Assembly: GCA_019455325.1 (NCBI GenBank)
Contig: JACFMQ010000012.1
Coordinates: 33,031-97,030 of the forward strand
DNA: 64,000 bases
Origin: Rhodocyclaceae bacterium
GTDB lineage: Bacteria > Pseudomonadota > Gammaproteobacteria > Burkholderiales > Rhodocyclaceae
Reading direction: 5' to 3'
The notes under the pieces were generated by a model that had not been told where the DNA came from, did not search any database, and saw only the letters and a list, made by a program, of their open reading frames with translations. The position numbers were made by a program, and so were the translations under genes. Below, in pieces: positions 1 through 64,000 of the stretch (position 1 is the stretch's first letter; each line of letters opens with the position of its first letter).

Positions 1-845
1 GCCTTCGCCGGATCGCGGCCGGCGGCGCGGAAGAGGGCGGCGACGCCCGGCGTCAGCTTGCCCTCGCGCATGCGCTTCAGGCCCTGGCTGACGAGGATGC
101 GGTTGTTGCGGTCGAGCCGCACGACGTCGGCGACGGTGCCGAGCGCGACCAGGTCGAGCAGCGCGGCGAGGTTCGGTTCCCGGCGTCCGCCGTCCTCGGC
201 GAACCAGCCGCGCGCGCGCAGTTCGGCGCGCAGCGCGAGCATCACGTAGAACATGACGCCGACGCCGGCGATGCACTTCGACTCGAAGCCGCAGCCGGGC
301 TGGTTCGGATTGACGATGCATTCGGCGTCGGGGAGCGTGTCGCCGGGCAGGTGGTGGTCGGTGACGAGCACGGCGATGCCCAGCTCGTGCGCGCGGGCCA
401 CGCCCTCGACGCTGGCGATGCCGTTGTCGACGGTGACGATGAGATCCGGCGACGTCGCCGCCGCCGCCTCGACGACCGACGGCGACAGCCCGTAGCCGTG
501 CACGAAGCGGTCGGGCACGAGGTAGCCGATCTCGGCGGCCGTTCCCGCGGCCATCGCGCGCAGCGCGCGCAGGCCGACGGCGCAGGCGGTGGCGCCGTCG
601 CAGTCGTAGTCGGCGACGATCAGGATGCGCGCCTCGGCTTCCAGCGCGTCGGCGAGCAGCGCCGCGGCCTCGGCCGCGCGGGTCAGCGCGGCGGGCGGCA
701 GCAGCGACTTCAGGTCGTAGTCGAGCTCGGCCGCGCTCTCGATGCCGCGCGCCGCGTAGATGCGGGCGAGCAGCGGATGCAGGCCCTGCTGTTCGAGCTG
801 CCAGGCGCGCCGCGGCAGCGCTTCGCGGGCGACGATGCGGGTCAT
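1..845 (-). CDS. recJ: RecJ single-strand DNA exonuclease, N-terminal part
   Basis: Reads leftwards and runs off the window, so only about the first 281 residues are visible. RecJ is the 5'-to-3' single-strand-specific exonuclease of recombinational and excision repair. The DHH-superfamily metal-binding motifs are present in order: ADYDCDG at residues 79-85, VDNG at 139-142 and the DHH triad at 163-165. The start is the ATG at 843-845, which overlaps the stop of the upstream rpfE-like gene as ATGA, so the two are translationally coupled. The rpfE-recJ order is known from the rpf region of Xanthomonas. The missing C-terminal part cannot be judged. Confidence 0.93.
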   Translation of the reverse strand, partial: MTRIVAREALPRRAWQLEQQGLHPLLARIYAARGIESAAELDYDLKSLLPPAALTRAAEAAALLADALEAEARILIVADYDCDGATACAVGLRALRAMAAGTAAEIGYLVPDRFVHGYGLSPSVVEAAAATSPDLIVTVDNGIASVEGVARAHELGIAVLVTDHHLPGDTLPDAECIVNPNQPGCGFESKCIAGVGVMFYVMLALRAELRARGWFAEDGGRREPNLAALLDLVALGTVADVVRLDRNNRILVSQGLKRMREGKLTPGVAALFRAAGRDPAK

Positions 846-1888
846 TTCCCGGCTCCGTCGGCGAGTTCCTGCGCCAGCGCCTGCAGCGGCCGCGGCCGCT
901 GCCAGAATTTCCACAGGTCGCCGCGTTCGACCTGCCAGCCGGGTTCGCCGTAGATCGTGCTGGCGCGCAGGTCGAGGTCGACGCGGCCGCGGCGGATCGC
1001 GGCGGCGAGCGGCGCGAACCAGTCGCGTTCGAGCGCGGCGATGCCCGCGCGCCAGGCGTCGATGTCCTCGTACTGCATCGCGCGCAGCAGCGGCTCCAGC
1101 GTGACCAGCACCTTGCCGTCGCCGCCGGCGAGTTCGGCCAGCGCGGCGAAACCCTTCGGCGCCGGATGCGCCGGCACGCCGGCGCAGCGCGCCAGGCCGA
1201 GGGCCAGCGGATGGTCGCTGCAGACGGCGGTCCAGTCGCTTTCCAGCGCGTCCGGGAGCGCGCCCGGCCCCCACAGCCACAGGCTGTTCACCGTCATGCG
1301 GCCGCCGTCGGCGCGGGCTTCGTTCACCGCATGGCCGTGCAGCAGCATCTGCGCTTCGTTCAGGAGCCTGCGCAGCCAGACGGTGCGGCCTTCCTCGGGC
1401 AGTTGCCGGTCGATGCGGCGGCCGGCCATGGCCGAGAGCGGCGGCGTCTCGAAGTCGGCGGCGGCGGAAAGGCGCAGATACCAGCGCTCCGGCGTCGCCG
1501 CGCGAAACTCGCCGACATCGCCGAAATAGCGGTTCAGCTCGCCGGTCAGCGCCTCGGCCTCGGCCATGGCGATGTCGATGCGGCTGCCGTCGGCGAGGAT
1601 CAGGCGCTCCTGGTGCAGGCGCAGATGCACCGGGTCGGCGCAGGTCCAGTGGTGCTCGCCGGGGTCGATGCCCTCGCCGAGCAGGCGCAGCGCGGCGTAG
1701 GGCACGGCGCGGTCGAGGCCGAAGGCGCGGGCGACGGCGGCGTCGAAGGTGGCCGGCGCGGCCGCGGCGTCGGCGCGGCGGCCGCGCGCCAGCAGCGTTT
1801 CGAGCGCCGGGCAGGCGAGGCCGGCGAAGGTCTCGGCGTCGCCGGGTTCGGGCCAGATCAGTTCGGGGATGAGCAGCGTCAGGCGCAT
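842..1888 (-). CDS. RpfE-like regulatory protein (phosphoglycerate mutase-like family)
   Basis: A 348-residue soluble protein starting MRLTLLIPELIWPEPGD. This opening and the position directly before recJ match the proteins annotated RpfE, which are distantly related to cofactor-independent phosphoglycerate mutases. No signal peptide or membrane segment is seen. RpfE was named in Xanthomonas as a regulator of pathogenicity factors, but its biochemical activity is not established, so no reaction is assigned. Its stop overlaps the recJ start by four bases (ATGA). The 118 bases upstream of it (1889-2006) hold no gene or clear signal. Confidence 0.7.
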   Translation of the reverse strand: MRLTLLIPELIWPEPGDAETFAGLACPALETLLARGRRADAAAAPATFDAAVARAFGLDRAVPYAALRLLGEGIDPGEHHWTCADPVHLRLHQERLILADGSRIDIAMAEAEALTGELNRYFGDVGEFRAATPERWYLRLSAAADFETPPLSAMAGRRIDRQLPEEGRTVWLRRLLNEAQMLLHGHAVNEARADGGRMTVNSLWLWGPGALPDALESDWTAVCSDHPLALGLARCAGVPAHPAPKGFAALAELAGGDGKVLVTLEPLLRAMQYEDIDAWRAGIAALERDWFAPLAAAIRRGRVDLDLRASTIYGEPGWQVERGDLWKFWQRPRPLQALAQELADGAGK

Positions 1889-2006
1889 GGGCCGAGGGTT
1901 CCGGTGCGGCGGTGGGGCGAAGGGGCAGAAGTTTACCGCAGTTCGCTCGCTTGCCGGAGTCGGCGGGGGAAGGGGGAGGGACTCGGGGGTGGGGGCGTTC
2001 CCGCGA

Positions 2007-3035
2007 TCAATCCTGCCTGCCCATCGTCAGCACCATCCGGTATCTGGCTTCGCCGGACATCATCCGCTCGTACGCCGCGCGCGCCCTCGCCAGCGGCATG
2101 GTCTCGATCAACGGGCGGACGTCGGCGAGGACGCTGAAATCCAGCGTCTTTTCGGACTCGAACGGCGTGCCGGTGAGCGTGCCCTGCACCGTGCGTTCGC
2201 CAGACACCAGCAGCCTCGGCGACACCGCGATCGGCTCCTGGCCGACGCCCGCGACGATCAGCTTTCCGTGCGGCGCCAGCGCCGGCATGAGCGACGAAAC
2301 GGCGGCGCTGTCCGTGATCGTCGCCAGGATCACCTGCGCGCCTCCCATTTCCTGCAGCCGGGCGACGGCATCCTCGGCGCGGGTGTCGATATAGACGTGC
2401 GCCCCGAGGCTCAGGACTTCGCTGGCGATGTCCGCGCCGCGTCCGACGGCCACGACCCTGAATCCCATCCTGCGCGCATACTGGACGGCGAGGTGGCCGA
2501 GGCCGCCGATGCCCTGGACAGCAACGAGATCGCCGGCCTGGCCTCCCGATTTCCTGAGCGCGTTGAACGTGGCGAGCCCCGCGCACAGGAGGGGCGCCGC
2601 CTCCGTGGAATCGAGTTCATCCGGGATCGCCACCAGGCCGGTGCTTCTGGCAAGCATCATTTCGGCATAGCCGCCGTCCTGCGAGCTGCCGACGACGGGC
2701 TGGTCGCGGCAAAGGTGGAACTGTCCGCGGCGGCACTGAGCGCATTCGTTGCAGTGGCCGCCGAGGCGGCCGACGCCGACCCGCTGGCCCGCCCGCCAGA
2801 ACGAAGGCGTGCCGGCGCCGACGGTGGCGATCCGCCCGACGACTTCGTGGCCGGGGACGCGCGGCAGTCGCAGACCCGGCTCGCGCCCTTCGACGGCGCC
2901 GGCATCCGCCCCGCAGATGCCGCAGGCCTCGACCCGGATCAGCACCTCGCCGGCCCGGGGTTCCGGCACGCTCCGTTCGACGAGTTCCAGCACGCCCGGG
3001 GCGCTCACCTGTACCGCTCTGTAGCTCGCTTTCAT
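2007..3035 (-). CDS. Zinc-dependent alcohol dehydrogenase (MDR superfamily)
   Basis: A 342-residue medium-chain dehydrogenase that should oxidise an alcohol with NAD(P)+. Catalytic-zinc motifs are CGICGAD (Cys38) and GHE (His63-Glu64). A structural-zinc loop with four cysteines (CNECAQCRRGQFHLC) follows, and the Rossmann motif GIGGLG lies near the middle. The ATG at 3033-3035 is preferred over an in-frame codon 28 residues upstream because GGAAGGA lies 7-8 bases before it and homology begins here. It sits 40 bases downstream of the MFS gene on the same strand and probably shares its transcript. The substrate cannot be told. Confidence 0.85.
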   Translation of the reverse strand: MKASYRAVQVSAPGVLELVERSVPEPRAGEVLIRVEACGICGADAGAVEGREPGLRLPRVPGHEVVGRIATVGAGTPSFWRAGQRVGVGRLGGHCNECAQCRRGQFHLCRDQPVVGSSQDGGYAEMMLARSTGLVAIPDELDSTEAAPLLCAGLATFNALRKSGGQAGDLVAVQGIGGLGHLAVQYARRMGFRVVAVGRGADIASEVLSLGAHVYIDTRAEDAVARLQEMGGAQVILATITDSAAVSSLMPALAPHGKLIVAGVGQEPIAVSPRLLVSGERTVQGTLTGTPFESEKTLDFSVLADVRPLIETMPLARARAAYERMMSGEARYRMVLTMGRQD

Positions 3036-3075
3036 GGCCGTCCTTCCGGTGCGCTTGCGTGTATCGACGGTCGCT

Positions 3076-4305
3076 TCACGCGGGAGCGCGGACGCTGCGC
3101 TCCGCCGCCGGGCGGCCAAGGGCGAGAACGGCCAGCGCCAGCGGAACGAACGACAGCCAGAGCACCGTGTTCCAGCCGTATGCCGTCAGCAGACCGCCGG
3201 AGAGGAAGGAGCCGAGGGCCACCGTCCCGAAGACGACGAAATCGTTGAACGATTGGACGCGGGTTCTTTCCTCGGGTTCATGACACGCCAGCACGAGCGC
3301 CGAGGCGCCGACGAAGCCGAAGTTCCAGCCAATGCCGAGCAGGATGAGGGTGAGCCAGAAATGCGCCACATCGACGCCCAGCAAGCCGACCGCGACCGAG
3401 AGGGCGGTGAGCGCCAGGCCGGCCATGACCACCCGGCGCGCGCCGAAGCGCGTGATCAGCCGTCCGGTGAAAAAGCCCGGGGCGTACATCGCGATGACAT
3501 GCCATTGAATGCCGAGGTTGGACGACGCCTGCGACAGGCCGCACATCCGCATGGCCAGCGGCGCGGCGGTCATCAGGAAATTCATCAGCAGATACGAGAC
3601 GACGCCGCAGGCGACGGCGGTAAGGAACCTGGGCTGGCGGGCGATGACGCCCAGCGGGCGGCCGCCGGCAGGCTGTCGCGCGGTCGGCGCGGGAACGCGG
3701 ACGCCGAGCAGGATGAGCGCGGACAAGGCGGCCACGGCCGCCTGCGCCAGAAAGGTCCCGGCGAAGAGGTAGGGCGCCCACAGATCCATGGTGTGGGTGA
3801 CGAGCTGCGGCCCGATCACGCCGGCGAAGACGCCGCCGGCCATGACGAACGACAGCGCCTGCGGACGCCGTTCCGGCGGCACGCAGTCCGCCGCCGCGAA
3901 ACGGAAGGAAAGGACCACGGCGGCATAGGCGCCGCCGAAGAACATCGCCGCGCAGAACAGCCAGAAAAGGCCGGACACCACCGCCAGGGTCGCGAGCAGG
4001 CCGACAAGTACGCCGCAGCCCGCCCCGATCAGGAAGGCGGCGCGGCGACCGTGGCGCTGGGCGATGGCGCCTGCGGGCAACGCGCACGCCGCCATGCCGA
4101 CCACGAAGATCGAGATCGGCAGCGTCGCCAGCGCCTGGCTGGGCGCGAGCGTGTTCCCGACGATGGCGCCCGTCGCATAGACGACGACCGAATTCGCGCC
4201 GGCGAGCGCCTGCGCGACGGTCAGCCGTGCAAGGTTGCTCCTCGCGTGCGCGTAGAGGGATGGCGAAGATGACCCGGCCAGGGGATTTGCGCCGATGTGC
4301 GACAT
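3076..4305 (-). CDS. MFS transporter
   Basis: A 409-residue, strongly hydrophobic protein with about twelve predicted membrane segments and the short basic loop between helices 2 and 3 (AQRHGRR) typical of the major facilitator superfamily. It is probably an inner-membrane exporter; the cargo is unknown. The start at 4303-4305 is supported by GGAGG five bases upstream. It lies between a small monooxygenase-like gene and an alcohol dehydrogenase, all transcribed leftwards away from a LysR gene. This suggests a three-gene unit controlled by that LysR protein, perhaps for handling a small organic compound. Confidence 0.85.
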   Translation of the reverse strand: MSHIGANPLAGSSSPSLYAHARSNLARLTVAQALAGANSVVVYATGAIVGNTLAPSQALATLPISIFVVGMAACALPAGAIAQRHGRRAAFLIGAGCGVLVGLLATLAVVSGLFWLFCAAMFFGGAYAAVVLSFRFAAADCVPPERRPQALSFVMAGGVFAGVIGPQLVTHTMDLWAPYLFAGTFLAQAAVAALSALILLGVRVPAPTARQPAGGRPLGVIARQPRFLTAVACGVVSYLLMNFLMTAAPLAMRMCGLSQASSNLGIQWHVIAMYAPGFFTGRLITRFGARRVVMAGLALTALSVAVGLLGVDVAHFWLTLILLGIGWNFGFVGASALVLACHEPEERTRVQSFNDFVVFGTVALGSFLSGGLLTAYGWNTVLWLSFVPLALAVLALGRPAAERSVRAPA

Positions 4306-4344
4306 TTGCCTCCGGAGCGTGCGGGTGGCGCCCGGTGCGAGGAA

Positions 4345-4626
4345 TCAGACCGCCTGGTAGATGCGCACGTCGGGCGCGGCATCCAGCAGCGGCTTGAGCG
4401 CGCCGACCACGTCGGCGGTGAACAGTCCGCTCTGCAGGTAGGCATTCGCGTTCTCCTGGCTGTCGAAGCCGTGCAGCACCTGAACGTCTTCCTCGCGCAC
4501 CAGCAGCTCCTTCGATCTGGCGCCGTCGATGGTGTCGAGGAAGGGCGCCTTGTACTTCTGGTAGATCCCGGCGGCGGCGGCGCGATTGGCGTTGGTGATC
4601 TTGAGGGTGATTTGCAGATAGACCAT
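4345..4626 (-). CDS. Small antibiotic-biosynthesis-monooxygenase-like protein
   Basis: A 93-residue protein starting MVYLQITLKITN. Size and pattern resemble the dimeric alpha/beta-barrel (ABM/YgiN-like) family, in which homodimers oxidise or bind small aromatic or quinone-like compounds. This is a fold-level guess from the short beta-alpha-beta pattern. The start at 4624-4626 has CAGGAG eight bases upstream; a longer in-frame extension would run into the LysR control region and is rejected. First gene of the leftward unit with the MFS exporter and the alcohol dehydrogenase. Confidence 0.6.
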   Translation of the reverse strand: MVYLQITLKITNANRAAAAGIYQKYKAPFLDTIDGARSKELLVREEDVQVLHGFDSQENANAYLQSGLFTADVVGALKPLLDAAPDVRIYQAV

Positions 4627-4673
4627 TGCGTTTCTCCTGGTTGCGCGGTTCGATGCGTGGCATTGTTCGCCGA

Positions 4674-4729
4674 TTTGTTTCCGCCGACAAACAAGATAAA
4701 GTGCCTTCCGTCGAAAGAAAAACTTTATC
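4674..4729. promoter_or_regulatory. Candidate LysR operator region between divergent genes
   Basis: Two inverted repeats lie in the 106-base divergent gap. TTTGT-N8-ACAAA spans 4674-4691. GATAAAGT at 4695-4702 is matched perfectly by ACTTTATC at 4722-4729. The second ends three bases before the LysR start codon. LysR-type regulators usually bind interrupted dyads in such divergent gaps and repress themselves, so the layout fits. No experiment is implied. Confidence 0.45.
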
Positions 4730-4732
4730 GCC

Positions 4733-5644
4733 ATGGAATCGCCCGTTCATCTGAACGCATTGCGCGCATTCGAGGCCAGCGCCCGCCATCAGAGCTTTTC
4801 CGCGGCAGCGGCCGAACTCCACGTGACCCCCGCCGCGGTCGGACAGATCGTGCGTACGCTGGAGGAATGGTTGGGCGTCCCCCTGTTCCTCCGCAGCGCC
4901 AGCGGCCGGGTCCGGCTGGTCGCCACCGAGGCCGCCGAACGCGCGCTGCCGGACATCCGGGCGGGCTTCGACCGGCTGGCGCTGGGCCTGGAGCGGCTCA
5001 AGGAAGGATCGGCCAGCGGCGTGCTGACCGTAACGGTCAGCCCGGCCTTCGCCGCCAAGTGGCTGCTGCCGCGCATCGACCGCTTCCAGGCGGCCTGGCC
5101 CGATACCGACGTGCGCCTGGAGACCAGCCTCAAGGCCGTGGATTTCGTCGCGCAGCGGGTCGATGTCGGCGTGCGCTACGGCATGGGAAGCTGGCCGGGG
5201 CTGGCGGCGGACAGGCTGATGGACGAGGAGGTCTATCCGGTGTGCTCGCCCCGGCTGCTGCGCCGGCGCGGGCGCTTGCGGAAGCCGCATGACCTGGCCC
5301 GGGAAACCCTGATCCACGACCTGTCGATGGGCAGCCACACCGGCTTCCCGGATTGGGAGACATGGCTGCAGAAGGCCGGCGTGGCAGGGGTTTCGACGAA
5401 GCGGGGGATGCAGATCAACAACTCGGCGGCGGTGCTGCAGGCGGCGATCGACGGGCATGGCGTGGCATTGGCGCGCAGCGTCATGGCGCACGACGATCTC
5501 GCCGCGGGACGCCTCGTACGGCTTTTCCCCGACATCGACTGCGCCTCGGCGCTTGCCTACTACGTGGTCTATCGACCGGAATGCGCCCACCTGCCGAGAC
5601 TCGTCGCCTTCCGCGACTGGCTCGTCGGCGAAGCGAACGCCTAG
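4733..5644 (+). CDS. LysR-family transcriptional regulator (GcvA-like)
   Basis: A 303-residue regulator. Residues about 5-64 form the winged helix-turn-helix (LNALRAFEASARHQSFSAAA, then a recognition helix ending in TPAAVGQIVRTLE). The rest is the two-lobed effector-binding domain of the GcvA-like subgroup. It is divergent from the monooxygenase-like/MFS/dehydrogenase unit and probably regulates it, with dyads in the shared gap at 4674-4729. The effector is unknown. The start ATG follows the right arm of one dyad closely, leaving little room for a ribosome site, so binding there would also block its own expression. Confidence 0.85.
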   Translation: MESPVHLNALRAFEASARHQSFSAAAAELHVTPAAVGQIVRTLEEWLGVPLFLRSASGRVRLVATEAAERALPDIRAGFDRLALGLERLKEGSASGVLTVTVSPAFAAKWLLPRIDRFQAAWPDTDVRLETSLKAVDFVAQRVDVGVRYGMGSWPGLAADRLMDEEVYPVCSPRLLRRRGRLRKPHDLARETLIHDLSMGSHTGFPDWETWLQKAGVAGVSTKRGMQINNSAAVLQAAIDGHGVALARSVMAHDDLAAGRLVRLFPDIDCASALAYYVVYRPECAHLPRLVAFRDWLVGEANA

Positions 5645-5752
5645 GCCTCCGGCGATTCCGGGGCACGCGCCCGGCGCCGGGTGGAAGGCGGCTTTCCTGT
5701 GTAACATTACGCCTTTGCCGAAAACCCCCGCCAACCACTCCAGAAGCCGCGA

Positions 5753-6992
5753 ATGGCCCTGCCCTACGAACTGCTGATCGGCCTGCGCTACACGCGCACC
5801 AAGCGGCGCAACCACTTCATCTCCTTCATCTCGCTGATCTCGATGCTCGGCGTCGCGCTCGGCGTCGCCGCGCTGATCGTCGTGCTGTCGGTGATGAACG
5901 GCTTCCAGAAGGAGCTGCGCGGCCGCATCCTGTCGGTCGTCTCGCACGTGCAGATACTCGGCGCGGCCGGCGACCTGATGGACTGGCAGCGCGTGACGGC
6001 GCAGGCCGCCGCGCATCCGGAGGTGCGCGCGGCGGCGCCCTTCGTGCAGGCGCAGGGCATGCTCTCCTACAACCAGAACGTGCGCGGCACGCTGGTGCGC
6101 GGCGTCCTGCCCACGCTGGAGGACCAGGTCGCCGACTTCCGCCCGCACATGAAGAGCGGCAGCCTCGACGCCCTCGTGCCGGACCGCTTCGGCATCGTCC
6201 TCGGCTCGGAACTGGCGCGCGCGCTCGGCGTCTTCGTCGGCGACCGGGTGACGCTGATCGCGCCGCAGGGCGTGGTGACGCCGGCCGGCGTCGTGCCGCG
6301 GCTGAAGACCTTCGAGGTCGTCGGCATCTTCGAGGTCGGCATGTTCGAGTACGACAACGGCCTGGCGCTGCTGGCCATGGCCGACGCGCAGAAGCTCTAC
6401 CGCATGGGCGACGCCGTTTCCGGCGTGCGTCTGAAGCTCGGCGATCTCTTCCAGGCGCCGCGCGTGGCGCGCGAGCTGGCGACGACGCTCGACGTCGACG
6501 CCTATCTCTCCGACTGGACGCGCAGCCACGCCAACTTCTTCCGCGCCGTGCAGATCGAGAAGAACATGATGTTCATCATCCTCTCGCTGATCGTCGCCGT
6601 CGCCGCCTTCAACATCGTGTCCACGCTGGTCATGGCGGTCACCGACAAGCAGGCGGACATCGCCATCCTGCGCACGCTCGGCGCCAGCCCGGGCAGCGTG
6701 ATGGCGATCTTCATCGTGCAGGGCGCGCTGATCGGCACCGTCGGCCTGGCGCTCGGCGTCGCCGGCGGCGTCGCGCTGGCGCTCAACATCGACGTCGTCG
6801 TGCCGGCCATCGAGCGCCTGCTCGGCATCCAGTTCCTCTCCAAGGAGGTCTACTACATCAACGAGCTGCCCTCCGACCTGCAGTGGAGCGACGTCACCGG
6901 CGTCACCGGCATCGCCTTCGTGCTGGCGCTGCTGGCGACGCTCTATCCGAGCTGGCGGGCTTCGCGCGTCAATCCGGCGGAGGCGCTGCGCT

Positions 6993-7000
<8 letters not shown>
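5753..7000 (+). CDS. lolC: Lipoprotein-releasing ABC transporter, permease subunit (LolC/LolE type)
   Basis: A 415-residue inner-membrane protein of the Lol system, which lifts outer-membrane lipoproteins from the inner membrane and hands them to LolA. It has the usual layout: one N-terminal helix preceded by [10 protein letters not shown], a large periplasmic domain, and three C-terminal helices (residues about 275-410). LolC and LolE are close relatives; only one permease gene is present here, so it may form a homodimeric LolF-like complex. Its stop overlaps the lolD start by eight bases (ATGAGTGA). A possible -10 element TAACAT lies at 5702-5707. Confidence 0.92.
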
Positions 7001-7670
<670 letters not shown>

Positions 7671-7747
7671 CCCCGATATTGCCCGGATAATCCGCTCCAG
7701 CCGACGTTTGCCAATCGATTTGTTTCAGGATTATTTCAGGAGCCCTC

Positions 7748-9766
7748 ATGCAGGCACTGTTCGCCCCCGCCATCGCCATCATGAACCGCATGCGCTACAC
7801 GCAGAAATTCGGCGTGATGGGGCTGCTCATGCTGATCGCCATCGTCGTCCTGCTGGCGAACCTCTATGCGGCGCTGAATGCGAACATCACCGCTTCGCGC
7901 TCCGAGCTCCGGGGCATCGAGGTGGTCAAGCCGATGCAGCGCGTCGTGCAGTTCATGCAGCAGCACCGCGGCCTGTCGGCCGGCGTCCTCGCCGGCAACG
8001 AGGCGATGAAGGAGGTGCGGGCGGCGAAGGAGAAGGAAGTCAGCGGCGCGCTGAAGGCGACCGAGGCCGCGATGTCCGCGGAGCTGGTGGCGAGCAAGGA
8101 ATGGAAGGCGATCACCGACGAGTGGACGGCGCTGCGCACCGACGTGCTGACCTGGACCGGCGTCGAGAGCTTCCGCCGCCACACGGTGCTGATCGACGAC
8201 GTGCTGACCTTCATGGTCAGCGTCGCCGACGGCTACCACCTGACCATCGACCCGGACATCGACTCCTACTACCTGATCGACACGGTCATGACCAAGGCGC
8301 CGATCGCCCTCGAGCGCCTCGGCCAGATGCGCGCCCGCGGCACCGGCATCCTGACCAAGAAGCAGATGCTGCACGAGCAGCAGGTCGAGATGAACACGCT
8401 GGTGGCCGAGCTGAACGGCGCGCTGAAGACGCTCAAGATCAACCTCGAGAAGACCGCCCACTTCAACCCCGACCTGAAGGCCGCGCTCGACCAGGCGACG
8501 CGGGACTACGTCGGCTCCTCCGAACAGATCGGCAAGGTGATCATCGAGGACATGCTGCTCGGCGCCTTCATGATGGAGCCCAAGGAATGGTTCGGCCTGA
8601 CGACGACGGCCATCGACACGGGCTACAAGCAGATGTTCGAAACCATGCTGCCGACCCTCGAAACGCTGATCCAGCGCCGCATCGACCGACTGGAGCAGGG
8701 CCTGTTCCTGAGCATCGGGCTGACCCTGCTGATGCTCGTCGCCGTCGGCTACTTCTCGGTCGGCGCCTATTACGCGACGGTCAGCAGCATCAAGCAACTG
8801 GCGGAGACGGCGCACACGCTGTCCACCGGCGACCTGCGGCCGCGCATCGACCTGCGCACGCGCGACGAGCTGAAGCTCGTCGGCGACAGCTTCAACGAAA
8901 TGGCCAACGCCTTCTCGGCGCTGCTGCGCAACGTCCAGGCCGGCGCCGACCAGGTGCTGAGCGCGTCGCACCGCATGGCCGAATCCTCGTCGCAGATCAC
9001 CAGCAGCACGGCGTCGCAGAGCGAGGCCGCCTCCAGCATGGCGGCGGCGGTCGAGCAGATGACCGTGGGCATCGACCACATCAGCAAGAGCGCGATGCAG
9101 GCCAACGAGATCTCGAACGCCGCCGGCAGCCTCTCGGTCGAGGGTGGGCGCATCGTCGGCACCGTCGTCGAGGAGATCCGCAAGATCGCCGAATCGGTCA
9201 ATGACTCGGCCAACATCATCGACGAGCTGGGCCGCCAGTCCGACCAGATCTCGGCGATCGTGAACGTGATCAAGGAGATCGCCGACCAGACCAACCTGCT
9301 GGCGCTGAACGCGGCGATCGAGGCGGCGCGCGCCGGCGAATCGGGCCGCGGCTTCGCCGTCGTCGCCGACGAGGTGAGGAAGCTCGCCGAGCGCACGACC
9401 AAGTCGACGCAGGAAATCTCGGCGATGATCTCGGCCATCCAGAACGGCACGCAGAGCGCGGTGACCTCGATGCGCGACGGCGTCACCCGGGTGAACGGCG
9501 GCGTCGTCCTCGCCACCCAGGCCGGCGATGCGATGGGCCAGATCCAGAACAACGCCGGCAGCGTCGTCGAGACCGTTTCCGAGATTTCCTCGGCGCTGCG
9601 CGAGCAGAGCACGGCGAGCACCGAGATCGCCAGGAACGTCGAGCACATCGCCGAGATGGCCGAGGAAAACAACTCGGTGGTCGCGGAGAACGCCAGCACC
9701 GCGCACGAGCTGGAGCGGCTCGCCGAGGGGCTGCAGGCGGAGATCCGCCGCTTCCGCGTCTCCTGA
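7748..9766 (+). CDS. Methyl-accepting chemotaxis protein with NIT-like periplasmic sensor
   Basis: A 672-residue chemoreceptor. A membrane helix at about 20-42 is followed by a large periplasmic domain with [14 protein letters not shown], the signature stretch of nitrate/nitrite-sensing (NIT) domains, then a second helix at about 318-342. A HAMP domain and a full cytoplasmic signalling hairpin follow, with the conserved tip [20 protein letters not shown]. There is no C-terminal pentapeptide for CheR tethering. AGGAG precedes the ATG. A full-length paralogue lies in the chemotaxis cluster at 57958-59979. Nitrate is a plausible ligand for NIT domains but is not shown here. Confidence 0.9.
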
Positions 9767-9818
9767 TCCGCGAACGCCCGGCCGCGGCCGGGCGTCCCTT
9801 TCCGTCATTCCCCGAAGC

Positions 9819-9851
9819 GCCGCCCGGGCCGTCAGGCCGGGCGGCCTTTTT
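9819..9851. terminator. Rho-independent terminator between convergent genes
   Basis: GCCGCCCG pairs with CGGGCGGC, with an inner GCC/GGC pair and a GTCA loop, followed by TTTTT on the plus strand. It ends the chemoreceptor transcript and sits four bases from the 3' end of the convergent DUF2062 gene. A second GC-rich inverted repeat (CGCCCGG/CCGGGCG) lies just before it near 9774-9794. Confidence 0.8.
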
Positions 9852-9854
9852 ATG

Positions 9855-10391
9855 CTATCGTCCTGATCGGCGCCGTCGCCAGGCGCGGATGAGATGCCAG
9901 CGCCAGGCGGCCTTGACCGCGAAGTAGCCGAGGGCGGCGAGGCCGCCGGCGAGGAGGACGAGCCCGAGCGCCAGCGGCGCGCCGAGTCCCTCCATCCATG
10001 CCTCCATCGCCCACAGCCAGCCGACCGGATCGCCGGCGTCCCAGTCCGGCGGTGGGCTGAATGTGCCGCCGTTGCCGCCGAGCGCGACGCGGCCGATGGT
10101 GAAGGCGACGAAGTAGAGCGGGACGATGGTCAACGGGTTGGTGTACAGCGTGGTCAGCAGCGCGAGCGGCAGGTTCACGCGGAAGACGACGCAGCAGCAG
10201 GCCGCGCCGAGCATCTGGAACGGCCCGGGAATCAGCCCGCAGAACAGCCCGGCGGCGACGGCGCCGGCCGCCGAATGCCGGTTCAGGTGCCACAGGCGGG
10301 GATGCAGCAGCGTGTTGGCGAAGGGCGCCAGCCAGCGGTTGCCGTGCACCGCCTGGTGATCGGGGAGGATTCGTCGAAGGTGTTTGCGCAT
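9855..10391 (-). CDS. DUF2062 family membrane protein
   Basis: A 178-residue protein with a basic N-terminus (MRKHLRRILP) and several hydrophobic segments. It contains the pattern AAGLFCGLIPGPFQML and then TTLYTNPLTIVPLY, characteristic of DUF2062 proteins. The function of the family is not established; members are often near glycosyltransferase or competence genes. Divergent from comEC with a 36-base gap. The start chosen gives the usual family length; a longer reading frame upstream is antisense to comEC and rejected. Confidence 0.8.
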   Translation of the reverse strand: MRKHLRRILPDHQAVHGNRWLAPFANTLLHPRLWHLNRHSAAGAVAAGLFCGLIPGPFQMLGAACCCVVFRVNLPLALLTTLYTNPLTIVPLYFVAFTIGRVALGGNGGTFSPPPDWDAGDPVGWLWAMEAWMEGLGAPLALGLVLLAGGLAALGYFAVKAAWRWHLIRAWRRRRSGR

Positions 10392-10427
10392 GGTCCGACA
10401 AAATTCTAGCGCAGGCCGCCGGCGCCG

Positions 10428-12737
10428 ATGCGCCTGAGCGTCCTCGCCTTCGCCGCCGGCGCCCTGCTGCTGCAGATGCAGGCGGCGTTGCCGACGACCG
10501 CGCAGTCGCTGGCGCTGGCCGCGCTTTTGCCGGTGGCGCTCGGCTGCCGGCGGCTGCGCCTGCCGGGCGCCGGCGTTTTCGTCGTCGTCGCCGCCTTCGC
10601 CCTCGGCTTTGCCTGGGCCGGGCTGCGCGCCGAATGGCGGCTGGCCGACGCGCTGCCCGCCGAATGGGAAGGGCGCGACGTCGAGCTGGTCGGCGTCGTC
10701 GCCGAGCTGCCGCAGGCCTTCGCCAACGGCGAGCGCTTCGTCTTCGCCGTCGAGTCGGTGGCGACGGCGGGCGCTGCCGTTCCCCGTCGCCTGATGCTCT
10801 CGCGCTACGCGAGCGGCAAGGCGGCAGAGGCCGATGCGGGCATCGCCGTCCGCGCCGGCCAGCGCTGGCGCTTCGTCGTCCGCCTCAAGCGTCCGCACGG
10901 CAACGCCAATCCGCACGGCTTCGACTACGAGGCCTGGCTGCTCGAACGCGGCATCCGCGCCGCCGGTTACGTCCGCGACAGGCCGGCCGGCGTCCTGCTG
11001 GCGGAGCGGGTGGCGCAGCCGGCCTACCTCGTCGAGCGCGCGCGCCAGGCGGTGCGCGACCGCTTCCTCGATACGCTCTCTGGCGCCGACTACGCCGGCG
11101 TCCTCGTCGCGCTCGCCGTCGGCGACCAGGGCGCCATCGCCGGCGACTTCTGGCAGCGCTTCGCGCGCACCGGCACGACGCACCTGATGAGCATCTCCGG
11201 GCTGCACGTGACCATGGTGGCGGCGCTCGCCGCCGGCCTCGCCGGCTTTCTCTGGCGCCGTTCGCCGGCGCTCGCGCTGCGCCTGCCGGCGCCGCGCGCG
11301 GCGATCGTCGCCGGCTGGCTGGCGGCGCTCTGCTACGTGTTCCTCGCCGGCTTCTCGGTGCCGGCGCAGCGCACGCTGTACATGCTCAGCGTCGGCGCGC
11401 TGGCGCTGCTCTCCGGGCGGCGCACGGCGCCGTCGCGGACACTGGCGCTGGCCCTGCTGGCGGTGCTCCTGCTCGATCCCTGGGCGCCGCTGGCGCCGGG
11501 CTTCTGGCTTTCCTTCGGCGCCGTCGCGCTGCTCTTCCACGCCGCCGGCGAGCGTCTCGGCGAACGCGCCTCGCGGCGTACCGCGCTCCTGCGCTGGGGC
11601 GCCGCGCAGTGGGCGGTGACGCTCGGCTCGCTGCCGCTGCTGCTGTTCTTCTTCCAGCAATTTTCGCTGGTCTCGCCGCTGGCCAACGCGCTGGCGATCC
11701 CGGCGGTCAGCCTGCTGGTGACGCCGCTGGCGCTCTTCGCCGCCGCGCTGCCGGTGCCGGCGCTGCTGCACCTCGACCACTGGCTGCTGTCCTGGGTGAT
11801 GCGCTTCCTCGGCTGGCTCGCCGACCAGCCGCTGCTCGAACTGCCGGCGCCGCCGGCGTGGAGCGTCGCCGTCGCGCTCGTCGGCGTCGTCTGGCTGCTG
11901 CTGCCGCGCGGCTTTCCGGCGCGCTGGCTGGGCGCGCTGCTGCTCGCGCCGGCGCTCGCCGCCGGCGTGCCGCGGCCGTCCTTCGGCGAGGTCTGGCTGG
12001 ACGTGCTCGACGTCGGCCAGGGGCTGGCCGTGGTCGTGCGCACCGCGTCGAAGACCCTGCTCTACGACACCGGGCCGCTCTACAGCGCCGAGGCGAACGC
12101 CGGCCAGCGGGTGGTGCTGCCGTACCTGCGCGCGATCGGCGTTGCGCGTCTCGACGCGCTGGTGGTGACGCACGCCGATTCCGATCATTCCGGCGGCGCC
12201 GCCAGCGTGCTCGCCGCCTTGCCGGTGGTGCGCGTGCTGTCGTCGATGCCGGCGCTGGCCGGCGAGCGCTGCGCCGCCGGCCAGGGCTGGCAGTGGGACG
12301 GCGTCCGCTTCGACGTGCTTCATCCGCCGGCGGGCGGGGTTGCCGGCGCGCGGCCGAACAACGTTTCGTGCGTGCTCAAGGTGAGCGCCGGCGGCGAAGC
12401 CATGCTCCTGCCGTCGGACATCGAGGCGCGCGACGAGCGGCGGCTGCTCGCCGCCGACGCCGCGGCGCTACACGCCGACGTGCTGCTGGCGCCGCACCAC
12501 GGCAGCGGCACCTCGTCCACGCCGGCCTTCGTCGCCGCCGTCGGCGCGCGGCAGGTGATCTACGCCGTCGGCTACCGCAACCGCTTCGGCCACCCGCGCG
12601 CCGACGTCGTCGCGCGCTACGGCGATGTCCCGGCCTGGCGTACCGACCGCCACGGCGCGCTGTCGGTGCGCCTGGGCCGGGGCGTGCGCGTCGCCGCTTA
12701 TCGCCTCGAACGGCCGCGCTACTGGCACGGGCGCTGA
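10428..12737 (+). CDS. comEC: DNA internalisation competence protein ComEC/Rec2
   Basis: A 769-residue polytopic membrane protein with the three ComEC parts in order. A DUF4131 N-terminal region (residues about 1-190) comes first. The competence membrane domain follows (about 200-500, with GTTHLMSISGLHVTMVAAL). Last is a C-terminal metallo-beta-lactamase-like domain (about 510-760) with the metal-binding motif THADSDHSGG and a later APHHGSGTSS. ComEC forms the channel that takes single-stranded DNA across the inner membrane during natural transformation; the C-terminal domain may degrade the other strand. No other competence gene is next to it here. Confidence 0.92.
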   Translation: MRLSVLAFAAGALLLQMQAALPTTAQSLALAALLPVALGCRRLRLPGAGVFVVVAAFALGFAWAGLRAEWRLADALPAEWEGRDVELVGVVAELPQAFANGERFVFAVESVATAGAAVPRRLMLSRYASGKAAEADAGIAVRAGQRWRFVVRLKRPHGNANPHGFDYEAWLLERGIRAAGYVRDRPAGVLLAERVAQPAYLVERARQAVRDRFLDTLSGADYAGVLVALAVGDQGAIAGDFWQRFARTGTTHLMSISGLHVTMVAALAAGLAGFLWRRSPALALRLPAPRAAIVAGWLAALCYVFLAGFSVPAQRTLYMLSVGALALLSGRRTAPSRTLALALLAVLLLDPWAPLAPGFWLSFGAVALLFHAAGERLGERASRRTALLRWGAAQWAVTLGSLPLLLFFFQQFSLVSPLANALAIPAVSLLVTPLALFAAALPVPALLHLDHWLLSWVMRFLGWLADQPLLELPAPPAWSVAVALVGVVWLLLPRGFPARWLGALLLAPALAAGVPRPSFGEVWLDVLDVGQGLAVVVRTASKTLLYDTGPLYSAEANAGQRVVLPYLRAIGVARLDALVVTHADSDHSGGAASVLAALPVVRVLSSMPALAGERCAAGQGWQWDGVRFDVLHPPAGGVAGARPNNVSCVLKVSAGGEAMLLPSDIEARDERRLLAADAAALHADVLLAPHHGSGTSSTPAFVAAVGARQVIYAVGYRNRFGHPRADVVARYGDVPAWRTDRHGALSVRLGRGVRVAAYRLERPRYWHGR

Positions 12738-12796
12738 CACCAGGGGGCCGCGGCACGCATGCTAGACTCCGCCGGTCTCTTTCGATGGAGCCTGGC

Positions 12797-13699
12797 ATGG
12801 GCCTGTTTTCCCGCTTGTTCGGCCGGCGGCCGGCGGTGTCCTCGCCGCGCTTCGGCGAGGTGCTGTGCGCCGGCGCGCAATCCCTGCATCGCATGCGCTA
12901 CGTCGAATGGGGCGACCCCGACAACCCGCGCGTGCTCGTCTGCGTGCACGGACTGACGCGCAACGCGCGCGACTTCGACCGGCTCGCCGCGGCCATGGCC
13001 GGCGATTACCGCATCGTCTGCCCCGACGTCGTCGGCCGCGGCCGCAGCGACTGGCTGGGCAACCCGGCCGGCTACGGCTTTCCGCAGTACGTCGCCGACA
13101 TGATGGTGCTGCTCGCCCGCCTCGGCGTCGCGCAGGTGGACTGGCTCGGCACCTCGATGGGCGGGCTGATCGGTATGCTCGTCGCCAGCCAGGCGCATTC
13201 GCCGGTCCGCCGCCTGCTGCTCAACGACGTCGGGCCGGTGATCACCGCCGAATCGCTGCGGCGGATCGGCGAGTACGTCGGCAAGGCGCCGCGCTTCGCC
13301 GACATGGCCGAGGCCGAGCGCTACATCCGCTTCGTCAGCGCGCCGTTCGGCAAGCTCGACGACGCCGCGTGGCGCGAGCTGACCGAGAGCAGCGTGCGCC
13401 GCGACGCCGACGGTTCGTGGTCGATGGCGTACGATCCGGCGCTCGCCGAGCCTTTCCGCCAGGCCTACCTGCTGCATCAGGACGTCGACCTGTGGCCGGT
13501 CTACGACGCCATCCGCTGCCCGACGCTGGTCGTCCGCGGCGCCCGCTCCGACCTGCTCACCGCTGAGACGCACCGGGCCATGGGCGAGCGCGGGCCGCGC
13601 GCACAACTGGTGGAGATCGCCGACGTCGGCCATGCGCCGATGTTCCTCGATGCGGCGCAGATCGCGGTCGTGCGGCGCTTCTTCGGGGAGGGCATCTGA
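12797..13699 (+). CDS. Alpha/beta-fold hydrolase
   Basis: A 300-residue alpha/beta hydrolase of unknown substrate. It has the oxyanion-region motif CVHGLTRNARDF, the nucleophile elbow GTSMGG (Ser near residue 119), an acid region around VVRGARSD and the catalytic histidine in DVGHAPMF. No signal peptide. The ATG at 12797 is preferred over the one at 12785 because GGAG lies six bases before it. A weak -10 (TAGACT, near 12772) may give it its own promoter; comEC ends only 59 bases upstream. Beyond its end, base composition drops visibly. Confidence 0.85.
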   Translation: MGLFSRLFGRRPAVSSPRFGEVLCAGAQSLHRMRYVEWGDPDNPRVLVCVHGLTRNARDFDRLAAAMAGDYRIVCPDVVGRGRSDWLGNPAGYGFPQYVADMMVLLARLGVAQVDWLGTSMGGLIGMLVASQAHSPVRRLLLNDVGPVITAESLRRIGEYVGKAPRFADMAEAERYIRFVSAPFGKLDDAAWRELTESSVRRDADGSWSMAYDPALAEPFRQAYLLHQDVDLWPVYDAIRCPTLVVRGARSDLLTAETHRAMGERGPRAQLVEIADVGHAPMFLDAAQIAVVRRFFGEGI

Positions 13700-14149
13700 T
13701 CAATTGCTTATTGGGAGGAAACTGGAACGGTCGACCTGCCAGTCACGATCCGGCCCGGGATGCCGAAGTCGTCGCCAGGGGCAATCGGAAGGCCCAGACA
13801 CTCAAGGCCAGTGAGGCCAATGCACAGATGCCCGGTCAGACTCTTTTCGCCTACCGTGCAAGGATCAATTGCTCGTCCAGGCAAGCAAGACCAAGATTGT
13901 TCGAGGTAACGGCAACCCGGATATCCCGATTCTCGTGCTTTTGATTGACCATCCCCTCAAAAGCGAAATGCGGAAGGGCGCCCAGGGTCGTTAGTAGCAT
14001 GGTTGCCCAGGCACCTAAGTGCGCTTGCGTTCAAGGCGGCCTTCGCCGCTTTCCCCAACGCCTTTCATTCCTTGTCTGAAAATAGGCATACAGCGACGTA
14101 AGATGGCCCCATGAAACCATCAGCCAAAAATCCGGACCGACACTGAAAA
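13700..14149. other. 450-base low-GC intergenic stretch without a supportable gene
   Basis: This gap separates a typical GC-rich gene from the autotransporter and is clearly less GC-rich than the backbone. It contains an 11-base direct repeat, GATCAATTGCT, at about 13698-13708 and 13863-13873. Short open frames exist on both strands (for example 33 codons at 13851-13952, minus), but none has a ribosome site plus recognisable sequence. It may be decayed accessory DNA. No promoter for the autotransporter is convincing. Confidence 0.5.
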
Positions 14150-17086
14150 ATGACGTCTTGTCCTGTTCGCAACATACCCTCATTCGTTCGCACGACCCGC
14201 ATCCGGGCGCTGATCGCCGCTGCGTTTCTGACTGCCGCAACGCCTGCCGCAGCGCAATTTTCTCCCGGCCCGGAATACTTCAATCAACCCGCATTGGCAA
14301 CCATCAATGTTTTACCGGCCTACAACGCCGGACTGAGTGGCCAGGGAATCAGGATCGGCCTGGTCGATAGCGGGATGAACCCCAATCACCTCGAATTCAA
14401 CGGCGCGCTCATCGCCGCCTACGATGCCCTGACGGGAAAATCCGGCACAAGCAATTTCTCCGATTTCCTGGTCGATTACCAGAACCACGGCAGCCATGTG
14501 GCAAGCATCGCTGCGGGACGACTGGATGGGGCCGCGCGTCCGGGCAACATGCAGGGGGTGGCCTACAACGCCAGCCTGATCATGAGCGCCCTGGATTTCG
14601 TTCCCACATTGACCGAGCAGCAGATCGCCGCTGCGATTGATTACGCCAGCAGCCAGGGGGCCAGGGTCATCAACAACAGTTGGGGATCGGAGTCGGCCGG
14701 GGCTGGCGATCCGCAGGAATTCTACAAAAACAACCTTGCAACGAATCGACTCATCATCGATGCGATCCACACCGCCCTGGATCGGGGCAGTGTGATCGTG
14801 TTTGCCGCCAGCAATGAAAGTATGCCCGGCGATGTAGCGATCAATCCTTCCCTGGACTCCACCTTTCCTGCCTATGATGCAGCGATGGCTGCCAAGGGCG
14901 GGTTTATCGTCGTCGCTGCAACGACGAATGACGGTACTGCGCTGACGGATTACTCCAACCGTTGCGGCGTCGCCATGAATTACTGTATCGCTGCGCCGGG
15001 AGGAGACGCGCGGATGGACATGTTGCCGGGTGAAACGCCGGGTGACGTATGGATTCTCGGTGCCGACGCGCAATCGGATTCTTCGTATGCCGCCCATGCA
15101 GGCACCTCGATGGCTTCGCCGCTGGTTTCCGGCGCGGTCGCGCTGGTGGCCGAGCAATTTCCCTGGATGACCAATAAAAACCTGGCCACGACGATCCTGA
15201 CCACCGGCAGCCGCGCGGCAACTCCCGATGCGGAATGGGGGCGAGGTCTGTTGAACGTCGGCAAGGCCATTCAGGGGCCGGGCATCTTCGAGGAAACCTT
15301 TACCGCCGATGTCACGGCGGGCTGGACGTCGACATTCGGCAATGACATTGCAGGCAGCGCCGGTCTCGTCAAACTCGGAACCGGCACTTTGGTACTGACC
15401 GGGATCAACACCTACGTCGGCGCCACCGCCATCGACGGCGGCAGCCTGAGAGTCAACGGCTCCATCGTCTCGAACACCACGGTCGGCAATGGCGGCATCC
15501 TTGGCGGCACGGGAACGGTGGCGGATGTGATCGTGGCAAGTGGAGGCAGGCTGGCCCCGGGCAACTCTCCCGGCACCCTCACGGCACACGGCTCGGTCGT
15601 GCAGCAGCCCGGCAGTGCGATCGACATCGAGATCGACGGCACGGGTAACGGCAACGGTGCCGGCAACCATGACCGCCTTGTCCTGACCGGCGTTGGCAGC
15701 ACCTACACCGCCGGCGGCAGCCTCAACGTACTGCTGCGTGGTATCGACGGGTCGGCCGGCAATACCTACAGCCCGCCCTTGGGCCAGGGCTTTGCGTTTG
15801 TCAGCGCCCCCGGTGGTGTGCTGGGCAGCTTTGACCATTTGATACAGCCGCCGGAGGGTTTGCTGGCCGGCACGCGCATCGATCTGGTGTATGGCGCAAC
15901 GGATCTGGCGCTGTACGCCACCCCGGCCTCGTATGCCGACATCGCTGCATCGGGCGTAGCCACCAACAGCAACCGCCAACAGGTGGGCACCATGCTGGAA
16001 ACGCTTCGACCGGCATCGGGTCAGCGGGAAAACAACCCCGGCATCAAGCGGCTTTTCGATGGTCTGGCGGCAAAATCCGCCCGCACCCTGCTGGTCGCCA
16101 TCGACCAACTCGGCGGGGTCGCTTATACCCAGTTGATCGGCATGAATCTGGAGAACAGCAAATTTCTCGTCAATCAGACCCTGGAAGCACTCGCCCGCCA
16201 GCGCCGCAGCGAGAATCTGGCTTGGCATCGCCCTGACGAGTCGGGCATACCCGGCGAGCCGGGCGAAGAAATCTGGGGGCAGGCGATCGGTCGGGCGACG
16301 ACATGGCGCGGCGACGACTTCGGCTACCGCATCGATGATGCGCTGGGCGGCCTCATGGGCGGCTTCCAGAAGCGGCTCGATGCCCACACGCTGGCAGGCG
16401 TCTCGGTGGCCTATGCGGAAAGCCGCTCGCAACTCGCCCAGGGGATGGGCAGCAGCCAGCAGCACAGCCTGCAAGTCATGGGCCATGCCGGCTGCAGGTT
16501 CGATGATGGCTATTACCTGCAAGGGGCGATTGGCGGCGGCACCGGGAGAATCGATGCGAAGCGCCCGGTAGCCACGCTCGGCACGCAGAATCGGGCCACC
16601 ATCGACACCCTCAACGTGGCCGCATCGATAATGGCCGGTTGGGTAACGACGGCGAGCAATGCGCTGCGCCATCAAATATCGTTCGGGCTGAACTATCTGT
16701 CGATGCGCAGCCTCGGGTTTACGGATCGCGGCAGTCAGCCGCTTGGCGCGCTGCATGTCGAGCCGCAGATGCACAGATCCTTGACGGCAACACTTGGCGG
16801 CTCCGTCAGCCGGCCATTCGTGGCAGCCGGTATCGATTGGAACATCACGGCGCTGGCGGGTTTGACGCACGAGTTTGCCGCCCGCCGCACCGCGCTGGAT
16901 ATCGGCTTGCTTGGGCAATCCATGGAGATGAAAAGTGCCGCGATCGGCCGCAATCGGCTGACACTGGGCGCGGCCCTCGCCGGTCAGGTCAACCGGCTGA
17001 CGCGAATTGCATTCGAGATCGGCAACGAGTCGACCCACCGCTGGAATGCCACTTTGCTGGGGTTTTCAGCAAAATGGGCGTTCTGA
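14150..17086 (+). CDS. Subtilisin-type serine protease autotransporter (type Va)
   Basis: A 978-residue secreted protease. A signal peptide ends around TPAAAQ (residue 36). A peptidase S8 passenger follows with the triad Asp73 (DSGMN), His113 (HGSHVAS) and Ser320 (GTSMASP), and Asn in INNSWG near 176. A passenger-associated repeat region (GTGTLVLTGINTYVGATAIDGG, about 405-435) and a linker lead to a 12-strand autotransporter barrel from about residue 705, ending in a terminal Phe as usual for BAM substrates. It should cleave proteins at or from the cell surface. Codon use is less GC-rich than that of its neighbours, a sign of horizontal acquisition. Confidence 0.92.
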   Translation: MTSCPVRNIPSFVRTTRIRALIAAAFLTAATPAAAQFSPGPEYFNQPALATINVLPAYNAGLSGQGIRIGLVDSGMNPNHLEFNGALIAAYDALTGKSGTSNFSDFLVDYQNHGSHVASIAAGRLDGAARPGNMQGVAYNASLIMSALDFVPTLTEQQIAAAIDYASSQGARVINNSWGSESAGAGDPQEFYKNNLATNRLIIDAIHTALDRGSVIVFAASNESMPGDVAINPSLDSTFPAYDAAMAAKGGFIVVAATTNDGTALTDYSNRCGVAMNYCIAAPGGDARMDMLPGETPGDVWILGADAQSDSSYAAHAGTSMASPLVSGAVALVAEQFPWMTNKNLATTILTTGSRAATPDAEWGRGLLNVGKAIQGPGIFEETFTADVTAGWTSTFGNDIAGSAGLVKLGTGTLVLTGINTYVGATAIDGGSLRVNGSIVSNTTVGNGGILGGTGTVADVIVASGGRLAPGNSPGTLTAHGSVVQQPGSAIDIEIDGTGNGNGAGNHDRLVLTGVGSTYTAGGSLNVLLRGIDGSAGNTYSPPLGQGFAFVSAPGGVLGSFDHLIQPPEGLLAGTRIDLVYGATDLALYATPASYADIAASGVATNSNRQQVGTMLETLRPASGQRENNPGIKRLFDGLAAKSARTLLVAIDQLGGVAYTQLIGMNLENSKFLVNQTLEALARQRRSENLAWHRPDESGIPGEPGEEIWGQAIGRATTWRGDDFGYRIDDALGGLMGGFQKRLDAHTLAGVSVAYAESRSQLAQGMGSSQQHSLQVMGHAGCRFDDGYYLQGAIGGGTGRIDAKRPVATLGTQNRATIDTLNVAASIMAGWVTTASNALRHQISFGLNYLSMRSLGFTDRGSQPLGALHVEPQMHRSLTATLGGSVSRPFVAAGIDWNITALAGLTHEFAARRTALDIGLLGQSMEMKSAAIGRNRLTLGAALAGQVNRLTRIAFEIGNESTHRWNATLLGFSAKWAF

Positions 17087-17186
17087 AATGGCCGGCAATT
17101 TCCGTTGATACGCTGGCGGTTCCCAAGGCCGGTCATCGGCCCATCCGGCAGAAGCCCCCTGACAGGTTGCCCTGATTCATCATTGC

Positions 17187-17594
17187 TTACTGCTCCAGCG
17201 CCACATTCGCAGCCCCCTCCGCACCGACATACACGGCCAGAAGCCTGACGATGCCGCTACCCAGATTCATGCCGCGATGCGGTACATGCATCGCCTCGAC
17301 CAGCGCATCTCCATGACGAAATGTTTTCACGCCCTCCGGGCCGTAATCGACGGTAAGTTCGCCTTCCAGGATATAGGCAACCAGCGGTACCGGGTGGCGG
17401 TGAAACGCAGCAGCGGCACCGGGGGCGACCGTCACCACGGCAACCGTGATCCTGGGTACCCCCGTGGGGTAACGAATATCCTCGCCAACCACCGTCTTGC
17501 CAGTGACCAGCAATTCCTGCACGGGATAGTAGTTCTGGTCACGCGCCTGCGCGCCGGAAACCAGCAGCGCCAACAGCAAGATGAATCGTTTCAT
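17187..17594 (-). CDS. Secreted single-domain cupin protein
   Basis: A 135-residue protein with a cleavable signal peptide (MKRFILLLALLVSGAQA) and one cupin barrel. Metal-binding histidines appear in FHRHPVPLVAYILEGELTV and in the later AMHVPHRGMN. Cupins of this type bind metals or small ligands; the function here is unknown. The start at 17592-17594 is preferred over an ATG 12 bases upstream because GAGGAT lies seven bases before it. It is convergent with the autotransporter and shares its lower GC content. Confidence 0.8.
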   Translation of the reverse strand: MKRFILLLALLVSGAQARDQNYYPVQELLVTGKTVVGEDIRYPTGVPRITVAVVTVAPGAAAAFHRHPVPLVAYILEGELTVDYGPEGVKTFRHGDALVEAMHVPHRGMNLGSGIVRLLAVYVGAEGAANVALEQ

Positions 17595-17606
17595 GGGGAT
17601 CCTCAA

Positions 17607-17789
17607 TCATCGATAGGCGATTGCGACAGGCATTATGACCTGCCCTGATTCTTCGTGCCACGAGTTACCTGACTGGTTCTGAACGCACCGTGCCGGGGTC
17701 AGATAGCCCGGCGCAGAGTGCGGCCGCACCTCGTTGCGATGACGGCGCCACTGCGCGATGACGACACGCGCCTCAGTGCGGTTGCGAAA
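17607..17789 (-). mobile_element. Remnant of an IS3-type transposase (C-terminal end)
   Basis: On the minus strand from 17789 the frame reads FRNRTEARVVIAQWRRHRN followed by EVRPHSAPGYLTPAR. This is the conserved C-terminus of IS3-family (IS401/IS407-like) OrfB transposases, the rve integrase domain end, where EVRPHS[SA].GYLTP is the hallmark. Only about 35 recognisable residues remain; the frame continues unrelated to a stop at 17607. The N-terminal part, the DDE residues and both terminal repeats are absent. The remnant is fused head-on to a drug-exporter pseudogene at about 17789. Confidence 0.8.
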
Positions 17790-18247
17790 CCGCCGGCGTA
17801 CTGGGCTGCTCCCATGAAGGCCGCCGCAATACCCGCCCGAGGGCCGGCCTTCGCCATGGTCGGCGCGGCGAGATTGCCGAAAACGAGGCCCAGGCTACCG
17901 ATGCAGGCGGCGAGTGCCGCGACGAATGCCCACATGCCTGCCTGTGTGAAGGAGAGGAGGCACAGTGCCAAGCCGGCCAGGGAGTGGGCGCCCAGCCCGG
18001 CAAGCAGCAAGGTTTCCGGTCCCCGGGACGGAAGCAGGCGCATATTCAACGCACCGCTCATGACGATCAGCACGGCGATGCTGCCAAAGATCAGGCCGAA
18101 CTGGATCGACGAGGCCCCGAACTCCGTCATCAGCACGAACGGCGAGACGCTGATATAGGTGAACAGGGCGCCGAACAGCAGCGTGCCGGCCGCAGTATAG
18201 GCCATGTACGGCACGTTGCGCAGCAGACTGGCATACGCCCGCGCCAC
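17699..18247 (-). pseudogene. Bcr/CflA-type drug exporter fragment
   Basis: The frame encodes about 150 residues matching the second half of Bcr/CflA major facilitators: FTYISVSPFVLMTEFG, then PSRGPETLLLAG, GLVFGNLAAPTMAKA and AAFMGAAQYAGGFAT. Full-length proteins have about 400 residues. The N-terminal six helices are missing (the frame runs out into the tRNA operon terminator) and the last helix is cut at about 17789. There the DNA changes to an IS3-type transposase remnant read in another frame, giving the meaningless tail before the stop at 17699. No functional start or ribosome site is seen; GTG at 18245-18247 merely opens the frame. Confidence 0.85.
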
Positions 18248-18290
18248 CGACCCGAAAAGGCGGCGGACTGCCTGATTCCGCCGCGCAAAG

Positions 18291-18319
18291 AAAAACGCCC
18301 GGCGGCTGCCGGGCGTTTT
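18291..18319 (-). terminator. Terminator of the tRNA operon
   Basis: CGCCCGGC and GCCGGGCG pair around a four-base loop, flanked by A-runs on one side and T-runs on the other, so it can act in both directions. It lies just after the tRNA-Asp 3' end on the minus strand and separates the tRNAs from the exporter pseudogene. Confidence 0.85.
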
Positions 18320-18325
18320 GTTTTG

Positions 18326-18402
18326 TGGCGGAGTGGACGGGACTCGAACCCGCGACCCCCGGCGTGACAGGCCGGTATTCTAACCGACTGAACTACCACT
18401 CC
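18326..18402 (-). tRNA. tRNA-Asp (GTC anticodon)
   Basis: 77 bases with CCA encoded. The acceptor stem GGAGTGG pairs with CCACTCC, the D-loop is TAGTTCAGTCGGTTAGA, the anticodon loop CTGTCAC has anticodon GTC, and the T-loop is GGTTCGAGTC. Last of three tRNA genes read leftwards from one promoter. Confidence 0.97.
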
Positions 18403-18451
18403 GCGTCGGTGAAGCATGGGGCTGCAGGGGTGAGTCTGCAGCCGCCTGAAT

Positions 18452-18527
18452 TGGCGTCCCCACGGGGATTCGAACCCCGGTTATCGCCGTGAAAGGGCGG
18501 TGTCCTAGGCCTCTAGACGATGGGGAC
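18452..18527 (-). tRNA. tRNA-Glu (TTC anticodon)
   Basis: 76 bases with CCA encoded. The acceptor stem GTCCCCA pairs with TGGGGAC, the anticodon loop is CTTTCAC with anticodon TTC, and the T-loop is GGTTCGAATC. Middle gene of the Ala-Glu-Asp operon. Confidence 0.97.
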
Positions 18528-18552
18528 AATCGTCGAACCGTTTCCTTCGTGC

Positions 18553-18628
<76 letters not shown>

Positions 18629-18646
18629 GGCCCGAAAGAAGCGCGC

Positions 18647-18675
18647 ATTATAGGGAAGGGCCGCAGGCTTGTAAA
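18647..18675 (-). promoter_or_regulatory. Sigma70 promoter of the tRNA operon with GC-rich discriminator
   Basis: On the minus strand, TTTACA (18670-18675) and a perfect TATAAT (18647-18652) are separated by 17 bases. The next bases are GCGCGC, a GC-rich discriminator of the kind that makes stable-RNA promoters sensitive to ppGpp. The first tRNA begins about 18 bases after the -10. Confidence 0.85.
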
Positions 18676-18704
18676 GCGCGCCGCCCGCGTTTTCGCTCCC
18701 ATTC

Positions 18705-19832
18705 CTACAGGGTGAGCATGTTCTCCAGTTCGCGGACGATGGCGGTCATCCTGTCCTGCTGGCTGCTCTCCGCCATCTGCGCTTCGAGGACCTTGGCGAT
18801 GCCTTCGCTGCAGATGGCGGCGATGTACTCTTCCTGTGTCTCGGTCAGCGCCAGGCTGACGTAGGCGCGCTCCAGCCGCGTCGTCAGGTCCTGGATGGCC
18901 ATGCCGGTGGCGACGCGCGTGTGCCGCTGCTCCTGGTCGATCTCGCCGAGCGCCGCGGTGATCCGCTGTACGGCGGCGGCGACGCGTTCGTTGCGCCGGT
19001 AGGTCTGCGCTTCGGCGATCAGCGTGTTGGCGCGGACCTCGGCGCTCTCGATGAGGACCGCGAGGTGGTCGCGCAGGCGGCCGCAGCGCTCGGCGTCCTC
19101 GGTCGGCATGTTGCTGACCAGCATCGAGACGCGCGGATAGGTGATCGACAGGCGGTTGCGGTACTGCACGATACGGTCCATGCCGGTCATGTGCCCGATC
19201 ACCGAGGATTCCAGCGGACTGGCCTCGCCGCGCGAGGCCAGCGTCAGCGGGCCGTCCGGCGTGCGTACCTGGACCGCGCCCTCGAGGCCGTAGTCGGCGA
19301 GCCCCCGGAGCGTGGTCTGCGCCAGGACCTGGTAGTCGGTGCAGGAATTGAAGGCCTGCAGGATCTGCAGCAGCGAGCCGACCTCGCTCATGCTGCTCAT
19401 CGCCGTCATCGCCGTGCGGCTGGCGTAGCTGGCCATCTCCTTGAGCTGCGCCTTCTCGCTGATCCGGCCGAGCAGGCCGGCGACCTTGGCCTGCAGCTCG
19501 CGCAGGTCGATCGGCTTGACGATGTAGTCGTCGGCGCCGGCCTCGTAGCCGCGCAGGCGGGCCTCGATCTGGTCGTGCGCGGAGATGAAGATGACGGGAA
19601 TGACGGCGAGCTCGAAATCGTTCTTCAGCCGGCGGCAGGTTTCGTAGCCGTCCATGCCCGGCATCTCGACGTCGAGCAGGACGAGGTCCGGCCGCTCGGC
19701 GCCGGCCGCCTCCAGGCAGGCTTCGCCGCTGCCGACGCCGATCACGTGGTAGCAGTCGCCGATCGCTTCGCCGACGATCGTCCGCATCAGCTCATCGTCG
19801 TCGACGACGAGGATTTTGTGTCCGTCCGCCAT
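18705..19832 (-). CDS. Response regulator with an unassigned C-terminal domain
   Basis: A 375-residue protein. Residues 4-120 are a complete receiver domain: acidic pocket DDD at 11-13, phospho-acceptor Asp54 in LLDVEMPGMDG, and Lys106 in YIVKPID. The remaining roughly 250 residues match no DNA-binding, GGDEF, EAL or HD-GYP motif I can recognise. They look mainly helical with a possible coiled coil, so this may be a diagnostic-sensor or protein-binding output. The start at 19830-19832 has AAGGAG eight bases upstream. No partner kinase is adjacent. Confidence 0.8.
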   Translation of the reverse strand: MADGHKILVVDDDELMRTIVGEAIGDCYHVIGVGSGEACLEAAGAERPDLVLLDVEMPGMDGYETCRRLKNDFELAVIPVIFISAHDQIEARLRGYEAGADDYIVKPIDLRELQAKVAGLLGRISEKAQLKEMASYASRTAMTAMSSMSEVGSLLQILQAFNSCTDYQVLAQTTLRGLADYGLEGAVQVRTPDGPLTLASRGEASPLESSVIGHMTGMDRIVQYRNRLSITYPRVSMLVSNMPTEDAERCGRLRDHLAVLIESAEVRANTLIAEAQTYRRNERVAAAVQRITAALGEIDQEQRHTRVATGMAIQDLTTRLERAYVSLALTETQEEYIAAICSEGIAKVLEAQMAESSQQDRMTAIVRELENMLTL

Positions 19833-19907
19833 CCTTGCGCTCCTTTGCTTTCGACGATTCATTATGCATGAATCGGCGAGGGAAGTTCCAGCTTCCGCCG
19901 GCCGGCG

Positions 19908-20669
19908 TCAGCCGCCTGCGGCAGGCAGCGGATCGAGCCGGAAGAAGGCGGCCAACTGTGCGTAGACCGCCGGGTATTCGTCGCGCAGCGTGCGCGGCGT
20001 CTCGAAGAAGGCCTCGGCGAGGACGGCGAAGAATTCGCCGGGGCTTTCGGCGGCGTAGGGGTCGATGGCGGTGTCCTCGCCGGCGTCTACGCGCTCGCAG
20101 AAGTCGTCGTAGGCCGCCGCCATCGCCGCCTCCCAGTCCGCCGGCGACATGCCCGGGTGCAGCGGCGGCAGGCCGTCGGCCTCGCCGTTGATCATGTCCA
20201 GCTTGTGCGCGAACTCGTGGATGACCACGTTGTAGCCGTCGCCGGCCATCTCCACGTCCTGCCAGGAGACGAGTAGCGGTCCGCCGCCCCAGGCTTCGCC
20301 GGCGGCGATCTCGTCGTACTCGTGCACGACGCCGTCCTCGTCGACGACGCTGCGCGGGATGACGAATTCGGCCGGGTAGACGACGATGCCGACCCAGCCG
20401 GCGTACCAGTCGAGGCCGAGGTTGAGGATCGGCAGGCAGCCCTGGACGGCGATCGAGAGCTTCATGCGGTCGTCGAGTTCGAGGCCGCCGGTGGCGGCGA
20501 ACTCCTTCTCTTCGAGGAAGCGGCCGACGAGCGCGCGCAGCCGCTGCCACTCGTCGGCCGAGAGCCAGTCGAGGAAGTCCAGCTCGGCCCGGACCGCGTG
20601 CCACAGATCGTCCGGAATGCCGGCGGCCGGCCGCCGGCCGAACAGGCGCGAGACGAGGCGGCCGATCAT
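19908..20669 (-). CDS. mtfA: MtfA-type zinc metallopeptidase
   Basis: A 253-residue soluble peptidase. The zinc site is HEFAH (His151, Glu152, His155), with a downstream glutamate in EFFAVLAEAFFE as in MtfA. In enterobacteria MtfA binds and inactivates the glucose repressor Mlc and has aminopeptidase activity; whether an Mlc-like target exists here is unknown. Its start overlaps the stop of the upstream DMT transporter as ATGA, so the two are coupled. Length fits the family. Confidence 0.88.
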   Translation of the reverse strand: MIGRLVSRLFGRRPAAGIPDDLWHAVRAELDFLDWLSADEWQRLRALVGRFLEEKEFAATGGLELDDRMKLSIAVQGCLPILNLGLDWYAGWVGIVVYPAEFVIPRSVVDEDGVVHEYDEIAAGEAWGGGPLLVSWQDVEMAGDGYNVVIHEFAHKLDMINGEADGLPPLHPGMSPADWEAAMAAAYDDFCERVDAGEDTAIDPYAAESPGEFFAVLAEAFFETPRTLRDEYPAVYAQLAAFFRLDPLPAAGG

Positions 20670-21568
20670 CGGCGGGGGCCGGGGCGCGTCGCCGTCGTCA
20701 GCCAGATGCCGGCGAAGATCATGGCGATGCCCGCGTAGTGGTACCAGAGCGGCACCTCGGCGAGGAAGATCGCCGACAGGATCGTGCCGAACACCGGCAT
20801 CAGGTGGATGAACAGGCTGGCCTTGCTGGCGCCGACCTCGCCGACCGCGCGGTTGTAGAAGACGTAGCCGACGAAGCTGGGGAAGACGCCGACGTAGAGC
20901 AGCGCGGCGAACGATCCCCAGTGCAGGTCGATGTGCCGGTCGTTCGCCAGCTCCCAGGCGTAGGCCGGGACGAGGACGGCGACGCCGACGGCGGTGAAGG
21001 CGGCGAGCATCAGCATCGGGTGCACGCCGGCCGGGCGCCACTGCAGGCCGATGGTGTAGATCGCCCAGACCAGCACGGCGCCGAGCATCCACAGGTCGCC
21101 GACGTTGAGGGCGAGCGCGCCGAGCGCGGCCGGGTCGCCGCGCAGCACGATGGTGGCGACGCCGACGAAGGAGAGCGCCACGCCGAGGCCTTCCACCCGC
21201 TGCAGCCGCTTCTTCAGGAACAGCCAGGAGAGCGCGATGGTGGCGATCGGAATGAAGGAGTTGAGCAGCAGGGCGTTGGTCGCCGCCGTGTATTGCAGCG
21301 CCACGTAGGCCAGCGTGTTGTAGCCGCCGACGCCGAGCACGCCGAGGACGAGCACCGGCTTCCAGCCCTTCTTCAGGAGCGGCCACTGCGCGCGCAGGTG
21401 CGGCAGCGCCAGCGGCAGCACGAGCAGCAGCGCGATGGTCCAGCGCCAGAAGGCCAGCGCCATCGGCGGCACGTCGCCGCGGACGGCGCGGCCGATGACC
21501 ATGTTGCCGGCCCAGAACAGCGCGGTCAGCGTGAGCAGCAGGTAGGGATGGGCGAGGCGCGGCGGCAT
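20666..21568 (-). CDS. DMT-family (EamA) transporter
   Basis: A 300-residue inner-membrane protein with ten predicted helices arranged as two EamA repeats (for example LFWAGNMVIGRAVRGDVPP early, and VFPSFVGYVFYNRAV in the second half). It is probably a metabolite exporter or permease of unknown substrate. The ATG at 21566-21568 has AAGGA about ten bases upstream and begins the homology. An ATG at 21598 would sit inside the relA promoter and is less likely. Divergent from relA; coupled to mtfA by a four-base overlap. Confidence 0.85.
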   Translation of the reverse strand: MPPRLAHPYLLLTLTALFWAGNMVIGRAVRGDVPPMALAFWRWTIALLLVLPLALPHLRAQWPLLKKGWKPVLVLGVLGVGGYNTLAYVALQYTAATNALLLNSFIPIATIALSWLFLKKRLQRVEGLGVALSFVGVATIVLRGDPAALGALALNVGDLWMLGAVLVWAIYTIGLQWRPAGVHPMLMLAAFTAVGVAVLVPAYAWELANDRHIDLHWGSFAALLYVGVFPSFVGYVFYNRAVGEVGASKASLFIHLMPVFGTILSAIFLAEVPLWYHYAGIAMIFAGIWLTTATRPGPRR

Positions 21569-21596
21569 CGGGCTCGGGTCCTTGGCGAAGGGGGGC

Positions 21597-21613
21597 ATTG
21601 TATAATTGCGGCA
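21597..21613 (+). promoter_or_regulatory. -10 element close to the relA start
   Basis: A perfect TATAAT at 21601-21606 lies seven bases before the relA ATG at 21613. A transcript starting the usual 6-7 bases after the -10 would begin at or next to the ATG, giving a nearly leaderless message. No good -35 is seen 17 bases upstream (GTCCTT). Confidence 0.55.
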
Positions 21614-23817
21614 TGGTTTCCGTCGTCCATTCCGTCGCTGCCCAGAGCGACTTCGAACAATCCCTCAGCACGCTTTGCGAAGGTCTCTCCGACGAAGAGT
21701 CGGCGCTCGTCCGCGAGGCTGCGGACTTCGCCTGCGAGATCTACGGCGAACACACCCTCGGCAGCGGCGAAGGCGTCTGCTCGCATGCGCTCGGCATGGC
21801 GCTGATCCTGGTCGGGCTCAAGCTCGACGCCGCCTCGCGCCTGGCGGCGCTGCTCTTCGCCGTGCCGACCTACGACGAGCACGGCCTGGCCAAGATCGAG
21901 GCACGCTTCGGCGACGCCGCCGCGCACCTGGTCGGCGGCATCACGCGCCTGAACCGCCTGCGCCCGATCACCCGCGATTTCGTCGCCGACGCCGCGGCCA
22001 GCCCGCAGGAGATGAAGACGCAGGTCGAGGTGCTGCGCAAGATGCTGCTGGCGATGGTCGAGGACATCCGCGTCGTGCTGCTGCGGCTTGCCTCGCGCAC
22101 ACAGACGCTGCGCTACTACGCGGCGAACCCGGACGAGCTGCGCGTCGAGGTGGCGCGCGAGACGCTCGAACTCTATTCGCCGCTGGCCAACCGGCTCGGC
22201 GTCTGGGAGCTGAAGTGGGAGCTGGAGGATCTTTCCTTCCGCTTCATGCATCCCGATCTCTACAAGAAGATCGCCGGCCAGCTCGACGAGAAGCGGCTGG
22301 AGCGCGAGCAGTTCATCGCCGACGCGATCGAGCGCCTGCGCAGCGAGCTGGCCGCGGTCGGCGTGAAGAAGGCCGAGGTCTACGGCCGGCCGAAGCACAT
22401 CTACAGCATCTGGAACAAGATGCGCAAGAAGGGCGTCGAGTTCTCCGAGGTGTACGACGTGCGCGCGCTGCGCGTCATCGTCGACGACGTCAAGGAGTGC
22501 TACACCGCGCTCGGCATCGTGCACAACATCTGGACGCCGATCCCGAAGGAGTTCGACGACTACATCTCGAATCCGAAGGGCAACAACTACCGCTCGCTGC
22601 ACACCGCCGTGCGCTGCCCGGACGGGCGCAGCCTGGAAGTGCAGATCCGCACCTGGGAGATGCACCGGCACGCCGAGCTCGGCATCGCCGCGCACTGGCG
22701 CTACAAGGAAGGCGCGAAGCGGAGCGAGGACAACTACGACGAGAAGATCGCCTGGCTGCGCCAGCTTCTGACCTGGAAGGACGAGGTCGCCGATTCCTCG
22801 GATTGGGTCGCGCACTACAAGCAGGCGGCGCTCGACGAGACGATCTACATATTGACGCCGCAGGGCCGCGTCGTCGACCTGCCGCGCGGCGCGACGCCGA
22901 TCGACTTCGCCTACCGCGTGCACACCGACCTCGGCCACCGCTGCCGCGGCGCCAAGGTGGACGGCGCGCTGGTGCCGCTCAACACCGCGCTGACGACCGG
23001 GCAGCGCGTCGAGATCGTCGTCGCCAGGGAAGGCGGGCCGTCGCGCGACTGGCTCAACCCCGCGCTCGGCTACCTGATCACGCACCGCGCCCGCACCAAG
23101 GTGCGCGCCTGGTTCTCCAACCTGGCGCTGGAAGAGACGCTGGCCGAGGGGCGGGCGTTCGTCACCAAGGAACTGCAGCGGCTCGGCCAGGGCGGCGTGA
23201 ACATCGACGAACTGGCCGAGAAGCTCGGCTTCGCCAAGGCCGATGACCTCTACATCGCCGCCGGCCGCAACGAGCTCGGCCTGCGCCAGTTCCAGGTCGC
23301 CGCGCGCGGCAGCGAGATGCCGGTCGAGGAGCGCACGATGCCGGAGCCGGGGCGGCGGAAGAAGGCGCCCGAGGCCGACCGCGGCATCCTCATCGTCGGC
23401 GTCGACAAGCTCTTGACGCAGCTCGCGCGCTGCTGCAAGCCGGCGCCGCCGGACGAGATCCACGGCTTCGTCACGCGCGGCAAGGGCGTTTCGATCCACC
23501 GCGCCGACTGCCCGAACTTCGCCAACCTCGCCGCGCTGCACCCGGAGCGCGTGATCGAGACCGACTGGGGCGCGCGGCAGGAAGGCTGCTTCCCGGTGGA
23601 CGTGGTCGTCGACGCGCACGACCGCCAGGGGCTGCTGCGCGACGTCTCCGACGTCTTCGCCCGCGAGCGGCTCAACGTCATCGCCGTCAACACGCAGTCG
23701 AAGCAGGGCAAGGCGCACATGAGCTTCACCGTCGAGGTGAACAACCTGCAGCAGTTGAACCGCACGCTCGGCCAGGTGCACGAGGTGGCGGGCGTGGTCG
23801 GCGTGCGGCGGGCCTGA
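21613..23817 (+). CDS. relA: RelA-type (p)ppGpp synthetase
   Basis: A 734-residue RelA/SpoT homologue that makes (p)ppGpp from ATP and GTP/GDP during starvation. The N-terminal hydrolase region has lost its metal-binding HD pair (ALLFAVPTYDEHG near residue 85), as in RelA. The synthetase domain follows (residues about 235-355) with EFDDY near residue 312, the acidic EXDD motif typical of RelA rather than the RXKD of SpoT. Then come TGS (about 405-465, IDFAYRVHTDLGHRC), a zinc-finger region with adjacent Cys (RCCKP) and a C-terminal ACT domain. A TATAAT lies just before the ATG. A separate SpoT would be expected elsewhere. Confidence 0.95.
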   Translation: MVSVVHSVAAQSDFEQSLSTLCEGLSDEESALVREAADFACEIYGEHTLGSGEGVCSHALGMALILVGLKLDAASRLAALLFAVPTYDEHGLAKIEARFGDAAAHLVGGITRLNRLRPITRDFVADAAASPQEMKTQVEVLRKMLLAMVEDIRVVLLRLASRTQTLRYYAANPDELRVEVARETLELYSPLANRLGVWELKWELEDLSFRFMHPDLYKKIAGQLDEKRLEREQFIADAIERLRSELAAVGVKKAEVYGRPKHIYSIWNKMRKKGVEFSEVYDVRALRVIVDDVKECYTALGIVHNIWTPIPKEFDDYISNPKGNNYRSLHTAVRCPDGRSLEVQIRTWEMHRHAELGIAAHWRYKEGAKRSEDNYDEKIAWLRQLLTWKDEVADSSDWVAHYKQAALDETIYILTPQGRVVDLPRGATPIDFAYRVHTDLGHRCRGAKVDGALVPLNTALTTGQRVEIVVAREGGPSRDWLNPALGYLITHRARTKVRAWFSNLALEETLAEGRAFVTKELQRLGQGGVNIDELAEKLGFAKADDLYIAAGRNELGLRQFQVAARGSEMPVEERTMPEPGRRKKAPEADRGILIVGVDKLLTQLARCCKPAPPDEIHGFVTRGKGVSIHRADCPNFANLAALHPERVIETDWGARQEGCFPVDVVVDAHDRQGLLRDVSDVFARERLNVIAVNTQSKQGKAHMSFTVEVNNLQQLNRTLGQVHEVAGVVGVRRA

Positions 23818-23821
23818 GCGC

Positions 23822-24991
23822 CTAGCGCAGCGAGCGGTAGACTCCCGCGCGCCGGCGCTTGCCGAGCACCAGTTGCCACAGCTGGCCCTGGCGCGAGCGG
23901 AAGAAGCCGGCGGAACTCATCAGGTAGTAGCGCCACATGCGGTAGAAGCGCTCGTCGTAGCTGGCCTGCAGCGTCGGCCAGGCGTGGTCGAAGTTCTCCC
24001 ACCAGGCCAGCAGCGTCCGGTCGTAGTCGGCGCCGAAGCTGTGCCAGTCCTCGATCAGGAAATGGCCTTCCAGCGCCGCGGCCAGCTCGCGCGCCGACGG
24101 CAGCTTGCCGTTGGGGAAGATGTAGCGGTCGATCCAGGCGTCGGTGTGCCGGCTGGTGGCGTGCACGCCGATGGTGTGCAGCAGGAACAGGCCGTCGTCG
24201 GCGAGCGCGCGGCCGACCGCCGAGAAGTAGGCGCCGTAGTTCTTCGGCCCGACGTGCTCGAACATGCCGACCGAGACCGCCTTGTCGAAGCGGCCGTCGA
24301 GGTCGCGGTAGTCCATCAGTTCGATGCTCACCGGCAGGCCGGCGCAGCGCTCGCGCGCCAGCGCCTGCTGCTCGCGGGAAACGGTGATGCCGGTGACGCG
24401 CACGCCGTGGTTTTCCGCGGCGTGGCGGGCGAGCCCGCCCCAGCCGCAGCCGATTTCGAGCAGGTGCTCGCCCGGGCGCAGTTCCAGCTTGCGGCAGATC
24501 AGCTCGAGCTTGGCGCGCTGGGCTTCCGCGAGCGTCGTCGCGTTCGGCCAGTAGGCGCACGAATAGCTCATGCTCGGGTCGAGCATGGCCTCGAAAACGT
24601 CGTTGCCGATGTCGTAGTGCTGTTCGCCGACCTGGAAGGCGCGGCGGACCGACTGCAGGTTGAAGATGCCGTGGCGCAGGATTTCGCCGAGCAGGCGCAG
24701 ACGCGCCCGGCCGCCGAGGCGCGTCTCGGCGTCGACGCCCATCAGCCGGGCGAACAGCTCGTCCAGCCGCAGGCATTCCCACTGGCCGTCCATGTAGGCT
24801 TCGCCGAAGCCGAGCGAACCCTGCGTCAGGATCCGCCGGTAAAGGCGTTCGTCGTAGACCTGGATGTCCCAGGGCGCATCGCCGTTGAAGGCCACGCCCG
24901 CTTCCGCGGCCAGTTCGGCGAGCACGTCGGGGGCGGCATTCCGGCAGGTTCCGGGAGTCTGGTTGCCGCTCAACCAAGCATCCGTCTTCAT
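23822..24991 (-). CDS. cfa: Cyclopropane-fatty-acyl-phospholipid synthase
   Basis: A 389-residue enzyme that adds a methylene group from S-adenosylmethionine to unsaturated acyl chains of membrane lipids. The SAM site LEIGCGWGGLARHAAE lies near the middle, followed by GITVSREQQALA. The substrate-side region contains QHYDIGNDVFEAMLD. The C-terminal stretch RMWRYYLMSSAGFFRSR has Ser where E. coli Cfa has Cys354, a residue known not to be strictly required. The start at 24989-24991 is preceded by GAGGTG. Convergent with relA, with only four bases between the stops. Confidence 0.92.
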   Translation of the reverse strand: MKTDAWLSGNQTPGTCRNAAPDVLAELAAEAGVAFNGDAPWDIQVYDERLYRRILTQGSLGFGEAYMDGQWECLRLDELFARLMGVDAETRLGGRARLRLLGEILRHGIFNLQSVRRAFQVGEQHYDIGNDVFEAMLDPSMSYSCAYWPNATTLAEAQRAKLELICRKLELRPGEHLLEIGCGWGGLARHAAENHGVRVTGITVSREQQALARERCAGLPVSIELMDYRDLDGRFDKAVSVGMFEHVGPKNYGAYFSAVGRALADDGLFLLHTIGVHATSRHTDAWIDRYIFPNGKLPSARELAAALEGHFLIEDWHSFGADYDRTLLAWWENFDHAWPTLQASYDERFYRMWRYYLMSSAGFFRSRQGQLWQLVLGKRRRAGVYRSLR

Positions 24992-25065
24992 GTGCACCTC
25001 GAGCCGGAGTTTTGATTGCCTACAGCATAAGCGCCGCCCCGCCCGATCGCAAACCGCGGCGGCGC

Positions 25066-27183
25066 TCAGGCGGTGCCGGGCTTCAGCGCCTCGACCAGCT
25101 CGCACTGGGCGCAGCGCGGCTTGCTGCGTCTGCCCGGCCGCTTGCGGTGGTAGCTGCCGTCCGGGCGCATCTCCCAGGCCTGCACGTTGTCCGCCAGATA
25201 GATCTTCAGCCCCTCGTTGATCACGCGCTGCTTCAGCTTGCGGTCGAGGATCGGGAAGCCCAGCTCGATGCGCCGGAAGAAGTTGCGGTCCATCCAGTCG
25301 GCGCTGGAGAGGATCACGTTCTCCTTGCCGCCGGCGTGGAAGTAGAAGATGCGGTGGTGTTCGAGGAAGCGGCCGACGATCGAGCGCACGCGGATGTTCT
25401 CGGAAAGCCCCTTGATGCCGGGGCGCAGCGTGCACACGCCGCGCACGATGAGGTCGATCCTGACGCCGGCCTGCGAGGCTTCGTAGAGGCCGGCGATGAT
25501 CTCCGGTTCGAGCAGCGAGTTCATCTTGGCGATGATGCGCGCGCGCTTGCCGGCGCGCGCCGCCGCCGCCTCTTCCTCGATCGCCGCGATGACGTTGGCG
25601 TGCAGCGAGAACGGCGCCTGCCACAGGTGCTTGAGCGCCTGCGCGCGGCCCAGCCCGGTCAACTGCTTGAAGACCTCGTTCACGTCGGCGCCGACGTCCT
25701 CGTTGCAGGTGAGCAGGCCGAAGTCGGTGTAGAGGCGCGCGGTGCGCGGATGGTAGTTGCCGGTGCCGAGGTGCACGTAGCGGCGCAGCACGTCGCCCTG
25801 CCGGCCTTCCTCGCGGCGCACGATCATCAGCATCTTGGCGTGCGTCTTGTAGCCGACGACGCCGTAGACGACGTGCGCGCCGACCTCCTCGAGCTTGGTC
25901 GCCCAGCCGATGTTCGCCTCCTCGTCGAAGCGCGCCATCAGCTCGACGACGACGGTGACCTCCTTGCCGTTCTGCGCGGCGCGGATCAGCGAGCGCATCA
26001 GCACCGAGTCGGTGCCGGTGCGGTAGACGGTCATCTTGATCGCCACCACCTTCGGATCGGCGACCGCCGCCTCCAGCATCTCGATCACCGGCGTGAAGCT
26101 CTGGAACGGGTGGTGGAGCAGGATGTCGCCGGCGCGGATCGCCGAGAAGATGGTCGGCTTCTTGGTCAGCGCCGCCGGGACGCTCGGCGCGAAGCCGGAG
26201 AACTTGAGGTCGGGCCGGTCCACGCTGTCCGGCACCTGCATCAGGCGGACCAGGTTGACCGGGCCGGAGACGCGGTAGAGGTCGTCCTCCTCCAGCCCGA
26301 ACTGTTCGAGCAGGAAGCGCGTCATCTGCGGCGAGCAGTCGTCGGCGACCTCCAGGCGCACGGCGTCGCCGAAGTGGCGCTGCGGCAGCTCGCCCTGGAT
26401 CTTGGCGCGCAGGTTCTTCACCTCTTCCTCGTCGACGAAGAGATCGGAATTGCGCGTGACGCGGAACTGGTAGCAGCCGCGCACCGCCATGCCGGCGAAC
26501 AGGTGGCCGACGAAGCCGTGCAGGATCGAGGAGAGGAAGACGAAGCCGTGCGGGCAGCCGGCCAGCGTCTCGGGCAACTGGATGACGCGCGGCAGGAGGC
26601 GCGGCGCCTGCACGATGGCGGCGTTCGAGCTGCGGCCGAAGGCGTCCTTGCCTTCCAGCTCGACGGCGAAGTTGAGGCTCTTGTTGAGCACGCGCGGGAA
26701 GGGGTGCGAGGGGTCGAGGCCGATCGGCGTCAGCAGCGGCATCACCTCGCGCACGAAGTAGCCGTGGATCCACTCGCGCTGCGCCTCGGTCCACGCGCTG
26801 CGCCGCAGGAAGTGGATGCCCTCGTCGACCAGCCGCGGCAGGAGGTCCTGGTTGAGCAGCTCGTACTGTTCGGCGACGATCGCGTGCGCCTCGTCGGCCA
26901 TCAGGCGGAAGACCTCGGCCGCCGGCCGGCCGTCGCTGCCGAGGAAGCTCGAACCGAGCTTGATCTGCTCCTTGATGCCGGCGGCGCGGATTTCGAAGAA
27001 CTCGTCGAGGTTGCTGCTGACGATGCACAGGAAGCGCAGGCGTTCGAGCAGCGGCGTCGTCGCGTTCTGCGCCTGCGCCAGCACGCGCCGGTTGAAGGCG
27101 AGCAGGCCGAGTTCGCGGTTCAGGTAGTTCTCCGGCGGGAAGTGCTGCTTGCGCGAGCGCAGCATGGTCGGGCGTGAGGTCAT
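25066..27183 (-). CDS. ppk1: Polyphosphate kinase PPK1
   Basis: A 705-residue enzyme that reversibly makes inorganic polyphosphate from ATP. The family opening NRELGLLAFNRRVL is followed by four domains. The autophosphorylated histidine is in HLGTGNYHPRTARLYTD, and the second active-site histidine is in GRFLEHHRIFYF. The start at 27181-27183 begins near the family N-terminus; the ribosome site is weak, and a further ATG lies six codons in. Divergent from the exopolyphosphatase gene, so synthesis and breakdown of polyphosphate share one 147-base control region. Confidence 0.95.
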   Translation of the reverse strand: MTSRPTMLRSRKQHFPPENYLNRELGLLAFNRRVLAQAQNATTPLLERLRFLCIVSSNLDEFFEIRAAGIKEQIKLGSSFLGSDGRPAAEVFRLMADEAHAIVAEQYELLNQDLLPRLVDEGIHFLRRSAWTEAQREWIHGYFVREVMPLLTPIGLDPSHPFPRVLNKSLNFAVELEGKDAFGRSSNAAIVQAPRLLPRVIQLPETLAGCPHGFVFLSSILHGFVGHLFAGMAVRGCYQFRVTRNSDLFVDEEEVKNLRAKIQGELPQRHFGDAVRLEVADDCSPQMTRFLLEQFGLEEDDLYRVSGPVNLVRLMQVPDSVDRPDLKFSGFAPSVPAALTKKPTIFSAIRAGDILLHHPFQSFTPVIEMLEAAVADPKVVAIKMTVYRTGTDSVLMRSLIRAAQNGKEVTVVVELMARFDEEANIGWATKLEEVGAHVVYGVVGYKTHAKMLMIVRREEGRQGDVLRRYVHLGTGNYHPRTARLYTDFGLLTCNEDVGADVNEVFKQLTGLGRAQALKHLWQAPFSLHANVIAAIEEEAAAARAGKRARIIAKMNSLLEPEIIAGLYEASQAGVRIDLIVRGVCTLRPGIKGLSENIRVRSIVGRFLEHHRIFYFHAGGKENVILSSADWMDRNFFRRIELGFPILDRKLKQRVINEGLKIYLADNVQAWEMRPDGSYHRKRPGRRSKPRCAQCELVEALKPGTA

Positions 27184-27286
27184 GTCGCGTGGCGTCCGGG
27201 GGCGAAGTCGAGGTGCGTCATCGTGTTGCACGAATATTACGCCAGTATTTCAGCGCCCGGCGCCGGCCGGGGCGGCCCCGCGCGGG

Positions 27287-27295
27287 TGATAGAAT
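27287..27295 (+). promoter_or_regulatory. Extended -10 promoter element of ppx
   Basis: TGATAGAAT carries an extended -10 (TGn) directly before TAGAAT at 27290-27295, 36 bases upstream of the GTG start of the exopolyphosphatase gene. On the other strand TAATAT (plus 27234-27239) is a possible -10 for ppk1. No clear PhoB box is seen in the gap. Confidence 0.5.
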
Positions 27296-27330
27296 CCCGG
27301 CATTTTCCAGACGACGGGGGCGGCGAGCCG

Positions 27331-28842
27331 GTGGGGTACGAACTGATAGCGGCGGTGGATCTGGGGTCGAACAGCTTCCGGTTGCAGGTCGGGCGCGTGC
27401 TCGACGACCAGATTTACCCGCTCGACGCGATCAAGGAGCCGGTGCGCCTGGCCTCCGGCCTGACCGCCGGCAAATACCTCGACCAGACCTCGCAGCAGCG
27501 CGCGCTGCAGGCCCTTTCGCGCTTCGGCGAGCGCCTGCGCGGCTTCGCCCCGGAGGCGGTGCGGGCGGTGGCGACGAACGCGCTGCGCGTGGCGAAGAAC
27601 GCGATGGACTTCCTGCCGCTGGCCGAACGCGCCCTCGGCTTTCCCATCGAGATCATCGCCGGCCGCGAGGAGGCGCGCCTGATCTACCTTGGCGCCATCC
27701 ACTCGCTGCCGCCGGCGCAGCACAAGCGGCTGGTCGTCGACATCGGCGGCGGTTCGACCGAATTCATCATCGGCCGCCGCATCGAGCCGCAGTTGATGGA
27801 GTCGCTGTTCATGGGCTGCGTCAGCTACACGCTGCGCTTCTTTCCCGACGGCCGCATCGACCGCCGGCGGCTGCGCGAGGCGAAGATGGCCGCGGCCAGC
27901 GAAATCCAGCACATCGCCCACGAATACCGCCGGCACGGCTGGCGCGAGGCGGTCGGCTCGTCCGGCACGGCGCGAGCGATCGCCGACCTGCTCGAACTGA
28001 ACCGGCTGAACCCGGGCGGCGTCGCCGGCCTGACGCGCGACGGGCTGGAACACCTGCAGTCGCTGCTGCTCAAGGCCGGCTCGGTGCCCGATCTCGGCCT
28101 CGCCGGCCTGCGCGCCGACCGCATTCCGGTGCTGCCGGGCGGCATCGCCATCATGAGCGCGGTCTTCGACGAACTCGACCTGGCGCACATGACCTATTCC
28201 GACGGCGCCCTGCGCCTGGGCGTGCTCTACGACCTGCTCGGCCGTTTCCACCACCACGACATGCGCGACGTCACCGTCGCCCAGTTCATGCGCCGCTACC
28301 AGGTCGACGCGCGCCAGGCGGAGCGCGTCGAGCGCACGGCGCTGCGCTTGCTGGCGCAGATCGACGGCCCGCCGGCGACGCCGGAGCAGGAGGCCGACGC
28401 CAGCTTCCTCGGCTGGGCGGCGAAGCTGCACGAGGTCGGCATTTCCGTGGCGCACAGCGGCTACCACAAGCACGGCGCCTACATCCTGACCTTCGCCGAC
28501 ATGCCCGGCTTCTCGAAGAAGGACCAGGCGCGGCTGGCGCTGCTCGTCTTCGGCCACCGCGGCAAGCTCGACAAGATCACCGGCCTGCCGTCCGGCGACG
28601 GCAACTGGCGCCTGCTGCTCGCGCTGCGTCTCGCCGCCGTCCTGCACCGCTCGCGCGACGGCGTGCCGCTGCCGGCCTGCCGCGTGCGCGCGCAGGGCGA
28701 GGGCTTCGTCCTCGAACTGCAGAGCGACTGGCTGGCGGCGCATCCGCTGACCGCCGTCGCGCTCGACGAGGAAATCACCGCCTGGGCGCGCGTCGACAAG
28801 CCGCTGCGCATCAAGCAGCGCAACTTCAAGGCGGACGGCTGA
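27331..28842 (+). CDS. ppx: Exopolyphosphatase (Ppx/GppA family)
   Basis: A 503-residue enzyme releasing phosphate from polyphosphate ends, or pppGpp pentaphosphatase. The ASKHA phosphate-binding loops are DLGSNSFRL near residue 10 and VDIGGGSTEFI near residue 138. A C-terminal HD-like helical domain follows. The GTG at 27331 is chosen because the extended -10 lies upstream, GGGGG precedes it and the family N-terminus starts here; the frame stays open further upstream without homology. Divergent from ppk1 and immediately followed by the Mla-type operon. Confidence 0.92.
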   Translation: MGYELIAAVDLGSNSFRLQVGRVLDDQIYPLDAIKEPVRLASGLTAGKYLDQTSQQRALQALSRFGERLRGFAPEAVRAVATNALRVAKNAMDFLPLAERALGFPIEIIAGREEARLIYLGAIHSLPPAQHKRLVVDIGGGSTEFIIGRRIEPQLMESLFMGCVSYTLRFFPDGRIDRRRLREAKMAAASEIQHIAHEYRRHGWREAVGSSGTARAIADLLELNRLNPGGVAGLTRDGLEHLQSLLLKAGSVPDLGLAGLRADRIPVLPGGIAIMSAVFDELDLAHMTYSDGALRLGVLYDLLGRFHHHDMRDVTVAQFMRRYQVDARQAERVERTALRLLAQIDGPPATPEQEADASFLGWAAKLHEVGISVAHSGYHKHGAYILTFADMPGFSKKDQARLALLVFGHRGKLDKITGLPSGDGNWRLLLALRLAAVLHRSRDGVPLPACRVRAQGEGFVLELQSDWLAAHPLTAVALDEEITAWARVDKPLRIKQRNFKADG

Positions 28843-28843
28843 C

Positions 28844-29959
28844 GTGCTGCCGCCGGCTGCGATCTCCTGCGAGGCGCGCGACGGGCGGCAGATCGTCCGC
28901 CTGAGCGGACACTGGACGCTGGCCGCGCTGCCGCCGTCGCCGGCCGCGCTCGAAGCGCAGTTGCGCGGGTTGGCCGACGCGGCGGCGAGCTGGGACCTGT
29001 CGCAGGTGGGGCGCCTGGACAGCGCCGGCGCGCTGCTGCTGTGGCGCGCCTGGGGGCGGCGCTGGCCGGCGGCGGCGGAGATCCCGGAAGCGCACCGCCG
29101 CGTGCTGATGCGCGCCGAATCGGTGCCGGCGCCGCCGCCGGCGCGCGCCGGCGGCGGGCGGCACCCGCTGCTGGCGGCCGGCCGCCTCGCGCTCTTGGCC
29201 GGCGGCCACCTGCGCGACCTTGTGGCGCTCGCCGGGCAGCTCGTGCTCGACCTCCTCTGGCTCTTCGCCAACCCCCGGCAGGCACCGCTGCGCGAGTTCT
29301 CCGCCACCCTCTACAAGAGCGGCGCCATGGCCTTGCCGGTGACGGCGCTGGTCGGCTTCCTCATCGGCGTCGTCGTCTCCTATCTTTCCTCGCTGCAGCT
29401 CAGCCTCTTCGGCGCCGAGGCGTTCATCGTCAACATCCTCGGCATGAGCATCATCCGCGAGCTCGGGCCGGTGCTGGTGGCCGTGCTCGTCGCTGGCCGC
29501 TCCGGCTCGGCGATGACCGCGCAGATCGGCGTCATGCGCGTCACCGAGGAGATCGACGCGCTGGCGACGATGGGCGTCTCGCGCTCGCTGCGCCTGGTGC
29601 TGCCGAAGGTGGCGGCGCTGGCGCTGGCCATGCCGCTGCTCGTCGTCTGGTGCTCGGCGGCCGGCGTCTTCGGCGGCCTGGTCGCCGCCAACCTGCAGCT
29701 CGACCTCTCCTGGGGCTTCTTCATCGAGGCCCTGCCGCGCGCGGTGCCGCTGCCCAACCTCTGGATCGGGCTGGCCAAGGGCTTCGTCTTCGGCCTCCTG
29801 ATCGGCCTCGTCGCCTGCCACTTCGGCCTGCGCGTGAAGCCGAACACGGAGAGCCTGTCGACGATGACGACGAGCGCGGTGGTCAGCTCGATCACCATCG
29901 TCATCCTCGCCGACGCGGTCTTCGCCATCCTCACGCGCAACGTGGGGCTGCCGCTGTGA
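28844..29959 (+). CDS. mlaE: MlaE-type lipid ABC transporter permease with fused STAS domain
   Basis: A 371-residue inner-membrane permease. Residues about 1-95 form a STAS-like domain (WDLSQVGRLDSAGALLL), the role played by separate MlaB in E. coli. The MlaE domain follows with ATLYKSGAMALPVTAL, the EQ-loop-like IRELGPVLVAVLVAGRSGSAM and EIDALATMGV. With the next genes it should move phospholipids between the inner and outer membranes. It starts with GTG one base after the ppx stop, and its end overlaps mlaF (GTGA). Confidence 0.88.
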   Translation: MLPPAAISCEARDGRQIVRLSGHWTLAALPPSPAALEAQLRGLADAAASWDLSQVGRLDSAGALLLWRAWGRRWPAAAEIPEAHRRVLMRAESVPAPPPARAGGGRHPLLAAGRLALLAGGHLRDLVALAGQLVLDLLWLFANPRQAPLREFSATLYKSGAMALPVTALVGFLIGVVVSYLSSLQLSLFGAEAFIVNILGMSIIRELGPVLVAVLVAGRSGSAMTAQIGVMRVTEEIDALATMGVSRSLRLVLPKVAALALAMPLLVVWCSAAGVFGGLVAANLQLDLSWGFFIEALPRAVPLPNLWIGLAKGFVFGLLIGLVACHFGLRVKPNTESLSTMTTSAVVSSITIVILADAVFAILTRNVGLPL

Positions 29960-30711
29960 ACGAGCCGGTCATCGACGTCCGCGGCGTGTGGACGCGCTTC
30001 GGCGAGACCGTGGTGCACGAGGACATCAGCCTCGCCGTCGAGCGCGGCGAGATGCTCGGCCTGGTCGGCGGCTCGGGCAGCGGCAAGACCACGCTCTTGC
30101 GCGAGGTGGTCGGCCTGCTGCGGCCGAGCCGCGGCGAGGTGCGGCTGTTCGGCCGGCCGATCCTCGACCCGGACCCGGACGTGCGGCGCGAGGTGCGCCG
30201 CCGCTTCGGCATGCTCTTCCAGCAGGGGGCGTTGTTCTCGGCGCTGTCGGTCTTCGACAACATCGCCTTTCCGCTGCGCGAGCTGAAGCGGCTGGACGAG
30301 CCGCTGATCCGCGACCTCGTGCTGATGAAGATGGCGATGGTCGAGCTCGCCCCGGAGATGGCCGGGCTGATGCCGGCCGAGCTGTCCGGCGGCATGGTCA
30401 AGCGCGTGGCGCTGGCCCGGGCGCTGGCGCTCGAACCGGAACTGCTGGTGCTCGACGAGCCGACCGCCGGTCTCGACCCGGACCGCAGCGAAAATTTCGT
30501 AAAATTGATCCGTACGCTGCAGCGCGAACTCGATTTCACCGTCATCATGGTCACCCACGACCTGGCGACGCTGGCCGGTCTGGCCAGCCGCGTGGCGGCG
30601 CTGTCGGAGCGGCGCCTGGTGGCGCACGGAACCCTTGAGGAGGTCATGGCGGTGGATCATCCCTTCGTCCGCAGTTTCTTCGCCAGCCTGCGCCGGCCGG
30701 CGGGGGCCTGA
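29956..30711 (+). CDS. mlaF: MlaF-type lipid transport ATPase
   Basis: A 251-residue ABC ATPase. Walker A is GGSGSGKTT, the Q-loop is MLFQQGALFSALSVFDN (typical of MlaF), the signature is LSGGMVKRVALARA, Walker B is LLVLDEPTAGLDP and the switch His is in VTHD. GTG start at 29956 overlaps the mlaE stop by four bases. It supplies energy for the MlaE/MlaD complex encoded on either side. Confidence 0.92.
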   Translation: MNEPVIDVRGVWTRFGETVVHEDISLAVERGEMLGLVGGSGSGKTTLLREVVGLLRPSRGEVRLFGRPILDPDPDVRREVRRRFGMLFQQGALFSALSVFDNIAFPLRELKRLDEPLIRDLVLMKMAMVELAPEMAGLMPAELSGGMVKRVALARALALEPELLVLDEPTAGLDPDRSENFVKLIRTLQRELDFTVIMVTHDLATLAGLASRVAALSERRLVAHGTLEEVMAVDHPFVRSFFASLRRPAGA

Positions 30712-30713
30712 AC

Positions 30714-31640
30714 ATGGAAAACCGCGCGCACGCGCTGGTCGCCGGCCTGTTCACGCTGTTCCTGCTGGCGGCGGCGGTGGCCGCCGTCCTGTGGTTCGGC
30801 GGCAAGCGGGAGGCGACCCTCGACTACCTGGTGGTGACGCAGCAGAACGTCTCCGGCCTCAACCAGCAGGGGCAGGTCCGCTACCGCGGCATCCGCGTCG
30901 GCCGCATCGAGTCGATCCGCCTCGACCCGCGGAGCACGCGCGACATCCTCATCCGCATCAGCATCGCCCGCGACGTGCCGGTGACGCGCGCCACCGTCGC
31001 CCGCCTCGGCTACCAGGGAGTGACCGGCATCGCCTTCGTGTCGCTCGACGACGACGGCAGCGATCCGACGCTGCTCGCGCGCAGCGACGGTCCGCCGCGC
31101 ATTCCGATGCTGCCCTCGCTGATGCAGGAGCTGTCCGAGTCGGGCAGCGCCACGCTGCGCCAGGCGCAGCGCCTGCTCGCCTCGGCCAACGAACTGCTGA
31201 ACCCGGAGAACCGCGCGCGCATCGGGCGCACGCTGGCCAACCTGGAAAGCGGCAGCGCCGGCCTGAACGCAACGCTGGCCGAGGCGCGCGCACTGCTCGC
31301 CGACCCGCGCGTCAAGCGCCTCGGGCCGGCCATCGCCAAGATCGACGACGCCGCCGACAGCGCCCGGCAACTGCTCGGCGACGCGCGCGTGCTGGTGCCG
31401 CGCCTGGTGGCGCTGACCGAGCGGCTCGACCGGATGATCGGCGAGAGCAACGGCGCCGGCGTCGCCGCCGCCAGCGTCCGCCTGCAGGAACTCGGCCGCG
31501 AGCTGACGCTGACCTCGCGGCAACTGACGCACACGCTGCAGATGCTCGAAGACGCCCCGCAAAGCCTCCTCTTCGGCCCGCCGCCGCCGGCCCCCGGCCC
31601 CGGCGAGGCCGGCTTCGTTCCTCCCCCGTCGAAACCATGA
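30714..31640 (+). CDS. mlaD: MlaD-type MCE protein
   Basis: A 308-residue protein anchored by one N-terminal helix (residues about 7-29). One MCE domain (about 38-115, with GQVRYRGIRVGRIESI) forms the hexameric lipid-binding ring in the periplasm. A long, mainly helical tail follows and ends in a proline-rich stretch. It is longer than E. coli MlaD (183 residues) and closer to single-MCE proteins of PqiB-like or plant-TGD2-like layout. Its stop overlaps the next start as ATGA. Confidence 0.88.
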   Translation: MENRAHALVAGLFTLFLLAAAVAAVLWFGGKREATLDYLVVTQQNVSGLNQQGQVRYRGIRVGRIESIRLDPRSTRDILIRISIARDVPVTRATVARLGYQGVTGIAFVSLDDDGSDPTLLARSDGPPRIPMLPSLMQELSESGSATLRQAQRLLASANELLNPENRARIGRTLANLESGSAGLNATLAEARALLADPRVKRLGPAIAKIDDAADSARQLLGDARVLVPRLVALTERLDRMIGESNGAGVAAASVRLQELGRELTLTSRQLTHTLQMLEDAPQSLLFGPPPPAPGPGEAGFVPPPSKP

Positions 31641-32215
31641 ACGCCAAAATCCTGCTCGCCGTCGTCGCCGCCTTCCTCGTCGCCGCCTGCGCCGGCGCTG
31701 GCCGCAGCCGCGCCGACCTGGCCATCTACGATCTCGGGCCGGCGCTCCTGCCGTCGTCGCCCGGCCCGTCCGGCGTCGCCGTCGAGGTCCGCCTGCCGGT
31801 CTGGCTCGACGGCCTGGCGATGAATTACCGGCTGAACTACGCCGACCCGCTGCGCGTGCACGGCTACGCCCAGGCGCGCTGGGCGGCGTCGCCGGTGCAG
31901 TTGCTGCAGCAGCGGCTGCGCCAGCAACTGGCGCTGGCGGCGACGGTGGCGCCGTGCACGCTGCGCGTCGAACTCGACGATTTCAGCCAGTCCTTTGCCT
32001 CGCCGGCGGCGAGCGCGGCCGTGCTGCGCGGCGAGGCGCTGCTGCTCGGCAAGGGGCTGGCGCCGCAGGCGCGCCTGCCGGTGCAAATCGACGTACCGGC
32101 GGCGAGCGCCGACGCTGCCGGCGGCGCCGCCGCGCTCGCCGCCGGCGCTGACCGGCTGGCCGCGGCGCTCGCCGGCTGGCTTCGGGATCAGGATCTGGCC
32201 GCGTGCCGCAGTTGA
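31637..32215 (+). CDS. ABC-transporter-associated lipoprotein (PqiC/ABC_trans_aux type)
   Basis: A 192-residue lipoprotein with signal MNAKILLAVVAAFLVAAC, giving lipidated Cys18 after VAA. The body has the pattern of the ABC-type transport auxiliary lipoproteins found with MCE operons (YDLGPALLP, then VEVRLPVWLDGLAMNYRL). It is probably on the inner leaflet of the outer membrane, completing a trans-envelope route. No MlaA- or MlaC-like gene follows, so this lipoprotein may take that role. Coupled to mlaD by a four-base overlap. Confidence 0.8.
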   Translation: MNAKILLAVVAAFLVAACAGAGRSRADLAIYDLGPALLPSSPGPSGVAVEVRLPVWLDGLAMNYRLNYADPLRVHGYAQARWAASPVQLLQQRLRQQLALAATVAPCTLRVELDDFSQSFASPAASAAVLRGEALLLGKGLAPQARLPVQIDVPAASADAAGGAAALAAGADRLAAALAGWLRDQDLAACRS

Positions 32216-32233
32216 ACGAAAGGGAGGAAAAGC

Positions 32234-33022
32234 ATGGAAGATCAGGAACAGGTGCTGCTGCGCGAGGACCGCGCCGACGGCGTGACGGTGCTGACGCTGA
32301 ACCGGCCGGCGCAGTTCAACTCGCTGTCGCTGGCAGTGCTCGGCGCGCTGCAGTCGGCGCTCGACGACATCGCCGGTGACGCGGCGGTCCGCGTCGTGGT
32401 CATCGCCGGCGCCGGCAAGGCCTTCTGCGCCGGGCACGACCTGCGCGAGATGCGCGCCAATACGGAAAAGGCCTTCATGCAGAAGCTGTTCAAGGCCATG
32501 GCGAAGGTGTGCACGACGCTGCAGCGCCTGCCGCAGCCGGTGATCGCGCGCGTGCACGGCGTCGCCACGGCGGCCGGCTGCCAACTGGTCGCCGCCTGCG
32601 ACCTGGCGGTGGCGGCGGACGTCGCGCGCTTCGGCACCTCCGGCATCAACGTCGGTCTTTTCTGCACTTCGCCGGGCGTCGCGCTGTCGCGCAACGTCGG
32701 CCGCAAGGCGGCGCTCGAAATGCTGCTCACCGGCGGCCTGATCGACGCGCCGACGGCGCTGCGGCAGGGGCTGGTCAATCGCGTGGTGCCGGCCGAGCGG
32801 CTCGACGAGGAGGTGGCGGCGCTGGCGGCGACGATCGTCGCCAAGTCGCCGCTCGCCGTCGGCATGGGCAAGCGCGCCTTCTACGAACAGTTGGAGATGG
32901 GCGTCGAGGCCGCCTACCAGCTCGCCGGCGAGACCATGGCCTGCAACATGATGAGCGCCGACGCGGCCGAGGGCATCGACGCGTTCACCGAGAAGCGTCC
33001 GCCGACCTGGACCGGGAAGTAG
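32234..33022 (+). CDS. Crotonase-family protein, ECHDC3-like, lacking both catalytic glutamates
   Basis: A 262-residue crotonase with the oxyanion hole in FCAGHDLREM. The two glutamates used by enoyl-CoA hydratase are replaced. The first position is in ATAAGCQLVAACDLAVA (Gln instead of Glu); the second region reads FGTSGINVGLFCTSPGVALSR. This pattern and the C-terminal AFTEKRPPTW match the ECHDC3 branch, whose reaction is not firmly known, so hydratase activity is doubtful. AGGGAGG lies upstream of the ATG. It follows the Mla-type operon by 18 bases and overlaps the convergent DUF454 gene by 38 bases. Confidence 0.85.
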   Translation: MEDQEQVLLREDRADGVTVLTLNRPAQFNSLSLAVLGALQSALDDIAGDAAVRVVVIAGAGKAFCAGHDLREMRANTEKAFMQKLFKAMAKVCTTLQRLPQPVIARVHGVATAAGCQLVAACDLAVAADVARFGTSGINVGLFCTSPGVALSRNVGRKAALEMLLTGGLIDAPTALRQGLVNRVVPAERLDEEVAALAATIVAKSPLAVGMGKRAFYEQLEMGVEAAYQLAGETMACNMMSADAAEGIDAFTEKRPPTWTGK

Positions 33023-33482
33023 CGGCGCCGGCCTGCCGCGCCGGATCGTCGCGCGACGGAATGCGCCAGACCCAGGTGCTGGCGCCGATGCCGACGGCGA
33101 CGAGGAAGAGCTGTGCCCACGGATAGTTCGAGACGACCCAGATCGAGACGCAGATCGACAGGCTCATCAGGGCGACGGCGTATTTCTTCGTGCGCAGCGG
33201 CAGGCTGCGGTATTCCTCCCACTCGCGGATCACCGGGCCGAAGCCGGGGTGGGCGAGCAGGCGGCGGTGGAAGCGTTCCGACGCCCTGGCGTAGCAGGCG
33301 GCGGCGAGCAGGATGAACGGCGTCGTCGGCAGCACCGGCAGGAAGACGCCGGCGATGCCGAGAAGCAGCGCGACGGTGCCGGCGATCCACAGCAGCCAGC
33401 GTACCAGCGGCGAGGAATGCGGGCGGTACGTGGACGGCGCGTCGGTTTTCGGGGCGGGGGAGGGCGGCGCAGGTTCGTTCAT
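32985..33482 (-). CDS. DUF454 (YbaN) family membrane protein
   Basis: A 165-residue protein with a proline-rich N-terminal tail. The family core GIAGVFLPVLPTTPFILLAAACYARAS spans two helices, a basic loop REWEEYRSLPLRTKKYAV follows, and there are two more helices. The function of DUF454 is unknown. The last 12 codons are antisense to the crotonase gene end. It is downstream of, and on the same strand as, the TetR regulator (gap 12 bases), so it is probably co-transcribed with it. Confidence 0.8.
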   Translation of the reverse strand: MNEPAPPSPAPKTDAPSTYRPHSSPLVRWLLWIAGTVALLLGIAGVFLPVLPTTPFILLAAACYARASERFHRRLLAHPGFGPVIREWEEYRSLPLRTKKYAVALMSLSICVSIWVVSNYPWAQLFLVAVGIGASTWVWRIPSRDDPARQAGAATSRSRSADASR

Positions 33483-33494
33483 CGTGCCGGTATT

Positions 33495-34067
33495 TTACCG
33501 GCCGGTGATGCGTTCTGCGATCCAGCGCTTGAATTCGGCGATTTTCGGCTGGCTGCGGTCGTAGGCCATCAGGCTGTGGCCGAAGACGTAGGCGAAGACG
33601 AGGATGCTGCGCGCGCGCGCCTCGTCGTCGGGGAAACCGAGCTGGACGAAGAGCCGGCGCGTGCATTCGAGACGGTAGGTGTCGACTTCCTCGACCACCG
33701 CGTTCACCTTCGCATCGTGGCGCGCCCAGTCGCGCACCGCCAGTTCGATCGAGATTCCCTTGCGGTTGCGCACCGCGCTGTAGACGTCGATGACGTGGTG
33801 AATCTGCTCCAGCTCCCTGCCCGGCGCCACGGTCGTCTGCTTCTCGATGTCGCGCAGCCGACCCTCCTTCCAGACCTCGACGACGGCCTCGAGCAGATCC
33901 TGGCGGTCCTTGAAATGCCAATAGAAGCTGCCCTTGGTGACGCCGAAGTTCTTGGCGAGCACCTCGACGCGCAGGCCGGCGACGCCCTGTTCGGCGAGCA
34001 CGTCGATGGCGCCCTCGATCCAGTCGTTGCGGTCGAGTTGAGTGCGGTTCGGTCGTTCCCTGTTCAT
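33495..34067 (-). CDS. TetR-family regulator of acyl-CoA/fatty acid oxidation genes (inferred)
   Basis: A 190-residue repressor-type protein. The N-terminal TetR helix-turn-helix covers residues about 10-58 (AIDVLAEQGVAGLRVEVLAK, then FGVTKGSFYWHFKDRQDLLEA); the rest is the ligand-binding helical bundle. It is divergent from etfBA. The gap holds two CCATAC-N6-GTATGG-type sites, and a third precedes ETF-QO, which makes it the likely regulator of this acyl-CoA region. Function and position resemble FadP-type regulators predicted in betaproteobacteria; that identity is an inference. The start at 34065-34067 begins the homology; its ribosome site is weak. Confidence 0.82.
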   Translation of the reverse strand: MNRERPNRTQLDRNDWIEGAIDVLAEQGVAGLRVEVLAKNFGVTKGSFYWHFKDRQDLLEAVVEVWKEGRLRDIEKQTTVAPGRELEQIHHVIDVYSAVRNRKGISIELAVRDWARHDAKVNAVVEEVDTYRLECTRRLFVQLGFPDDEARARSILVFAYVFGHSLMAYDRSQPKIAEFKRWIAERITGR

Positions 34068-34126
34068 CTCGTGTCGGCGTGGTTTCCGGTCGGTGGGTTC
34101 GGTGCGCCTTTGCTGTCGGCGCGGGC

Positions 34127-34183
34127 TTGACAGCGATTTTTCCATACGCTACGGTACGCACCGCTCCATACCGTAGAGTATGG
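34127..34183 (+). promoter_or_regulatory. etfBA promoter overlapped by two TetR-type operators
   Basis: TTGACA at 34127-34132 and TACGGT at 34150-34155 (17-base spacer) form a plausible sigma70 promoter towards etfB. Overlapping it are a tandem pair of dyads: CCATAC-N6-GTACGC at 34142-34159 (imperfect) and CCATAC-N6-GTATGG at 34166-34183 (perfect palindrome), centres 24 bases apart. Together they also form a 15-base inverted repeat with one mismatch. Protein bound here would cover the -10 and block etfB transcription and possibly its own. Confidence 0.7.
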
Positions 34184-34305
34184 CTTATTGTCGGGCGCCC
34201 GGAAGGCGATGTCAAACGACGTCGCGGCCGGCGTGACATAATCGTCGCGTCGTCCGACGGCCGCGGTCGTATTGTCCGGATGACCACAACTGAAGGAGAA
34301 CAACC

Positions 34306-35055
34306 TTGAAGATACTCGTATCCGTGAAACGGGTGGTGGACTACAACGTAAAGGTACGCGTGAAGAGCGACGGAAGCGGCGTGGACATCGCGAACGTGAA
34401 GATGTCGATGAACCCGTTCGACGAAATTGCCGTCGAAGAAGCGGTGCGGCTGAAGGAAGCGGGCGTGGCCACGGAAGTGGTGGCGGTGTCGGCGGGTGTC
34501 GCCGGCTGCCAGGAAACGCTGCGCACGGCGATGGCGATCGGCGCGGACCGGGGCATCCTGGTCGAGACGGATGCCGAACTGCAGCCGCTGGCCGTGGCCA
34601 AGCTGCTCAAGGCGCTGGTCGAGCGGGAGCAGCCGCAGGCGGTGATCCTCGGCAAGCAGGCGATCGACGACGACGCCAACCAGACCGGCCAGATGCTGGC
34701 GGCGCTGCTCGGCTGGCCGCAGGCCACGTTCGCCTCCAAGGTCGTGCTGGCCGACGGCCGGGCGACGGTGACGCGCGAGATCGACGGCGGCCTGGAAACG
34801 CTGTCGCTGCCCCTGCCGGCGGTGATCACCACCGACCTGCGGCTGAACGAACCGCGCTACGCGACGCTGCCGAACATCATGAAGGCAAAGAAAAAGCCGC
34901 TGGACACGGTAAAACCGGAAGACCTGGGCGTAGACGTCGCACCGCGGCTGAAGACGCTGAAAGTATCGGAGCCGGCGAAGCGGCAGGCCGGCGTGAAGGT
35001 GGCGGACGTCGCCGACCTGGTGGCGAAACTGAAGAACGAAGCGAAGGTGATCTGA
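34306..35055 (+). CDS. etfB: Electron transfer flavoprotein, beta subunit
   Basis: A 249-residue subunit ([16 protein letters not shown]) with the AMP-binding site region of EtfB ([30 protein letters not shown]). ETF takes electrons from acyl-CoA and related dehydrogenases and passes them to ETF-ubiquinone oxidoreductase, encoded at 38589-40235. GGAG occurs about nine bases before the ATG. It is followed after two bases by etfA; promoter and operators lie at 34127-34183. Confidence 0.96.
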
Positions 35056-35057
35056 TC

Positions 35058-35987
35058 ATGGGCATACTCGTCATAGCCGAACACGACAACGACACCCTGA
35101 AGCCTGCGACGCTGAACGCCGTCACGGCGGCGGCCAAGCTCGGCGGCGACATCCACGTACTGGTGGCCGGCAGCGGCTGCGCGGGCGCGGCGGCCGCGGC
35201 GGCAAAGGTCGCCGGGGTGGCGAAGGTCAAGGTCGCGGACGCGGCGCACTACGCCGACCAGACGGCGGAGAACCTGGCGGCGCTGATCGTCGCCCACGTA
35301 GCCGGCTACAGCCACGTCGTCGCCCCGGCGACGACCGGCGGCAAGAACTTCATGCCGCGGGTGGCGGCGCTGCTGGACGTGGCGCAGATCTCGGACATCG
35401 TCGGCGTGGAGTCGGCGGACACGTTCGTCCGGCCGATCTACGCCGGCAACGTGCTGGCGACGGTGCAGTCGTCGGACGCGGTAAAGGTGCTCACGGTGCG
35501 GACGACGGCCTTCGAGGCCGCGGGCGAGGGCGGTTCGGCCGCCGTCGAGTCGATCGCGGCGACGGCGGACGCCGGCAAGAGCCAACTGGTCGGCCGCGAA
35601 CTGACGAAGTCGGCGCGTCCGGAACTGACGGCGGCGAAGATCATCGTCTCGGGCGGCCGCGGAGTGGGCAGCGGCGAGAACTACCAGGCGCTGCTCGAAC
35701 CGCTGGCGGACAAGCTGGGGGCGGCGCTGGGCGCGTCGCGTGCGGCGGTGGACGCGGGGTTCGTGCCGAACGACTACCAGGTGGGCCAGACGGGGAAGAT
35801 CGTCGCGCCGCAGTTGTACATCGCGGTGGGGATCTCGGGGGCGATCCAGCATCTGGCGGGGATGAAGGACGCGAAGGTGATCGTGGCGATCAACAAGGAC
35901 CCGGAGGCGCCGATCTTCCAGGTGGCGGACTACGGCCTGGTCGGCGATCTCTTCGAAATCGTGCCGCAGCTCACCGCGGCGGTCTGA
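35058..35987 (+). CDS. etfA: Electron transfer flavoprotein, alpha subunit
   Basis: A 309-residue subunit ([20 protein letters not shown]) carrying the FAD site in its C-terminal half: [12 protein letters not shown], then [20 protein letters not shown], and [12 protein letters not shown] with [17 protein letters not shown]. It forms the ETF heterodimer with EtfB. The two genes are two bases apart and clearly one transcript. Length is typical. Confidence 0.96.
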
Positions 35988-36011
35988 CGCAGGGCGGAAG
36001 GAAACGGCGCG

Positions 36012-36677
36012 ATGAACCTGCCGGACGGCTTGCTGGCCGGCGCGTGGACGACGGCCGCCTGGCTGATCTTCCTGCCCGTGTTCCTGCGCGTCGTCCGCCG
36101 GGCGCCCTGGCGGCGGCTGGCCGATTCCGGCCGGCTCAATGCCTGGCTCGGCGCCATTGTCGTCCTCATGCTGCTGTGGAGCATGAAGGCCGGGGTCAAG
36201 CCCGGCCTCTCGCTGCACCTGCTCGGCGCCGCCGTGCTCGTGCTCAGCTTCGGGCCCGGGCTGGCCTTCGTCGGCCTGTGCGCGGCGCTCTTCGGCGTCA
36301 CGCTCAACGGCGACGCCGGCTGGCAGAGCTACGCCGCCAACGCGCTGCTGATGGGCGGCGTCGGCGTGCTGGCGAGCAGCGGCGTGCTGCGCTTCAGCGA
36401 ACGCTTCCTGCCGCGCCAGCTCTTCGTCTATATCTTCGCCAACGGCTTCTTCGGCGCGGCGCTGGCGATCGTCGCCGTCGGCTTCGCCGGCTCGGCGGCG
36501 CTGGTCGCCGCCGGCGCCTACGGGGCCGACTACGTGCTCGGCGAATATCTGCCCTACGTCGGCCTGCTGGCTTTTGCCGAGGCCTGGCTGTCGGGCATGG
36601 CGGTGACGCTGTTCGTCATCTACCGCCCGCAGTGGGTCGCCACCTTCGACGATGCGCGCTACCTGGCCGACAGGTAG
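36012..36677 (+). CDS. CbiM/NikM-like energy-coupling membrane protein
   Basis: A 221-residue polytopic protein starting MNLPDGLL. This resembles the MHIPDG opening of CbiM/NikM substrate-binding permeases of cobalt/nickel ECF transporters, but it lacks the usual second histidine at that end. No CbiQ- or ATPase-type partner is adjacent. It lies 24 bases after etfA and 48 bases before the acyl-CoA dehydrogenase gene, so it is probably co-transcribed with beta-oxidation genes. Substrate unknown. Confidence 0.65.
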   Translation: MNLPDGLLAGAWTTAAWLIFLPVFLRVVRRAPWRRLADSGRLNAWLGAIVVLMLLWSMKAGVKPGLSLHLLGAAVLVLSFGPGLAFVGLCAALFGVTLNGDAGWQSYAANALLMGGVGVLASSGVLRFSERFLPRQLFVYIFANGFFGAALAIVAVGFAGSAALVAAGAYGADYVLGEYLPYVGLLAFAEAWLSGMAVTLFVIYRPQWVATFDDARYLADR

Positions 36678-36725
36678 CGTCGCCGTCAATCGAAACAACC
36701 ATACCAACCACAAGGAGAGCAGAAG

Positions 36726-38519
36726 ATGAGTGAATACATTGCACCGGTCCGCGACATGCGGTTCGTGCTCAAGGAGCTGGCAGGGCTCGAGCAGGTGTCG
36801 CAGTTGCCCGGCTGCGAAGAGGCGACGCCGGATCTGGTCGACGCCATCCTCGAAGAGGCGGCGAAGTTCGCCGAGGGCGTGCTGTCGCCGCTGAACGTTT
36901 CCGGCGACCGCGAGGGCGCCCGCTGGCACGACAAGCAGGTGACGCTGCCGAAGGGCTTCAAGGCGGCCTACGACCAGTTCGTCGAGAACGGCTGGTCGGC
37001 GCTCGCGTGCCATCAGGAGTTCGGCGGTCAGGGGCTGCCGCGCGTGGTCAACGCCTGCGTCACCGAGATGTGGAAGTCGGCCAACCACGCCTTCTCGCTG
37101 TGCCCGCTGCTCACTACCGGCGCCATCGAGGCGCTGGTGCTGGCCGGCTCGGACGAACTGAAGAAGACCTACCTGGAGAAGATGGTCGCCGGCACCTGGA
37201 CCGGCACGATGAACCTGACCGAGCCGAACGCCGGCTCCGACCTCGCCGCCGTGCGCAGCAAGGCCGAGCCGCAGGCCGACGGCAGCTACAAGGTCTTCGG
37301 CCAGAAGATCTTCATCACCTACGGCGAGCACGACCTCGCCGAGAACATCGTGCACCTCGTGCTGGCGCGCACGCCGACGGCGCCGGAGGGCGTCAAGGGC
37401 ATCTCGCTGTTCGTCGTGCCGAAGTTCCTGGTGAACGCCGACGGTTCGCTCGGCGCGCGCAACGATGCGTACTGCGTGTCGATCGAGCACAAGCTCGGCA
37501 TCCACGCCAGCCCGACGGCGGTGATGGCCTACGGCGACCACGGCGGTGCAGTCGGCTACCTGGTCGGCGAGGAGAACCGCGGCCTCGAATACATGTTCAT
37601 CATGATGAACGCCGCCCGCTTCGGCGTCGGCCTCGAAGGCATCGCCGACGGCGAGCGCGCCTACCAGCGCGCCGCGGCCTACGCCAAGGACCGCGTGCAG
37701 GGCACCGACATCGGCGTGCGCGGCGGCCCGAAGGTGGCGATCATCAACCATCCGGACGTGCGTCGCATGCTGATGAGCATGCGTTCGCAGGTCGAGGCGG
37801 CGCGCGCGCTGGCCTACGTCGTCGGCGCCGCGCACGACACAGGCATGCACCATCCCGACCCGGAGACGCGCAAGCAGAACCTGGCTTTCGTCGACCTGAT
37901 GATTCCGGTGGTCAAGGGCTGGAGCACCGAGATGGGCATCGAGGTCGCCTCGACCGGCGTGCAGGTGCACGGCGGCATGGGCTTCATCGAGGAAACCGGC
38001 GCCGCGCAGCACCTGCGCGACGTGCGCATCTCGGCGATCTACGAGGGCACCACCGGCATCCAGGCGAACGACCTGATCGGCCGCAAGATGGCGCGCGAAG
38101 GCGGCGCCACGATCAAGGCGGTGATCGGCCTGATGAAGCAGCTCGACGGCAAGCTGGCCGAGCAGAACGGCGAGCACTTCGCCGTCATCCGCCAGCGCTT
38201 CGCCGCCGGCGTCGCCGAGCTCGAAAGAGCGGCCGCCTGGATCGTCGGGAACTACGGCAAGGACGTGCGCGCGACCTCGGTCGGCGCCGTGCCCTTCCTC
38301 TGGCTGTGCGGCATCGTCGCCGGCGGCTGGCAGATGGCGCGCGCCGCGCTGATCGCGCAGGCGAAGATCGACGGCGGCGACAGCGATCCGTTCTATCCGG
38401 CCAAGATCGTCACCGCGCGCTTCTTCGCCGACCACCAACTGACCCGCGCGCAGGGGCTGGCGACGACCGTCGTCGAAGGCGCCGCCGGCGCGCTGGCGCT
38501 CGACGAATCGCTGTTCTGA
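36726..38519 (+). CDS. Acyl-CoA dehydrogenase, large (about 600-residue) type
   Basis: A 597-residue flavoprotein oxidising acyl-CoA to enoyl-CoA with ETF as acceptor. The N-terminal extension, the middle domain motif MNLTEPNAGSDLAAVR, the FAD-stacking region and the catalytic glutamate in IYEGTTGIQ are all present. An additional C-terminal domain is typical of the FadE/DmdC-like 600-residue group rather than the 380-residue short-chain enzymes. CAAGGAGA precedes the ATG. A CCATAC half-site (36699-36704), without its partner, lies just upstream. Ends at a terminator (38543-38568). Confidence 0.93.
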   Translation: MSEYIAPVRDMRFVLKELAGLEQVSQLPGCEEATPDLVDAILEEAAKFAEGVLSPLNVSGDREGARWHDKQVTLPKGFKAAYDQFVENGWSALACHQEFGGQGLPRVVNACVTEMWKSANHAFSLCPLLTTGAIEALVLAGSDELKKTYLEKMVAGTWTGTMNLTEPNAGSDLAAVRSKAEPQADGSYKVFGQKIFITYGEHDLAENIVHLVLARTPTAPEGVKGISLFVVPKFLVNADGSLGARNDAYCVSIEHKLGIHASPTAVMAYGDHGGAVGYLVGEENRGLEYMFIMMNAARFGVGLEGIADGERAYQRAAAYAKDRVQGTDIGVRGGPKVAIINHPDVRRMLMSMRSQVEAARALAYVVGAAHDTGMHHPDPETRKQNLAFVDLMIPVVKGWSTEMGIEVASTGVQVHGGMGFIEETGAAQHLRDVRISAIYEGTTGIQANDLIGRKMAREGGATIKAVIGLMKQLDGKLAEQNGEHFAVIRQRFAAGVAELERAAAWIVGNYGKDVRATSVGAVPFLWLCGIVAGGWQMARAALIAQAKIDGGDSDPFYPAKIVTARFFADHQLTRAQGLATTVVEGAAGALALDESLF

Positions 38520-38542
38520 CAGCAGCCGGTTCATCCCATGCA

Positions 38543-38568
38543 AAACGCCGCCCCTTGGGGCGGCGTTT
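38543..38568. terminator. Rho-independent terminator between convergent acyl-CoA dehydrogenase and ETF-QO genes
   Basis: AAACGCCGCCC pairs perfectly with GGGCGGCGTTT around a CTTG loop; A- and T-runs on either side allow use in both directions. It lies 23 bases after the dehydrogenase stop and 20 bases from the ETF-QO stop. Confidence 0.85.
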
Positions 38569-38588
38569 CTGCTTATGAGCGACGCGTC

Positions 38589-40235
38589 TCACATGTTCGG
38601 GTAGTTGGGCCCCTCGCCGCCCTGGGGCACGACCCAGACGATGTTCTGCGTCGGGTCCTTGATGTCGCAGGTCTTGCAGTGCACGCAGTTCTGCGCGTTG
38701 ATCTGCAGGCGCGCGTTCTGCCCCGATTCGTCGCGCACGATCTCATAGACCCCGGCCGGGCAGTAGCGCTGCTCCGGCGCGTCGTACTCGGCGAGGTTCA
38801 CCCGAATCGGCACCGACGCGTCCTTCAGCGTCAGGTGGCAGGGCTGGTCTTCCTCGTGGTTGGTGTTCGACAGGAATACCGACGACAGCCGGTCGAAGGA
38901 GACCACCCCGTCCGGCTTCGGGTAGTCGATCGGCCGATACTGCGCCGCCGGCTTCAGCTTGGCGTGGTCCGGCCCCGCATGGTGCAGCGTCCACGGCGCC
39001 TTGCCGCGGAACAGCATCTGGTCGATGCCGAACATCAGCCCGCCGAGGTGCAGCCCCTTGGCCATCCACGGCTTGAAGTTGCGCGCGCGATGCAGCTCCT
39101 CGTGCAGCCAGCTCGCCTCGAACTTCTCCGGGAAGGCGACCAGCTCGTCGCGCTGCCGTTCGGCCGCGAGCGCCGCGAAGCACGCCTCGGCGGCCAGCGA
39201 ACCGGACTTGATCGCGCAGTGCGAGCCCTTGATCCGGCTGGCGTTGAGAAAGCCGGCGTCGTCGCCGACCAGCACGCCGCCGGGGAAGGTCAGCCGGGGC
39301 AGCGACTGCAGCCCGCCGGCGGCGATGGCGCGCGCGCCGTAGGCGATGCGCTTGCCGCCTTCGAGGAAGCGGCGGATCGCCGGATGCGTCTTGAAGCGCT
39401 GGAACTCCTCGTAGGGCGAGAGGTACGGATTCTCGTAGCCGAGGCCGACGACGTAGCCGACGCTGACCTGATGGTTCTCCAGGTGGTAGAGGAAGCCGCC
39501 GCCGTAGGTGTCGGCTTCGAGCGGCCAGCCGCCGGTGTGGATGACCAGCCCTTCCTGGTGCTGCGCCGGGTCGATCTCCCACAGTTCCTTGAGGCCGATG
39601 CCGTAGACCTGCGGATCGCGGCCCGCGTCGAGCTTGAAATGCGCCTGCAACTGCTTGCCGAGGTGGCCGCGGCAGCCCTCGGCGAAGAAGGTGTACTTGG
39701 CGTGCAGCTCCATGCCAGGCTGGAAGGCCGGGCCTTCGCTGCCGTCCTTCAGCCGCCCCATGTCGCCGGTGGCGACGCCCTTGACGGCGCCCTTCTCGTC
39801 GAACAGCACCTCGGCGCCGGCAAAGCCGGCATAGACCTCGACGCCGAGCGCCTCGGCCTGCTGGCCGAGCCAGCGGCAGACGTTGCCGAGCGAGACGACG
39901 TAGTTGCCGTGGTTCTGGAAACAGTCCGGCAGCAGCAGGTTCGGCACCTGGCGGGCGCCGGTTTCGGAGAGGACGAGGAAGCGGTCTTCGCTGACCGGCG
40001 CATTGAGCGGGGCGCCGTCTTCCTTCCAGTTCGGGAACAGCTCGCCGATGGCGCGCGGGTCCATGACCGCGCCGGAGAGGATGTGGGCGCCGATCTCGGA
40101 GCCTTTTTCGATCAGGCAGACCGACACTTCGCAGCCGGCTTCGTTCGCCAGTTGCTTCAGCCGGATCGCCGACGCCAGCCCGGCCGGGCCGCCCCCGACC
40201 ACCAGCACGTCGAATTCCATCGCGTCGCGTTGCAT
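38589..40235 (-). CDS. Electron transfer flavoprotein-ubiquinone oxidoreductase
   Basis: A 548-residue membrane-associated enzyme feeding electrons from reduced ETF into the quinone pool. The N-terminal FAD motif is VVGGGPAGLASAIRLK. The four [4Fe-4S] cysteines sit in RYCPAGVYE and NCVHCKTCD near the C-terminus. The start at 40233-40235 has GAGGAGA upstream and begins the homology; an earlier in-frame ATG lies in the operator. Convergent with the acyl-CoA dehydrogenase and divergent from a thioesterase gene, with a TetR-type operator in the gap. Confidence 0.95.
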   Translation of the reverse strand: MQRDAMEFDVLVVGGGPAGLASAIRLKQLANEAGCEVSVCLIEKGSEIGAHILSGAVMDPRAIGELFPNWKEDGAPLNAPVSEDRFLVLSETGARQVPNLLLPDCFQNHGNYVVSLGNVCRWLGQQAEALGVEVYAGFAGAEVLFDEKGAVKGVATGDMGRLKDGSEGPAFQPGMELHAKYTFFAEGCRGHLGKQLQAHFKLDAGRDPQVYGIGLKELWEIDPAQHQEGLVIHTGGWPLEADTYGGGFLYHLENHQVSVGYVVGLGYENPYLSPYEEFQRFKTHPAIRRFLEGGKRIAYGARAIAAGGLQSLPRLTFPGGVLVGDDAGFLNASRIKGSHCAIKSGSLAAEACFAALAAERQRDELVAFPEKFEASWLHEELHRARNFKPWMAKGLHLGGLMFGIDQMLFRGKAPWTLHHAGPDHAKLKPAAQYRPIDYPKPDGVVSFDRLSSVFLSNTNHEEDQPCHLTLKDASVPIRVNLAEYDAPEQRYCPAGVYEIVRDESGQNARLQINAQNCVHCKTCDIKDPTQNIVWVVPQGGEGPNYPNM

Positions 40236-40275
40236 GTTCTCTCTCCTCGAATTTTTGTTATGCTGCACAACAAGA

Positions 40276-40293
40276 CAATACGCCAACGTATGG
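40276..40293. promoter_or_regulatory. TetR-type operator in the ETF-QO/thioesterase gap
   Basis: CAATAC-GCCAAC-GTATGG matches the palindrome CCATAC-N6-GTATGG found upstream of etfB in 11 of 12 specified positions. It lies 41 bases before the ETF-QO start and the same distance before the thioesterase start, a position suited to controlling both. A -10-like CATAAC for the leftward gene lies next to it. Confidence 0.65.
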
Positions 40294-40333
40294 TAGCAAA
40301 TTTCCGCAACCGATCAAGTACGGGAGTCAGGAC

Positions 40334-40759
40334 ATGGAGACGGAACGCCCGCAGCAAGCGCTTCACCGCAAACTGGTACGGACCAGCCTCATCCCCATCC
40401 GCTGGGGCGACATGGACGCCTACGGCCACGTCAACAACACCATCTACTTCCGCTACATGGAGCAGGCGCGCTGCGAATGGCTGGAGGCGCTCGGCTACAA
40501 GGTGGCGCCGGAGGGGCATGCGCCGGTGATCATCAACGCGTCGTGCACCTTCCTCGTGCCGATGACCTATCCGGGCACCGTCGAGATCCGCCTGTTCGCC
40601 GGGCACGTCGGCCGTTCCAGCGTGGAGACGCACTACGAGCTGCGCCTCGTCGGCGAGGATACCCTGTATTCCGAGGGCGCCGCCAAGATCGTCTGGATGG
40701 ACGCGGTCACCGGCAAGTCGGTGCCGATTCCGGACGCGCTGCGCGCGGCGGTGTCCTAA
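40334..40759 (+). CDS. Acyl-CoA thioesterase, hot-dog fold (4HBT family)
   Basis: A 141-residue hot-dog protein. The family motif [23 protein letters not shown] carries the catalytic Asp ([11 protein letters not shown]) and is typical of YbgC/4HBT-like thioesterases, which hydrolyse acyl-CoA. It starts divergently from ETF-QO behind a shared operator and is followed after 23 bases by acetoacetyl-CoA synthetase, with which it forms a short operon. The preferred acyl chain cannot be told. Confidence 0.88.
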
Positions 40760-40782
40760 GAAGAAAAAGAATGGAGGAGACG

Positions 40783-42756
<1,974 letters not shown>

Positions 42757-42885
42757 GACGGCTTGCCGGGCGCCGGCGGCCGGCGTAAAAAGGCGGTATC
42801 CTGGCCGCATTTCCGCGCCGGGTCTGGGCGCCCGGCGGCACCGCCGGCGCACGTCGACGACCGATTCCCCAGAGGAGGCACGACC

Positions 42886-43437
42886 ATGGCGAACCTCAAG
42901 TTTCTCGGCATCTCCGGCAGCCTGCGCCGGCAATCCTGCAACTCCGGCCTGCTGCGCTCGGCGCGCGCGCAACTGCCGCCGGAGGTGACGATGGAGTTCG
43001 CCGATCTCTCCGACATTCCCTTCTACAACCAGGACATCGCCGGGAGACCCGCGCCGGTGGCGCGCGTGCTGGCGCAGATCGGCGCCGCCGACGCGCTGGT
43101 GCTGGCCTGCGCCGAATACAACTACTCGATGGCGCCGGCGCTGAAGAACATCCTCGACTGGGCCTCGCGCGAGCCGGACAACGCGCTGCTCGCCGGCAAG
43201 CCGGCGGCGCTGATGGGCGCCGGCGGCGGCATGGGCACCTCGCGCGCGCAGTACCACCTGCGGCAGGTCTGCGTGTTCCTCGACCTGCATCCGCTGAACC
43301 GGCCGGAAGTGTTCGCCAACGCCTTTGCCGGCGCCTTTGACGCCGACGGCAACCTGGTCGACGAGAAGATCGCCGGCCTCGTCGCCGCGCAGATGAAGGC
43401 GCTGGCCGCGTGGACGCGGCAACTCAGGGCCGGCTGA
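42886..43437 (+). CDS. NADPH-dependent FMN reductase (ChrR/azoreductase-like)
   Basis: A 183-residue flavodoxin-fold protein. The FMN phosphate loop is GISGSLRRQSCNSGLL, and the second signature is CAEYNYSMAPALKNILDWASR. Such enzymes reduce quinones, chromate or azo compounds with NAD(P)H; the physiological substrate is not fixed. AGAGGAGG precedes the ATG. A possible -10 (TATCCT near 42799) in the 129-base gap suggests its own promoter. Confidence 0.9.
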   Translation: MANLKFLGISGSLRRQSCNSGLLRSARAQLPPEVTMEFADLSDIPFYNQDIAGRPAPVARVLAQIGAADALVLACAEYNYSMAPALKNILDWASREPDNALLAGKPAALMGAGGGMGTSRAQYHLRQVCVFLDLHPLNRPEVFANAFAGAFDADGNLVDEKIAGLVAAQMKALAAWTRQLRAG

Positions 43438-43512
43438 GCGGGCCGGGAGAAGAAACGGGGCAGGAAGCGCGGCGGCGAACGCGCCGCCGCCGCGCGGCCG
43501 CAAGCAGCGGAA

Positions 43513-43725
43513 TCATTGCGGCGGGTCGTCCTCGTCGCGCGCTTCCGAATCGAGCTTGTCGCCGATCGGGTCGTCGGCGTCGACCGTCAGCACCGCCAGC
43601 ATCAGCATCAGCAGCGGAAACAGCGTCATCGCCACGGCGTCGAGGGAGCCGGTGCCGACGGCCATGATCGCGGGCAGCACCAGCATGCCCGTGCCGAGGA
43701 ACTGCATCAGGGGTTCTTTCGCCAT
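43513..43725 (-). CDS. Small membrane protein of unknown function
   Basis: A 70-residue protein starting MAKEPLMQFLGTGML. Two short hydrophobic segments (about 8-24 and 28-46) are followed by a strongly acidic tail ending DEARDEDDPPQ-like. I do not recognise a family. The start at 43723-43725 is supported by GGGAGG about seven bases upstream. It is convergent with the FMN reductase and stands alone; the 174 bases between it and yjbQ hold no gene. Confidence 0.55.
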   Translation of the reverse strand: MAKEPLMQFLGTGMLVLPAIMAVGTGSLDAVAMTLFPLLMLMLAVLTVDADDPIGDKLDSEARDEDDPPQ

Positions 43726-43899
43726 GTCGGCCTCCCTGCCGCGCCGTTGCGGCGCTCGTCGTACGTTTCGGGGGCGGCCCGCAGGCCGGGACGGGCGCAT
43801 CGGAAAAACGACGGACCCTCGATCGATTGGTTGATGGGCAAGCGGCGAAGTTCCTGCTCATCAGGATTTTCTATCGCGGCGTGATGCCGCGGGCCGCGT

Positions 43900-44313
43900 T
43901 CAGCCGAGCAGCGTGACGACGACCTCGCGCCGGTGTCCGTGCGCGCGATGCTCGAACAGGTAGAGGCCCTGCCAGGTGCCGAGCAGCAGCCGGCCGTCGG
44001 CGAAGGGCACGGAAACCGAGACGCCGGTGAGCAGCGCGCGCGCATGCGCCGCCATGTCGTCGTCGCCCTCCAGATCGTGGCGGTAGGCCGGGTCGCCGTC
44101 CGGCGCCCAGCGCCGCAGCAGCGTTTCCAGATCGCGGCGCACCGACGGGTCGGCGTTCTCGGTGATCGCCAGCCCGCAACTGGTGTGGCGGACGAAGACG
44201 TGAGCGACGCCGCGGCCGATGCCGGAGCGGCGCACCAGCGCCGCCACTTCGCCGCCGATGTCCAGCGATTCGCGGCCGCGCGTGCTGAAGGCGAGAACGT
44301 GCTGTTCGGTCAT
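43900..44313 (-). CDS. yjbQ: YjbQ (UPF0047) family protein
   Basis: A 137-residue protein with the family motifs VFVRHTSCGLAITENADP and YRHDLEGDDDMAAHARA, then GTWQGLYLFEHRAHGHRR near the end; the conserved His and Asp/Glu form the likely metal site. E. coli YjbQ has weak thiamine-phosphate-synthase-like activity; the main role is not settled. Its start overlaps the stop of the beta-propeller gene as ATGA, so it is the third gene of a coupled operon. Confidence 0.88.
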   Translation of the reverse strand: MTEQHVLAFSTRGRESLDIGGEVAALVRRSGIGRGVAHVFVRHTSCGLAITENADPSVRRDLETLLRRWAPDGDPAYRHDLEGDDDMAAHARALLTGVSVSVPFADGRLLLGTWQGLYLFEHRAHGHRREVVVTLLG

Positions 44314-45254
44314 TCCGGCGTGCCTGTCGGCGCTTCGGGGCAAGCGGCCCCGTCGATCGCCGCCTGCGCCAGGTAGATGGCGGTCTTCCCTTCGTGCGAG
44401 GAGTAGTAGCTGACCCACAGGCGGCCGTCGTGCAGCGCGAGGCCGGCATAGCTGGTGTCGCCGCCGGAGGGCAGCGCCAGCGCTTCCGTCAGCGTCGCCG
44501 CGGCGGGGTCGATGCGGCAGAGCGAGGTCCTGACCCGGCGGTCATGCAGCCGCACCGCGGCGACCGCGGTCCCGTCCGGCAGGATCAGCATGTGCGGCCC
44601 GCCGATGCGCACGCCGAGATCCTGCCATTGCCACGCCGCGTAAGGCGGGCGGGCCGTGCCCCAGAGCCCGGAGTTCGGCCTGTCGTCGCGGCGCAGCAGG
44701 CAATGGGCGACGTCGCCGCGGAAGGCCAGCGCGCTTTCGTTCGGAAAACCGCCGGTGAACGCGTCGTCGCCGATCGGCGCGAACTGCGTCCCGTCGTCGC
44801 TGCGGTAGAGGCGGATGCGCTCGTAGTCCCGGCAGTCGTAGCCGAGCGTATAGGCGCTGCCCGCGTGCCAGGTGACGCGCCACAGCCAGAAATCCGGGTC
44901 GCCGATGCGCTGCGGCCCGTCCCAGGACGCGCCGTCGCGCGAGAACCAGGCCAGGGAGCGGAACGTGCAGTCGGACGGGTCGTGCAGGCGTGCCCCGGCG
45001 ACCAGCATCAGCCGCCCGTCGGGCGCGACCGACAGCTTCGGATCGCGCAGATCGGCGTCGGGCGCGGCGATGCGCGCGCGCGAGGCCCAGCGCCGGCCGT
45101 CGGGCGAGGCGATGAGGCGCAGGGCGCCGTCGGCGGACATGTGGTTTTCGCCCTCGCGGAACACGCACAGCCATTCGCCGGCGAAGCGGATCAGATCGGT
45201 GAAGGCGTTGTGCGGCGCCTCGTCCCATATCCTGGCGGCGTCGATCAGCCTCAT
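44310..45254 (-). CDS. Sialidase-like beta-propeller protein
   Basis: A 314-residue protein built of repeating propeller blades with Asp-box-like turns ([27 protein letters not shown]) and an N-terminal FREGENH. This looks like the sialidase/BNR fold, perhaps a glycoside hydrolase, but I see no signal peptide and not the full arginine triad, so the activity is open. It overlaps its neighbours by four bases on both sides (DMT transporter upstream, YjbQ downstream), which shows close coupling. Confidence 0.7.
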
Positions 45255-46171
45255 TGTCCGCCTCCCTTCGCCGCCGGCCGCTGCGGCAGGTTGACCAGCA
45301 GGATGCCCGCCGCCACGCAGCCGGCGGCGAAGAGGAAGCTCGGCGTCAGCGGGTCACCGAGCAGGAACACGCCGAAGGCGACGCCGAACAGCGGCGTCAG
45401 GAAGGAAAAGACCACCAGCCGGCCGAAGAGGTAGGTCTGCAGCAGCCAGAACCAGGCGAGATAGCTGGCGAAGGCGACGATCGCGCCCTGGTAGGCGAGC
45501 GCCAGCAGCACCGGCGGGCTCAGCGCCGCCGGCAGCGTGAAGCCGGTTTCGCCGACGAGCGACGAGAGCGGCAGCATCAGCGCCGCCGAGACGGCGAGCT
45601 GGTACCACAGCACCTTGGTGGCGCTGATGCGGGCGAGGCCGCTGGCGCGGATGAGCACGGTGGTCGCCGCCCAGCCGACGGCGGCGAGGAGGCCGAACAG
45701 GTCGCCGAGGAAGGTGTCGGCACCGCTGCCGCCTTCGCCGAGGAAGCCGGCGGCCAGCCCGGCGAAGGCCAGCGCGATGCCGGAGAAATGCCGCCAGGCC
45801 AGCCGCTCGCCGGGCACGAACCAGTGCAGGCCGAGGACGGTGAAGCACGGCGCGGTATAGAGGAAGACGACCATGCGCGAGGCGGTGGTGTGCGCCAGCC
45901 CGGCGTAGATGAAGGCGAATTCCAGCGCGAACAGGGCGCCGACGAAGAGCCCCATGCGCAGCGTGCCGTCGCTCCGGAACAGCGGCAGGCCGCGCCAGCG
46001 CGCCCACAGCGTCAGCAGCGCCAGGCCGGCGAGCGAGCGCAGGCCGGACTGCAGCAGCGGGCTGACGCCGGCGATGGCGACCTTGATGGTGATCTGCTGG
46101 AAGCCCCAGATCACGCAGAGCAGGATCATCAGGGCGAAGGCGGAGGCGCCGGGCAGGGTGCGTGCGGTCAT
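45251..46171 (-). CDS. DMT-family (EamA) transporter
   Basis: A 306-residue membrane protein with ten helices in two EamA repeats ([20 protein letters not shown] first; [18 protein letters not shown] starts the second). It probably exports a small metabolite. First gene of a three-gene operon with the propeller protein and YjbQ. The ATG at 46169-46171 begins the homology. It is divergent from lexA, and the SOS box lies 33 bases upstream of its start, so LexA could influence it too. Confidence 0.87.
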
Positions 46172-46203
46172 CGTCGTCGGGGAGCTTGCTTTTTCGTTGA
46201 TTG

Positions 46204-46219
46204 CTGTATAAAAATACAG
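46204..46219. promoter_or_regulatory. SOS box (LexA operator)
   Basis: CTGTATAAAAATACAG matches the E. coli-type SOS consensus CTGT-N8-ACAG exactly in its outer bases, with an AT-rich centre. It lies 37 bases upstream of the lexA ATG, as expected for autoregulation, and also faces the divergent DMT transporter gene. Confidence 0.9.
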
Positions 46220-46255
46220 CATGTAATTGTTTCCAGCATTCCGGAGATTGCGATC

Positions 46256-46858
46256 ATGGCGAAGCTTACCCCCAGGCAGCAGGAAATCCTCGATTTCATC
46301 CGCAACACCGTCGAGATGCTCGGCGCGCCGCCGACGCGCGCGGAAATCTCGGCGGCCTTCGGCTTCGCCTCGCCGAACGCCGCCGAGGAGCACCTCAAGG
46401 CGCTCGCCAAGAAGGGCAGCATCGTACTCGAACCCGGCGCCGCGCGCGGCATCCGGCTGGTCGAACAGCTCGGCCTGCCGCTGGTCGGCACGGTCGCCGC
46501 CGGCAGCCCGATCCTCGCCGTCGAGAACGTGCTCGGCCGCTACGCGCTCGACGCGCACCTGTTCTCGCCGCGCGCCGATTTCCTGCTGCGCGTGCGCGGC
46601 CTCTCGATGATCAACGCCGGCATCTTCGACGGCGACCTGCTCGCCGTGCACCGCACGCCGGATGCGCGCGACGGCCAGATCGTCGTCGCCCGCCTGCAGG
46701 AGGAGGTGACGGTCAAGCGTCTGCGCCGGCACGGCCCGGTCGTCGAACTGATCGCCGAGAATCCGGACTTCGATCCGATCATCGTCGACACGCGCAAGGA
46801 AGAGGTCGCCATCGAGGGCGTCGCCGTCGGCCTGATCCGGGGCAGCGAGGCGCTCTGA
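46256..46858 (+). CDS. lexA: LexA repressor
   Basis: A 200-residue SOS repressor. The winged helix DNA-binding domain covers residues 1-65 ([19 protein letters not shown], then [23 protein letters not shown]). The self-cleavage site is Ala82-Gly83, and the catalytic dyad is Ser117 (GLSM) and Lys154 (TVKR). RecA filaments trigger its cleavage after DNA damage. A perfect SOS box precedes it. Its stop overlaps the imuA start by one base, so the repressor is co-transcribed with the mutagenesis gene and both are induced by damage. Confidence 0.96.
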
Positions 46859-47580
46859 TGGGCGCCGCCGGCCGGCCCGGACCCGCCGGCGCCGCCGCGC
46901 GCGGCGGCGTCTGGCGCGCCGACGGGCCGATGCCGCCGGGCGTGCCGACCGGCCACGCCGCGCTCGACGCCGAACTGCCGGACGGCGGCTGGCCGCGCGG
47001 CGGCCTGGTCGAGCTGCTGCCGGCGCGCCGGGGGCTCGGCGAGCTGGGGCTGCTGATGCCGGCGCTGGCGCGCATCTCCGGCCGGGAAATGGCCTGGGTG
47101 GTCTGCGTCGCGCCGCCGCTGCCGCTGCATGCGCCGGCCTGGGCCGCCGCCGGCGTGGCGCTGTCGCGCCTGCTGGTCACGCGCGCGGCCGGCGGCGATG
47201 CCGCCAGATCCTGCGCGCGGGCGCTCGACGCCGACGGCGTCGGCGCCATCGTCGCCTGGCTGCCGGCGGCCGACGCGGCGGCCCTGGGCCGCCTGCAGGC
47301 GCTCGCCGAAAAGCGCCGCACGCTGGTCTTCCTCTTCCGGCCGGCCGGGCTTGTCGGCGAGTCCTCGCCGGCGCCGCTGCGCATCGCCATCGATGCCGGC
47401 GTCGCCGGCCGGCTCTCGCTGCGGCTGCTCAAGCGCCGCGGCGGCGCCCGCGCCGAGCCGCTGGCGCTGGCCGTCGACCGGCCGGCCGACGCCCCATCCT
47501 TCGCCGCCGCCGCGGCCGGCGCGCCGTCTGCCGCCGCGGCCGCCCGCAGCCTTTCCGAAGCGGCCGCCTTCTCCGCATAA
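46858..47580 (+). CDS. imuA: ImuA-type translesion synthesis protein
   Basis: A 240-residue protein with a RecA/SulA-like core: PPGVPTGHAALDAELPDGGWPRGGLVELL opens it, followed by EMAWVVCVAPPLPLHAPA and an Ala-rich C-terminal tail. ImuA works with ImuB and DnaE2 in damage-induced mutagenesis. Here imuB and dnaE2 do not follow: the next gene is a bacteriohemerythrin. Overlap with lexA (TGATG) places it under SOS control. The C-terminal repeats of AAAA may be low-complexity tail. Confidence 0.85.
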   Translation: MGAAGRPGPAGAAARGGVWRADGPMPPGVPTGHAALDAELPDGGWPRGGLVELLPARRGLGELGLLMPALARISGREMAWVVCVAPPLPLHAPAWAAAGVALSRLLVTRAAGGDAARSCARALDADGVGAIVAWLPAADAAALGRLQALAEKRRTLVFLFRPAGLVGESSPAPLRIAIDAGVAGRLSLRLLKRRGGARAEPLALAVDRPADAPSFAAAAAGAPSAAAAARSLSEAAAFSA

Positions 47581-47725
47581 AAAATGGTGATGGCCCTGCC
47601 GCGCAGGCGTGGGCAGGCATCCGCGCGGCAATCTTCGCCTCGGGCCTTGAATTCAGGATGTCGGCGTTTATATTTAAAAAATTCTGGACGCAATGCCGAC
47701 AACATATGCCTGAGGAGGCGCGCAC

Positions 47726-48196
47726 ATGGGACAAAAGCTCCACGGGATGCTGCCGCTTGAGTTGATGGTCGATCACGCCATGCTCGATGCGGAGCACGAC
47801 GAAATTTTCTGCCGCATCGAGGCAATCAAGGAATCCGCGCTGTCGGCGGAGCGCATGCCGGAAGACGAGGTGCTCGCGCTGGCAGACTCCTTCGCCCGCC
47901 ACTTCGCCAGCGAAGAGCAGCTCGCGCGCGAGGTCGGCATGGAATTTTCGGAGCACGTCCACGAGCATGCGCAGGCCCTGCGCATGCTCGACAAGGCCTG
48001 CGACGATCTCCGCGCCGGCGGACTCGATCTGCGCTCCTTCCTGCGCTGCCTCGAATACTGGTTCGAGCACCACATCAATGCCTTCGACAAGCCGCTCGGC
48101 CGGCGCCTGGCCCAGCGCGCGGCCGGGTCGCGCGGCGCCCGCGCCGGCGTCCCCGGCCTGGCGGCCCGGCCCGCCGAAAGCCGCCCCGCCGTCTGA
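47726..48196 (+). CDS. Bacteriohemerythrin
   Basis: A 156-residue oxygen-binding protein. All diiron ligands are visible: His24, His59 and Glu63 (HFASEEQ), His77, His81, His116 and Asp121 (HINAFD). The last 30 residues form an Ala/Arg/Pro-rich tail beyond the four-helix bundle. It may deliver or sense oxygen in a microaerobic motile cell. GAGGAGG lies upstream of the ATG. The 145-base gap before it contains an AT-rich run around 47670-47690 that could hold a promoter. Confidence 0.92.
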   Translation: MGQKLHGMLPLELMVDHAMLDAEHDEIFCRIEAIKESALSAERMPEDEVLALADSFARHFASEEQLAREVGMEFSEHVHEHAQALRMLDKACDDLRAGGLDLRSFLRCLEYWFEHHINAFDKPLGRRLAQRAAGSRGARAGVPGLAARPAESRPAV

Positions 48197-48244
48197 TCCG
48201 GAGTCGCCCGCCGCGTCGGCGCCCGCTGCGGCCGGCCGGGGGCG

Positions 48245-48267
48245 GCGCACCGGCATTCCCGGTGCGC
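48245..48267. terminator. GC-rich hairpin between convergent hemerythrin and HD-GYP genes
   Basis: GCGCACCGG pairs perfectly with CCGGTGCGC around a five-base loop. There is no T-run, so it is at most an atypical terminator or RNA-stabilising hairpin. Nothing else is seen in the 113-base gap. Confidence 0.35.
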
Positions 48268-48309
48268 TGAATCCGCCGCCGGCGCCGGCCGCGCGGCGGC
48301 CCGCCGCGC

Positions 48310-49656
48310 TCAGCCGTCGGCGAAGCGGCCGACGTCGATGTGCCAGCGATGCGGGTCCTCGTGCCCGACGATGGACTCCCGCCCCGCCCACTGCGCGCTG
48401 GCCAGCTCGATGTCCTCCGGCGGCAGGTAGGCCTGGCGGCGGATGTCGAAGACGACGCGGACGTGCGGCTGGATCAGGTTGCCCGGATCGTGGCAGAGCA
48501 CGATCGCCAGCCGTTCGCTCTGCAGCCGCACCAGCGAGCCGGCCGGGTAGATGCCCAGGCAGCGGACGAAGCTGTTGACCAGGGCGGCGTCGAAATGGCG
48601 CTGCCATTCGAAGATCCGGCGCATCGCCTCCGGCGCCGGCAGCGCCTTGTGGTACACGCGCTCCGTCGAAATCGCGTCGTAGACGTCCACGATCGCGGCC
48701 ATGCGGCCGATCATCGATATCTTTTCCTGCGCCATCGCCAGCGGGTAGCCGCTGCCGTCCCGGCGCTCGTGGTGCTCGCGGATCACCGCCAGCGCCGGCT
48801 CGGGCAGGTCGTAGGGCGCGACCAGCGCCAGGCCGCGGGCGACGTGCGTCTTCATGTGCCGGTACTCCTCGTCCGTCAGCTTGCCCGGCTTGTTCAGCAC
48901 CTCGTCGTCGATCGCCATCTTGCCGATGTCGTGCAGCAGCCCGCCGAGGGCGATCTGCTGCGTGATCGCCGGATCGTGCGCCAGGTAGTGGCTGAAGCGC
49001 GCGAGGAGGACGCTGACGTTGAGCGAGTGGGTGAAGGTGTATTCGTCGCGCCTGCGCAGGCGGCAGACCAGCGCCATCGCGTTGCTGTTGCGCATGACCG
49101 CCGTGGAAATGTTCTCGGCCGAGGCGCGCAGCGCCAGAACGTCGAGCGGCTTGCCCAGCCGGACGTCGCCCATGACGCTGCGCAGGCGCTCCGCGGCCTG
49201 GCCCAGCACCTGCCGCGCCCGCCGCATTTCCTCGACGGACGGCAGGCGGGCCGCGTCGTCGCGCGTCTTGCCGTCCTCCTCCGGCCGTGTTTGTCGGCCC
49301 GCGCTGTCGAGCATTTCGTGCCGGCTGCTGCTGACGACCTCGGCCAGCGTCGGCGCGTCCGCCACGTCGACGCCCTTGCGCGTGTCGATGAAGACGCTGC
49401 GGATGCCGTAGCGGACGATCTCCTCGATCTGCCGCTCGTCGGTCACGTGCAGGTGGTTGGCGATGAAGGGGTGCGCCATCCAGCCGGCGTTGAGGTCGCA
49501 GACGAACATGCCGGGGCGGAGCGCGGCGACGGAAATCTGCTTGATGTGCGCCTCGTCGTGCGATTCGGCGGCGGCGAACGGGAGGAAGGGGGCGAAGGCG
49601 CGGGTGAGCCGCTCCTGCATGCCGATGCCTTTTCCGTGCTTGTGCGTTTCTTTCAT
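48310..49656 (-). CDS. HD-GYP domain c-di-GMP phosphodiesterase
   Basis: A 448-residue protein. A DUF3391-type N-terminal region (IKQISVAALRPGMFVCDLNAGWMAHPF) precedes a complete HD-GYP domain: GLLHDIGKMAIDDEVLNKPGKLTDEE, HHERRDGSGYP and the metal Asp in VDVYDAIS. It should hydrolyse cyclic di-GMP. Start uncertain: the ATG at 49654-49656 is chosen for length, and another 12 codons later has AAAAGG before it. It is divergent from the HTH-EAL-HDOD gene and adjoins the chemotaxis cluster. Confidence 0.87.
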   Translation of the reverse strand: MKETHKHGKGIGMQERLTRAFAPFLPFAAAESHDEAHIKQISVAALRPGMFVCDLNAGWMAHPFIANHLHVTDERQIEEIVRYGIRSVFIDTRKGVDVADAPTLAEVVSSSRHEMLDSAGRQTRPEEDGKTRDDAARLPSVEEMRRARQVLGQAAERLRSVMGDVRLGKPLDVLALRASAENISTAVMRNSNAMALVCRLRRRDEYTFTHSLNVSVLLARFSHYLAHDPAITQQIALGGLLHDIGKMAIDDEVLNKPGKLTDEEYRHMKTHVARGLALVAPYDLPEPALAVIREHHERRDGSGYPLAMAQEKISMIGRMAAIVDVYDAISTERVYHKALPAPEAMRRIFEWQRHFDAALVNSFVRCLGIYPAGSLVRLQSERLAIVLCHDPGNLIQPHVRVVFDIRRQAYLPPEDIELASAQWAGRESIVGHEDPHRWHIDVGRFADG

Positions 49657-49809
49657 TTTTGCGCCGGACAGACGACGACTCCGGCAGTCCAGATGGTAGA
49701 TTGACAGGTTTCGCCCGATTTTTCCTGCTGCGGGCGGCGATGAAATGAAATATGCAACGCAGATATGCGGCGCTACGGGTGCATTTGTATCATATCCAAG
49801 GAGATGATC
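49657..49809. promoter_or_regulatory. AT-rich control region between the HD-GYP and HTH-EAL-HDOD genes
   Basis: A 153-base divergent gap that is much more AT-rich than the surroundings. It holds two direct copies of ATATGC (49750-49755 and 49763-49768), a TATCAT possible -10 near 49788, and AAGGAG at 49798-49803. The direct repeats are candidate sites for the MerR/excisionase-like HTH of the rightward gene. Confidence 0.4.
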
Positions 49810-51327
49810 TTGACCAAGATGAAAAAAATGATAACATCGGCAAATATGGAAACGCAAACCGCCCGGCAGCTTTCAGTCGTCGCCCCCGATATCGGGGGCG
49901 CGGCGTCGGTGTATTCCACCCGCGAGGCGAGCGAAATCCTCGGCGTTTCGCTGCGCACGGTGCAGCTCTGGGTGGACAGCGGCGTCCTGGAGGCGTGGAA
50001 GACCGTCGGCGGGCATCGCCGCATCAGCCGCGCCTCGGTCGAAGCGCTGCTCAGGGGCGGCGCCACCGCCGGCCGCGAGGCGGAAGCCGCCGCGCCGGAC
50101 GCAGCCTCGCCGCTCTTGGCCTACCAGCCGATCTTCGACCGCGAGAACCGCCCCTTCGGCTACGAACTGCTCTACCGGCACGGCGGCCTCGACGCGGCCC
50201 GCATCGAGGACCCGGTCGGCGCCACTTCCCGCGTCATCCAGGTCGCCTTCGGCGAACTCGGGCTCCTCGGCGCGGTCGGCGATGCGCTCTGCTTCGTCAA
50301 CGTCGAGGAGGAGATGCTCGGCGAAGACATCCTGCTCGCCCTCGACCCGGAAAAGATCGTCCTCGAACTGCCGGCCGACACCGCGCCCAGCGAGCGCCTG
50401 TACGAACGCTGCTACGCGCTGAAGCGCGCCGGCTTCCGCCTGCTCCTGGAAAACCTGCGCCCGGACAACGGCGCCGAGCAACTGCTGACCATGGTCGATT
50501 TCGTCAAGGTCGACATGCGCCGCGCCGAGGACGCGCGGCACGCCGTCGACCGCCTCGCCGCGATCGCCTGCTCGGCCAAGCTCGTCGCCGGCCGGCTGGA
50601 GACCATGGCCGCCTACGAGACGGCGCGGCGGCTGGGCTACGACTATTTCCAGGGATTCTTCTTCGCCCGCCCGACGGTCAGCCGCGGCCGCCAGATCTCG
50701 CAGCAGAAGATGGTGCTGCTCGACCTCCTGCGCCTGCTGCTGTCCAGCGACGCCGGCAACGCCGAGATCGAACAGCGCCTCAAGCTCGAACCAGCGCTGT
50801 GCCTGAGCCTGCTGCGCCTGGTGAATTCGGCCGCCGCCGGCCTGTCGCGGCGGATCAGCACGATGCGCGAGGTGCTGGTCGTGCTCGGCCGCCAGCGCCT
50901 GTGCCGGTGGATTCAGATCCTGCTCTACGCCAGCGACGACGCCATGTCGGGCGTGCACAACCCGCTGATGCAACTGGCCGCCTTCCGCGGCCGCTTCCTC
51001 GAATACCTGATGGCGCTGCTGCCGGGGCAGGCGGTGCTGAAGGACCAAGCCTTCATGGTCGGCCTCCTGTCGCTCGTCGATGCCTTGCTCGGCGTGCCGC
51101 TCGACCAGGTGCTGGCCAGGCTGCGGCTGGACGACGAGATCGAATCGGCGCTGCTGCGCCGCGAGGGGCTGCTCGGCCAGCTCCTGTCGCTGGTCGAGGC
51201 GCTGGATGCGGAGGACTTCGCCGGCGCCGACGCCGTCGCGGCGCAGTTGCAACTGGATGCGCCGTTCATGCGTCAGGGCATGGTCGAGTCCCTCGGCTGG
51301 AGCAACGCACTGAGCCGGGGCGGATAG
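49810..51327 (+). CDS. HTH-EAL-HDOD three-domain regulatory protein
   Basis: A protein of about 505 residues. Residues about 33-80 are a MerR/excisionase-type helix-turn-helix (YSTREASEILGVSLRTVQLW, then SGVLEAWKTVGGHRRI). Residues about 100-290 are an EAL fold and about 297-457 an HDOD domain (LRLVNSAAAGLSRRISTMREVLVVLG). The EAL signature is degenerate (ELLYR, LLLEN in place of the DDF motif, AGRLET for EGVET), so it probably binds rather than hydrolyses c-di-GMP. Start uncertain: TTG at 49810 has AAGGAG at ideal spacing; ATGs at 49819 and 49846 are alternatives. Confidence 0.82.
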   Translation: MTKMKKMITSANMETQTARQLSVVAPDIGGAASVYSTREASEILGVSLRTVQLWVDSGVLEAWKTVGGHRRISRASVEALLRGGATAGREAEAAAPDAASPLLAYQPIFDRENRPFGYELLYRHGGLDAARIEDPVGATSRVIQVAFGELGLLGAVGDALCFVNVEEEMLGEDILLALDPEKIVLELPADTAPSERLYERCYALKRAGFRLLLENLRPDNGAEQLLTMVDFVKVDMRRAEDARHAVDRLAAIACSAKLVAGRLETMAAYETARRLGYDYFQGFFFARPTVSRGRQISQQKMVLLDLLRLLLSSDAGNAEIEQRLKLEPALCLSLLRLVNSAAAGLSRRISTMREVLVVLGRQRLCRWIQILLYASDDAMSGVHNPLMQLAAFRGRFLEYLMALLPGQAVLKDQAFMVGLLSLVDALLGVPLDQVLARLRLDDEIESALLRREGLLGQLLSLVEALDAEDFAGADAVAAQLQLDAPFMRQGMVESLGWSNALSRGG

Positions 51328-51466
51328 CGGATTTCAAGGGAGGAGGGGAGCGGGTGACGAAAAAAGCGAAAAATCGCATCGTTCGCAGCATGCAGTGCGC
51401 ACCGGCCGGGCGGCGGGGCGTGTCGCCGGCGGCAGGCGGCGGCGCGCCCGGCGCGCGGGGAGCGTC

Positions 51467-52414
51467 ATGTCGGAGCTGTTGAGCAGGATCGACGCCCGCA
51501 CGCGGCTGGCAGGCACCAACAAGCTGGAAATCCTCCTTTTCTCCCTCGGCGAGGACGCTGCCACGGGGCGGCGGGAGACTTTCGGCATCAACGTCTTCAA
51601 GGTGCGCGAGGTGATGCGCACGCCGCCGATCACAGCGGCGCCGGAAATGCCGGCGGCGGTGCAGGGCATGGTCAGCCTGCGCGGCATGCTCGTGCCGGTG
51701 GTCGATCTCGCCTGCTACGCCGGCGTGGCGACCGGCGCGCCGCGCGACATCATGATCGTCACCGAATACAACGGCCACACCCAGGGCTTCCTGGTCGAGG
51801 GCGTGGATACCATCCTGCGCCTCGACTGGAGCCGGATGCGCGTGCCGCCGGAGATGCTCACGGCGCAGATGGGCGGCCTGGTGACGGCCGTCACCGAGCT
51901 GGACGACGGCCGGCTGGTGATGATGATGGACGTCGAGAAGGTGCTCGCCGAAACCGGCGGCTGCGAGAGCGAGGTCATGTACCGCGGCATCGCGCGCCTC
52001 GACCGGCCGGAATGCGTCGTCTACTTCGCCGACGACTCGCTGATCGCCCGCCGGCAGATCGAGCGCACGCTCGAGGCCATGGGCGTGCGCCACGTCGCCG
52101 CGGTCAACGGGCGCCAGCTCTGGGACGCGCTGGAAAAGGCGGCGACGGTCGGCGAGCAGATCAGCCTGGTGCTGACCGACGTCGAGATGCCCGAGATGGA
52201 CGGCTACCTCCTGACGCGCAGGATCAAGGGCGATCTCCGCTTCTCGGAAATCCCGGTGATCATGCACTCGTCGCTGTCCGGCGCCTCGAACCGGTCGCAC
52301 GGCTTCTCGGTCGGCGCCGACGACTACGTGTCGAAGTTCGAGCCGCAGCGGCTCGCCGAGGCGCTGACCCGGCGCCTCGGCGTGGCGCCGGTGAGCGGAG
52401 GCGGCGATGTCTGA
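51467..52414 (+). CDS. cheV: Chemotaxis coupling protein CheV (first copy)
   Basis: A 315-residue CheV. The CheW-like domain (residues about 15-165, [12 protein letters not shown], then MPAAVQGMVSLRG) couples receptors to CheA. A receiver domain (about 182-305) has FADD, phospho-acceptor Asp238 in LTDVEMPEMDG and Lys in YVSKFE. CheV is thought to act as phosphate sink or adaptor. It opens the run of chemotaxis genes and overlaps the second cheV by eight bases. The 139 bases before it hold only a doubtful short frame. Confidence 0.92.
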   Translation: MSELLSRIDARTRLAGTNKLEILLFSLGEDAATGRRETFGINVFKVREVMRTPPITAAPEMPAAVQGMVSLRGMLVPVVDLACYAGVATGAPRDIMIVTEYNGHTQGFLVEGVDTILRLDWSRMRVPPEMLTAQMGGLVTAVTELDDGRLVMMMDVEKVLAETGGCESEVMYRGIARLDRPECVVYFADDSLIARRQIERTLEAMGVRHVAAVNGRQLWDALEKAATVGEQISLVLTDVEMPEMDGYLLTRRIKGDLRFSEIPVIMHSSLSGASNRSHGFSVGADDYVSKFEPQRLAEALTRRLGVAPVSGGGDV

Positions 52415-53342
52415 GCACAGCCGGCTTCTGGAAAGCGTCGATGCGCGCACGCGGCTGGCCGGCTCGAACCGCATGGAAATCCTGCTGTTCTCGCTGGGCA
52501 CGCGCGAAACCTTCGGCATCAACGTCTTCAAGGTGCGCGAGGTCGGCCGCAGCCCGCGCGTCACGCGCACGCCGAACATGCCGGCCGGCGTCGAGGGGCT
52601 GGTCTCGCTGCGCGGCAACGTCATCCCGGTGCTGTCGCTGGCCGACTTCCTGGAGCTCGACGGCCGGCCGCCGGGGCCGGCCGGCGCGATGATGGTCGCC
52701 GAATACTCGCAGCGCACGCTCGGCTTCCTGGTGCACGAGGTCGACCGCATCATCCGCGTCGACTGGGAGCGCGTGCGGGCGCCGGAAACCGCGCTCGCCT
52801 CGAACCGCGGCCTGATCAGCGCGATCGTCGAGCTCGACGACGGCAAGCTGGTGTCGATCCTCGACGTCGAGCAGATCCTCGCCAACGCCTTCGGCGAGGC
52901 GGTCGTCGTCGACATCGCGCCGGTCCGCGGCAGCGGCAGCGTCTTCTTCGCCGACGACTCGATCGTCGCCCGCCGGCAGATCACCGACGTGCTCGACCGG
53001 CTCGGCGTCCGCCACAAGCACGCGAGCAACGGCGCCGAGGCGTGGAGCCGCCTGCAGGCCATCGCCGGCCACGCGCAGCAGACCGGCGGCGAGCTGCGCG
53101 ACGAAATCAGCCTGATCCTGGTCGACGCCGAAATGCCGGAGATGGACGGCTACGTGCTCACCCGCCACATCAAGGGCGACGGCCGCTTCACCGGCATTCC
53201 GGTGGTCATGCACTCGTCGCTGTCTTCCGAGGCCAACCGGGCGATGGGCAAGTCCGTCGGCGTCGACGCCTACGTCGCCAAATTCGCCGCCGAGGCCCTC
53301 GCCGACACCCTGCGCCCGCTGCTCGAACGCCGCGCCGCCTGA
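52407..53342 (+). CDS. cheV: Chemotaxis coupling protein CheV (second copy)
   Basis: A 311-residue CheV with the same CheW-plus-receiver layout as its upstream neighbour, clearly homologous along its whole length (both start with [18 protein letters not shown] sequence). Phospho-acceptor Asp240 in [10 protein letters not shown] and Lys in YVAKFAA are intact. The receiver loop carries a short insertion ([11 protein letters not shown]) absent from the first copy. Start ATG overlaps the first copy by eight bases. Tandem cheV genes suggest different receptor sets or successive adaptation roles. Confidence 0.92.
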
Positions 53343-53376
53343 TTCCCGACCCGCAACCGACCGACGGACGACACCG

Positions 53377-53784
53377 ATGCCCCTCGCCGACCCGACAACC
53401 CGCTTCCTCGTGGTGGACGACTTTTCGACGATGCGCCGCATCGTCCGCAACCTGCTCAAGGATCTCGAATTCACCAACGTCGACGAGGCCGAGGACGGCG
53501 TCGCGGCGCTGCAGAAACTGAGGAACGGCGGCTTCCAGTTCGTCCTCACCGACTGGAACATGCCGAACATGGACGGGCTGGCGCTGCTGCAGAGCATCCG
53601 CGCCACGCCGTCGCTGCGCCACCTGCCGGTGCTGATGATCACCGCCGAGGCGAAGCGGGAGAACATCATCCTCGCCGCCCGGGCCGGCGCCGACGGCTAC
53701 ATCGTCAAACCCTTCACCGGCGCGACGCTGGCCGAAAAGATGAAGAAGATCTTCGACAAGCTGAACGGCGGGGAGCGCACCTGA
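53377..53784 (+). CDS. cheY: Chemotaxis response regulator CheY
   Basis: A 135-residue single-domain regulator. Asp pair VVDD at 14-15, phospho-acceptor Asp59 ([10 protein letters not shown]), Thr89 (MITAEA) and Lys111 (YIVKPF) are all canonical, and the FliM-facing region is CheY-like. Phosphorylated CheY binds the flagellar switch. Directly followed (no gap) by cheZ. Confidence 0.95.
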
Positions 53785-54498
53785 ATGAACCCGTACCACG
53801 TCAGCGTTGCCGGCCGCGATTCCGCCGAGCTGCAAGCCCTCTTCGACAGCGTCGCCGGCCGGGCCGCGCCGCCGTCCTCGCCGGACGGCGCGGCCGAGCG
53901 CACCTTCAACCGCGTCGGCCAGATCATGCGCCAGCTCAACGACGCGCTGCGCGAGCTCGGCTACGACCGGCTGATCGAGCGGACGGCGCAGTCCATGCCC
54001 GACACCCGCGACCGCCTCGCCTACATCGCCAGCCTCACCGAGCAGGCGGCCAGCCGCGTGCTCAACGCCACCGACGTCGCCATGCCGCTGCAGGAGGAAC
54101 TGAGCGCCGGCGCCCGGGCGCTCGGCGCGCGCTGGCGCGAGCTCTACGCCAACCGGCTGTCGGTCGCCGAGTTCAGGGCGCTGGCCGACGACACCGTCGC
54201 CTACCTCGAACAGCGGGTGCCCGCGCACACCGCCGCGACCGGCGAGCAACTGATGAACATCATACTGGCGCAGGACTTCCAGGATTTGACCGGCCAGGTC
54301 ATCAAGAAGATCGTCGCGCTCGCCCAGGGTCTTGAAACGCAGTTGATGACGGTGCTCGTCGACCTGCTGCCGGAGGAGCGCCGCAGCGCCGAGGTCGACG
54401 GCCTGCTCAACGGCCCGGCGATCGGTACGGCGGCCGACGGCGACGCGGCGGTCTCGCAGGCGCAGGTCGACGACCTGCTGAACAGCCTCGGCTTCTAG
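53785..54498 (+). CDS. cheZ: CheY-phosphate phosphatase CheZ
   Basis: A 237-residue helical phosphatase. The catalytic region AQDFQDLTGQVIKKIV carries the Asp (167) and Gln (171) that correspond to the E. coli catalytic pair. The C-terminal CheY-binding peptide QVDDLLNSLGF is present after a flexible linker. Begins in the base after the cheY stop. Its presence marks a beta/gamma-type chemotaxis system. Confidence 0.94.
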   Translation: MNPYHVSVAGRDSAELQALFDSVAGRAAPPSSPDGAAERTFNRVGQIMRQLNDALRELGYDRLIERTAQSMPDTRDRLAYIASLTEQAASRVLNATDVAMPLQEELSAGARALGARWRELYANRLSVAEFRALADDTVAYLEQRVPAHTAATGEQLMNIILAQDFQDLTGQVIKKIVALAQGLETQLMTVLVDLLPEERRSAEVDGLLNGPAIGTAADGDAAVSQAQVDDLLNSLGF

Positions 54499-54515
54499 GG
54501 TTGCGGAGAAAGGAC

Positions 54516-56186
54516 ATGAGCGATTTCGCCGGCATGGAAGGTTTGCTCGAGGATTTCCTGCGGGAGGCCGACGACCACCTTTCCGAAGTCGACAGCAAGC
54601 TCGCCGGGCTCGAACGCGCGCCCGACGATCTCGACCTGCTCGACGACATCTTCTGCAGCTTCCTGACGATCAAGGGCGGCGCCGGCCTCCTCGACGCCGG
54701 GGCGCTGGTGACGCTGTGCCAGCTCACCGGGCGCCTGTTCGACCGCCTGCGCAGCGGCCGGCTCCGGCTCGACGCCGCGCTCTTGGAGGCGGTCATGGAG
54801 GCCACGCGCGACGCGCGCCGGATGCTCGACGAACTCGCCCAAGGCCGGCGGCCGCGTCCGGCGCCGGCGGCGGTGCTCGACGCCCTGCGCCGCGCCATCG
54901 CCGGCGAAACGGCGCCGGTCGCCGTCGTCCGGAGGCGCCGCGCCGATGACCGGCCGGGCGGATCCGCCGGCCGCCGCGTCGAGGAACGCGACAGGGACGC
55001 GACGATCCGCGTCGACACGCTCCGCCTCGACCAGGTGCTCAACCTCTCCGGCGAGATCGGCCTGACCAAGAACCGGCTGACCAGCCTGCGCGCCGACATC
55101 CTCGCCGGCCGGACCGATGCCGAGACGCTGCACGCGCTCGACCAGGCGGTCTCGCAGCTCGACCTGCTCGTCTCCGACCTGCAGAGCTCGGTGATGAAGA
55201 CGCGCATGCAGCCGATCGGCCGGCTCTTCCAGAAATACCCGCGCATCGCCCGCGACCTCGCCCGCCAGCTCGGCAAGGACGTGGAGCTGGTGCTCGCCGG
55301 CGAGGAGACGGAGGTCGACAAGACGATGATCGAGGACCTCGCCGACCCGTTGCTCCACCTTATCCGCAACGCCGTCGACCACGGCATCGAGCCGCCGCAC
55401 GAGCGCCTGGCCGCCGGCAAGCCGGAGAAGGGCTCGGTCCGCCTCGAAGCGCGCCAGGAGGGCGACCACATCGTCCTGATCGTCGCCGACGACGGCCGCG
55501 GCATGAGCGCCGAGCGCATCCGCGCCAGGGCCGTCGACAGGGGGCTGATCTCCGAGGAGGAGGCGAGCGGCCTGGACGAGCGGCAGAGCCTGCACCTGAT
55601 CCTGCTGCCGGGCTTCTCGACGAAGACGCAGAGCACCGACGTGTCCGGCCGCGGCGTCGGCATGGACGTGGTCAGGACCAAGGTCCACGGACTCTCCGGC
55701 AGCATCGACCTCCGTTCGGAGGTCGGCCGGGGCTCGCTGATCCTGATCTCGCTGCCGCTGACGCTGGCCATTCTGCCGGTGCTGCTGGTGCAGCTCGGCG
55801 ACCAGCCGTTCGCGCTGCCGCTGTCGCTGGTGCGCGAGATCCTGCCGCTCACCGCCGGCAAGCTGCAGAAAGTGGGCGGCAAGCGCACCTGCGTCGTGCG
55901 CGGCGAGATCCTGCCGGTCATCCCGCTCTCGCGTCTGCTCGGCCGGCCGGAAACCGGCGCGCCGCAGCACGGCGTGCTGATGCAGAGCGGCGAATGCAGC
56001 TTCATCCTCGCCGTCGACAGCTTCGCCGGCCGCGACGACGCGGTCGTCAAGCCGCTGGAGGATTTCCGCCCGCGCGGCGTCGCCGGCGTCACCACCCTCG
56101 CCGACGGCCGGATCGTGCTCATCCTCGACATCAACGAGCTGCTCGGCGACGCCGGCCAGCTATCCGAAAAACGCAAGGCCGCCTGA
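54516..56186 (+). CDS. cheA: CheA-type histidine kinase without phospho-accepting histidine and without P2
   Basis: A 556-residue kinase. P1 (residues about 5-110) reads [11 protein letters not shown], so Leu50 replaces the phosphorylated His (E. coli His48). Of the other residues in that His's network, Lys53 is kept but His67 and Glu70 are Gln69 and Gly72. No P2 CheY-binding domain is present: a short basic linker joins P1 to P3. P4 is intact: [10 protein letters not shown] (N box, about 282), DDGRGM (326), FSTK and GRGVGMDVV (379). A CheW-like P5 follows (about 422-548). The kinase core should bind ATP but cannot phosphorylate its own P1. Confidence 0.9.
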
Positions 56187-56224
56187 GACGTGGCGGCGGC
56201 CGACACCGGAGGCGGAGAGGAACG

Positions 56225-57913
56225 ATGCAGACCCTGACCTGGAGAATCCGCGGCGCGATGCTGTTGCTGGTCGTCGCCGCCGTCGCCACGCACGTCGACG
56301 GATCGACCGCCGCCCTGCGCGAGCGCGGCATCGGCCTCGCCGCCTTCGCGGCGCTGGCCGCGGCGCTCGGCCTGCTGCTGGAAAGGAGCCTGCGCGCGCG
56401 CCTGTCGCCCCTGCGCGCGACGATCGAAGGCATGTACGCCGACGGCGACCTGACGCGCCGGGCCGAGGTCGACGGCAGGGACGAATTCGCCGCCACCGCC
56501 GCCGCCTTCAACCGGCTGATCGCCAGCTTCCAGACGATCATCGGCAAGGTCTTCTTCAACTCGGCCGAGGTCGCGCGGGCGTCGCAGCAACTGATCGAGG
56601 AGGCGCAGCGCGTCGCCGACGGCTCCGGCCGGCAGCGCGACGCGGCGCAGGCGACGGCGGCAGCGATGACGCAGTTGACGCAGGCCATGGGCGAGGTCAG
56701 CCGGCACGCCGGCGAAACGGCGGAGATCGCCGACGCGGCGAGCCGTTTTTCCGAGGAAGGCATGCGCATCGCCGTCGACGCCACGCGCGAGATGGAGCGG
56801 ATCGCCAGCTCGGTGGCGCAATCCTCCGAGGTCGTGCGCGCGCTCGGCGAGCGTTCCGACGCGATCAGCGGCATCGTGCGGACGATCCGCGAGATCGCCG
56901 ACCAGACCAATCTGCTGGCGCTGAACGCGGCCATCGAAGCGGCGCGCGCCGGTGAACAGGGCCGCGGCTTCGCGGTGGTCGCCGACGAGGTGCGGAAGCT
57001 CGCCGAGCGCACGTCCGCGGCCACCGGCGAGATCGGCCACATGATCTCGGCGATCCAGGGCGAGACGAAGAGCGCCATCACCAGCATCGAGGCCGGCGTC
57101 GGCCAGGCGCAGAACGGCGCCGAGCTGGCGCAGCAGGCCGCCGGCTCGCTGCAGATGATCAACGGCGGCGCCCGGGACACGCGGGAAAAGGTCGGCGCCA
57201 TCGCCGCCGCCGCGGCCGAACAGCGGACGAGCGGCGAGGACATCGCCGGGCACGTGCGCAACATCATGACGATGGCCGGCACCAACAGCGACGCCGCCGG
57301 CCAGGCGCTGCGCGAGGCCGCCCAGCTCGAATACCTCTCGGCCAACCTGAAGGAGATCGGCAACGTCTTCAGGCTCGGCCCGGCCGGCGAGCGGGCGGTC
57401 GAGACGCACGGCCGGATGCCGGACATGGTGCGGCGCGCCGCCGCCGACATCGGGCAATTGCTCGACCAGGCGGTCGACGCCGGCCGCATCACGCTCGACG
57501 CGCTGTTCGACGAGACCTACCGGCCGGTCCCCGGCACCCGGCCGCAGAAATACAAGACGCGCTTCGACGACTTCACGGACCAGACGGTGACGCCGATCCA
57601 GGAGGCGCTGGTCGAGCGGCATCCCTGGCTGTTCTACGCCATCTGCTGCGACCGCAGGGGCTACGTGCCGACGCACAACCGGCGCTTCGCGCAGCCGCTG
57701 ACCGGCGACGAGAAGACCGACTTCGTCGGCAACCGCAGCAAGCGCATCTTCGACGACCCGACCGGCCGCCGCTGCGGCAGCCACGAGCAGCCCTTCCTGC
57801 TGCAGACCTACCGGCGCGACACCGGCGAGGTCATGCACGACATCTCGGCGCCGATCTACGTCAAGGGCCGCCACTGGGGCGGCTTCCGCATCGGCTACGG
57901 CACCGAGGTCTAG
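56225..57913 (+). CDS. Chemoreceptor with C-terminal Cache-like sensor domain
   Basis: A 562-residue MCP. The N-terminal part is short: two helices (about 9-25 and 36-52) with only a tiny loop between, so no periplasmic sensor. HAMP and a signalling hairpin with [20 protein letters not shown] follow (about 55-375). The last 165 residues resemble a Cache-type ligand-binding fold ([55 protein letters not shown]), placed in the cytoplasm after the signalling domain. Suggests sensing of an internal ligand or of metabolism. Confidence 0.87.
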
Positions 57914-57957
57914 GCGGCGCGCGGAGCGAAAGACAGAAAAGGGAGAGGGGGAGAACG

Positions 57958-59979
57958 ATGTTGAAGGGGGTATTCCGGCCCGCCACGGCGCTGATGTCCT
58001 GCATGCGCTACACCTACAAGTTCGCGCTGCTCGGCGCGCTGGCGCTGGTGGCGATGGGCTATCTGCTGTGGCACCTGTACGACGGCCTGAACCACACCAT
58101 CGAGGCGGCGGCGGCGAAGCTCGACGGCGTCGCCCTGGTCGAGCGCTCGGCCCGCATCGTGCAGGGGGTGCAGCAGCACCGCGGCCTTTCGTCCGGCGTG
58201 CTCAGCGGCGACGCGTCGCTGCGCGACAGGCGGGCCGCCAAGGAGAAGGAGATCGGCGAGGCGCTGCAGGCGTTCGCCGGGCGGCTGCCGCCGTCGCTCG
58301 CCGGCGACGAGGCGTGGCGCCGCATCGTCGGCGACTGGGAGCGCCTGCGCGGCGGCGTGCTGCAGCTTTCCGCCGCCGACAGCTTCGCCCGCCACACGCA
58401 GTTGATCGACCAGTTGCTCATCTTCCAGATCGCTGCGGCCGACGCCACCAGCCTGACCTTCGACCCCGAGGTCGACGTCTTCTACCTCGTCGACACCGGC
58501 CTGACGCGGCTGCCGGTCGTGCTCGAACGGCTCGGCCAGTTGCGCGCGCTCGGCACCGGCCATCTCGCCGTCAGGCAGATCGGCGACGCGCAGAAGGTGC
58601 GGCTGCACAGCCTGATCGCCGAGATGAACGGCGCGCTGAAGTTCCTGCATCTCAACCTGGACAAGACCGGGCGCTACAACGCCGGCCTCGCCGGCAGCCT
58701 GAAGCAGACGCGCGAGCGCATCGGCAGCGACAGCGAGGCCGTCGTCCGGCTGATCGTCGACGACATCGTCGGCGGCGTCTTCGCGACGGCGCCGGCCGAC
58801 TACTTCGCGCTGACCACGCGGCTGATCGACCTCGGCTACCAGGAGGCCTACGACGTCCTGCTGCCGACGCTGCGCGCGCTGATCGAGGCGCGCGCCGAGC
58901 GTGCGCGCCATCTGCTGCAGGTGGTCCTCGGCGTCGCCGCGGCCATGCTGGCGGCCATCGGCTACCTGTCGGTCGGCGCCTATTTCTCGACGGTGGACAA
59001 CGTCGCCGCGCTGGCGGCGAGCGCCCGGCGCATCGCCGGCGGCGACCTGACGGTGCGTATCGACCTAGCCACGCGCGACGAGCACCGGCTGGTCGCCGAC
59101 AGCTTCAACGAGATCGCCACCGCCTTCTCGCGCCTCCTGAAGAACGTCCAGGGCGGCGCGCACCAGGTGCTGGAGACCGCGCGGAGCATCGCCGAATCGT
59201 CGACGCGGATCGCCGGCAGCTCGTCGCAGCAGAGCGAGTCGGCGGCGGCCATGGCGGCCTCGGTCGAGGAGATGAGCAACGGCGTCGAGCACATCAGCGA
59301 GAACGCCCGCAGCGCGCACGGCGTGACGAGCGAGGCCGGCGACCTGTCGGCGCACGGCGGCCGCATCGTCGGCACGGTCGTCGGCGGCATCGAGAAGATC
59401 GCCGACGCCGTCAACCGGTCGGCGGCGACGATCGAGAACCTCGGCCGGCATTCCGACCGGATCTCGGCGATCGTCGGCGTGATCAAGGAAATCGCCGACC
59501 AGACCAACCTGCTGGCGCTGAACGCGGCGATCGAGGCGGCGCGCGCCGGCGAATCCGGGCGCGGCTTCGCGGTGGTCGCCGACGAGGTGAGAAAGCTCGC
59601 CGAGCGCACGGCGAAGTCCACGCAGGAGATCACCGAGATGATCGGCGCCATCCAGCACGGCACGCGGGACGCCGTCGCCAGCATGCAGGACGGCGTCGAC
59701 CGCGTCGCCGAGGGCGTCGAACTGGCGCATCGGGCCGGCGACGCGATGCAGCGCATCGAGGAGGGCGCGCGCCAGGCGGTGGCGATGGTCAGCGACATCT
59801 CGGCGGCGCTGCACGAGCAGAGCGCCGCCGGCACGCAGATTTCGCAGAACGTCGAGGTCATCGCCCGCATGGCCGAGGAGAACAGCAGCGCCGTCGCCCG
59901 CAACGCCGCCACCACCGGGCGGCTGGAGGAACTGGCGGCGATGCTGGAGGCCGAGGTGAAGCCGTACCGGATCGCCTGA
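57958..59979 (+). CDS. Methyl-accepting chemotaxis protein with NIT-like sensor (second copy)
   Basis: A 673-residue full-length paralogue of the receptor at 7748-9766, with the same N-terminus pattern ([11 protein letters not shown]), the NIT signature [14 protein letters not shown], a second membrane helix (about 320-345), HAMP and a signalling hairpin with [20 protein letters not shown]. The periplasmic domains differ clearly, so the two may bind different anions. It lies within the chemotaxis cluster, 44 bases after the previous receptor, with AGGGAGAGGGGGAG upstream of its ATG. Confidence 0.9.
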
Positions 59980-60018
59980 GGCGAACGACATAAACATAAC
60001 CACCCAGGGAGCAAGTCG

Positions 60019-61134
60019 ATGTTTTTTCCGAGAAAAACCGGCGCCGAAGCCGACAGGCGGATCGCCGAACTGGCCGCCGAGAACGAGGCGCTGCGCCAGA
60101 GGGCGGGCGAGCTGGAGGAGACGCTTGCCGCCTGCCGCAGCGAGTGCGACGAGACGAGCAGGAAGCTCGCCGACTGGGGTCGGCTGCTGCAGAACATGGA
60201 GCGCTTCGGCGCAAGCCTCGCCAGCACGCAGCAGACGATGGCCGGCATGGCGCAGACGCTGAAGCGCGAGAAGACGGAGGCGCAGGAGGCCGGCGAGATC
60301 ACCAACGGCAGCCGCGACATGATGCATCACATCAGCCGCAACCTCGGCGCGCTGTCCGACTACTCGCGGCAGACGATGACGACGGTCGAGGGGCTGAACG
60401 CCAACACCGAGCAGATCGGCGGCATCCTCGATCTGATCAAGGAGATCGCCGACCAGACCAACCTGCTGGCGCTGAATGCGGCGATCGAGGCGGCGCGCGC
60501 CGGCGAGGCCGGCCGCGGCTTCGCGGTGGTCGCCGACGAAGTCCGCAAGCTCGCCGAGCGCACGGCCAAGGCGACCAGCGAGATCGGCGCGCTGGTCACG
60601 ACGATCCAGCGCGACACGCACCAGGCGAAGGCCGGCATCGAGGCGCTCGCCGGCCGCGCCGACTCGGTCGGCAGCGACGGCGCCAAGGCGACCGAGAGCC
60701 TGGAGAACATCCTCGCCCTGTCGCAGAAGGTCGAGAGCGCGATCGCGCTGGCGGCGCTGCGCAGCTTCACCGAGCTCGCCAAGCTCGACCATTCGGTGTT
60801 CAAGTTCGAGGTCTACAAGGTCTTCATGGGCGTCTCGGAGAAGGGCGCCGACGACTTCGCGAACCACACCGCCTGCCGGCTCGGCAAGTGGTACTACGAG
60901 GGCGAGGGCAAGCACTGCTTCGCGAAGTTCGACGGCTACGCGGCGATGGAAGCACCGCACATCGCCGTGCACCGGCACGGCCGCGACGCGCTCGCCGCCT
61001 ATGCCGCCGGCGACTTCGCCGCCGGCAACCGGGCGCTCGAACAGATGGAGGCGGCGAGCCTCGAGGTGCTCGCCTGTCTCGAACGGATGGCGGTCTGCGG
61101 CGAGAGCCATCCGGAAATCCGCTGCGCGGCATGA
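60019..61134 (+). CDS. Cytoplasmic chemoreceptor with CZB zinc-binding domain
   Basis: A 371-residue soluble receptor without membrane segments. An N-terminal coiled coil (about 10-60) precedes a short signalling hairpin with [20 protein letters not shown] (about 140-160). A C-terminal CZB domain (about 254-350) carries the zinc-ligand pattern: His in [12 protein letters not shown], Cys in [15 protein letters not shown], and His residues in [13 protein letters not shown] domains in receptors and in DgcZ bind zinc and respond to zinc or hypochlorous acid. Likely reports an internal state to the same kinase. Confidence 0.88.
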
Positions 61135-61180
61135 ACCGGCCCGCGGGCGTTCCGTTTTCCGGCGGCCGGAGACCGGCGGC

Positions 61181-62314
61181 GTGGTCGGCCTGATCCGCAT
61201 CCGCCGTTCGGACATCGAAATCGGTCGGCCGATCCGTCATTCGGTCTACGACGAACACGGCCGGCTGCTGCTGCGCGCCGGCATGTCGATCACCATTCCG
61301 CGCTATCTCGACGCCCTGCTGGCGCAGGGCGCCTACTTCGACCGGGCCGAGGTCGAGCTTGGCCGGCTGGCGGCGCCGAACGCGGCGGACGAACCGTCGG
61401 TGTTCGAGCGGGTGGAGAAGCTGCTGCTCAACCTGAAGCACGTCTATGCCACCTTCTTCCGCGAGCCGGCGCGCATCGACCTGCAGAAGCACATCCGGCA
61501 GATGGCCGGGCAGTTGATGGCGGCCTGCGGCGAGGACGGCGACGCGGCGCTGGCCGCGCTCCACCTCGACCAGGCGGCGCCGTACCGCATCCACCACCAG
61601 TTGCTGTGCGCGACCGTCGTCGAGCTGACGGCGCAGACCCTCGGCGTGCCGGAGGCCGACCGGCTGGCGCTGGTGTGCGCGGCGCTGACGCACGATCTGG
61701 CGCTGAGCGAGGCCGACGACGCGCTGGAAAAGGCCCGCCCGCCGCTGTCGTTCGAGCAGCGCGCCCGCGTGCGCGAGCATCCGCTGCGGAGCGTCGCCAT
61801 CCTCGCCGGCGACTGCGGCGTCACCGACGCCGCCTGGCTCGACGCCGTCGCCCAGCACCACGAGCGGATGGACGGCAGCGGCTATCCGCTCGGCGCGCGC
61901 GGCGACGGCATCGGCCTCGGCGGCCGCCTGCTGGCGATCGCCGACGTCTATGCGGCGATGATCCGGTCGCGGCCGTATCGCGGCAACGCCTTCTTTCCGC
62001 AGAACGTGCTGCGCGACCTCTTCGCCGGCCAGCACAAGTACGTACCCGAGCTGGTGCAGGCACTGGCCGGGAGCATCGGGCTGATGCCGCCGGGCAGCAT
62101 CGTGCGCCTGCAGAACAACGAGATCGGCGTCGTCCGCACGCGCGGCGGCGCCGCCGGCCCGCGCGTCTTCGCCGTCTATACGCCGGCCGGCATGCCGCTC
62201 CTGAAACCGCTCGAACGCGACATCCGCAGCCCTGCCTTCGCCGTCGCCGGCAAGGCCAGCCTCGACGAATGCCGCGCCGCGGAAATCGTCATGCGGCGCC
62301 TGTGGACGGCGTGA
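61181..62314 (+). CDS. Degenerate HD-GYP domain protein
   Basis: A 377-residue protein starting at GTG (61181), 46 bases after the CZB receptor. An N-terminal stretch ([21 protein letters not shown]) resembles that of HD-GYP proteins. In the HD-GYP region the metal HD is kept (LTHDLAL), but the canonical HDIGK has become HDLAL and the KPGKLT loop is lost. [14 protein letters not shown] and ADVYAA remain. It may therefore be a c-di-GMP-binding or impaired phosphodiesterase. No better start is apparent; the ribosome site is weak. Confidence 0.82.
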
Positions 62315-62360
62315 ACGACGCCCCCGGTTGCCGACGGCCGCCGACGCGCCGAAAAACCGT

Positions 62361-62390
62361 TTGCCCGGCGGCGGCGAAGGCGGCTATACT
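62361..62390 (+). promoter_or_regulatory. Probable rpsO promoter
   Basis: TTGCCC at 62361-62366 and TATACT at 62385-62390, 18 bases apart, form a sigma70-type promoter. Transcription would start near 62397, leaving a leader of about 87 bases before rpsO, enough for the translational operator known for S15. Confidence 0.65.
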
Positions 62391-62483
62391 TCCGCCCTTC
62401 GCTCGCCAAGCGAACATTCGACCAACCTGGCGCCTCGCTCTATCAAACTGGGGCAGCGTCGTTTCAATGAAAGAGAGTTTGAC

Positions 62484-62753
62484 ATGGCATTCTCCACCGA
62501 ACAGAAATCCAAGGTCGTCGCCGACTTCCAGCGCGCCCAGGGCGACACCGGTTCCCCGGAAGTGCAGGTGGCCCTGCTCACCGCGCGCATCAACGACCTG
62601 ACCGGCCACTTCAAGGAACACGTCAAGGACCACCACTCGCGTCGCGGCCTGCTGCGCATGGTCAGCCGCCGCCGCAAGCTGCTGGACTACCTGAAGCGCA
62701 CCAACGTCGACGGCTACCGCACGCTGATCGAGCGTCTGGGCCTGCGCAAGTAA
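62484..62753 (+). CDS. rpsO: 30S ribosomal protein S15
   Basis: An 89-residue S15 with the family sequence [20 protein letters not shown] and [20 protein letters not shown]; binds 16S rRNA and the junction that starts platform assembly. AAAGAGAG precedes the ATG. It stands upstream of pnp as in E. coli, where S15 represses its own translation. Confidence 0.97.
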
Positions 62754-62807
62754 GTCAGAGACGCACTCATCGGAATTCTCCGATCCGCAAGATGCGATCG
62801 GGAACAC

Positions 62808-62856
62808 GCGAGAACAGCGGCGCTGCCGAAGAGGCGGCGCCGCTGTTCTCGCTTTT
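62808..62856 (+). terminator. rpsO-pnp intercistronic hairpin
   Basis: A perfect 16-base stem, GCGAGAACAGCGGCGC with its complement at 62837-62852, extended inside by GCC/GGC, and followed by TTTT. It can end rpsO transcripts and, by position, corresponds to the RNase III/terminator element used for PNPase autocontrol in E. coli. Confidence 0.8.
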
Positions 62857-62950
62857 GCCATGGCGGTCGCAGACCGCCGCAGGCGCGTCGACAACAAAGC
62901 GTACCGGTGTCGTGGGTGCGCCGCGCCGATAATCAGAAAGAAAGGAAACA

Positions 62951-64000
62951 ATGTTCAACGTTGCCAAGAAAACCTTCGCCTACGGTGCCCACACGGTCAC
63001 CCTGGAGACGGGCGAAATCTCGCGCCAGGCCGGCGGCGCCGTGCTGGTGTCGATCGACGACACCGTCGTGCTGTGCACCGTGGTCGGTGCCAAGCAGGCC
63101 AAGCCGGGCCAGGACTTCTTCCCGCTGACCGTCGATTACATCGAGAAGACCTACGCCGCGGGCAAGATTCCCGGCGGCTTCTTCAAGCGTGAAGGCCGTC
63201 CGTCCGAGAAGGAGACGCTGACCTCGCGCCTGATCGACCGGCCGATCCGCCCGCTGTTCCCCGAGGGCTTCTACAACGAGGTGCAGGTCGTCGCCACCGT
63301 CATGTCGCTGAATCCGGAAGTCGATCCGGACATCGCCGCGATGATCGGCACCTCGGCCGCGCTGGCCATCTCCGGCATCCCCTTCGACGGCCCGATCGGC
63401 GCCGCACGCGTCGGCTACATCGACGGCCAGTACGTGCTCAACCCGACGCTCAGCCAGCTCAAGACCTCGCAGCTCGACCTCGTCGTCGCCGGCACGCAGG
63501 CCGCCGTGCTGATGGTCGAGTCGGAAGCCAAGGAGCTTTCCGAGGAGGTCATGCTCGGCGCCGTGGTCTTCGGCCACACCGAGCTGCAGAAGGTCATCGA
63601 GGCCATCAACGGTCTGGTCGAGGAAGCCGGCAAGCCCGAGTGGGACTGGCAGCCGCCGGCCAAGGACGAGGCGCTGGTCGCCCGCCTGAACGAGCTGGTC
63701 AAGGCCAAGGTCGAGGAAGCCTACAACATCACCAGCAAGCAGACGCGCAGCCAGCGCGTCAAGGAAATCCGCGCCGAGGCCGTGGCCGCGCTGTGCACGG
63801 GCGAGGAGGGCGCGCCGAGCGAGAACACCGTCGGCGACTACTTCTTCGAACTGGAAGCCGCCACCGTGCGCGGCCGCATCCTCGCCGGCGAGCCGCGCAT
63901 CGACGGCCGCGACACGCGCACCGTGCGTCCGATCGCCATCCGCCACGGCGTGCTGCCGCGCACCCACGGCTCGGCGCTGTTCACGCGCGGCGAGACGCAG
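62951..64000 (+). CDS. pnp: Polynucleotide phosphorylase, N-terminal half
   Basis: The first 350 codons; the gene runs off the right edge. The first RNase PH core is present ([37 protein letters not shown]), followed by the all-helical middle domain and the start of the second core ([16 protein letters not shown], then [18 protein letters not shown]). PNPase degrades RNA 3' to 5' with phosphate and is part of the degradosome. AAAGGAA precedes the ATG. The KH and S1 domains are outside the window. Confidence 0.96.

Follow-up and report, generated by a model that had tools for sequence, protein, structure and literature searches.

A second che block in a Rhodocyclaceae genome encodes a CheA with leucine at the P1 phosphorylation site and a largely conserved kinase core

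The CheA protein described here has a leucine (Leu50) in place of the phosphorylated histidine of its P1 domain, and its dimerization (P3), kinase (P4) and CheW-like (P5) domains have kept most of the residues that are invariant among its relatives. The gene is located in the window, the stretch of 64,000 nucleotides analyzed here (C10:33031-97030). A close paralog with an intact P1 is found on C2, another contig of the same genome (G000; 4.46 Mb in 31 contigs, with an estimated contamination of 2.03%). From the sequences, we consider the chances even that this second che block encodes a kinase-competent CheA with a dead P1, which acts in trans on the intact paralog. A further reading, held tentatively and at somewhat under even chances, is that a split or short CheA kinase is caught here in the course of its evolution, with the phosphotransfer half eroded and the dimerization and kinase half held by gene conversion and purifying selection.

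Table 1. Features of the che block and its borders in the window (positions are those of the window; invariants are positions constant among the orthologs)
Feature	Position	Strand	Remarks
HTH-EAL-HDOD gene	49765..51327	+	left border of che block
cheV1 (CheW + receiver)	51464..52414	+	2/119 invariants changed
cheV2 (CheW + receiver)	52407..53342	+	3/122 invariants changed
cheY	53377..53784	+	1/59 invariants changed
cheZ	53785..54498	+	2/49 invariants changed
cheA, P1-dead	54516..56186	+	556 aa, open frame
P1	54516..54851	+	residues 1-112
codon 50, CTG (Leu)	54663..54665	+	phospho-accepting His in relatives
shortened linker	54852..54995	+	about residues 113-160
P3 dimerization domain	54996..55205	+	about residues 161-230
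identical 150-nt tract shared with C2 cheA	55187..55336	+	codons 224-274, end of P3 into P4
P4 kinase domain	55206..55769	+	about residues 231-418
P5 CheW-like domain	55770..56183	+	about residues 419-556
MCP1	56228..57913	+	ortholog of the MCP upstream of cheV1 in genus-mates
MCP2 (HAMP + signaling domain)	57958..59979	+	
MCP with CZB zinc-binding domain	60019..61134	+	
HD-domain gene	61196..62314	+	right border of che block, start not determined

The cheA frame is open from its ATG (54516) to its TGA (56184-56186). Hpt, H-kinase_dim, HATPase_c and CheW domains are all detected in the protein with Pfam, and no curated cut-off was passed in a scan with NCBIfam. The Hpt score is 29.8 bits (cut-off 24.6), in comparison to 64.3 bits for the C2 paralog. 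The residues His281, Asn285, Asp288, Asp326, Phe367 and Gly380, which we take to belong to the N, G1, F and G2 boxes, are the same in all 56 aligned relatives. The sequence-only reading had described these boxes and the CheW-like domain as intact, and this agrees with the residues checked, except that the first Phe of the F box is Leu363, a change common to 9 of the 56 relatives. P3, P4 and P5 with the four boxes are present, and a P1 with a phosphorylatable His is not. Judged by its sequence, the protein counts as a CheA through its ancestry and not through a complete set of functions. A full-length model was of modest quality (pLDDT 76.7, pTM 0.40) and was left out of the conclusions.

The loss of the phospho-acceptor, first noted from the sequence alone, is confirmed by the alignment of P1 with that of the relatives. 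His is found at position 50 in 56 of 56 relatives, and Leu in the window CheA alone. Only the Lys is left of the surrounding network, as had also been noted: residues 50, 53, 69 and 72 are Leu, Lys, Gln and Gly in the window CheA, and His, Lys, His and Glu in every one of the relatives. The HMMER alignment places LTIKGGAG of the window protein opposite HSIKGGAG of E. coli CheA (6s1k). The CheA on C2 and the flagellar CheAs of the family have the His in motifs like FRGFHT[IV]KGGAGF. A further 60 sites were fetched from family genomes, some of which may be shared with the 56 relatives; P1 is readable in 59 of them, with His in all 59, and the remaining one is ended by a contig edge. In a set of 80 related CheA loci that overlaps with the 56 relatives, P1 is present in 77, always with His (76 by motif, L102 by alignment); no P1 was seen in L101, L128 and L136, where the match starts within 62-295 bases of the locus start. 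Residues 1-160 of the window CheA contain a single His (His21), and no nearby replacement acceptor is therefore evident.

The earlier statement that a change from His to Leu needs at least two base changes is incorrect, as one can suffice. From the CAT and CAC codons of the six genus copies, CTG does require two. A single read error had rightly been considered unlikely, and the 14 altered invariant positions of P1 within an open frame provide a stronger ground for this. P1 of the window CheA shares 59-60% identity with the P1 domains of the six genus copies; between the latter, the identity is 91-98%. With AlphaFold2, this P1 is predicted as a confident helical bundle (mean pLDDT 96.3) with the P1 fold kept, although the alignment used was built from relatives with intact P1 and favors this outcome. 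The best matches of the predicted structure in the PDB are CheA P1 domains.

The linker that follows P1 has been shortened by over half, to 50 residues in the window CheA as compared to at least 103 residues in the relatives (53 of 56 could be parsed). A motif of the type PDWxxLHxAVTG, found by regular expression in 48 of the 56 relatives, is missing from it. This motif is possibly a dock for response regulators in place of P2, and the comparison between the window CheA and its relatives makes this testable. P2 had been described as absent, and none is found in the window CheA. A loss of P2 was rejected, however, since no P2 model is matched in either of the two relatives scanned, the C2 paralog and L072, and the lack of this domain is ordinary in the family.

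To locate the loss of constraint within the protein, positions that are constant in 56 other CheAs were taken as invariant, and the changes at these positions in the window CheA were counted. P1 has changed at 14 of 49 positions, P3 at 0 of 31, P4 at 5 of 77 and P5 at 0 of 29, which gives 5 of 137 for P3-P5 together. Without the tract shared with C2 (see below), the counts are 14/49 for P1 and 5/96 for the rest (Fisher p 1.7e-4), and when another possible tract, located in P5, is left out as well, the rest has 5/83 (p 6e-4). The record of P3 is due in part to the converted tract, which covers part of this domain; outside the tract, P3 keeps 18 of 18 invariant positions and P4 44 of 49. In leave-one-out controls with the 56 relatives, the changes in P1 have a median of 0 and reach at most 6/55, in L088, the most diverged row, which has also changed at 9/38 positions in P5 and 6/37 in P3. 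The partner proteins CheV1, CheV2, CheY and CheZ together have changed at 8 of 349 invariant positions (based on 31, 32, 35 and 34 orthologs, respectively), and MCP1 at 10 of 195, with merely 7 orthologs. By the invariant-position test, P1 is the part of the window CheA that has been freed from constraint. The identity to the six genus copies is 89-90% in P3, 82-84% in P4 and 72% in P5.

With the NG86 method, dS between the window and C2 copies of cheA is 0.32 (0.31 between C2 and G001) and dN/dS is 0.58 (0.14 between C2 and G001). The pairwise dN/dS between window and C2 reaches 0.77 for cheZ, still below 1. As most of the amino-acid change is found on the window branch, we estimate that the ratio of this branch alone may, by the same count, be nearer to 1. 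When the very high GC3 (0.946) is taken into account by a codon model, dN/dS of cheA is 0.16 on the window branch and 0.022 in the background; for cheV1, cheV2, cheY, cheZ and mcp1, it is 0.10-0.26 on the window branch against 0.017-0.051. With shared branch lengths, the window-branch ratio is 0.245 for P1 and 0.126 for the rest of CheA (p 5e-4 to 6e-4, depending on the topology), both significantly below 1. Relative to their own backgrounds, these ratios are raised 10.6-fold and 10.2-fold, respectively. P1 and the rest are thus equally relaxed by this measure, and the argument for a loss specific to P1 comes from the invariant positions instead of this ratio. Across the genes and domains, the increase over the background is between 2.9- and 22-fold, with 58-fold in a short fit of P3 over a tiny background; the fit of P1 alone was unstable, with an implausible branch length of 4.5. 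By these fits, the whole che block evolves fast, P1 is the fastest part in absolute terms, and no fitted part is neutral. Some constraint is retained in P1. In neutral simulations of the five che genes (1639 codons), stops averaged 6.5, 10.4 and 14.8 at 0.08, 0.13 and 0.20 substitutions per site, and at none of these levels was any of the 300 runs free of stops. The window cheA shows none of the marks of a pseudogene (stops, frameshifts or neutral dN/dS).

The genome search for a CheA with an intact P1, proposed in the sequence-only reading, finds the close paralog on C2 as well as further CheA and Hpt proteins. The paralog (C2:3741-5624, minus strand) is the closest other CheA and carries FRGFHTVKGGAGF. 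The genome thus offers a P1 from the same family as a potential acceptor. The two proteins are 74% identical overall and 90% in P3, where this degree of identity is only permissive for a heterodimer. On C2, the gene order is cheR, cheD, cheB, a presumably STAS-like frame, cheV1, cheV2, cheY, cheZ and cheA, followed by a frame that presumably resembles FlhB. The order cheV1-cheV2-cheY-cheZ-cheA is the same in the window, on C2 and in the genus-mates. An MCP gene is located immediately upstream of cheV1 in G001, G002 and G004, and no match to it is found on C2 between the STAS-like frame and cheV1. In the window, MCP1, with 65-68% amino-acid identity to this genus MCP, is located downstream of cheA.

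The longest identical run between the window and C2 copies of cheA is 150 nt (Table 1). When the 312 differences are spread at random, a control that takes no account of uneven constraint, the longest run averages 30 and none of 20000 permutations reaches 150. Long runs exist between orthologs as well, with one of 200 nt between the C2 and G001 copies. For codons 221-260, however, the window and C2 copies are 99.2% identical, as compared to 91.7% between C2 and G005 and 93.3% between C2 and G001. Because the paralogs are closer to each other within the tract than the orthologs are, the tract probably reflects a recent gene conversion at the P3/P4 junction of the two cheA copies. The tract also suggests that the two copies share one genome and that their dimerization/kinase junction has recently been made alike.

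The window copy may have arisen by duplication in this lineage or have been acquired from a closely related one. The codon fit favors a window branch outside C2, G001, G002 and G005 (lnL -4934 as compared to -4947 and -4959), a placement for which long-branch attraction is possible. By NG86 synonymous distance, the window is nearest to C2 for cheA and nearest to G001 for cheV2. Homologs of the two border genes, EAL-HDOD and HD-domain, adjoin each other in G002 (C6:105981-107554 and 107675-108769), and the block, together with MCP2 and the MCP with the CZB domain, has therefore probably been inserted between them, as judged from this one genome. The HD-domain gene at the right border is presumably of the HD-GYP type.

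All seven genomes of the genus have a match to the window CheA, and a second copy of this type is found in G000 alone; some of the six other genomes are 65-90% complete. In the family, 250 of 297 genomes (own included) have a match at E <= 1e-150. Among the matches listed, with merely four candidates scored in most of the 297 genomes, two such matches are found only in the own genome and in G149. The latter has two cheV-cheV-cheY-cheZ-cheA blocks (L176 and L177); as both of its CheA copies have the P1 His, it was rejected as a parallel case. A search of 395 genomes from the family, selected out of a larger group and with the own genome among them, gave no further window-type CheA, and no genome but the own had a better match than ordinary CheAs give. 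Besides the own genome, matches at E <= 1e-209 are found only in G018 and G104, both with His.

The window protein is not the only CheA of its genome, a possibility that was considered and rejected: six loci in G000, including that of the window, match it at E <= 1e-60. Besides the window locus and the closest paralog, they comprise a further CheA on each of C2, C19 and C24 and, on C8, a ChpA/PilL-like protein of 1813 residues; the P1/Hpt motifs read in these four have His. The genome yields 21 matches to Hpt, of which 20 exceed the cut-off and several fall within the one C8 protein. No CheA3-like protein (P1 and P5 without P3-P4) was seen among the frames read, which cover a part of these 21 matches and of the 14 matches to CheW. 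The cheA on C24 (L038, G000:C24:444000-463000; 452383-454677) has an in-frame TAG between P1 and the rest, either a sequencing error or real, which splits the gene into a stand-alone Hpt frame and another that encodes the kinase and CheW portions.

CheA proteins without P1 are known but rare. In R. sphaeroides, CheA3 is phosphorylated in trans by CheA4, which has no P1 (PMC3591291), and this bears out the precedent given in the sequence-only reading. One survey lists 4 further species with a CheA4-like set of domains (PMC2829493), and 11 split CheAs stand against 470 complete ones, as cited in PMC3591291. The window CheA is like CheA4 in having kinase, dimerization and P5 domains without a usable P1, and it would have to phosphorylate the P1 of another protein. 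Unlike CheA4, which has no P1 at all, it has a P1 that is present, predicted to be folded, and dead. Moreover, CheA3, the partner of CheA4, lacks P3-P4, whereas the likely partner of the window CheA is a complete CheA. The earlier description as one half of a split kinase fits the presence of a paralog with an intact P1 and the conservation of the P3-P5 invariants, but with a full-length CheA as the likely partner it is apt for function only. The alternative offered with it, an ATP-dependent scaffold for the two CheVs, may apply instead.

In E. coli, CheA-short dimerizes with CheA-long (PMC1447658). Judged from its sequence, the window CheA likewise has a P1 that cannot be phosphorylated and has kept P3-P5. 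CheA-short arises from an internal translation start (codon 98) in the same gene (PMC7696710), in contrast to the window CheA, which is encoded by a separate, diverged gene on another contig. The window CheA also differs in keeping its predicted-folded, dead P1 and in having its own CheV, CheY, CheZ and MCP genes. The arrangement of two CheA paralogs in different operons is shared with CheA1 and CheA4 of A. brasilense, which interact in one array and form mixed clusters, with P3 domains that are 59% similar (PMC6759762). Modeling of E. coli arrays suggests that P1 can reach the P4 domains of neighboring dimers (PMC8064477). All three CheAs of Laribacter are reported to have kept the His (PMC3180692), and in the open-licence PMC literature searched no report was found of a CheA duplicate whose P1 His has been replaced. 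Although neither a CheA-short nor a CheA4, the window CheA probably acts in a similar way. In our best reading, its trans-only state has been reached by duplication and point decay, unlike those two proteins. We know of no clear account of how P1-less CheA subunits arise. An evolutionary intermediate seems visible here, in which a young second copy, its P1 dead but predicted to be folded, stands beside an intact sister gene and shares a conversion tract with it.

In the proposed mechanism, one CheA would have lost its P1 active site and its linker motif after duplication of the che block. The window CheA would not autophosphorylate on its own P1, and would form a heterodimer with the C2 CheA or sit beside it. 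MCP1, MCP2 or the MCP with the CZB domain would activate the window CheA together with the local CheVs, the activated kinase would phosphorylate P1 of the C2 CheA in trans, and the phosphoryl group would then move from this P1 to CheY. In this way, a set of receptors would feed into the flagellar pathway through a window CheA that has no acceptor itself, and the share of this CheA in mixed arrays would set the kinase gain. If true, extra receptors gain control of the flagellar CheA through a dedicated trans-only kinase subunit that is encoded and regulated separately. With the window/C2 pair, it is testable whether the output of mixed arrays rises or falls when a P1-dead CheA is present.

The fast evolution of the whole block keeps a structural role and slow decay as live rivals to this mechanism. 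As a single genome has the second copy, its long-term maintenance would be an assumption, and the loss of 5 of 77 invariant positions in P4 and the 72% identity of P5 also count against this reading. The window CheA could instead be a structural or inhibitory subunit of the array, which holds the MCPs, the CheVs and perhaps CheZ and dilutes the kinase output, with only a conformational role for its ATP site. The full conservation of the invariants in P5 (29/29) and P3 (31/31) is consistent with such a subunit, as are the block's own CheVs, CheZ and MCPs and the localization of CheZ at the array by CheA-short in E. coli (PMC7696710). A pure scaffold would have no need, however, for the checked residues of the ATP site, which are kept, or for the 44 of 49 P4 invariants outside the tract, and we regard this role as unlikely though of appreciable weight. 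Rather unlikely, too, is a redundant block on its way to a pseudogene, in which P1 has merely been the first part to go. Decay would account for the elevation of dN/dS across the five che genes and MCP1, for a P1 that is no more relaxed than the rest of CheA relative to the background, and for a second copy in one of seven genus genomes. It is harder to reconcile with che frames that are open where neutral simulations average 6.5 to 14.8 stops, with codon-model values of dN/dS that are significantly lower than 1 for every part fitted, and with the conservation of most invariants outside P1.

The trans kinase could also have another Hpt target, linking the receptors to a different output through, for example, the P1 of the C19 or C24 protein, the second CheA on C2 or the ChpA-like protein on C8. 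Candidates are available among the 21 Hpt matches, one of which is the stand-alone Hpt frame on C24. The P3-P5 region is 78% identical to that of the flagellar CheA on C2, however, as compared to 36-43% to the other CheAs (over the aligned part), and the neighboring CheY and CheZ belong to the same set as those on C2, which makes such a target improbable. An artefact of assembly or sequencing, or a contaminating contig, might be suspected in a genome of 31 contigs with 2.03% estimated contamination. We consider it highly improbable, given the 14 scattered invariant changes within an open frame and the match of both window flanks to genus-mates at 80-91% DNA identity. The tract identical with C2 moreover puts both copies in one genome or population.

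The receptors show two further features. MCP1 has about 200 residues beyond its signaling domain, for which no Pfam model is found at E <= 1. A C-terminal extension of this length is unusual for an MCP. The genome has 40 matches to the MCP signaling domain, 39 of them over the cut-off. Two of these on C2 have equal scores (195.8 bits), as do two on C24 (127.9 bits), with one on C23 at 127.5 bits, and these near-equal scores suggest recent copies of MCP genes.
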